Assembly: GCA_003567475.1 (NCBI GenBank)
Contig: PWZL01000085.1
Location: forward strand, 1-32,256
Length of the DNA stretch: 32,256 nt
Direction: 5' to 3'
From: Gammaproteobacteria bacterium
Lineage (GTDB): Bacteria > Pseudomonadota > Gammaproteobacteria > Steroidobacterales > PWYM01
Position numbers and translations under genes: made by a program. The notes beneath the pieces are model-generated. The model had not been told where the DNA came from. It made no database searches and saw only the letters and a program-made list of their open reading frames with translations. Positions within the stretch are counted from its first letter, which is position 1. Every line of letters starts with the position of its first letter. This document shows, piece after piece, positions 1 to 32,256 of the stretch.

Positions 1-2
1 AC

Positions 3-152
3 GAACGCAATCCCGAGCTGCCCGAGCCGCTCTCCGCCATTGTCCAGAAGGCCATGGCGGTCGACAAGAACGCCCGTTACCAGACCATGGACGAGTTGCA
101 TGAGGCGCTCGTCGGTTATCTGGAGGAGCATCGCCAGGCATGCCGCGCCTAG
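3..152 (+). CDS. Ser/Thr protein kinase, C-terminal end (partial)
   Basis: Only the last 49 codons of this gene are inside the window; its start lies upstream. The residues read as the end of a bacterial Hanks-type (PknB-like) kinase domain: a 'LPEPLSAIVQKAMA' helix followed by 'KNARYQTMDELHEAL'. This matches the C-lobe pattern (L..IV.KAM..D...RY.T..EL..AL) that closes kinase domains with its conserved Arg. The protein then ends after 'GYLEEHRQACRA', so there is no PASTA, TPR or transmembrane extension after the kinase domain. Its stop codon overlaps the start of the downstream PilT-family gene by 13 bases, so the two are probably translated together. Kinase identity is inferred from this short tail alone. 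The catalytic loop and N-terminal domains cannot be seen. Confidence 0.6.
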   Translation, partial: ERNPELPEPLSAIVQKAMAVDKNARYQTMDELHEALVGYLEEHRQACRA

Positions 153-1246
153 ACGCCTTTCTGAAGCTCGGCCTGGCCCAGGGCTGTTCCGATGTACACC
201 TCGCGGTCGGGGTGCCGCCGATGTTGCGGATGCACGGGGACCTCATGCCCATCAAGTTTCGGGATCTCGGCGACGTTGAACTCGAAGGCTACCTCTACGA
301 GGTCCTCACCGAGAACCAGCGGGCACATTTCGAGACGGGCAACGATCTCGACTTTTCCTATGTCAGCGAAGAAGGCGGGCGGTTCCGGGTCAATCTCTAC
401 CGCAAGGACACAGGGCTCGGCGCCACGTTCCGGCATATCCCTGCCGAGATCCCCACGATGGACAAACTCGGCATGCCACCCGTCATCCAGAAGCTCTGCG
501 ATCACCACCAGGGCATGGTGCTGGTCACCGGGTCCACCGGCACCGGGAAGTCGACCACGCTGGCGTCGATGATCGACCACCTGAACAGTGACCGGGCGCT
601 CAATATCATCAGCCTCGAAGACCCGATCGAGTTCGTCCATCCGAGCAAGAAGTCCCAGGTCATCCAACGCGAACTCGGCACGCATATCCGCAGCTTTGCG
701 GAAGGCGTCCGGGCAGCGATGCGCCAGGATCCGGACGTGATCCTGGTCGGCGAGTTGCGCGACGCTGAAACCATCCGCTGGGCCATGACCGCCGCCGAGA
801 CGGGGCACCTCGTGCTCGGCACCCTGCACACCACCGGCGCGGTCAAGACCATCGACCGTGTGATCGATGCCCTCCCCGCCGAGGAGCGCGAACAGACCAA
901 GAGTTTCCTGTCCCAGAGCCTGAACGCGGTCATCACCCAGAACCTGCTGAAGACCGCCGATGGGCGTGGCCGACGTGCGGTCCTCGAGATCATGGTCATG
1001 ACACGGGCGATCGGCAAATTGATCATGACCGAGCAGACCCACCAGATTCCCGCGCAGCTTCAGACCGGGCGCGACCTCGGCATGCAGACCATGGACCAGG
1101 CACTGCTCGAAGGCGTGCGCGACAAGACCCTCGACCCCGACGATGCCTATCGCTACGGCAACGACAAGAAAGCCTTCGAACGCTTCGTCACCGACACCAC
1201 GATACTCACGCGGGTCGACATGCCAGCGATGCGTGGGAACTCCTGA
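140..1246 (+). CDS. PilT-family type IV pilus retraction ATPase (paralog 1)
   Basis: This 368-residue hexameric secretion-type ATPase probably powers pilus retraction (twitching) at the inner-membrane base of the type IV pilus. The N-terminal PAS-like domain has the family signature 'CSDVHLAVGVPPMLRMHG' (residues 16-33). The C-terminal RecA-like domain has Walker A GSTGTGKST (131-139), an Asp box SLEDPIEF (158-165), Walker B DVILVGE (199-205) and an intact His box TGHLVLGTLHT (221-231). The retraction motif AIRNLIRE of classical PilT is present only as the degenerate 'AIGKLIMTE'. The ATG at 140 has AGGAG eleven bases upstream, inside the kinase gene. A second PilT-like gene follows 19 bases after the stop. 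Family membership is clear. Whether it is the true PilT, a PilU-type accessory or a specialised paralog cannot be settled here, so no symbol is given. Confidence 0.88.
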   Translation: MPRLDAFLKLGLAQGCSDVHLAVGVPPMLRMHGDLMPIKFRDLGDVELEGYLYEVLTENQRAHFETGNDLDFSYVSEEGGRFRVNLYRKDTGLGATFRHIPAEIPTMDKLGMPPVIQKLCDHHQGMVLVTGSTGTGKSTTLASMIDHLNSDRALNIISLEDPIEFVHPSKKSQVIQRELGTHIRSFAEGVRAAMRQDPDVILVGELRDAETIRWAMTAAETGHLVLGTLHTTGAVKTIDRVIDALPAEEREQTKSFLSQSLNAVITQNLLKTADGRGRRAVLEIMVMTRAIGKLIMTEQTHQIPAQLQTGRDLGMQTMDQALLEGVRDKTLDPDDAYRYGNDKKAFERFVTDTTILTRVDMPAMRGNS

Positions 1247-1265
1247 TGATGGCAGCCAGCACGCC

Positions 1266-2330
1266 ATGAGTCTTGTCGACCGGTATCTTCAGGACGTCCT
1301 GAGCCAGGACGGCTCCGACCTCCACCTGCTGGCCGGCGATCCGCCGAGAATCCGGCGCTATGGCGATCTCCGTCAGATCGAGCCTGGCGCATTGCGCGCA
1401 GACGAGCTGCGCGATGCGCTTTACGCCATCATGCCACGGGCCACCCAGCACACGTTCGAACGCCACGATTCCGCCGATTTCGCCTACATGGTGCCGGATC
1501 TTGCCCGGTTCCGTGTCAATGTGTTCCGGCACCTCAACGGAATGGGTGCAGTGTTCAGAGCCATCCCGGCGCGCGCCAAGAGTCTCGAAGAACTCGACAT
1601 GCCGCAGGCGGTACACAACCTCTCCCGCAGCACCAATGGCCTGATTCTCGTCACCGGTAAAACCGGTTCAGGCAAGTCGACGACCCTTGCGGCGACGGTC
1701 GACGCGATCAACAGCCGGCTCCGCGGCCACATCCTGACCATCGAAGATCCAATCGAGTTCGTGCACCGGCGCAAAAACTGCCTGATCAGCCAGCGCGAAG
1801 TCGGCACCCACAGTCCGAGTTTTGCCGCCGCCCTGCATTCGGCGCTGCGCGAGGACCCTGACGTCATCCTGGTCGGTGAAATGCGTGACCTGGAGACCAT
1901 CGGTATCGCCGTGACCGCCGCTGAAATGGGGATCCTGGTCATGGGTACGCTGCACACCAATGGCGCAGCCGCCACGGTTGACCGCATCGTCAACGCCTTC
2001 CCCTCGGACAAGCAGTCGCATATCCGCACCATGCTCTCGACCTCCCTGCGCGGCGTGGTCTCGCAGCAGCTGGTGCCACGCAAGGACGGCAAGGGTCGCG
2101 TCCCGGCGCTGGAAATCCTGATCAACAACTCGGCGGTCGGCAACCTGATCCGCCAGGGCAAGCTCGACCAGTTGGAGAGCACGATGCAGGCCGGCGGCAA
2201 TACGGGCATGCGCACCATGGACGCCGCGCTGCGTGAGCTGTTCGACCGGCGTTTCATCTCCGGCCGCGACGCCTACTACGCCGCCAGCAACAAGGCCTCC
2301 TTCGAGGACCTCCGCGAAGTCACCCGCTGA
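1266..2330 (+). CDS. PilT/PilU-family type IV pilus ATPase (paralog 2)
   Basis: This is a second retraction-ATPase paralog of 354 residues. The open frame extends upstream, but the ATG at 1266 begins with 'MSLVDRYLQDVLSQDGSDLHL', aligning with the usual N-terminus, so it is preferred although its ribosome site is weak. Motifs are the N-terminal SDLHLLAGDPPRIR, Walker A GKTGSGKST (131-139), Asp box TIEDPIEF (158-165) and Walker B DVILVGE (199-205). The His box reads MGILVMGTLHT: the first histidine of the usual TGHLV..TLHT is replaced by Ile223. The AIRNLIRE equivalent is 'AVGNLIRQG'. Tandem PilT-PilU pairs are common, with PilU depending on PilT for function, so this may be the accessory member. 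It lies in one transcription unit with the preceding ATPase and the kinase. Confidence 0.86.
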   Translation: MSLVDRYLQDVLSQDGSDLHLLAGDPPRIRRYGDLRQIEPGALRADELRDALYAIMPRATQHTFERHDSADFAYMVPDLARFRVNVFRHLNGMGAVFRAIPARAKSLEELDMPQAVHNLSRSTNGLILVTGKTGSGKSTTLAATVDAINSRLRGHILTIEDPIEFVHRRKNCLISQREVGTHSPSFAAALHSALREDPDVILVGEMRDLETIGIAVTAAEMGILVMGTLHTNGAAATVDRIVNAFPSDKQSHIRTMLSTSLRGVVSQQLVPRKDGKGRVPALEILINNSAVGNLIRQGKLDQLESTMQAGGNTGMRTMDAALRELFDRRFISGRDAYYAASNKASFEDLREVTR

Positions 2331-2334
2331 CGCT

Positions 2335-2347
2335 GCGGGGACCCCGC
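2335..2347 (+). terminator. Short GC inverted repeat after the PilT-family pair
   Basis: GCGGG-GAC-CCCGC forms a 5-bp perfect stem with a 3-base loop directly after the stop at 2330. No T-run follows, so it would at best be a weak terminator or a pause site before metG. Confidence 0.22.
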
Positions 2348-2358
2348 CCATCGCTCTC

Positions 2359-2367
2359 TGGCATAAT
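2359..2367 (+). promoter_or_regulatory. Candidate extended -10 promoter for metG
   Basis: TGG-CATAAT is an extended -10 element (TGn followed by 5 of 6 matches to TATAAT), 41 bases before the metG start. No good -35 is visible at the proper distance, which extended -10 promoters tolerate. It is the only promoter-like sequence in the 78-base gap. Confidence 0.35.
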
Positions 2368-2408
2368 CGGGCGTTTGCCGCGCACCGTCATTACAGGTCG
2401 AGCACACC

Positions 2409-4088
2409 ATGTCCACCCGCCAGCTCCTGGTCACCAGCGCCTTGCCCTATGCCAACGGCGACATCCACCTCGGGCACCTGGTTGAATATCTGCAGACCGA
2501 CATCTGGGTCCGCTTCCAGAAGCTGCGGGGGCATGATTGCCTGTATGTCTGCGCGTCTGACGCCCATGGCACCCCCATCATGCTGCGCGCCGAGCAGGCG
2601 GGGATGCCGCCCGAGGCGCTGATCGAGGAGGTGGCCGACCGTCACCGCCGCGACTTTGGCGAGTTTCTCATCGAGTTCGACAACTACCACAGCACCCATT
2701 CCGCGGAAAATCGCGAGATCGTCGAACGCATCTACGCGGCGCTCACTGCGGGTGGACACATTGCCCGGCGCAGTATCAAGCAGGCCTATGACGAGGCGCG
2801 CGGAATGTTCCTGCCCGATCGCTTCGTCCGCGGGACCTGCCCGAAATGCGGCGCGCAGGATCAGTATGGGGACAGCTGCGAGGTCTGCGGTGCCACCTAT
2901 GCGCCCACCGATCTCATCGATCCGCGTTCGGTACTCTCGGGCACGGCACCGAGCGTTCGCGAGTCAGAGCATCTGTTCTTCAAGCTGGGGGATTTTGCGG
3001 CCATGCTGCAGGAGTGGATCGGCGCGGGGCACCTGCACCCGGCCGTCACCGCGAAACTTGCAGAGTGGTTCGAAGCCGGGCTGCAGGACTGGGACATCTC
3101 GCGTGACGCTCCGTACTTCGGTTTCCGTATCCCGGGCGAAGCGGACAAATTCTTCTACGTCTGGCTGGATGCGCCAGTGGGCTACATCGCGAGCTTTCTC
3201 GAGCTCAGCCGCCGCCGCGACGATCTGGATTTCGACGCCTACTGGGGCCCGGACAGCACCGTCGAGTTGTATCACTTCATCGGCAAGGACATCGTGTATT
3301 TCCACGCGCTGTTCTGGCCGGCCGTGCTCGCCGGCAGCGGCTTCCGCACACCAGACGGCGTCTTCGCGCACGGCTTTTTGACCGTGAACGGCCAGAAGAT
3401 GTCGAAATCCCGTGGCACCTTCATCACCGCCCGCAGCTACCTGGAGCACCTGGAGCCTGAGTACCTGCGCTACTACTACGCCGCCAAGCTCGGCCCCGGG
3501 ATCGATGATATCGATCTCAACCTCGAAGATTTCGTCGCCCGTGTGAACGCCGACCTGATCGGCAAGGTCGTCAATATTGCCAGCCGCTGTGCGGGCTTCA
3601 TCCACAAGCTGGCCGGCGGGCGGCTGGCGGCGCGCCTGCATGCACCCGAACTGCACGACGCTTTCTCGGCCGCCGCTGAATCGATCGCGGCGGCTTATGA
3701 GTCACGCGAGTTCTCTCGGGCCATGCGCGAAATCATGCAGCTGGCCGATCGCGCCAACCAGTACATCGATCAACACAAGCCCTGGGTGCTGGCCCGCGAG
3801 GGTGCGACCGCCGAGGCCGTCGACGTCTGCACCCAGGGTCTGAACCTGTATCGCCAGCTGGTGATCTTCCTCAAGCCCGTGTTGCCTGAAGTGGCGCGGG
3901 CCTCGGAGGCGCTGCTTCGCCTGCCGCCGCTGGTCTGGTCGGACCTTGAAGCGCCCATGCTCGACTGTGAGATCGAGCCGTTTTCGCCGCTGCTCTCGCG
4001 CATCGAGCCGGCCCGGGTCGAGTCCCTGGTGGCCGCCACCCGGACGGCAGCGGCCGCTGCTGCGTCGCCGGACGCCCACGCCGGCTAG
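2409..4088 (+). CDS. metG: Methionyl-tRNA synthetase, short form
   Basis: This enzyme charges tRNA-Met with methionine in the cytoplasm (class Ia synthetase). The Rossmann-fold signature HLGH is at residues 20-23 and KMSKS at 330-334. A zinc knuckle with Cys144, Cys147, Cys157 and Cys160 has the spacing of the E. coli enzyme. An anticodon-binding helical domain follows ('[13 protein letters not shown]'). The protein is 559 residues and stops in an Ala-rich tail just after '[15 protein letters not shown]'. In E. coli MetG (677 residues) the equivalent point is the linker into the C-terminal tRNA-binding/dimerisation domain, which is absent here. Only 10 bases separate the stop from rnfA, so the missing domain has not simply been frameshifted away. 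The catalytic core is complete and the enzyme should be active, possibly as a monomer. Confidence 0.97.
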
Positions 4089-4098
4089 GCATCACGGC

Positions 4099-4680
4099 AT
4101 GACCGAACTGGCGCTGATCGTCATCGCCACGGTGCTGGTCAATAACCTGGTATTGGTCAATTTTCTGGGGCTGTGTCCCTTCATGGGCGTGACCTCCAGC
4201 ACCACCGGGACGACCGGGATGGCGCTGGCCACCGCCTTCGTGCTGACGCTCGCGGCCGCGACAGGGCACCTGGTGTACACCTGGCTCCTGGTCCCGCTGG
4301 AGTTGACCTGGCTGAGAACGCTAGCCTTCATCCTGGTGATCGCCGGCCTGGTGCAGCTGACGGAACTGATCGTGCGTGCAACCAGTCCCCTGCTCCACCA
4401 GGTGCTTGGCATTTACCTGCCACTGATCACCAGCAACTGCCTGGTGCTCGGCGTGGCTCTGATCAATCTCACCGAGGCCGAGGGATTCGTGCAAGCCGTC
4501 GTCTATGGCCTCGGAGCAGCCGGTGGCTTCGCGCTGGTGATGGTGCTGTTCGCCAGCCTGCGCGAGCGCATTGACGCGGCGCCGGTCCCGGTGGCGTTCC
4601 GCGGTGCCGGTATTGCCCTGATCACAGCCGGAATGATGTCACTGGCTTTCCTCGGCTTTGCCGGCATGATCCGCGGATGA
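4099..4680 (+). CDS. rnfA: Rnf electron transport complex subunit A
   Basis: RnfA is an integral inner-membrane subunit of the ferredoxin:NAD+ oxidoreductase (Rnf/Rsx) complex, which couples electron transfer to ion translocation and in enteric bacteria also keeps SoxR reduced. At 193 residues it has the same length as E. coli RsxA. It is almost entirely hydrophobic with about six membrane helices. The conserved cysteine motifs '[11 protein letters not shown]' (N-terminal) and '[13 protein letters not shown]' (middle), which form the paired half-repeats around the intramembrane Fe-S site in RnfA/RnfE and NqrD/NqrE, are both present. The ATG at 4099 is chosen because an upstream extension would run inside metG and break family length. 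It opens a run of six rnf genes, and its stop overlaps rnfB by ATGA. Confidence 0.96.
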
Positions 4681-5252
4681 GCCTGGTGCTGGCCGCCATT
4701 GGAGTGCTGGCCGGGCTTGCGTTGCTGCTCGGCGGGCTGATCGTGCTGGTCTCCCGTCGCCTGCCCGGTCGCGAGGCCACCGCCGTGGAGCGTCTGAATG
4801 CGGCCCTGCCGCAGACCCAGTGCGCCCAGTGCGGTTATCCCGGCTGCCGACCGTACGCCGCCGCCATGCTGGCCGGCGAGGCCGACATCAACCGCTGCCC
4901 GCCCGGTGGCGAGGCCACCATCGTGGAACTCGCCCGCCTGCTGGGCCGCGAGCCGCTTCCGCTGGCCCCGGAACTGGGCAGCCCGCCGTCCCCCCAGGTC
5001 GCGGTTATCGACGAAAGCCGCTGCATCGGCTGTACGCTATGTCTACGTGCCTGCCCCGTTGACGCCATCGTCGGCGCTCAGCAATACATGCACACGGTGA
5101 TCGCGGCGGAATGCACCGGCTGCGAGCTGTGCATCGCGCCGTGCCCGGTCGACTGCATCGACCTGCAGCCGCGCGCCGACAGCCTGCCCGTCGGCGCGCG
5201 GCTGCAGGCGCCAGTGATCAACCCCGTGACGCCACCGGCGAACGCCCCATGA
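4677..5252 (+). CDS. rnfB: Rnf electron transport complex subunit B (Fe-S)
   Basis: RnfB is the membrane-anchored iron-sulfur subunit that takes electrons from or gives them to ferredoxin. Residues 1-27 form one membrane helix. A [4Fe-4S] motif follows with Cys49, Cys52, Cys57 and Cys74 ('CAQCGYPGC...RCPPGG'). Two classical ferredoxin motifs come next: Cys116/119/122/126 ([12 protein letters not shown]) and Cys146/149/152/156 ([12 protein letters not shown]). At 191 residues it matches E. coli RsxB (192). The start overlaps the rnfA stop (ATGA) and the stop overlaps the rnfC start (ATGA), indicating translational coupling. All cluster-binding cysteines are intact, so it should be functional. 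Confidence 0.97.
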
Positions 5253-6781
5253 GCGTGGCGCTCGAGGGTCACGGGCGCCTGGCCGGCGGATTGCTCCTGC
5301 CAGGGCGCAAGGCGCAGAGCGCCGCGTTGCCGATCGCCGAGGCGCCGTTGCCGGTCGAGCTGATCTATCCGCTGGGCGCAGATGCCGGCGGCGACCCCGA
5401 GCCGGCCGTGCGGATGGGGGAGACCGTGCTCGGTGACCAGCCGCTGGTGCGCGCCCGCGAGGGCCAACCGGTGCTGGTGCATGCCGCAAGTTCAGGCCGC
5501 GTGGTGGCGATCGAGCCACGGCCAGTGGCGGGCGGTGAGGCGCCGTGCATCGTGATCGCGGTCGATGGCCGCGACGAACGCCTCCCATGCGCCCCACCGG
5601 ACGTGGCGCTGCTGCGCGACAGCCCGGCGCTGAATGCCATGCTGGCTGCCGCCGGGCTTGCCGGTCTGGGCGGGGCAGGCTTCGCCACCGGCGCGAAGCT
5701 CGCGGCCGCCCGGCAACAGGGCCTGCGGGCACTGCTCATCAACGCCGCGGAATGCGAACCCTACCTGAGCTGCGACGACCGCCTGCTGCGCGAACGCGCG
5801 CCAGAGGTGGTGGCCGGGACGCTCGCCATGCTCGCGCTCACCGGCTGTCCTGCGGCGGTGTTCGTGCTCGAAGAAGACACGCCAGAGGCCCTCGCCGCGC
5901 TCGAGACCGCCATCCGCCAAAGCAGCGACCCGGGGGTGTTGAGTATTGTCACCGTGCCGACGATCTATCCGTCGGGCGGCGAGCGCCAGCTGATCACGCT
6001 GGTCACCGGTGAGCAGGTCCCCGCGGAGGGCTACCCGCCCGACATCGGTTATCTCTGCCACAACGCCGGCACGGCGGCGGCGCTGTTCGCCTATCTCGAC
6101 ACCGGCCGTCCGCTGACCCGCCGCATCGTGACGGTCACCGGCGGTGGGGTCGCTCAGCCGCGCAACCTCGATGTCCGTCTGGGGACCCCCATCGCAGAGC
6201 TGATCCGCACCTGTGGCGGCTACCGCCCCGAGGTCGCGCGCCTGATCGTGGGTGGGGCAATGACGGGTCGCGCTGTGGCCTGCGACGAGGTGCCGGTGAC
6301 CCGCAGCACCCACGGGGTGATCGCCGCCACCGCGGCCGAACTCGGTCAGCGGGGCGAAGCGGTCGCCTGCATCCGCTGTGGCGAGTGCGCCGAGCACTGC
6401 CCTGCCGGTCTTTCGCCCCAGCTGCTCCATCGGGCCACCCAGCGTCAGGATGATGTCGCCCTTGACGGCCTCGGCCTGTTCGCCTGCATCGAATGCGGCT
6501 GCTGCGACCTGGTCTGTCCGAGCCATATCCCGCTCACCGAGCAGTTCCGCGTCGCCAAGCGACGCGTCTGGCTGCGCGCGGTCGATCGCGAGCGAGCGCG
6601 GCTCGCCGAGGCCCGCCACCTGGCCCGCGAGCGCCGTCTGACCCGACGACTGGCCGAACGTGAGGCCGCCCTCGAACGCCGTCGCCGTGCGGCGCGCGAT
6701 CCGGCGGCGTCCTCCGCAGCCATCGCCGACATTCTGCGGCGCGCACGTCGCGAGACCGATCCGGGCCGCGACGAATCATGA
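5249..6781 (+). CDS. rnfC: Rnf electron transport complex subunit C (NADH/FMN, Fe-S)
   Basis: RnfC is the peripheral cytoplasmic subunit that binds NAD(H) and FMN and relays electrons through two [4Fe-4S] clusters. The ATG at 5249 overlaps the rnfB stop and gives 510 residues. Visible features are the nucleotide/FMN motif GLGGAGFATGAKL, the 'NAAECEPYLSCDDRLL' motif shared with NuoF-like proteins, and two clusters: Cys374/377/380/384 (CIRCGECAEHC) and Cys413/416/419/423 (CIECGCCDLVC). A basic, Arg-rich helical tail (about residues 440-510) ends the protein. Enterobacterial RsxC is much longer because of Ala/Lys-rich C-terminal repeats; those are absent, giving the compact form. Its stop overlaps rnfD by ATGA. 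Confidence 0.97.
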   Translation: MSVALEGHGRLAGGLLLPGRKAQSAALPIAEAPLPVELIYPLGADAGGDPEPAVRMGETVLGDQPLVRAREGQPVLVHAASSGRVVAIEPRPVAGGEAPCIVIAVDGRDERLPCAPPDVALLRDSPALNAMLAAAGLAGLGGAGFATGAKLAAARQQGLRALLINAAECEPYLSCDDRLLRERAPEVVAGTLAMLALTGCPAAVFVLEEDTPEALAALETAIRQSSDPGVLSIVTVPTIYPSGGERQLITLVTGEQVPAEGYPPDIGYLCHNAGTAAALFAYLDTGRPLTRRIVTVTGGGVAQPRNLDVRLGTPIAELIRTCGGYRPEVARLIVGGAMTGRAVACDEVPVTRSTHGVIAATAAELGQRGEAVACIRCGECAEHCPAGLSPQLLHRATQRQDDVALDGLGLFACIECGCCDLVCPSHIPLTEQFRVAKRRVWLRAVDRERARLAEARHLARERRLTRRLAEREAALERRRRAARDPAASSAAIADILRRARRETDPGRDES

Positions 6782-7809
6782 GGTTCGAGACCACCCCGGC
6801 CCCGCATCTGTCCGTCCAGGCCAGCGTCTCCCGACTGATGCGGCGGGTGCTCTGGGCACTGCTGCCTGCGGCTGCCGCGCACCTGTGGTTCTTCGGTCCG
6901 GGGCTGGCGTTCAACATCACGGTGGCTGTGGTCACGGCACTTGCCGCGGAGGCACTGATGCTGCGCCTGCGGGGCCGCCCGATCCGCCCCGGGCTCGCCG
7001 ACGGCAGTGCGGTGCTCGCGGCGGTGCTGCTGGCCTTCGCCCTCCCGCCGCTGACGCCCTGGTGGATCACCGCCACCGGCAGCGCGTTCGCCATGGTCGT
7101 CGCCAAGCATCTCTATGGCGGACTGGGCTACAACGTGTTCAACCCGGCGATGGCCGGTTACGCGGTGGTGCTGGTGTCCTTCCCGGGCCAGCTCGCGCTG
7201 TGGAGTCTGGCCGCACCCGGCGGGCTGGCCCCGCCGGCCCTGGATCCCGCCCAGACGCTGGCCTTCACCCTGACCGGACGTCTGCCCGAGCAGGTGACGC
7301 TGGATGCGATCACCCAGGCCACCCCGCTGGACGCCCTGCGCAGCGGCCTTGCCCAACTGCAGACGCTGAGCGAGATCCGGGCCGCGGCGCCCTTCGGCGG
7401 TCCCGGCGAACAGGCCTGGCTGTGGATCAACGGCCTGATCGCCCTCGGCGGGCTCTGGCTGCTGTGGACGCGAGCCATCCGCTGGCATATTCCGGTGGCC
7501 ATGCTCGCCACCCTGGCGCTGCTCTCGGCCATCGCCGCCGCCATCGACGGTGACCGGTTCGCCAGTCCAGTGCTGCAACTGTTCAGCGGGGCGGCACTGA
7601 TCGGCGCATTTTTCATCGCCACCGATCCAGTCTCGGCGGCCACCACCCGCGTGGGCCGGTTGCTCTACGGCAGCGGGATCGGCGCACTGGTCTTCGCGAT
7701 CCGCAGCTGGGGCGGCTATCCCGACGGCGTGGCCTTCGCGGTGCTGCTGATGAATCTCACCGTCCCGCTGCTTGACCGGCACACGCGGTCACGGCCATTC
7801 GGGACATGA
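6778..7809 (+). CDS. rnfD: Rnf electron transport complex subunit D (FMN-binding membrane protein)
   Basis: RnfD is a polytopic inner-membrane subunit homologous to NqrB, carrying covalently bound FMN and thought to take part in ion translocation. It has 343 residues. The N-terminus 'PAPHLSVQASVSRLM' is typical of the family. Helices follow at about 25-100, with 'GGLGYNVFNPAM' at 114-125 a conserved RnfD/NqrB motif. The flavinylation motif appears as TQATPLDAL, with Thr182 the expected FMN attachment site. Further helices follow, with 'FFIATDPVSAATT' near the end, also conserved in the family. It overlaps its neighbours on both sides by ATGA (rnfC and rnfG). Confidence 0.96.
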   Translation: MRFETTPAPHLSVQASVSRLMRRVLWALLPAAAAHLWFFGPGLAFNITVAVVTALAAEALMLRLRGRPIRPGLADGSAVLAAVLLAFALPPLTPWWITATGSAFAMVVAKHLYGGLGYNVFNPAMAGYAVVLVSFPGQLALWSLAAPGGLAPPALDPAQTLAFTLTGRLPEQVTLDAITQATPLDALRSGLAQLQTLSEIRAAAPFGGPGEQAWLWINGLIALGGLWLLWTRAIRWHIPVAMLATLALLSAIAAAIDGDRFASPVLQLFSGAALIGAFFIATDPVSAATTRVGRLLYGSGIGALVFAIRSWGGYPDGVAFAVLLMNLTVPLLDRHTRSRPFGT

Positions 7810-8474
7810 CCCCGTCGCCGACCAGCGAACTCCGCCGTGGCCTGGCCGTGCTCTGCGGCGTGGCTATCGCTGCCGCCGGGCTGGTCGCCCTGACCTGGCA
7901 GGCGGCCGCACCGCGTATCGAGGCCAATGTCCAGGCCCGCGCCGAGGCCGGACTGGCTGCCGTGCTCGGTAACCGCGTATTCGACAATGCGCTGGCCGCG
8001 ACCGGGCACAGCCCGCAGTCGGCCGCGGCGCGGGCCGCCGGCATCGAGCGCGTCTGGCTTGCCCGTCGCGAGGGCGAGCCGGTCGCCGTCGTGCTGCAGG
8101 TCGCCACCGCGGAGGGCTACAGCGGACGCATCGTGCTGCTGCTCGGCTTGACACCCGCCGGCGAAGTGCTGGGCGTGGAGACACTGTCCCACCGCGAAAC
8201 TCCGGGGCTTGGCGACTTCATCGAGGCCGACCGCTCGGACTGGTTGTCACAGTTCCACGGCCGAGGACTGGGCCACCCGTCCGCCGAACGCTGGCGCGTG
8301 CGCCGCGACGGCGGTGACTTCGATGCCGTGACCGGGGCGACGGTGACCGCCCGCGCCGTGACCGGGGCCTTGCAGCGTGCGCTGGTATACTTCGAGGGGC
8401 ACGCACCGACGCTGCTCGCCTACCGCGATCCCGATCCCACCCATGGCACTGCCGACCCGCTGACTGTCCCATGA
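7806..8474 (+). CDS. rnfG: Rnf electron transport complex subunit G (covalent FMN)
   Basis: RnfG is a single-span membrane protein with a periplasmic FMN-binding domain, homologous to NqrC. It has 222 residues: one N-terminal helix (about 13-32), then the soluble domain. The family motif HRETPGLG is at 129-136. The flavinylation sequence DAVTGATVT has Thr179 as the expected residue to which the flavin transferase ApbE attaches FMN; no apbE gene is in this window. The start overlaps the rnfD stop. Unlike the other junctions, rnfE does not begin at the ATGA formed by the rnfG stop but 30 bases later. Confidence 0.96.
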   Translation: MTPSPTSELRRGLAVLCGVAIAAAGLVALTWQAAAPRIEANVQARAEAGLAAVLGNRVFDNALAATGHSPQSAAARAAGIERVWLARREGEPVAVVLQVATAEGYSGRIVLLLGLTPAGEVLGVETLSHRETPGLGDFIEADRSDWLSQFHGRGLGHPSAERWRVRRDGGDFDAVTGATVTARAVTGALQRALVYFEGHAPTLLAYRDPDPTHGTADPLTVP

Positions 8475-8504
8475 CCGCTCCATGACGGCCCCCTGGACTC
8501 GCCC

Positions 8505-9191
8505 ATGACTTCACCCAGCCGCGCCGACATTCTTCGTGATGGACTCTGGCGGCGTAACGCTGGCGTGGTGCAACTGCTGGGGCTCTGCCCCCTGCTCGCG
8601 GTCAGCACCTCGGCGGTGACGGGCCTCGGCCTTGGGCTGGCGACCCTGTTCGTGCTGACCTGCACCAATCTTCTCGTCTCGCTGCTGCGCCCTGTGCTGG
8701 TCGGCAGTCTGCGCATCCCGGTGTTCGTGCTGGTCATCGCCTCGCTGGTGACCGTGGTCGAACTGGTACTCGCTGCCTGGCTGCCGGCACTCGACCAGCG
8801 CCTCGGGCTGTTCGTGGCGCTGATTGTCACCAACTGCACCATCCTCGCCCGCGCCGAGGCCTTCGCCTCGCGCCAGCCCCCCGGGGCCGCGCTGCTCGAT
8901 GGCCTGGCCACCGGCACCGGCTTTGCCGCGGTGCTGTTGATCCTGGGGGCCGCCCGGGAACTCGTCGGCCGCGGCACGCTGTTCGCCGGGCTGGATCTGC
9001 TGTTCGGCCCTGCCGCGGCCGGCGCCGGCCTGACGCTGCCCGTCGACGGCCTGCTGCTCGCCGTGCTGCCACCCGGCGCGTTCATCGGCCTGGGCCTGAT
9101 GGTCGCCGCCTGGCGCTGGCTGAACCTGCGTCCGCACGCCAACGTCGCGCAGGCTGGCGCCGCCACCCCGACCGGAGAGTCGCACCGATGA
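8505..9191 (+). CDS. rnfE: Rnf electron transport complex subunit E
   Basis: RnfE is the integral membrane partner of RnfA (homologous to NqrD), completing the ion-translocating core. At 228 residues it is close to E. coli RsxE (231). The N-terminal 'NAGVVQLLGLCPLLAVSTS' and central 'ALIVTNCTILARAEAFA' contain the two conserved cysteine half-motifs that mirror those of RnfA, and about six hydrophobic helices are visible. Two earlier ATGs (8471 and 8482) are in other frames, so the ATG at 8505 is the only in-frame candidate consistent with family length. The stop overlaps nth by ATGA. Confidence 0.96.
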   Translation: MTSPSRADILRDGLWRRNAGVVQLLGLCPLLAVSTSAVTGLGLGLATLFVLTCTNLLVSLLRPVLVGSLRIPVFVLVIASLVTVVELVLAAWLPALDQRLGLFVALIVTNCTILARAEAFASRQPPGAALLDGLATGTGFAAVLLILGAARELVGRGTLFAGLDLLFGPAAAGAGLTLPVDGLLLAVLPPGAFIGLGLMVAAWRWLNLRPHANVAQAGAATPTGESHR

Positions 9192-9823
9192 ACCGGGAGA
9201 AGCGCAGCGAGATCTTTCGTCGCCTGCAGGCCGCCAACCCCTCGCCGACCACCGAACTGGAATACCGCAACGCTTTCGAGCTGCTGATCGCGGTCATCCT
9301 CTCCGCCCAGTCCACCGACGTCGGGGTCAACCGGGCCACCCGCGGGCTGTTCGCCGAGGCCCGTACCCCGGCCGGCATCCTCGCTCTCGGCGAGGAGGGC
9401 GTGCGCCGGCACATCCGGACGCTGGGGCTGTTCAACGCCAAGGCGAAAAACATCATCGCCACCTGCAGGCTGCTGCTCGAGCGCCACGGTGGCGAGGTCC
9501 CTGCGGAGCGTGCCGCGCTTGAATCGCTGCCCGGCGTGGGACGCAAGACCGCCAACGTGGTGCTCAACACCGCCTTCGGTCAAGCAACGATGGCGGTGGA
9601 CACGCACATCTTCCGGGTCAGCAACCGCACCGGGATCGCCAAGGGCAAGACCGTGCTGGAAGTCGAAAAACGACTGCTGCGAGTCGTCCCCGGCACCTAT
9701 CTGCAGGATGCCCATCACTGGCTGATTCTGCATGGCCGCTATGTCTGCAAGGCCAGGCGACCGGCCTGCAGCGCCTGCATCATCGCGGACCTCTGCGAAT
9801 ACCGGCACAAGAGCACCGACTGA
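9188..9823 (+). CDS. nth: Endonuclease III (DNA glycosylase/AP lyase)
   Basis: Nth removes oxidised pyrimidines from DNA and cleaves the abasic site in base-excision repair. It has 211 residues, like the E. coli enzyme, and the key residues fall at the same numbers. The helix-hairpin-helix LPGVGRKTA contains catalytic Lys120, the catalytic Asp138 lies in VDTHIFR, and the [4Fe-4S] cluster ligands are Cys187, Cys194, Cys197 and Cys203 (C-x6-C-x2-C-x5-C). The start overlaps the rnfE stop. The rnf-nth linkage is conserved across many gammaproteobacteria, and both products are Fe-S proteins. The enzyme looks intact. Confidence 0.98.
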   Translation: MNREKRSEIFRRLQAANPSPTTELEYRNAFELLIAVILSAQSTDVGVNRATRGLFAEARTPAGILALGEEGVRRHIRTLGLFNAKAKNIIATCRLLLERHGGEVPAERAALESLPGVGRKTANVVLNTAFGQATMAVDTHIFRVSNRTGIAKGKTVLEVEKRLLRVVPGTYLQDAHHWLILHGRYVCKARRPACSACIIADLCEYRHKSTD

Positions 9824-10278
9824 TGTTCCACGATCAGCAACGCGAACAGCTGCGCGCCATGTATTTCGCCGCCTGGGACAAGGCTCGGCGCGGGGCGCCC
9901 CTGGAGCCCCTCGAGCGCCAGCTCGCCGAGCTCATCGAACGCCACCCCGAATACCATGCCCTGCTGGCCCGCCCGGAGGTCAGCCTGGAGCGCGAGTTCA
10001 CACCTGAGGGAGGCCAGTCCAACCCCTTCCTGCACCTTGGGCTGCACATGGCGTTGATCGAGCAGGTCGGTACCGACCGTCCGCCCGGTATCCGGGCGCT
10101 CTGGCAGCAGCTCTGCGCCCGCCACGGCGACGACCACACGGCCGAGCATGCGATGATGGAGGTGCTGGCTGAAACCCTCTGGCAGGCGCAACGCGAGCAA
10201 CGCGCGCCCGACGAGACCACCTACCTGACGGCCCTGCGTGGGTTGGCTGGAGACTCCAGAGATCGGCAGGACGGCTAG
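9823..10278 (+). CDS. DUF1841 family protein
   Basis: This is a small cytoplasmic protein of 151 residues with no known activity. The match to the DUF1841 family is by recognisable motifs: 'LERQLAELIERHPEYHALL' near residues 30-48, 'NPFLHLGLHMALIEQ' with the conserved histidines at about 67-81, 'DRPPGIRALWQQL', and 'HAMMEVLAETLWQAQR' near the C-terminus. No signal peptide or membrane segment is present. The ATG shares a base with the nth stop (TGATG), so it is translationally coupled to nth. The conserved His residues could bind a metal, but that is only a guess. The family is largely proteobacterial. Confidence 0.85.
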   Translation: MFHDQQREQLRAMYFAAWDKARRGAPLEPLERQLAELIERHPEYHALLARPEVSLEREFTPEGGQSNPFLHLGLHMALIEQVGTDRPPGIRALWQQLCARHGDDHTAEHAMMEVLAETLWQAQREQRAPDETTYLTALRGLAGDSRDRQDG

Positions 10279-10290
10279 GAGCTGCGCGAC

Positions 10291-11310
10291 ATGACAACCC
10301 GATGGCGACTGACTCTGCTGGTGCTGCCGTGGCTGTTCCCACCCGCCCTGCCCACGGCGTCGGCCGATGTCGTGGAATGGCGGCTGGCGCATTACCTGCC
10401 GGAGCGTCACTTCTTCGCCAGCGGCTGGCTGCCCGAATGGGCGGCGTCGCTGGAGACGGCCAGCGAAGGCCGCCTGCGCATCGTCATTCATCCGAACAAC
10501 GAACTGCTGCGACTCAACGACATCGCCCCTGGGGTGCGCGAAGGCCTCGCAGAGCTCGGCTTCGGCCCGGCCCCGGCGAGCGCCGCGTTGTCGGTCCTCG
10601 GGCTGCCATTCATGGCCGACTCCGCCGAGCATGGGACCCGTATCGCGATGCGTCTGCTGGCAGAGGGCCTGCTCGACGATGACCTTTCAGGCCTTCACGT
10701 CGCGATGTTACAGACCAACGCCCCGTCGCTGCTGCATACGCGGAGCACGCCAGTACGCAGGCCTGCAGATCTCGACGGCCTACGCCTGCGCGGCGCCACA
10801 CCCGGCATCCGGGCGCTGCTCTTGGCCCTGGGGGCGACACCTGTGGAGGGCTTTCTCGCACCCCAGGTCTACGGCGCACTGCGCGACGGACATGTCGACG
10901 GTACTGTCTTCCCCTACGAGGCGATGGGCGTTTTCCGGCTGGCCGAGCAGACCGACTATCACACCGAGGTGTTTTTGTTCGTCAGCGCACTCGGGTTGTT
11001 CATCAATGCCGATGCGCTGGCTAACCTGCCGGAGGATCTGCGTGCCGTGGTGCTCGCACACAGCGGCAAGGCACAGGCGCTGACCGCCGCGCGGGCCTGG
11101 GATGCCGAGGAAGCCCGTGGTCGCGCCCTGGCGCTGGCCGCGGGAAACACCATTCTGCCGGTGAACCAGCAGACGCTGGTCGATTGGCGAGCCGCCGCAG
11201 AGAGCCATACCCGCACACGCCTTGCCGCCATTGCCGATGACGGGGTAGATGCCCAGGCACTGCGCGTGCGGATCCAGACACTGGCGGACGAGACTCGAGA
11301 CACGCCTTGA
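10291..11310 (+). CDS. TRAP transporter solute-binding protein, DctP family (orphan)
   Basis: This is a periplasmic substrate-binding protein of 339 residues. A signal peptide covers residues 1-25 (hydrophobic 'LTLLVLPWLFPPALPTASA', cleavage likely after ASA). The mature protein shows the DctP fold pattern: 'RLAHYLPERHFFASGWLPEWA', 'GRLRIVIHPNNEL', and 'DLDGLRLRGATPG', in which Arg167 corresponds to the arginine that usually salt-bridges the carboxylate of the ligand. A 'QVYGALRDGHVDGTVFP' segment follows. The ligand is therefore probably an organic acid. A GGAG overlapping the previous stop (TAGGAG) lies about ten bases before the ATG. No DctQ or DctM membrane subunits are next to it; the next gene is on the opposite strand. 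The partner permease must be elsewhere, or the protein has another role such as sensing. Confidence 0.85.
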   Translation: MTTRWRLTLLVLPWLFPPALPTASADVVEWRLAHYLPERHFFASGWLPEWAASLETASEGRLRIVIHPNNELLRLNDIAPGVREGLAELGFGPAPASAALSVLGLPFMADSAEHGTRIAMRLLAEGLLDDDLSGLHVAMLQTNAPSLLHTRSTPVRRPADLDGLRLRGATPGIRALLLALGATPVEGFLAPQVYGALRDGHVDGTVFPYEAMGVFRLAEQTDYHTEVFLFVSALGLFINADALANLPEDLRAVVLAHSGKAQALTAARAWDAEEARGRALALAAGNTILPVNQQTLVDWRAAAESHTRTRLAAIADDGVDAQALRVRIQTLADETRDTP

Positions 11311-11332
11311 TCGCCGGATCACCCCTGGAAGC

Positions 11333-13180
11333 TCAGCGGCTGCGCTTAGGCGGCAGCAGATCCGTCAACGTCCCCTCGAATGCTTCGGCAGCCATCGCGA
11401 CCGTTTCCGAGAGCGTGGGATGAGGGTGTATCGTCAGGCCGATATCTGCGGCATCCGCCCCCATCTCTATTGCCAGGGCGACTTCCGCGATCAAGTCGCC
11501 TGCGTTGGTGCCGACGATGCCCCCACCGATGACGCGGTGGGTCTCGGGATCGAAGAGCAGCTTGGTCAGACCTTCATCGCGGCCCATCGCCAGCGAACGT
11601 CCACTGGCGGCCCAGGGGAAGACCCCTTTCTCGTAACGGATACCCTCATCCTTGGCCGCCGTTTCGGTAAGTCCGACCCAGGCGACTTCGGGATCGGTGT
11701 AGGCCACTGAGGGAATGACGCGCGCATCGAAGGCGCGGTTCTGACCGGCAGCGACTTCCGCCGCCACCTTGCCTTCATGCACCGCCTTGTGGGCCAGCAT
11801 GGGACCACCGGCGAGATCACCGATCGCGAAGATATGCGCGACGTTGCTACGCATCTGCCGATCGACCTGGATCAGCCCGCGCTGATCGATCTCCACGCCA
11901 GCCGCCGCCGCGTCGAGCGTATCGCCGTTGGCCCGACGACCGACAGCCACCAGCACCCGATCGTAGGCCACCGGATCTTCGCCAGGCGCTCCAGCCCCGT
12001 CGAAACTGACCTCGAGGGCCGCGTCACCGGCGCGGACATCGGTCACCCGGGTACCCAGCATGATGTGCCGGCACAGCCGCCTCAGACGCTTCTCAAGCGG
12101 GCGCACCAAGTCACGATCAGCCCCGGGCATCAACCCCTCAGTCATCTCGACGATGTCCACCTCGACACCCAGCGCGGCATAGACCGTCGCCATCTCGAGA
12201 CCGATGATGCCGCCGCCGACCACCAGCAGTCGATCGGGCAATGATTCGAGTTCGAGCGCGCCGGTCGAATCGATGATTCGCGGGTCCTCAGGCCAACCTG
12301 GCAGGCGCACAGGTTCGGACCCTGCAGCGATGATGCACTGCTCGAACGCGATAGTGGTGCTGCCGTCGACGCCGTCGACCTCGAGCAGCTGCGGGCCGAG
12401 GAACCGCCCGGAACCGGTCACCACCTGCACCCCACGCTTCTCGGCCAGGGTACTCAGCCCTCCCACCAGCCGTTCGACGACGCCATCCTTCCATGCCCGC
12501 AGGCGCTCGAGATCAATTTCGGGCGTGCCGAAGCGAAGCCCGTGATCGGTAAAGGCGGCGGCCTCGTCGATGACCCGCGCAGCATGCAGCAGCGCCTTCG
12601 AGGGTATGCAGCCGACGTTGAGGCACACACCACCGAGGACCGGCCAGCGCTCCACCAGAGTCACGTCCATGCCGAGATCGGCCGCACGGAACGCCGCCGT
12701 ATAGCCGCCTGGGCCGGCGCCGAGCACCAGCAGCGCGGCACGTCGGTCCGCCTCGGGCAGCGACGGCGCTTCGCTGCTCGGTGTTGACGGCGACGATTCA
12801 GCGGAGGGTGTCGCTGCCTTCTTGCGCTCGGCAGCCGCCGGCCGGGGTGTTGCCGTTGTGCTGGCGCCGGGCGAATCACCCCGACCGGGGTCATCATCGG
12901 CCCCGGCGGCACGGTCGTCATCGCCGTCGTCAGCCGATCCCGTCACCTCCAGCACCAGGATCTCGCTGCCCTTGCCGACCCGGTCGCCCACGCTGACCAG
13001 TAATTCGCGTACGCGACCCGCCGTCGGTGAGGGCACATCCATCGCCGCCTTGTCGGTCTCCAGCGTGACCAGGCCCTGCTCGGGCACCACCTCATCGCCG
13101 ACCGCAACCAGGACTTCGATGATTTCGACGTCGTCGAAGTCCCCAAGATCCGGCACCGTGACCCTGTGCTCGTCGCTCAC
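11333..13180 (-). CDS. lpd: Dihydrolipoyl dehydrogenase (E3) with N-terminal lipoyl domain
   Basis: This is the E3 flavoenzyme of the pyruvate dehydrogenase complex, reoxidising dihydrolipoamide with NAD+. The GTG at 13180 overlaps the aceF stop (GTGA), has GGAGG eight bases upstream, and gives 615 residues. Domain order is: lipoyl domain (about 1-80, lipoyl Lys44 in ETDKAAMDVP); acidic, Pro/Ser/Ala-rich linker (about 82-145); FAD-binding GAGPGGY (154-160); redox disulfide Cys186-Cys191 (CLNVGC); NAD-binding GGGIIG (322-327); and dimerisation domain with catalytic His587 and Glu592 (HPTLSE). E. coli Lpd lacks the lipoyl domain; lipoyl-E3 fusions are known from Neisseria and other proteobacteria. 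The linker is unusually rich in aspartate. It converges with the DctP gene, with 22 bases between them. Confidence 0.97.
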   Translation of the reverse strand: MSDEHRVTVPDLGDFDDVEIIEVLVAVGDEVVPEQGLVTLETDKAAMDVPSPTAGRVRELLVSVGDRVGKGSEILVLEVTGSADDGDDDRAAGADDDPGRGDSPGASTTATPRPAAAERKKAATPSAESSPSTPSSEAPSLPEADRRAALLVLGAGPGGYTAAFRAADLGMDVTLVERWPVLGGVCLNVGCIPSKALLHAARVIDEAAAFTDHGLRFGTPEIDLERLRAWKDGVVERLVGGLSTLAEKRGVQVVTGSGRFLGPQLLEVDGVDGSTTIAFEQCIIAAGSEPVRLPGWPEDPRIIDSTGALELESLPDRLLVVGGGIIGLEMATVYAALGVEVDIVEMTEGLMPGADRDLVRPLEKRLRRLCRHIMLGTRVTDVRAGDAALEVSFDGAGAPGEDPVAYDRVLVAVGRRANGDTLDAAAAGVEIDQRGLIQVDRQMRSNVAHIFAIGDLAGGPMLAHKAVHEGKVAAEVAAGQNRAFDARVIPSVAYTDPEVAWVGLTETAAKDEGIRYEKGVFPWAASGRSLAMGRDEGLTKLLFDPETHRVIGGGIVGTNAGDLIAEVALAIEMGADAADIGLTIHPHPTLSETVAMAAEAFEGTLTDLLPPKRSR

Positions 13181-14574
13181 GGAATCGCCTCCATCAACCG
13201 GGAGACATTGCCGAGAATCTGCGCCAGCGCAGTGGTGAAGCGAGCGGCATCCGCGCCGTCGATGATGCGATGGTCGTAGGACAACGACAGCGGCAGCATC
13301 AGCCTGGGCACGAAGCGCTCCTCGTCCTCGTCCCACACCGGCTGCATGCTGGAGCGCGACACCCCGAGAATCGCGACCTCCGGCGCATTGATGATCGGGG
13401 TGAACGCGGTCCCGCCGATGCCACCGAGACTGGACACTGTGAAACAGCCACCCTGTATCTCGGCGGCACTCAGACGACCCTCGCGCGCCTTGCGCGAGAG
13501 CTTGGCGAGCTGGTCGGCGATCTCGAAGACGTCTTTCTGGTCGCAGTCACGGATCACGGGGACCATCAGACCATTCGGGGTGTCTGCGGCGAACCCGAGA
13601 TGCAGGTACTGCTTGAGCACCAGGTGCTCGCCATCCTGATCCAGACTGGCGTTGAACTGAGGGAACTCCTGCAACGCGAGTACGCAGGCGCGCATGATGA
13701 ACGCCAGCGGCGTCAACCGGATCCCACGTCCCTCCGCGCGCTCCTTGAGCTGCTGGCGACGAGATTCCATCTCTGTGATGTCGGCGGCGTCGTGCTGGGT
13801 GACGTGCGGCAGGTTGATCCAGCTGGCGTGCAGCCGCGGCCCGGAAATCTTCTGCACCCGCGACAGTGGTTCGCGCCGGACTTCGCCGAACTTGCTGAAA
13901 TCGACGCGCGGCACCTGCGGCAGACTGACGGCGTCGTGTGCCCGTCCACGCGCGATGAAACCCTTGACCCAGGCCTTGATGTCCTCGTCGGTCACTCGGC
14001 CCTTGCGGCCGCTGCCCTTGACGGCGGCGAGATCCACCCCGAGCTCGCGGGCCAGACGGCGCACTGATGGGCTGGCGTGGGCTTTGGTAAAGCCCGCTTC
14101 GTCGATCGGCGGCAGTAACGGCCCATCACTCGCCTCGCCGGCGGAGGTCTTGTCCTGGACTTCGCGTCGCTTCCCGGTCTCGGCACCCGACGCCTCCTCC
14201 GCGTCTTCGTCGGCGGCTTCGTCCTGATCTTCGGATCGTCCGGTCTGGGTTCGCCCGTCCTCCGGGCGCGTGGCATCACCGCTCGTATCCGCAGACGGTA
14301 ACGTCGCAGCCTCGTCACTGTCTGCCGGCTCAGCTGCGTCGTCATCGGCCTCTTCGAGCACCACGATGACATCGCCTTTGGCGATGCGATCACCGGTACT
14401 GACTCGGACCTCAGCCACCCGGCCGGCGGCCGTCGAGGGCACGTCCATGGCGGCCTTGTCGGTCTCCAGGGTCACCAGCGGGTCATCCAGAGCGATCGTA
14501 TCGCCGGGCTTGATCATGACCTCGATGACTTCGACCTCGTCAAAGTCACCCAGGTCGGGTACACGTATGTCCAA
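13177..14574 (-). CDS. aceF: Dihydrolipoamide acetyltransferase (E2) of pyruvate dehydrogenase
   Basis: This is the core acetyltransferase of the PDH complex. The TTG at 14574 is chosen because it gives the expected lipoyl N-terminus 'MDIRVPDLGDFDEVEV' and has AAGGA about seven bases upstream; longer upstream frames are Arg-rich and unlike the family. It has 465 residues: one lipoyl domain (1-75, Lys40 in ETDKAAMDVP), a strongly acidic linker (about 75-160), a peripheral-subunit-binding domain ('ASPSVRRLARELGVDL...GRKGRVTDEDI'), and the catalytic domain ending with HRIIDG (His435, Asp439). The linker lacks the usual Ala/Pro-rich character. Only one lipoyl domain is present, against three in E. 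coli AceF, but Lpd carries another. It lies between aceE and lpd. Confidence 0.97.
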   Translation of the reverse strand: MDIRVPDLGDFDEVEVIEVMIKPGDTIALDDPLVTLETDKAAMDVPSTAAGRVAEVRVSTGDRIAKGDVIVVLEEADDDAAEPADSDEAATLPSADTSGDATRPEDGRTQTGRSEDQDEAADEDAEEASGAETGKRREVQDKTSAGEASDGPLLPPIDEAGFTKAHASPSVRRLARELGVDLAAVKGSGRKGRVTDEDIKAWVKGFIARGRAHDAVSLPQVPRVDFSKFGEVRREPLSRVQKISGPRLHASWINLPHVTQHDAADITEMESRRQQLKERAEGRGIRLTPLAFIMRACVLALQEFPQFNASLDQDGEHLVLKQYLHLGFAADTPNGLMVPVIRDCDQKDVFEIADQLAKLSRKAREGRLSAAEIQGGCFTVSSLGGIGGTAFTPIINAPEVAILGVSRSSMQPVWDEDEERFVPRLMLPLSLSYDHRIIDGADAARFTTALAQILGNVSRLMEAIP

Positions 14575-14580
14575 TGGTCT

Positions 14581-14590
14581 GTCCTTTCCT
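14581..14590 (-). promoter_or_regulatory. Ribosome binding site deciding the aceF TTG start
   Basis: On the minus strand the sequence AGGAAAGGAC sits just before the TTG at 14574, with the AGGA of AAGGA about seven bases from it. No ATG in this frame lies at a position compatible with the lipoyl domain, so this site supports a TTG start. Confidence 0.55.
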
Positions 14591-14620
14591 GCGCGGCCGC
14601 CACCACGGCCACCCGTAAAC

Positions 14621-17299
14621 CTAGAGCGTGACCGGGTCGTCCTTGTCAGGATCGACGCCGAAGCGGCGCATCGCATCCACCACGACATCGACCTCGACGG
14701 CGCCGTCGTCGGCAAGCGCCTTCAGTGCCTCCAGCACCACGTGGTGTCGATCGACCTCGAAGAAGTTACGCAGGGCCGCGCGCGAATCGCTGCGACCAAA
14801 TCCGTCGGTCCCCAGGGTCACGAACCGCCCCGGCACCCACTGCCGGATCTGATCCGGCACGATCTTCATGTAATCGGTCGCAGCCACGAAGGGACCCGGC
14901 AGCCCGGCCAGCGATTCTTCGACGAAGCTCACGCGCCGCTCAGTGCCTGGATGGCGGGTGTTCCAGCGTTCGGTGGCCAGCGCCTCGCGGCGCAGCTCGT
15001 TGAAACTGGTGACGCTCCAGACATCGGCGCGCACGGCGAACTCCGACTCCAGCAGCTCGGCGGCGGCCAGCACCTCACGCAGGATCGTGCCACTGCCCAT
15101 CAGCTGCACACGCAGCTCGCCCTCGCCCCCCTCGCGTACCCGGTACATCCCACGCAGGATGCCTGCCTCGACGCCCTCCGGCATCGCCGGCTGCACGTAG
15201 TTCTCGTTCATCAGCGTGAGGTAGTAGAAGATATTCTCTTCCTCGGCGTACATGCGCCTGAGGCCGTCGTGCACGATCACCGCGAGCTCGTAGGCGTACG
15301 CAGGGTCGTAGGCCCGGCAGTTCGGCACGGTGGAGGCGAGCACGTGGCTGTGACCATCCTGGTGTTGTAGCCCCTCACCCGCCAGGGTGGTGCGCCCCGC
15401 CGTGCCACCCAGCAGAAAACCGCGCGCGCGCATGTCACCGCCCGCCCAGATGAAATCGCCAATGCGCTGGAAGCCGAACATCGAGTAATAGATGTAGAAC
15501 GGCACCATCGGTACACCGTGGTTGCTGTAGGCCGTGGCTGCGGCGAGCCAGGAACAGAAACTGCCGGCTTCGTTGATTCCTTCCTCGAGAATCTGACCTT
15601 TGGTGTCCTCACGGTAGGCCATGAGCTGATCGGCGTCCTGCGGGGTATACAGCTGCCCCACCGAGGAATAGATGCCGAACTGCCGGAACATGCCTTCCAT
15701 GCCGAAGGTCCGCGCCTCATCCGGCACGATCGGCACCACGTTCTTGCCGATGTCCTTGTCCTTCATCAGCGAGGTGAGCATGCGGACCATCGCCATGGTG
15801 GTGGAGATCTCGCGATCCCCGCTACCTGCGAGCTGGGTCTTGAACAGGTCAAGGGGCGGTGTCTTCAGCGTACCGCCAGAGAGCCGGCGGCTGGGCAGCG
15901 AGCCGCCGAGCGACCTGCGTTGCCCCTGGAGGTAACGCATCTCCTCACTGTCCTCCGGCGGACGCCGGAACGGCAGTTCGGCGATCTCCTCGTCAGACAC
16001 CGGAATATGGAAGCGATCGCGGAAAGCCTTGAGATCATCCTCGTCCAGCTTCTTCTGCTGGTGCGAGATGTTCTGACCCTCGCCGGCCTTGCCGAGACCA
16101 AAGCCCTTGACGGTCTTGGCGAGAATCACGGTCGGCTGGCCGGTATGGCGCATGGCGGCATCGAAGGCGGCGAACACCTTGATGGGATCATGGCCACCGC
16201 GATTGAGGCGCCAGATCTCATCATCCGACATGTTGGCGACCATCTCTTTCAATTCGGGGTAACGCCCGAAGAAGTTTTCGCGAGTATAGCCGCCGCTCTT
16301 GGCCTTGAAATTCTGGTAGTCGCCGTCAACGCATTCATCCATCAGCCGGCGCAGCAACCCCTTGGTGTCCTTGCCGAACAGCGGATCCCAGCGCCCGCCC
16401 CAGAGCACCTTGATGACGTTCCAGCCGGCGCCGGCGAAGGCCGCCTCGAGCTCCTGGATGATCTTGCCGTTGCCCCGCACCGGACCGTCCAGACGCTGCA
16501 GGTTACAGTTGACAACGAACACCAGGTTGTCGAGTTTCTCGCGCACCGGCATGGTGATTGCACCAAGCGACTCGGGTTCGTCCATCTCACCGTCACCCAG
16601 GAACGCCCAGACCTTGCGACCATCGGTATCGAGAATGCCGCGATGCTTGAGGTAGCGCATGAAGCGCGCCTGGTAGATCGCCATCATGGGCCCGAGACCC
16701 ATGGAGACGGTCGGGAACTGCCAGAAGTCCGGCATCAGCCAGGGATGCGGATACGAGGGCAGCCCCTGTCCTCCCACCTCCTGGCGGAAGTTCTTCAGCT
16801 GCTCTTCGCTGAGCCGCCCTTCCAGATAGGCCCGGGCATAAATCCCCGGCGAGGAATGTCCCTGGATGTACACCAGGTCGCCGCCGTGATCCTCCGAGGG
16901 TGCGCGCCAGAAATGATTGAAGCCCACTTCATAGAGTGTTGCCGAGGAGGCGTAGGTGGAGATGTGGCCTCCATATTCGGAACTCTTGCGATTGGCCGCC
17001 ACCACCATGGCCATTGCGTTCCAGCGAATGTAGGCCTCGAGTCTGCGCTCGAGCGAACGGTCCCCGGGGTACTCGGGTTGGTGCGCCACTGGGATGGTAT
17101 TGAGGTAGGCTGTATTGGGACTGTAAGGCAGGTAAGCGCCACTGCGCCGGGCGTGGTCGATCATGCGCTCCAGCAGGAAATGCGCCCGTTCGGCGCCGTG
17201 CACGCGCAGCACAGAGTCGATCGACTCCAGCCAGTCACGCGTCTCAAGCGGGTCGATGTCGTCAGGATGGTTGATCATCGAAGCGGCGCGCTGGGCCAT
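14621..17299 (-). CDS. aceE: Pyruvate dehydrogenase E1 component (homodimeric type)
   Basis: This thiamine-diphosphate enzyme decarboxylates pyruvate and reductively acetylates the E2 lipoyl group. It has 892 residues, close to E. coli AceE (887). The ThDP motif GDGEMDEPES starts at residue 235 and leads to NCNLQRLDGPV (from 264), together the GDG...NN-type Mg/ThDP-binding region. Other recognisable AceE blocks are 'WNAMAMVVAANR', 'QGHSSPGIYARA', 'TVKGFGLGKAGEGQN' and the C-terminal 'YMKIVPDQIRQWVPGRFVTLGTDGFGRSD'. The ATG at 17299 has GAGG about eight bases upstream. An 18-codon upstream extension exists in frame but lacks family similarity. It is the first gene of the aceE-aceF-lpd operon, 46 bases before aceF, and is divergent from the RNase T gene across 162 bases in which I see no convincing promoter or PdhR-type operator. 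Confidence 0.98.
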   Translation of the reverse strand: MAQRAASMINHPDDIDPLETRDWLESIDSVLRVHGAERAHFLLERMIDHARRSGAYLPYSPNTAYLNTIPVAHQPEYPGDRSLERRLEAYIRWNAMAMVVAANRKSSEYGGHISTYASSATLYEVGFNHFWRAPSEDHGGDLVYIQGHSSPGIYARAYLEGRLSEEQLKNFRQEVGGQGLPSYPHPWLMPDFWQFPTVSMGLGPMMAIYQARFMRYLKHRGILDTDGRKVWAFLGDGEMDEPESLGAITMPVREKLDNLVFVVNCNLQRLDGPVRGNGKIIQELEAAFAGAGWNVIKVLWGGRWDPLFGKDTKGLLRRLMDECVDGDYQNFKAKSGGYTRENFFGRYPELKEMVANMSDDEIWRLNRGGHDPIKVFAAFDAAMRHTGQPTVILAKTVKGFGLGKAGEGQNISHQQKKLDEDDLKAFRDRFHIPVSDEEIAELPFRRPPEDSEEMRYLQGQRRSLGGSLPSRRLSGGTLKTPPLDLFKTQLAGSGDREISTTMAMVRMLTSLMKDKDIGKNVVPIVPDEARTFGMEGMFRQFGIYSSVGQLYTPQDADQLMAYREDTKGQILEEGINEAGSFCSWLAAATAYSNHGVPMVPFYIYYSMFGFQRIGDFIWAGGDMRARGFLLGGTAGRTTLAGEGLQHQDGHSHVLASTVPNCRAYDPAYAYELAVIVHDGLRRMYAEEENIFYYLTLMNENYVQPAMPEGVEAGILRGMYRVREGGEGELRVQLMGSGTILREVLAAAELLESEFAVRADVWSVTSFNELRREALATERWNTRHPGTERRVSFVEESLAGLPGPFVAATDYMKIVPDQIRQWVPGRFVTLGTDGFGRSDSRAALRNFFEVDRHHVVLEALKALADDGAVEVDVVVDAMRRFGVDPDKDDPVTL

Positions 17300-17461
17300 G
17301 GTGCATCCTCGTAGGCTTGAAGGCGGACCGCCCGCTGCGAAGACGCGCGGCATCGCGGTCGCCTTCGGCGGACATCCCCGCTAGACTGACGGGCTTGCCG
17401 GCTTTTTGTGAAGTCCCGGCGTCGAAGTTTGGCAATTTTACCACGGTCGCAAAGAGGACCC

Positions 17462-18148
17462 ATGACGGACGCGCACAAATTGAGTGACCGCAACACTCGC
17501 AGCGGGCAGTCCCGCGGCGGCGCCGAGCCTCGCGAGCGCCTGCCGATCGCGCAGCGCTTTCGCGGCTTTCTGCCAGTCGTGGTCGATGTCGAGACCGGCG
17601 GCTTCAATGCAGCCACCGACGCCCTGCTGGAAATTGCCGCCGTTCTGGTGAGCATGGACGAGGGCGGCCGACTCGCGCGGGGCGAGACAATCCGTTATCA
17701 CGTGCAGCCGTTTCCAGGGGCGAACATGGAGCCGGCATCACTGGCGGTAAACGGTATCGACCCCCATCACCCGCTGCGCCCGGCGATCCCCGAGCACGAT
17801 GCCCTGCAGCGAGTCTTCCGCGAGGTGCGGCATGAACTGCGCGACACGGGTTGCACCCGCGCCGTGCTGGTCGGACACAACTCGTTTTTTGATCTGAGCT
17901 TCCTGAATGCCGCAGTGGCGCGCTGCGGAATCAAGCGCAATCCTTTCCACCCATTCTCGAGCTTCGACACGGCGACCCTCGCAGGCGTCGCCTTCGGCCA
18001 GACGGTCCTCTCCCGGGCCCTGCAGGCCGCAGGCATGGACTGGGAAAGCGACCGGGCGCATTCGGCGGCCTATGACGCCGAGCAGACCGCCGACCTGTTC
18101 TGCGAGATCGTCAACCGCTTCCGCGGCATTTACGAATCACGCGCGTGA
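17462..18148 (+). CDS. rnt: Ribonuclease T (DEDD 3'-5' exonuclease)
   Basis: RNase T trims the 3' ends of tRNA and other stable RNA and removes the terminal AMP in tRNA end turnover. It is a DEDDh exonuclease: Asp42 and Glu44 in VDVETGGF, Asp144 in [10 protein letters not shown], and His200 with Asp205 in [16 protein letters not shown]. The spacing matches E. coli RNase T. The protein has 228 residues. The extra length over E. coli (215) is an N-terminal segment of about 20 residues, rich in Arg and Ser. The ATG at 17462 follows GAGG by about six bases; an in-frame extension to 17408 exists but is unlikely. It converges with grxD. In other gammaproteobacteria rnt and grxD are also often neighbours. 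Confidence 0.96.
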
Positions 18149-18153
18149 CATCC

Positions 18154-18171
18154 GCCCGCCCGGCGGCGGGC
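18154..18171 (+). terminator. Hairpin between convergent rnt and grxD
   Basis: GCCCGCC-CGGC-GGCGGGC is a perfect 7-bp, all-GC stem with a 4-base loop, centred in the 33-base gap between two convergent stops. There is no T-run on either strand, so it may act as a shared transcript-end structure rather than a textbook intrinsic terminator. Confidence 0.42.
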
Positions 18172-18181
18172 AGCGGCACCC

Positions 18182-18502
18182 TCAGGCGGCCCGCGTCTCG
18201 TCGATCAGCTGCGCCAGCTCGCCGGACTCGTAGAGTTCCATCGCGATATCGCAGCCGCCCACCAGTTCACCCTTGACGTAGAGCTGGGGATAGGTCGGCC
18301 AGCTCGAGTAGCTTTTCAGCGCCTCGCGCAGTTCCGGATCCTCGAAGATGTTGACGTACGCGAATTCCGTATTCAGCGCCTTGAGAATGCCGGCGACGCG
18401 TGCGGAGAACCCGCACTGGGGAAAGTCCGGCGACCCTTTCATATACAGGAGGACGGGGTGGCTTTCGAGTTGCTGCTTGATCCGTTCGTTGACGTCGCTC
18501 AT
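18182..18502 (-). CDS. grxD: Monothiol glutaredoxin (Grx4/GrxD type)
   Basis: This is a monothiol CGFS glutaredoxin that binds and transfers [2Fe-2S] clusters using glutathione, working with BolA-type partners. It has 106 residues. The active-site Cys30 lies in 'KGSPDFPQCGFSARV', with Lys22 of the family 'MKG' motif. The GSH-binding 'SSWPTYPQLYVKGELVGGCDI' has the cis-Pro 'TYPQ' and the GGCD motif. It is intact and of family length. The BON lipoprotein gene lies 54 bases upstream on the same strand, so a common transcript is possible. No obvious terminator or strong promoter is visible in that gap. Confidence 0.96.
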   Translation of the reverse strand: MSDVNERIKQQLESHPVLLYMKGSPDFPQCGFSARVAGILKALNTEFAYVNIFEDPELREALKSYSSWPTYPQLYVKGELVGGCDIAMELYESGELAQLIDETRAA

Positions 18503-18556
18503 CGTGAAGACTCTCCGTGAAATGCGGGCGAAGACCCCTCTCGCCCGAATGGATGT

Positions 18557-18898
18557 TCAGTCCGTCGGCACCCGCAGGTGGTTGCGCACGGCGCCAACGC
18601 CGTCGACCGCGGCAGCCACTTCAGCGGCGCGAACCCGCTGGCTGGCCGTCGGCACACTGCCCCGCAGGAAAACCACCTGACGAGACGCCTCGACGCTGAC
18701 TGTCCTGGCGTCGATCGTGGCATCGGCCATCAGGGCCGCGCTGACCCGCTCGGCCAAGCGGGCATCGTCAGTCGCGGCGCCAGCCGAACCAGGGTTGCCT
18801 CCGCCCATCAGCATCGCCGTGCAGCCGGCCGAGAGACACAGGCCAGCGACCAGCAGGCCGGCCCCGAGGACGCGCACGCTCAACCCAGCGATATTCAT
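18557..18898 (-). CDS. Small BON-domain lipoprotein
   Basis: This is an envelope lipoprotein of 113 residues. The ATG at 18898 gives a signal peptide with lipobox LSAGC, so Cys26 is the lipidated residue. After a short Gly/Ala spacer, residues about 45-113 form one BON domain: 'LAERVSAALMADATIDARTVSVEA', 'RQVVFLRGSVPTASQRVRAAEVAAAVDGVGAVRNHL'. BON domains bind phospholipid or support envelope integrity in OsmY and DolP-like proteins, which carry two; this has one. With Ala or Gly after the lipobox Cys unavailable, the residue at +2 is Thr, so an outer-membrane destination is likely. Its start overlaps the DUF1289 stop by ATGA, so they are coupled. An in-frame extension upstream would remove the signal peptide and is rejected. 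Confidence 0.82.
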   Translation of the reverse strand: MNIAGLSVRVLGAGLLVAGLCLSAGCTAMLMGGGNPGSAGAATDDARLAERVSAALMADATIDARTVSVEASRQVVFLRGSVPTASQRVRAAEVAAAVDGVGAVRNHLRVPTD

Positions 18899-19089
18899 CC
18901 GCCAGCGTACCAGAAGTCGTCGCTGCCCGGCCGTTGCGGCAGCTCCGCGACGATGCGCCATTGGGTCTCGGCACTCATTCCTGACCACTCTGCGATCTCA
19001 TCGAGCGTACGGCGGCAACCCAGGCACACCTGCTGCTCATCGAGCGTGCAGATGTTGATACAGGGCGACGGTGGGCGGGGCTGGCTCAT
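18895..19089 (-). CDS. DUF1289 family small Cys-rich protein
   Basis: This is a 64-residue cytoplasmic protein of the DUF1289 family. The diagnostic pattern is 'SPCINICTLDEQQVCLGCRRTLDEIAEWSGMS', with Cys10, Cys14, Cys22 and Cys25. Four cysteines in this spacing suggest a metal or Fe-S site, though no function is established for the family. The ATG at 19089 is preferred; a TTG two codons earlier (19095) is also in frame. It is translationally coupled to the BON lipoprotein and upstream of the Fe-S glutaredoxin gene on the same strand. Confidence 0.85.
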   Translation of the reverse strand: MSQPRPPSPCINICTLDEQQVCLGCRRTLDEIAEWSGMSAETQWRIVAELPQRPGSDDFWYAGG

Positions 19090-19119
19090 GGGCAACGCGC
19101 TTCCCTGGCGAATGCTCGA

Positions 19120-19148
19120 TTGAAGTATGCAGGATCGTTGCCTATTCT
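19120..19148 (+). promoter_or_regulatory. Candidate sigma-70 promoter for the PuuD-like gene
   Basis: TTGAAG at 19120-19125 (4 of 6 to TTGACA), a 17-base spacer and TATTCT at 19143-19148 (4 of 6 to TATAAT) lie in the 113-base divergent gap. Transcription would begin near 19155, about 48 bases before the start codon. Confidence 0.4.
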
Positions 19149-19202
19149 TCCAGAAGCGGCGCTGCGGTGCACCGCTGGCGATCGTGGCACTTGGGAGACC
19201 AC

Positions 19203-19808
19203 ATGAATCCGTTGAATTCCATCACCGGCACGGTTCTGGCCGGTGTCGCCCTGGCCGCCGTCATCGCGCTGGCGACCAGCGGCGCTCCCGCCCTCAATGC
19301 CGACTCGCTCATCCTCTGGCTGCACGTGATCGCGGGCATCCTCTGGGTCGGGCTGCTGTATTACTTCAATTTCATCCAGGTGCCGGCACTGGCCGAAGCC
19401 GCAGCCGACACCGCCGGCCCTGACGGGCGGGCCATCAGCCGCTATGTGGCTCCGCGGGCGCTGGCCTGGTTTCGCTGGGCAGCGGTGGCCACCTGGCTGA
19501 CCGGGTTCGTCTATCTGGCCCACAACGGCAACCTCGGCGCGTTCGCGCTCGGCCTGCTGGGTGAACAGGTCGATCCCTATCAGTTGACCATCGGGATCGG
19601 CGTGTGGCTGGGCACCATCATGCTGTTCAACGTCTGGGTGTTGATCTGGCCGAACCAGAAAAAGGTGCTCGGTCTGGTAGAAGCCGGCGCGGACGAAATC
19701 GCCGCGGCCAAGCGCACCGCCTTTCTCGCCTCCCGCAGCAACGTCCTGCTCTCCATCCCGATGCTCATGTCCATGGTGGGCGCCGGTCATGGCGGTTTCT
19801 TCATTTGA
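19203..19808 (+). CDS. PuuD-like urate-hydroxylase-family membrane protein
   Basis: This is an inner-membrane protein of 201 residues with about four hydrophobic helices. It resembles the membrane domain of the urate hydroxylase PuuD family: 'LILWLHVIAGILWVGLLYYFNFIQVPAL' (residues 36-63, His41), 'RALAWFRWAAVATWLTGFVYLAH' (His107), a helix near 'TIGIGVWLGTIMLFNVWVLIWPNQKKVLG', and a C-terminal helix ending 'MSMVGAGHGGFFI'. Full-length PuuD carries an added cytochrome c domain, which this protein lacks, and no other purine-catabolism gene is nearby. The conserved His residues could hold heme. Urate oxidation is therefore not assured, and it may be a distinct heme-type membrane protein. The ATG has GGGAG about eight bases upstream. 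A pncB-like gene follows 23 bases after. Confidence 0.7.
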   Translation: MNPLNSITGTVLAGVALAAVIALATSGAPALNADSLILWLHVIAGILWVGLLYYFNFIQVPALAEAAADTAGPDGRAISRYVAPRALAWFRWAAVATWLTGFVYLAHNGNLGAFALGLLGEQVDPYQLTIGIGVWLGTIMLFNVWVLIWPNQKKVLGLVEAGADEIAAAKRTAFLASRSNVLLSIPMLMSMVGAGHGGFFI

Positions 19809-19831
19809 CCGGCAGGGGTGCGTATCGCCTG

Positions 19832-21175
19832 ATGAGTCGGCCCAGCGCACCACCTCTGCACACTTCTGCGGCCCTGCCCCTGGCCGTGGATCTGTACGAA
19901 CTCACGATGCTGCAGGCCTACCTGCAAAACGGCCTGGGCGGCGAGGCGACGTTCAGCCTGTTTTTCCGCCAGCTGCCCCCGGGCCGCAGCTACGCGATCG
20001 CCTGCGGTCAGCAGGAGGTGGCGGAACTGCTGCCGACGCTGCGCTTCGACGCATCCGCACTCGCGGCCCTGGCCGGTGTGCCCGGGCTCTCGCCGATGCT
20101 GCTCGAGTGGCTGGCCGACTTCCGGTTCAGTGGGACGCTTCGCAGTGTGCGTGAAGGCACGCCGGTCTTTCCGCAGGAGCCGATCCTCGAGATCAGCGGG
20201 CCGTTGGCCGAAGTCCAGCTGCTCGAAACGCTGGTGATGAACCAGGTGCATACGCAGACCGTCCTCGCCACCAAGGCCGCGCGACTGCGCCAGGCGGCCG
20301 GACCGGTGCCGCTGATCGACTTCTCCATGCGTCGTGCCCACGGCATCGAGGCCAGCGTGCGGGGTGTCCGCGCCTTCTACATCGGCGGTCTGGATGCCAC
20401 CAGCAACGTGCTTGGCGGCCTGACCTACGGGATGCCGCTGTCCGGCACCATGGCCCACAGCTTCATCCAGGCCCATGACTCCGAACTCAGCGCCTTCGAA
20501 AACTTCTGGGCCACCAGTCCGGCGCCGACCTTCCTGGTCGACACTTACGAGACGTCGCAGGGCGTTGCCCGGGTGATCGAGCTGTCGCGGCGGCTGGGCC
20601 GTCTGCCGGCAGCAGTGCGCATCGACTCCGGCGATCTCGGCATGCAGGCGCGCGCGGTGCGTCAACAGCTCGACGAGGCTGGAATGGAGACAGTGCGTAT
20701 TGTCGTCAGCGGCAACCTCGACGAGCAGGCGATCGCCCGGCTGCGGGCGGCGCAGACGCCGGTCGATGGCTTCGGTGTGGGCACGGCACTCGGGGTCTCG
20801 CGGGATGCCCCGGCGCTGGATCTGGTCTACAAGATGGTCGAATACAACGGGCGCCCGCGCGCCAAGCGCTCACCGGGCAAGATACAACTTCCGGGCGCCA
20901 AGCAGTTCTGGCGACGGCGCGATGTGCACGGTCGAGTGCTCGGGGATGTGCTCGGCCTGACCGACGACTTCGCCGAGGGCGAGCCACAACTGCGCGAGCA
21001 GGTGGTCGCCGGTGATCTGTTGACCGACACGCTGTACCCGCTCGAGCAGGCGCGCGAGCATTGCGCCTGGGAACTCGCCGGACTGCCCGCAGACCGCATG
21101 GCGCTCGAGGCGAACGCCCCCGCTCTGGAGGTCAGGCTGACACCTGCGCTGCGTGCGCTGGCCGAGCGTCACTAA
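19832..21175 (+). CDS. pncB: Nicotinate phosphoribosyltransferase
   Basis: This enzyme converts nicotinate and PRPP (with ATP) to nicotinate mononucleotide, the first step of the Preiss-Handler NAD salvage route. It has 447 residues. The N-terminus 'LAVDLYELTMLQAYLQNG' is the family signature; 'EPILEISGPLAEVQLLETLVMNQV' and 'DFSMRRAHG' follow. 'SGTMAHSF' has His209 as the likely phosphorylated residue, and 'RIDSGDL' and 'VDGFGVGTALGVS' are phosphate-binding segments. It resembles the broad NAPRT branch more than E. coli PncB. The ATG at 19832 follows a GGGG-rich but imperfect ribosome site; earlier in-frame codons would lie inside the previous gene. It is followed by nadC 58 bases later. Confidence 0.93.
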   Translation: MSRPSAPPLHTSAALPLAVDLYELTMLQAYLQNGLGGEATFSLFFRQLPPGRSYAIACGQQEVAELLPTLRFDASALAALAGVPGLSPMLLEWLADFRFSGTLRSVREGTPVFPQEPILEISGPLAEVQLLETLVMNQVHTQTVLATKAARLRQAAGPVPLIDFSMRRAHGIEASVRGVRAFYIGGLDATSNVLGGLTYGMPLSGTMAHSFIQAHDSELSAFENFWATSPAPTFLVDTYETSQGVARVIELSRRLGRLPAAVRIDSGDLGMQARAVRQQLDEAGMETVRIVVSGNLDEQAIARLRAAQTPVDGFGVGTALGVSRDAPALDLVYKMVEYNGRPRAKRSPGKIQLPGAKQFWRRRDVHGRVLGDVLGLTDDFAEGEPQLREQVVAGDLLTDTLYPLEQAREHCAWELAGLPADRMALEANAPALEVRLTPALRALAERH

Positions 21176-21233
21176 TGACCGACGCGAACGCCCCAAGGCC
21201 ACGACACCTCACCACTCTGCAAGGATATTCCGG

Positions 21234-22094
21234 ATGGACCAGGCGACTCTGGCAAGTATTCCCGCAACGGTAAGTCACGCGCTGGCGGAGGACGTCGGCA
21301 GCGGTGACCTGACCGCAGCCCTGATTCCTGCCGCGCGCATCGCCCGCGCCGAGCTCATCACCCGCGAAGACGCGGTGATCTGCGGTCAGGCCTGGGCTGA
21401 AGAGGTCTATCGTCAGGTCGATCCGGCGGTACGCCTGGAGTGGAGCTGTGCCGAGGGCGCTCAGCTGGCCACCGGCGCCACGCTGTGCCGGCTGCACGGC
21501 CCGGCCCGCGCCCTGCTCACCGGCGAACGCACAGCGATGAACTTCCTGCAGACCCTCTCGGGTACGGCCACTTCAGCCGCCCAGCATGTCGAGGTCGTGG
21601 CGGGCACCGGCGCCGCCATTCTGGATACCCGCAAGACCCTGCCCGGCTTGAGGCTCGCGCAGAAATACGCGGTGCGCTGCGGGGGCGCGCGGAATCATCG
21701 CAGCGGTCTCTACGACGCCATCCTGATCAAGGAAAACCACATCATCGCGGCCGGTTCGATCACCGCGGCGGTGCAGGCGGCACAGGCACTGGACGCCGGC
21801 GTACCCATCGAGGTGGAGGTCGAGGACCTCGCCGGGGTCGCCGAGGCGCTGAGAGTGGGCGCACGGGCGCTGCTGCTCGACAACTTCACCCTGGACATGC
21901 TGCGCGAAGCGGTGGCGCTGCGCAATCTGGAGGCGCCGGACGCCGAGCTGGAGGCTTCCGGTGGCGTGTCGCTCGACACCCTGCGCGTGATCGCCGAGAC
22001 GGGCGTGGACTATATCTCCGTCGGCGCCATCACCAAGCACCTGCAGGCCGTTGATCTGTCCATGCGGTTTGCTTTCGCCGAGGACGCGGACTGA
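21234..22094 (+). CDS. nadC: Nicotinate-nucleotide diphosphorylase (quinolinate phosphoribosyltransferase)
   Basis: NadC makes nicotinate mononucleotide from quinolinate and PRPP, the last committed step of de novo NAD synthesis. It has 286 residues. Conserved segments are 'ALAEDVGSGDLTAALIP' at the N-terminus, 'GERTAMNFLQTLSGTAT', the PRPP/quinolinate site 'DTRKTLPGLRLAQKYAVRCGGARNHRSGL', 'ILIKENHI', 'EVEVEDL' and the C-terminal 'EASGGVSLDT...GVDYISVGAITK'. The ATG at 21234 has AAGGA about eight bases upstream; an in-frame extension to 21153 would overlap pncB and lacks similarity. The gene follows pncB, so salvage and de novo enzymes that make the same product share a transcript. Confidence 0.97.
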   Translation: MDQATLASIPATVSHALAEDVGSGDLTAALIPAARIARAELITREDAVICGQAWAEEVYRQVDPAVRLEWSCAEGAQLATGATLCRLHGPARALLTGERTAMNFLQTLSGTATSAAQHVEVVAGTGAAILDTRKTLPGLRLAQKYAVRCGGARNHRSGLYDAILIKENHIIAAGSITAAVQAAQALDAGVPIEVEVEDLAGVAEALRVGARALLLDNFTLDMLREAVALRNLEAPDAELEASGGVSLDTLRVIAETGVDYISVGAITKHLQAVDLSMRFAFAEDAD

Positions 22095-22096
22095 GC

Positions 22097-22108
22097 CGGC
22101 TGCAGCCG
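22097..22108 (+). repeat. Perfect 12-base palindrome between convergent genes
   Basis: CGGCTGCAGCCG lies in the 15-base gap between the convergent stops of nadC and the GGDEF/EAL gene. It could form a very short stem (CGGC-TGCA-GCCG) in both transcripts. No T-run is present, so a terminator role is weakly supported. Confidence 0.3.
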
Positions 22109-22109
22109 C

Positions 22110-24815
22110 TCACAGATTGACGGCGAAAGACTCGACCCGTCGCGGCTCGGAAATCCCGTAGCCCTGGGCATAGTCGACACCCATGCCGCGCAACATCGCA
22201 ATGATTTCCTGGTTCTCGGCGAACTCGGCGATGGTGCGCTTACCGGTCAGATGGCCGAGCTCGTTAATCGAGCGCACCATTTCGCGATCGATCGGGTCGT
22301 GCAGGATTTCCTTCACGAAGCTGCCGTCGATCTTCAGGAAATCTACCGGGAAGTGTTTCAGGTAGCCAAACGACGACAGCCCGGTACCGAAATCGTCCAG
22401 CGCAAACAGGCAACCCAGTTCTTTCAGTGCCTGAATGAAGCGGTTGGCCTGGGAATAATTGGCCACCGCCGCCGTCTCGGTGATTTCGAAGCAGATCTTG
22501 CTGGCGTCCAGCCCTGAGCGGTGGAACTGCTCGATCACGAACGGCAGGAATTTATCGTCGCCAAGGCTCTGCCCGGAGAGGTTGATCGAGCAAAGTGCCA
22601 GGCGCTCACGCTCATCGGCTTCAGACACCAGCCAGCGGAAAGCATGCTCGATCACCCAGCGGTCGATCGAGGGCGTAATGCCGTAACGCTCGGCTGCGGT
22701 GATGAACAGCTCAGGCGAAACGAACGCGCCATTTTCGTCACGCATGCGCAGCAGCAATTCGTAATGCGCCCCGTCCTCGCGTCCCTGTAGCGGCTGGATG
22801 GTCTGGCGAAACAGCTCGAAGCGGCCTTCGTCCAGCGCATTGTTGATCCGCGCCGCCCACTGCATTTCCCGCCGCCGGCGCATCAGGTCGAGATCGTTTT
22901 CCTCGTAACTGTAGACGCGATTGCGCCCGGCATCCTTGGCCGCCTGACAGGCGCTGTCGGCAGCCGACAGAATGGAGGCGACGTCCTCGTTATGAGGCAG
23001 TATGGGAACGACGCCGACGCTGGCCCCAAGCCGGAAATTACGCTCGTCCCAGTTGAAGCGGAACTCGGTGATCGCCTCGCGCAGAATCTCCGCCGTGCGC
23101 ATGGCCTCGTCCAGCGTGCAGCTCTCCAGCAGCAATCCGAACTCATCACCGCCCAGACGCGCCAGCGTGTCGCGCCAGCGGATCTTGGATTTCAGCAACG
23201 CGCCGATCTGGCCCAGCAGGGCATCCCCGGCGCTGTGACCGCAGGTGTCGTTCACGATGCGGAACTGGTCGAGATCGAGATGGCAGACGACGTAGGACGT
23301 CTCCCGCGCACGGGCACTTTTCAACGCCCGTTCCATGCGGTGTTCGAATTCACGCCGGTTCACCAGACCGGTGAGCATGTCGTGGCTGGCGTGATAGCTC
23401 AGGCGGCGATTGAGCTCGCGTGCCTCGCTGACATCGTGGAATACCAGCACGCCCCCGGAAATCCCGCCGGTGGCATTACGAATCGGCGAGGCCACGCTCT
23501 CGATGTAGAGTTCGTTGCCATCGCGTCGGATGAGCAGTGTCGGGCGCACTGATTTCACCGTGCGCCCGCGACGAATCGCCAGCGCGAGGGGGTTTTCCAG
23601 CGGCTCACAGGTCTCCTCGTGAAATCCGCGGAAAATGTCATCGATGCTGCGGCCGACGGCGTCATCCACCTTCCAGCCGGTCAGCTCCTCGGCCACAGGA
23701 TTGAGATATTGCACGCAGCTCTCTGCATCGGTGGTGACCACGCCATCGCCGATCGACTGCAGGGTGATCTGAGCGCTTTCCTTCTCCCGGAACAGCGCTT
23801 CCTCGTAAAGCTTCCGCTCGGTGATATCGGTCTCGACGCCGAGCAGGCGCTTCAGGCGCCCGCGACCATCATGCAGTGCCCGCGCGCGACTGACCAGCCA
23901 GCGCCAGTCGCCATTGGCATGGCGCATCCGGTGGACGCTTTCGAACAGTTCGGTCTTGCCTTCAAGGTGTTCGCGGATCTGAATCTGCACACGCGCCATG
24001 TCCTCCGGGTGGACCAGCTTGCGCCACTCCGGCACGCGTCCATCCGGATCATCGTGGTACCCGAGCATCTGCAACCAACGCGGCGCGAAAAACATCACGC
24101 CGTTAGCCACGTCGAAATCCCAGAACCCGTCATTGGCCGTCTGCAGGATCAGCTGATGGCGCTCCTCGGCATGCGCCAGACGCTCATGCACCCGCAGACG
24201 CTCGAGCCCAGAGCCGAGGCTGGTGGCCACCAGGCGCAACAGCAGGTGCAGATCGGCCTCGAAACCCGGACGGGGCTCGTTGGCCAACAACGCGATGAAC
24301 CCTGCGGGTCGACCCTCGATCTCGAAGCCGGCGAGCAGCAGGCAGCCGACCTGCAGCTCACCCAGCAGGGCCGCATCGCGCGCCCGTCCGGGCGCGGGGT
24401 GGTCGGTGTTCAGCAGCTCAACCCCGCTGCCCTGCTGCAGACGCGCCTGAATCCAGGGGAGCTCGTCGCACGGCAGCCCTTCAAGGCCCTGCGGCCGACA
24501 CACCGAGAACGTCCCGCGCGCGGCCAGCACCTGCTCGATGCGCTCGCCGGCCTCATCCAGCAGCCCCACGCACAGGCATTCTTCGTCGGTGGCCTCCAGT
24601 AGCGCAGCGAGGCCATCGATGATCTGCGCGTCCGGGTCATCGTCAGTGAGACGCTGGAAATCGACCGCCACCTTGGTGCACGTGACGTCGAGCCCCCCGC
24701 CTTCGCCACGCCCGACGCGTAATCGCAGGGCAGCCGTGGACATCGGATCGGCGGGCATGTCGTCCGCCGACGCTGTCTGGTCCTGAAGCTGGCCTGATAC
24801 GTTTTTGATTCGCAC
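22110..24815 (-). CDS. GAF/PAS-sensing diguanylate cyclase/phosphodiesterase (GGDEF-EAL)
   Basis: This is a 901-residue cyclic-di-GMP turnover protein with no clear transmembrane helix. Order: GAF-like region (about 50-215), two PAS domains (about 225-340 and 350-470, each ending in a PAC-like segment), GGDEF and EAL domains. The cyclase motif LGGDEF is intact (555-559), with 'LDLDQFRIVNDTCGHSAGD' upstream and an inhibitory-site RxxD (RWRD) five residues before GGDEF. The EAL domain reads Y-ELL-LR (686-688), so the Ala is Leu but the catalytic Glu is kept. Other catalytic residues appear intact: SINLSGQ, EITET, DDFGTG, LKIDG, EFAE and AQGYG. A bifunctional or ligand-switched enzyme is likely. 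The start is uncertain: GTG 24815 gives the longest form, ATG 24758 or 24743 give slightly shorter ones, and none has a good ribosome site. Confidence 0.93.
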   Translation of the reverse strand: MRIKNVSGQLQDQTASADDMPADPMSTAALRLRVGRGEGGGLDVTCTKVAVDFQRLTDDDPDAQIIDGLAALLEATDEECLCVGLLDEAGERIEQVLAARGTFSVCRPQGLEGLPCDELPWIQARLQQGSGVELLNTDHPAPGRARDAALLGELQVGCLLLAGFEIEGRPAGFIALLANEPRPGFEADLHLLLRLVATSLGSGLERLRVHERLAHAEERHQLILQTANDGFWDFDVANGVMFFAPRWLQMLGYHDDPDGRVPEWRKLVHPEDMARVQIQIREHLEGKTELFESVHRMRHANGDWRWLVSRARALHDGRGRLKRLLGVETDITERKLYEEALFREKESAQITLQSIGDGVVTTDAESCVQYLNPVAEELTGWKVDDAVGRSIDDIFRGFHEETCEPLENPLALAIRRGRTVKSVRPTLLIRRDGNELYIESVASPIRNATGGISGGVLVFHDVSEARELNRRLSYHASHDMLTGLVNRREFEHRMERALKSARARETSYVVCHLDLDQFRIVNDTCGHSAGDALLGQIGALLKSKIRWRDTLARLGGDEFGLLLESCTLDEAMRTAEILREAITEFRFNWDERNFRLGASVGVVPILPHNEDVASILSAADSACQAAKDAGRNRVYSYEENDLDLMRRRREMQWAARINNALDEGRFELFRQTIQPLQGREDGAHYELLLRMRDENGAFVSPELFITAAERYGITPSIDRWVIEHAFRWLVSEADERERLALCSINLSGQSLGDDKFLPFVIEQFHRSGLDASKICFEITETAAVANYSQANRFIQALKELGCLFALDDFGTGLSSFGYLKHFPVDFLKIDGSFVKEILHDPIDREMVRSINELGHLTGKRTIAEFAENQEIIAMLRGMGVDYAQGYGISEPRRVESFAVNL

Positions 24816-24839
24816 GCAGCACCCGTAGCCTGCGGCTCC

Positions 24840-24866
24840 GCCCGCCCCACGGCGGCGCCGGCGGGC
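24840..24866 (-). other. GC-rich leader hairpin upstream of the GGDEF/EAL gene
   Basis: GCCCGCC (24840-24846) and GGCGGGC (24860-24866) form a 7-bp perfect stem around a 13-base loop. It would lie in the 5' leader of the minus-strand gene, about 25 bases before the GTG. It might affect translation or mRNA stability. Function is unproven. Confidence 0.3.
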
Positions 24867-24890
24867 ATGCGACCCCTTTTGTGTCGCCTC

Positions 24891-24918
24891 ATTCTGACAG
24901 GATCACCCACGAAAACAA
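24891..24918 (-). promoter_or_regulatory. Candidate promoter for the GGDEF/EAL gene
   Basis: On the minus strand, TTGTTT (24918-24913), a 16-base spacer and CAGAAT (24896-24891) form a weak sigma-70-like pair in the 224-base divergent gap. It would give a leader of roughly 70 bases containing the GC-rich hairpin. The rest of this gap, toward the plus-strand gene, contains an AT-rich stretch around 24928-24948 but no convincing -10/-35 pair. Confidence 0.28.
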
Positions 24919-25039
24919 GCTAAGCCCCTGTTATTTTTCTAATTTGACCGCCCGGACCGAGTCGCTCTCGGAAACTCCCTAGTGCCAGCGATCCCGGACT
25001 GTCCGACCCTGTAGCCTGGACCACACTTCGGGGAGCCCC

Positions 25040-25651
25040 ATGAGCGAGACTGCAGCACGCTTCGAGTTTCGTGCCTTCGCCCGTAACTTCGGCATCGTCG
25101 AAGACCGCCTGCGGGCCTGGGCGGACGTCGACCGGATTCGCGAGAGCGACGAGATCTACCTGGTTTCACCTGCCTGTACGCGCCACAACATCAAGTACCG
25201 GGGTGGACTGCTGGATATCAAGGTGCTGGTCGCAGAACGCGACGGGCTACAGCAATGGACGCCGCATGCCAAGGTCTCCTTCCCTCTGGCGCGGGACTGG
25301 CTGGCGCGCGAGCTGGCACACCCCCCCGGACTCCCGGTCGGGCCACTGCCAGAGCGGATCGGCAGTGCGAAGACGCTGGTCGAGCAGCTGGTCTATCCCC
25401 ATCCCGAGGTGCTGGCCGTGCGGGTGTTCAAGCGCCGCTTCGCGTTCAGCCTGGAAGGCTGTCTCTGCGAGCTGGCCGAGGTCGAGTTCAACTCGGCGGC
25501 ACTGGCCACCGCCTGCATTGAGTCCACGGACGCGCGGGCCGTGGCCACGCTGCGCACGCGACTGGGGTTGGACGACTACCCGAACACGAGCTATCTGACG
25601 GCGCTCCGACAGCTCACGGGGCTGGACCCCATTCCGTTACCCTGGGACTGA
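25040..25651 (+). CDS. Uncharacterised protein with CYTH-like pattern
   Basis: I do not recognise this 203-residue cytoplasmic protein with certainty. It has the strand pattern of a diverged CYTH/triphosphate-tunnel fold: 'RFEFRAFARNF' at the N-terminus (instead of the ExExK of canonical members), 'DEIYLVS', 'HNIKYRGGLLDIKVLV' with alternating basic residues (about 49-64), 'PHAKVSFPL', then 'LAVRVFKRRFAFSLEGCLCELAEVEFN' (about 125-151) with acidic residues where metal ligands would be expected. The C-terminal 40 residues look helical. The ATG at 25040 has GGGG about nine bases upstream. It converges, with a 10-base gap, on a canonical CYTH protein, which makes the structural comparison suggestive. 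No signal peptide or membrane helix is seen. Confidence 0.6.
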   Translation: MSETAARFEFRAFARNFGIVEDRLRAWADVDRIRESDEIYLVSPACTRHNIKYRGGLLDIKVLVAERDGLQQWTPHAKVSFPLARDWLARELAHPPGLPVGPLPERIGSAKTLVEQLVYPHPEVLAVRVFKRRFAFSLEGCLCELAEVEFNSAALATACIESTDARAVATLRTRLGLDDYPNTSYLTALRQLTGLDPIPLPWD

Positions 25652-25661
25652 ACCGGCGGTC

Positions 25662-26138
25662 TCAACCCTTGCCGTCTGTCCACTCGCGGTAGGGATGACG
25701 CGCGAGATTGGCGTTGAAATAACGGGGATCGTCGGACACTTCCTCGCCGACCCAGGCGGGGAACTCGATGGCCTGGGCTTCGTCCTCGAGTTCCACCTCA
25801 GCGACGACCAGTCCCGCATTCTCCCCGTGGAATTCGTCGATCTCCCAGACCAGCCCGGCATGCTCGACGCGATAGCGTGTCTTCTCGATTAACGGCCGAT
25901 GGCACAACGCCAGCAACTGTTCGCCATCCTGTTGGGGGACCGGATACTCGAATTCCACGCGGCGGATGCCGTGGGTCATGCCCTTGATGGTGAGCATGGC
26001 CTGTTCACCGACGACCCGGACACGCACCGTGCGCTCCTTGTCGGTTGACAGGTACCCCTGGCGGTAGGCCAGGCCGCTCGCGCCCTCTCGCCATGCCTCG
26101 TCCCGCAGCAGGAATTTACGCTCGATCTCGGTCCCCAT
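25662..26138 (-). CDS. CYTH domain protein (probable inorganic triphosphatase)
   Basis: This 158-residue single-domain protein has the canonical CYTH/triphosphate tunnel metalloenzyme signature. EIERKF (ExExK, residues 4-9) is at the N-terminus, then 'RVRVV' (basic tunnel residues), 'LTIKG', 'RRVEFEY', 'EKTRYRVEHAGLVWEIDEFHG' and the metal-binding 'VVAEVELEDE'. Small bacterial members of this type (such as those of Nitrosomonas and Clostridium) hydrolyse inorganic triphosphate; class IV adenylate cyclases share the fold, so a cyclase cannot be ruled out. The ATG at 26138 has AGGAG about nine bases upstream. It lies 23 bases after the Na/Pi transporter gene on the same strand, which suggests a link to phosphate metabolism. 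Confidence 0.87.
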   Translation of the reverse strand: MGTEIERKFLLRDEAWREGASGLAYRQGYLSTDKERTVRVRVVGEQAMLTIKGMTHGIRRVEFEYPVPQQDGEQLLALCHRPLIEKTRYRVEHAGLVWEIDEFHGENAGLVVAEVELEDEAQAIEFPAWVGEEVSDDPRYFNANLARHPYREWTDGKG

Positions 26139-26161
26139 ACACCCGCTCCTCGCCGCCGTGC

Positions 26162-27832
26162 TCAGGCGGCTTCATCCCCTGCGCCAACCTCGGCGTGGTC
26201 CTCGGAGACCTTGGCGGCGTCCTCCGGCAGCGTCGTGAACCGCTGCAGATAGTCCGCCGCCTTGGTCGCCTGATCGACAATCCGTCGGATGGCGCTGAAC
26301 TGCTCGAGCGCCGAAGCCATCCGGCGCGCGGGCAGGCCGCCCGAAGTCCCCGCCCTCAGGAACCGGGCCTTCAGCGCCTGGTACTCGGCCTCGAAAGCGC
26401 CACGAGCGGCCTGCAGATCGTCCAGATCAAAAGACGCGTCATCGACCGCGGTCAGCTCGAGCAGCGCAGCAGCATGAGCCCGCAGGCTGTTGGCCGCATC
26501 GGCCAGGGCTTCCTCGCGAAGCTCGATCTGGGGTTGCAGCCGCACCACCTCGACGGCGTGTTCGCAGACATCGACCAGGTAGTTGCCCACCCGCAGCCCG
26601 TCGGGCAGGCGAGCGGAGAGTTTCGGCTCGTTCTCGCTGCGGCTGATCCCACTGGCGAAGTCCGCAAGCGCGAAGTTGAGTGACTCCATGGCCCGCCAGG
26701 CCGGTTCGAGCCGCTCGGCGCCACCGTGCTCGCTGCTGAGCGCCTCGCCCGCCGTGCGTCTAGCCATCGCGCCCATGCGGTGCAGCTCCAGCGCCATCGC
26801 ATCGAGCGCCAGCGCGGGGGCGGCCTGAACGTTGCGGTCCAGATGTCGCGGCTGACTCTCATCCTCTTCCCGCGAGCGGAAGCGCTGCTCCAGCTGGCGC
26901 ACCAGCGCACCGGTCAACGGCCACATCAGGGCCACGCCGAGCAGTTTCGTCAGGGTATGGAAAATCGCCAGCGAGGTGGCGATACGGCCCGCCAGTCCGA
27001 GTGCGCCGCTGATCACTTCGACCAGCCACAACAGCAGCGGCAGCGTGACGAAGGCCACCACGGCGGTGAGCGCGTTGAACACGACGTGGGCGCTGGCCGC
27101 GCGCTTGGCCGCAGCGGTGGCACCCAGCACGGCGAAGGCCGCCGTCGAGGTTGTGCCGACGTTCGCACCGATGACCATGGCGGCGGCGGCGGTCAGCGGA
27201 ATCAGCCCGCCGGCGGCGGCTGTCAGGGTCACGGCCAGCGCGGCACTGGAGGACTGCATCAGCACAGTCAGAGTGATGCCGATCAGGATGAACAGGAGCA
27301 GGCTGAGCACGCCGTGCCCGGCCCAGGCTTCCAGCGCTGCCGCATCGCCCATGCCGGCGAAGGTGTCGCGAAGCACGTCGATGCCGAGGAAAAACAGGCC
27401 GAAGCCCGCCAGCGCCTGGCCGAGCGCGCCATAGCGCCGACCACCGAAGGCCACCCAGAGGCCCATGCCGATCCCCAGCGCCGGCATGGCCAGTGCCTGC
27501 AGATTCACGTTGAACCCCACCAGCGCGACGATCCAGGAGGTCAGCGTCGTGCCGAGGTTGCTCCCGTAGATCACCCCGATCGCCTGGTAGAGGGTGAGCA
27601 GTCCTGCGTTGACGAAGCCCACGGTGGCGAAAATCACCGCACTGGACGACTGCACCATGGTGGTGATCAGCACGCCCGAGGCCAGCCCCCGCAGCCGGCT
27701 GCGCGTCGCGGCCGCGAGAATCTGGCGGAGCGTGTCGCCGGCGGCCACCTTGAGGCCATCGGTCATCAGGCGCATACCGAGCAGAAACAGCCCGATCCCA
27801 CCGATGAAGGCGAAGACCGCAGACAGCGTCAT
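26162..27832 (-). CDS. Na/Pi cotransporter family protein with PhoU-like C-terminus
   Basis: This is an inner-membrane phosphate transporter of the PNaS (NptA/YjbB) family, 556 residues. The membrane part (about 1-325) contains the two inverted-repeat QSSS motifs, QSSSAV (61-66) and QSSSAA (193-198), and the repeated 'GSNLGTT' and 'GANVGTTSTA' segments that define the substrate site. The C-terminal 220 residues are soluble, helical and PhoU-like. E. coli YjbB of this architecture is a phosphate exporter, while related proteins import Pi with sodium, so direction is open. The ATG at 27832 is preferred because 'MTLSAVFAFIGGIGLFLLGM' is the typical start; a 16-codon extension adds nothing family-like. 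The CYTH protein is downstream, and the TonB receptor gene is divergent across 145 bases. Confidence 0.93.
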   Translation of the reverse strand: MTLSAVFAFIGGIGLFLLGMRLMTDGLKVAAGDTLRQILAAATRSRLRGLASGVLITTMVQSSSAVIFATVGFVNAGLLTLYQAIGVIYGSNLGTTLTSWIVALVGFNVNLQALAMPALGIGMGLWVAFGGRRYGALGQALAGFGLFFLGIDVLRDTFAGMGDAAALEAWAGHGVLSLLLFILIGITLTVLMQSSSAALAVTLTAAAGGLIPLTAAAAMVIGANVGTTSTAAFAVLGATAAAKRAASAHVVFNALTAVVAFVTLPLLLWLVEVISGALGLAGRIATSLAIFHTLTKLLGVALMWPLTGALVRQLEQRFRSREEDESQPRHLDRNVQAAPALALDAMALELHRMGAMARRTAGEALSSEHGGAERLEPAWRAMESLNFALADFASGISRSENEPKLSARLPDGLRVGNYLVDVCEHAVEVVRLQPQIELREEALADAANSLRAHAAALLELTAVDDASFDLDDLQAARGAFEAEYQALKARFLRAGTSGGLPARRMASALEQFSAIRRIVDQATKAADYLQRFTTLPEDAAKVSEDHAEVGAGDEAA

Positions 27833-27927
27833 GACGCGGCAATGGCGTAGCGCAGGAGCGACATACGCTGATGAGACCACGTCGCGGAGGCGATGGTGAT
27901 ACGCGTTTTCCGTGATCCCCGCTTAAA

Positions 27928-27933
27928 TATAAT
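27928..27933 (+). promoter_or_regulatory. -10 box of the TonB receptor/CobN operon
   Basis: TATAAT, a perfect -10 hexamer, lies 45 bases before the receptor ATG in the only AT-rich stretch nearby. The -35 region is poor (GTTTTC or TTTTCC at the expected spacing), compatible with a regulated promoter. Confidence 0.5.
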
Positions 27934-27953
27934 GTTATATAGTTACGTAATTC
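27931..27953 (+). promoter_or_regulatory. Operator-like element (Zur-like half-site, possible metal repressor)
   Basis: AATGTTATA at 27931-27939 matches nine consecutive positions of the left half of the enterobacterial Zur consensus; the right half matches only 4 of 9. It is followed by an 8-base palindrome TTACGTAA at 27943-27950. The element overlaps the -10 box, so a bound repressor would block transcription. Match to the Fur consensus is poorer. The regulator remains a hypothesis. Confidence 0.35.
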
Positions 27954-27977
27954 CTTTAGCTCTTCGGGAGAGTCACA

Positions 27978-29930
27978 ATGCCTCGATACCGTCCCGGACG
28001 GCGTGCCGCGCTGACCGCCGCTGCCCTCGCCCTGTCGCCTGTCGCTGTCGCCGTCGCTGACAGTCGAGTCATCGATGAGATCGTCGTCACCGCCACGGCC
28101 AGCGAACAGCGGCTGCGCGATGCCCCAGCGGCGATGAGCGTCATCAGCCGCGAACAGCTGGTCGAGCGCCCGGTGCGTGACGTGCTCGACGCCGTCCGGG
28201 AGGTGCCTGGCATCACGCTCACCAGCGCCGCGTTTACCCGAAAGCGGATCAATATCCGCGGCATGGACAACACCCACTCGCTGTTTCTCGTCGACGGCCG
28301 ACGCGTGAACGCCTCCGCCGACGTGATCGCCCACTCCGACTTCGAACTGGGCTGGATTCCCACCGAAGCGATCGAACGGATCGAGGTGGTCCGCGGACCC
28401 ATGTCCTCGCTGTACGGCTCAGAGGCATTGGGTGGCGTCATCAACATCATCACCCGACCGGTCACCGATCGCTGGAGCGCCTCGGCCTCGGCCTCCTGGG
28501 GCGAGCCCTCAGGGCCCGGCGGCCGCGATGCCCAGGCCGGACTGTATGCCGCGGGACCCGTTGTCCCAGAGCGCCTGGGCCTGCGGGTCTATCTGAATCG
28601 TGATGATCGCGCCGAGACCCCGGATCGCGCCGACCCGGCCCTCTCTGCCATCGAAGGCCGGCGCGCCACCAGCGGCGGTGCGACCTTGAGCTGGACGCCA
28701 GCCGATCAGCATCGCATCGACTTTTCCCTGCAGCGCGCCGAGGACACCCGCGAACGCAACACCCGCACGCCGGGCCCGCCGCAGAGCGCCGTGGAACACC
28801 TGTTCCGTGATGACATCACCCGCCAGCAAGTCGACATCCACTACCTCGGCGACTTCACGCGCTTCTCGGTCGAGGCTGGCGCCTACCGCTCGCGTCTGGA
28901 CCGGGAAAACCGCCGCAGCCAGGGCGTTACGCCCACGGCGCCTTCGCGCCTCACCGACGACATCGCCGAGACCCGCGTGCGTTTCGAGGCCGGCCGACGA
29001 CACTTCATCACCGTCGGCGGCGAGTTCCGCCGCGAACAACTCGACGACGGCAGCTTTGTACAGACCGGCACCGAGCGCGTGGAGACCCGCTCGGTCTTCG
29101 TCCAGGACACCATCGACCTCGTCCCCGAACGCCTGTCGCTCACCGTCGGCGGCCGTCTTGACGACCACCAGCGCTTCGGCAGCGAGGTCAGCCCCCGGGC
29201 CTACCTGATCTGGCATGCCACCGAGGCGCTGACGCTGCGCGGCGGCTATGGCGAGGGGTTCAAGGCCCCCACCCTGAAGCAGCTGTCGACGCAGTTCTCG
29301 ACGTTCGGGGGGGGCGGTCGCTTCGAAATCACCGGCAACCCGGCGCTCAAGCCCGAGACCAGCAAAAGCCTCGAGTTCGGCGCGCTGACTGGGCTGGGTG
29401 CGATGACGCTCGAGGCGACGGTCTTCCAGAATACCTTACGTGATCTGGTGCAGACCGCCTGCTTCGCGAACTGCGGGGTCTTCCGCCAGGAACGCCGGAC
29501 GTATGTGAATGTCGCCGAGGCGCGCATCCGTGGCCTGGAGACCGGCGCGACGATCAGCCTGCCGCTGGGCTTCGAGTTCGGCGGCAACTACACCTATCTC
29601 GATGCCCGCGACCGCGAGCGTGACGCGCGCCTGGCCGAGCGGCCGCGCCATACCCTGACCTCGCGTCTTGGTTGGCAAAATGGGGCCTGGTCTGCGCATA
29701 CTCGTGCCCAGCGGATCGGCAGCCAGCTGCGGGACCTCCAGGGCCAGGCGCTGAAGAAACCGCACTACACGCTCTGGCATGCCGGAGCAGCCTTTGCGCT
29801 GAACGAACAGGTGACCCTGCGTGCCGGCGTGGAGAACATCACCAACGAACGGTTGGCCGAGCGCTCCGCGCTGTTCGACTTCGAAGAACGCGGACGCTTC
29901 GTCTACGTCGGGACCAACGTGAGCTTCTGA
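27978..29930 (+). CDS. TonB-dependent outer-membrane receptor (BtuB/CirA/HmuR-like)
   Basis: This is a 650-residue outer-membrane gated channel for a large or metal-bearing ligand, energised by TonB-ExbBD. A signal peptide (about 1-27, 'ALTAAALALSPVAVAVA') is followed by the TonB box DEIVVTAT. The plug domain (about 38-150) has 'PGITLTS', 'INIRGMDNTHSLFLVDGRRV' and 'ERIEVVRGPMSSLYGSEALGGVINIITR'. The barrel contains 'GEGFKAPTLKQL' (FxAP box) and 'NPALKPETSKSLEFG' (NPxL box), both seen in heme receptors but also in BtuB and CirA. A Cys pair 'TACFANCG' probably bridges an extracellular loop. The last residue is Phe, as required for barrel assembly. GGGAG lies about eight bases before the ATG. 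The CobN-like gene starts 3 bases after the stop. Ligand unproven; heme, cobalamin or a metal chelate are candidates. Confidence 0.94.
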   Translation: MPRYRPGRRAALTAAALALSPVAVAVADSRVIDEIVVTATASEQRLRDAPAAMSVISREQLVERPVRDVLDAVREVPGITLTSAAFTRKRINIRGMDNTHSLFLVDGRRVNASADVIAHSDFELGWIPTEAIERIEVVRGPMSSLYGSEALGGVINIITRPVTDRWSASASASWGEPSGPGGRDAQAGLYAAGPVVPERLGLRVYLNRDDRAETPDRADPALSAIEGRRATSGGATLSWTPADQHRIDFSLQRAEDTRERNTRTPGPPQSAVEHLFRDDITRQQVDIHYLGDFTRFSVEAGAYRSRLDRENRRSQGVTPTAPSRLTDDIAETRVRFEAGRRHFITVGGEFRREQLDDGSFVQTGTERVETRSVFVQDTIDLVPERLSLTVGGRLDDHQRFGSEVSPRAYLIWHATEALTLRGGYGEGFKAPTLKQLSTQFSTFGGGGRFEITGNPALKPETSKSLEFGALTGLGAMTLEATVFQNTLRDLVQTACFANCGVFRQERRTYVNVAEARIRGLETGATISLPLGFEFGGNYTYLDARDRERDARLAERPRHTLTSRLGWQNGAWSAHTRAQRIGSQLRDLQGQALKKPHYTLWHAGAAFALNEQVTLRAGVENITNERLAERSALFDFEERGRFVYVGTNVSF

Positions 29931-29933
29931 GCC

Positions 29934-32256
29934 ATGCTGAAAAGTGTCTCACTTCTCGCCTGGATGTCAGCCCTGGCGCTGCTGATGGCAGGGCTCACGC
30001 CATCGGCCGCGGCACCCTCCAGCCCGACCGGTGCCGGGGATGCGCCTCGCGTGGTGATCCTCACCACGGACTTCGTGCTCGATGGCAAGCTCACGCTGGT
30101 GGCCGAGGCCGCCGCGCGCGAAGGCATCGAGGTGAGCTGGTATCGCGCAGGCCGGGATGACGAGGCCGCCGTGGCGGCGGCGCTGCCCGGCGCCGCGCTG
30201 GTGCTGCTGGATACCCCGCGGGGGAATGACGCCGGCACCGTCCGCCAGGCCTTCGCGGCCGCCCTCGCGGGCTGGACGGGTCCCGAATTGATGGTGATTG
30301 GCGGCAGCGGCAACGCGCGCGGACTGGACCCGGCACAGGCGGCGCGCCTGGCCGACTACTACGCCAACGGCACCCGGGCGAATTTCGAGGGATTCTTCCG
30401 GTACTGGGCCGTCGAAATCGCCGGTATCGCCAGCGGCGAGGTTCCCGCCCCCATCATGTACCCCGACAGCGGCATCTACCACCCGGCGTTCCCGGGCCTG
30501 GTGGCGGGGAACCCGCAGACGTATCTCGACTGGCTGAGGACACGCGAGCCGGACACCGGGGCGCCTGGCGGACGGATTGCCGTGCTGATGTCGCAGGGAC
30601 AGTTCAATGCCGACCAGCTCGAGCTGGTCGATCACATGATTGCGCGCATCGAAGCCCGCGGCGCCTCGTCCTGGGTGTTCTGGTTCGGTGGTACCGAGGC
30701 GCCGGGCATGGACGCGATGCTGGCCATCGACGGGCGCAGTGCCGTCGATGCAGTCATCAACATGACTCACCTGCGTGGGCTGGAGGCGCGGCCCCGCGAG
30801 CTTGCCGCGCTGGACATTCCGCTGCTCCAGGGGTTTGTCTACCGGGATGGCGGCGTGGCCGACTGGGGTCGCGATGATGCAGGTATCCCCATGCGTTCGG
30901 TACCCGCGTTTCTCGCCGTCCCGGAACAGATCGGCGCCTTCGACCCGGTCGTAATTGCCGCCCTGGAGGGCGGTCAAGTCGTGCCGATCGACCGCCAGAT
31001 CGACCTGCTGGTGGGCCGGGCCGTGCGCCTCGCCCGCCTGCGCCAGCTCACCCCCGAGACACGGCGCCTCGCGCTGATGTACTGGAGCTACCCGCCGGGT
31101 GAACGCGGCGTATCGGCCTCGAACCTCAACGTGCCGCGCTCGCTGGAGACGATCACCGGCGCATTGGCCGATGCCGGCTACCGCGTCCCGGCCACCACGA
31201 CCGAAGACTTCGAGGCCACGCTGCCGACCCTGCTCGACCCCTGGGCAGGTCGCGTCTCGCCGGCCGCCTGGGCGGAGACCACCCGCACCTGGCAACCGCT
31301 GCCGCTGGGCGACTACCGGGCCTGGTACGACGAGCTGCCGGCAGACGTTCGGGACCGCATCGAGGCGCGCTGGGGCCCACCGGAGCAGGATCCGATGCTG
31401 CTCGACGGTGAGTCGCCCCGGTTTCTCATCCCGGCCTGGCAACTCGGCGAGCTGCTGGTCCTGCCGCAACCGGCGCGCACGCCGGGCGACACCAGCCTGG
31501 CCAGCTATCACGACGGTGCGTTACCCCCGTCGCACGGCTACCTCGCCACCTACCTGCTGGTGCGCGAGCAGTTCGCCGCCGATGCCCTCATTCACTTCGG
31601 CACGCACGGCAACCAGGAGTTTCTCGCTGGCAAGGCCCGCGGGCTGTCGGTCGACGACGATGCCTGGCTGGCGCTTGGCGAACTGCCGGTGATCTATCCG
31701 TACATCACGGACAACATCGGCGAGGCGCTGCAGGCGCGCCGGCGCGGTCAGGCCGTCACGATCAGTCACCAGACGCCGCCCTTCGCCCCGGCCGGGCTGC
31801 ACGGCGAGCTGCTGGAGGTGCATGACCTGATCCATGAGTGGGGGCTGCTGGACGACGGCCCGGTGCGGGCCAGTGCCGAACAGAGCATCATCGCGCGTGT
31901 CAGCGAAGGCACGCTGTACCGTGACCTGGGCTGGACTCCGGAGGCCATGGCGGCGGACTTCGGCGCCTTTGAGCATGACCTGCACCTGTACCTGCACGAG
32001 CTCGCCAGTGATGCCCAGCCCCTGGGCCTGCATACCTTCGGCGGCTACCCGACCCCGGAGCGGCGCGTCGCCACGCTGATGCAGATGCTGGGGGATCGCC
32101 TGATCGAGACTCTGGGGGTAGACGACGCCGAGGAGCTGTTCGTCGAGGACTACACCGCGCTGGCGGCGACCGCCCCCTGGCAGTTCGTCGCGCGATTCGT
32201 GCTCGAGGGCGAGGACCCGGCTAGGCTTGCAGATCCGGCCCTGGAGGGGCTGGCCC
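29934..32256 (+). CDS. CobN-type chelatase large subunit with signal peptide (partial)
   Basis: The first 774 codons of a CobN/BchH-family chelatase large subunit; the gene continues past the window end (typical members have about 1250 residues). Family motifs: 'LMYWSYPPGERGVSASNLNVPRSLETI', 'YHDGALPPSHGYLATYL', 'IHFGTHGNQEFLAGK' (HFGTHG at residues 554-559, Glu562), 'YPYITDNIGEALQARRRG' and 'HGELLEVHDLIHEWG'. Unlike cytoplasmic cobaltochelatase, the N-terminus is a signal peptide: Lys3, a hydrophobic core 'LLAWMSALALLMAGL' and an AAA cleavage region near residue 27. So it should be periplasmic or periplasm-facing. It sits 3 bases after a TonB receptor gene, with no cobS, cobT or cobalamin-synthesis gene in view. 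A role as HmuS-like heme de-chelatase or metal inserter/extractor at the envelope is inferred, not shown. Confidence 0.92.
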   Translation, partial: MLKSVSLLAWMSALALLMAGLTPSAAAPSSPTGAGDAPRVVILTTDFVLDGKLTLVAEAAAREGIEVSWYRAGRDDEAAVAAALPGAALVLLDTPRGNDAGTVRQAFAAALAGWTGPELMVIGGSGNARGLDPAQAARLADYYANGTRANFEGFFRYWAVEIAGIASGEVPAPIMYPDSGIYHPAFPGLVAGNPQTYLDWLRTREPDTGAPGGRIAVLMSQGQFNADQLELVDHMIARIEARGASSWVFWFGGTEAPGMDAMLAIDGRSAVDAVINMTHLRGLEARPRELAALDIPLLQGFVYRDGGVADWGRDDAGIPMRSVPAFLAVPEQIGAFDPVVIAALEGGQVVPIDRQIDLLVGRAVRLARLRQLTPETRRLALMYWSYPPGERGVSASNLNVPRSLETITGALADAGYRVPATTTEDFEATLPTLLDPWAGRVSPAAWAETTRTWQPLPLGDYRAWYDELPADVRDRIEARWGPPEQDPMLLDGESPRFLIPAWQLGELLVLPQPARTPGDTSLASYHDGALPPSHGYLATYLLVREQFAADALIHFGTHGNQEFLAGKARGLSVDDDAWLALGELPVIYPYITDNIGEALQARRRGQAVTISHQTPPFAPAGLHGELLEVHDLIHEWGLLDDGPVRASAEQSIIARVSEGTLYRDLGWTPEAMAADFGAFEHDLHLYLHELASDAQPLGLHTFGGYPTPERRVATLMQMLGDRLIETLGVDDAEELFVEDYTALAATAPWQFVARFVLEGEDPARLADPALEGLA

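Follow-up and report, generated by a model that had tools for sequence, protein, structure and literature searches.

A TonB-dependent receptor and a membrane-anchored HmuS-like chelatase in a predicted Zur-controlled operon of a gammaproteobacterium

HmuS of gut bacteria has been proven to de-chelate heme; it has a bis-His metal site and membrane segments at both ends (PMC12583661). A second described system is the PA1922-PA1925 operon of Pseudomonas aeruginosa (PA14_39620-39650), which encodes a TonB receptor, a CobN-like protein, an ExbD/ExbB-like protein and a small hypothetical protein. It has a Zur site and was upregulated 44- to 147-fold under zinc depletion, in a znuA mutant; its authors proposed a cobalt role or a replacement of cobalt by zinc and called the role undetermined (PMC4542158). 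Zur was later shown to bind the PA1922 promoter in EMSA (PMC8531726). In reviews, PA1922 is taken to be an importer of free zinc (PMC10393844, PMC8456098), and the 2022 review among them describes the Zur control of PA1922 as unique to P. aeruginosa within Pseudomonas (PMC10393844). A 2025 paper still refers to the PA1923 counterpart as the annotated cobaltochelatase (PMC13083405). The accessible portions of this PA1922-PA1925 literature draw no connection to HmuS, and a literature search for zinc-porphyrin de-chelation in bacteria returned no report.

The locus described here lies at the end of a stretch of 32,256 nucleotides that was analysed as a whole (the window) and that makes up the entire contig C28. 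The draft genome has a size of 3.06 Mb and a completeness of 98%. The following features were assigned.

27933..27947, no strand: Zur-box-like operator TGTTATATAGTTACG, 45 bp upstream of the receptor gene, with 4 mismatches to TGTTATANTATAACA
27978..29930, plus strand: TonB-dependent outer-membrane receptor of 650 aa (Pfam PF07715 and PF00593)
28113..28439, plus strand: plug domain of the receptor, aa 46-154 (PF07715, 98.9 bits)
29259..29348, plus strand: FKAP...NPAL segment of the receptor, which has no His
29934..32256, plus strand: N-terminal 774 codons of a membrane-anchored CobN/HmuS-family chelatase (PF02514, 472.6 bits), completed on contig C77
30768..30770, plus strand: codon of His279, the equivalent of the heme-ligand His254 of HmuS; His in 24/25 of the Zur clade
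31593..31610, plus strand: HFGTHG motif with His558, the equivalent of the metal-site His538 of HmuS; this His is invariant across the superfamily

The first-pass annotation had named a TonB receptor with FxAP and NPxL boxes, followed after three bases by a CobN/BchH-family gene whose product is exported. All of this was confirmed. The receptor has FKAP at 29259, NPAL at 29337 and, besides the plug, a barrel domain (PF00593, 208.6 bits), and 3 bp separate its stop codon from the chelatase reading frame, which is open at the window end. No His was found between the two boxes. Among the NCBIfam models CirA-like ones scored best, all of them below their cut-offs, and the heme-receptor model TIGR01785 reached 246.8 bits, under its curated cut-off of 316.85. 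The receptor gives no clue to the ligand.

The remainder of the chelatase was found in frame on the minus strand at the end of contig C77. The junction (DPALEGLA | R-QALAWDRAMTGN) matches an unbroken homologue of 1311 aa in the congener G003, and from this homology we infer the join, which gives a full length of 1309 aa. C77 ends, inside the chelatase gene, in a 48-bp inverted repeat (L018 15191-15238) that is probably an assembly artefact by which the gene was split between the contigs.

Beyond the chelatase, C77 carries the two genes that had been predicted past position 32256, one for a MotA/TolQ/ExbB-like protein of 162 aa and then one for a DUF2149 protein of 104 aa. Each of them overlaps the adjacent gene by 4 nt. 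In a PDB profile search, the ExbB-like protein matched the MotA/PomA stator proteins with an E value of about 0.005. The DUF2149 protein had no meaningful match to the PDB by sequence, and its AlphaFold model (pLDDT 65) was not good enough to back an ExbD-like fold; judged by eye, its conserved transmembrane start N-x-x-D-x-F-L-V resembles ExbD. G003 (L019) has the same operon of four genes, and the same order of receptor, chelatase, ExbB-like and DUF2149 genes was observed in G004 and in G001, where the chelatase frame is interrupted. Since the flanks differ in G001, the unit appears to consist of these four genes alone.

The claim that a B12 riboswitch and cobalamin genes are missing also held. 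An Rfam scan of the window gave no match and hence no B12 riboswitch, CbiC was absent from five genomes of the genus including the source genome, and no cob genes adjoin the chelatase operon. Separately, a bchI-bchD-bchH-like cluster lies apart from other photosynthesis genes in G003 (L022 6926-13939) and at the end of L168 in the source genome, G000. Its BchH-like protein sits on a very long branch; the G000 gene begins at the end of contig C62, and its continuation was not found. A znuA match in the source genome was set aside. It lies on the short contig C96 (L072), together with genes for a znuC-like ATPase and a MEMO-family protein, and this contig looks unlike the rest of the genome and is likely a contaminant; the source genome itself may therefore lack znuABC.

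The chelatase has a hydrophobic signal/anchor segment at its N-terminus and a hydrophobic helix near its C-terminus. Hydrophobic segments at both ends were also seen in most of the relatives linked to DUF2149, and in none of the B12 CobN and BchH proteins. These segments place the protein most likely in the periplasm, with an anchor in the inner membrane, where cytoplasmic AAA+ partners would not reach it.

Species genomes were scanned with an alignment of six sequences, which yielded 80 named loci out of at least 543 relatives; in most of the 80 the receptor, ExbB-like and DUF2149 genes adjoin the chelatase. The main tree was built from 47 proteins with a mixture model and bootstrap. The B12 CobN proteins formed one group (support 100/100), and HmuS formed another, a membrane-anchored family, with all the proteins linked to DUF2149 (100/99). 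Inside the latter, the window chelatase fell into a clade of 17 (100/99), which is called the Zur clade here; its limits were set from the tree and not from the boxes described below. A quick tree of 104 proteins concurred, with 25 rows in this clade. Its members include soda-lake gammaproteobacteria, Bradyrhizobium, Bosea, Phenylobacterium, Niveispirillum, Pseudoxanthomonas and Stutzerimonas stutzeri TS44 (L095), the only named member from the Pseudomonadaceae in this set. The one archaeal plasmid match that was examined was a B12 CobN. On the tree, the window protein is neither a B12 CobN nor a BchH by sequence; it groups with HmuS, in a clade of its own, and a placement inside the aerobic CobN proteins was not seen. 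The metagenome bins of near relatives (DLM, CSSed) are from samples that we take to be soda-lake samples. Free zinc is probably scarce in soda lakes.

The active-site residues were then compared in alignment columns numbered against HmuS. His279, His558, His1065 and Glu1068 of the window protein correspond to His254, His538, His1209 and Glu1212 of HmuS. His538 is invariant in the superfamily alignment. At column 254, nearly all of the Zur clade has His, which is absent from CobN, from BchH and from the other proteins linked to DUF2149; Ile is found in most of the latter, Phe in an 11-member sister clade and Gly in BchH. His1209 and Glu1212 occur together in 23/25 of the Zur clade, and the two exceptions are apparently incomplete genes, L084 being cut by a contig end and L083, probably of this kind, being interrupted. 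The same pair is present in HmuS and in the 11-member sister clade; since the latter has no Zur boxes, His/Glu at 1209/1212 alone is not diagnostic of zinc. The other proteins linked to DUF2149 have Asp with, nearly always, Gln at these positions, as in B12 CobN. The combined set of His254, His1209 and Glu1212 was found in the Zur clade and not in its sister groups. At column 1209 the porphyrin enzymes (HmuS and most of BchH/ChlH) have His and the corrin enzyme Asp, so the His of the window protein points to a porphyrin-like ligand, by analogy with the few characterised members.

Two marks of HmuS are missing. Annotated plasmid-borne HmuS genes served for the comparison at Met79, and Met79-Gly80 is absent: the window protein reads DTPRG, DTPR is conserved across the clade, and among residues 1-350 of the clade proteins there is no conserved Met. 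The Met-rich insertion (domain IV) is absent as well: the window protein has 67 residues with 1 Met in its place, whereas this region is 233 residues long in B. theta HmuS and spans 129-318 residues, 6-30 of them Met, in other HmuS proteins. The protein is therefore not an HmuS in the strict sense of PMC12583661. A five-coordinate zinc porphyrin would fit a protein that has lost Met79, the second axial ligand of HmuS, but kept His254.

The operator TGTTATATAGTTACG has no equally good match elsewhere in the window. About 0.7 to one site with 4 mismatches is expected by chance in 32 kb, and the box is thus believable only through its position and its conservation. The position is kept in the genus with 2-4 mismatches: TGTTATATATTAACA in G004 (2), TGTAATACTATTACG in G001 (3) and TGTTATATAGTTGCA in G003 (4, as in the window). 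In the source genome, the Zur gene itself (contig C8) is preceded by a near-perfect box, TGGTATAATATAACA, and a pattern search of this genome found further boxes before a COG0523 GTPase gene and before a second TonB receptor, which is ZnuD-like by eye.

The 80 loci and the plasmid loci were tested for boxes with up to 3 mismatches in 1.5 kb around the receptor start. A box was found at 17/24 testable loci of the Zur clade and at 0/53 others in the family, with a background of 1.4%; the Fisher value of 7e-12 overstates the independence of the rows, because they are related, and the fewest changes of box state on the tree number 6. In one further clade member, L082, the box lies directly before the chelatase. 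Fur-like sites showed the reverse distribution, 1/24 in the Zur clade vs 17/53 outside, with a background of about 8%. The association was tested afresh with 22 further chelatases linked to DUF2149, from genomes outside the first set. Both proteins with H/H/H/E had a box (2/2, from one genus and hence a small positive side), compared with 0/20 of those without the full residue set, again at a limit of 3 mismatches and at receptor promoters. The two boxes have 3 and 2 mismatches and lie 152 and 246 bp from the called receptor start. Genes for zur and for COG0523 zinc chaperones are nearby in one of these two loci, in Bosea and in Niveispirillum. The promoter site is predicted to be of the Zur and not of the Fur type, and control of the operon by zinc through Zur is well supported at the level of sequence.

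Taken together, these observations give good support to metal acquisition under zinc regulation by an anchored HmuS-like chelatase. Zinc, and not heme iron, is the most likely metal, and the operon most likely belongs to a widespread relative of the PA1922-PA1925 system. The best single explanation, to which we give a probability of about 0.55, is zinc scavenging under Zur control in which the chelatase removes zinc from a tetrapyrrole. What was observed is the gene order, the segments for export and anchoring, the phylogeny, the Zur boxes and the conserved residues; from these we infer that zinc is the cargo and a tetrapyrrole its ligand, as well as the chemistry and the source of power. Under zinc shortage, Zur would leave the box at 27933 and the operon would be expressed. 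The TonB receptor would carry a zinc complex, most likely a zinc tetrapyrrole or a similar chelate, into the periplasm, where the chelatase would be held to the inner membrane by its C-terminus and probably also by its N-terminus. His279 would serve as the single axial ligand of the bound complex, and the metal would be withdrawn at the His558/His1065/Glu1068 site, as HmuS does with heme iron. Being periplasmic, the chelatase would make no use of the ATP-driven partners of the CobN/BchH type, and the ExbB/MotA-like and DUF2149 proteins would probably power either the chelatase or the receptor from the proton-motive force. The complete scheme, a zinc piracy in which zinc-starved bacteria import zinc tetrapyrroles that are then stripped by a periplasmic class I chelatase driven by the proton gradient through ExbB-DUF2149 and free of AAA+ ATPases, is more tentative, and we rate it somewhat below even odds.

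Zur control would be equally compatible with a zinc importer that involves no tetrapyrrole chemistry, as the reviews assume for free zinc and PA1922 (PMC10393844, PMC8456098). Free zinc or an ordinary zincophore would then be taken up, and the CobN-like protein would be a periplasmic zinc-binding or chelate-opening protein. We consider this unlikely, as every superfamily member of known function acts on tetrapyrroles, and as the catalytic residues and the tetrapyrrole ligand His254 have been kept, which a simple carrier would not need. A cobalt or corrinoid system, with cobalt standing in for zinc in starved cells or with a cobalt chelate as the substrate, is improbable. In its favour, cobalt was raised in the P. 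aeruginosa znuA mutant and the operon was proposed as a cause (PMC4542158), and cobalt relieves zinc starvation (PMC13083405); in addition, cobalamin riboswitches occur with a distant relative on a Trichlorobacter plasmid. However, the well supported tree separates the window protein from B12 CobN, it has His/Glu instead of the Asp/Gln of CobN, CbiC is missing from the genus and the window has no riboswitch.

The first-pass annotation had proposed an HmuR-HmuS-like operon for tetrapyrrole or metal scavenging and favoured an HmuRS of Proteobacteria that removes the iron of heme. The architecture, which follows hmuR-S-U-V, the position inside the wider clade that contains HmuS and the bis-His/Glu metal site with His254 bear out the HmuS-like part of this claim. 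Heme as the substrate was not borne out and is the least probable of the readings. The promoters are of the Zur and not of the Fur type, Fur-like sites being nearly confined to loci outside the clade, the FxAP-NPxL segment of the receptor has no His, TIGR01785 stayed below its cut-off, and HmuY, HmuT, Met79 and the Met-rich insertion are all missing.

Other subgroups of the family were found with other regulatory elements. Fur-like promoters precede the module in Pseudomonas schmalbachii, P. fluvialis, Alkalilimnicola and Zoogloea, and cobalamin riboswitches are associated with it in Trichlorobacter. On a Runella slithyformis plasmid (L051 2545-13262), the module is embedded in a cluster of hyp genes for hydrogenase maturation that also has a urease-accessory-like gene, which suggests a nickel version. 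The module looks like a general uptake kit for metal chelates in which regulator and active site change together.

A paired GCCAGCC motif (e.g. CAGCCAGCCAGG-N12-AGCCAGCC) was observed in the mRNA leader of a non-Zur, often Fur-like subgroup. At least 2 copies were present at 17/38 loci vs 0/15 in the Zur clade, with a background of 1.8%; the loci include L101, L141, L142, L127, L090, L098, L110, L112, L136, L139 and L140. Most of the pairs are located no more than about 80 nt upstream of the receptor start; the motif is not self-complementary, and the element had no Rfam match in the loci scanned. Another gammaproteobacterial subgroup (L181-L184, L186-L190) has longer chelatases of 1433-1495 aa with the motif DNNDxFDYLGG (Asp/Asp), adjoining ExbB-like genes and a divergent DUF2149; no regulator was found at these loci.

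Since 2015, the CobN-like gene in the zinc regulon of P. aeruginosa has been interpreted as one for cobalt. A clade that extends across the Proteobacteria and is tied to Zur and to the HmuS metal site provides a testable role for the non-B12 'cobaltochelatase' of zinc regulons, and many genes with the cobaltochelatase label are probably mislabelled. If the proposal is true, metallo-tetrapyrroles serve as a source of zinc besides iron, and more than one lineage has chelatases that function outside the cytoplasm and independently of ATPases.

Compared with known systems, the aerobic cobaltochelatase CobN shares the PF02514 superfamily and the HxGxHG motif with the window protein, but has no membrane anchors, carries Asp/Gln at 1209/1212 and is located with cob genes. 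The magnesium chelatase BchH/ChlH belongs to the same superfamily and mostly has His at 1209; it differs in its lack of anchors, its partners BchI/BchD, Gly at 254, Asp at 1212 and its separate clade. The hmuYRSTUV operon of Bacteroidota (HmuS 9d26) likewise has genes for a receptor, an anchored chelatase, an ExbB-like and a DUF2149 protein, and His254, His538, His1209 and Glu1212 of HmuS are all matched in the window protein. In contrast to the six-gene operons (L169, L171), the window operon has four genes, without HmuY and HmuT; the Met-rich insertion and Met79-Gly80 of HmuS are absent from the window protein, the window operon has a Zur-type promoter, and its chelatase falls into a separate clade. 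The description of the locus as a little-studied gammaproteobacterial version was right, but a Zur operon of equal layout had already been reported with PA1922-PA1925 (PMC4542158). With this system the window operon shares layout and predicted Zur control, a likeness drawn from the reported layout and regulation. The 2022 review confines such control within Pseudomonas to P. aeruginosa, whereas here it spans alpha- and gammaproteobacteria.
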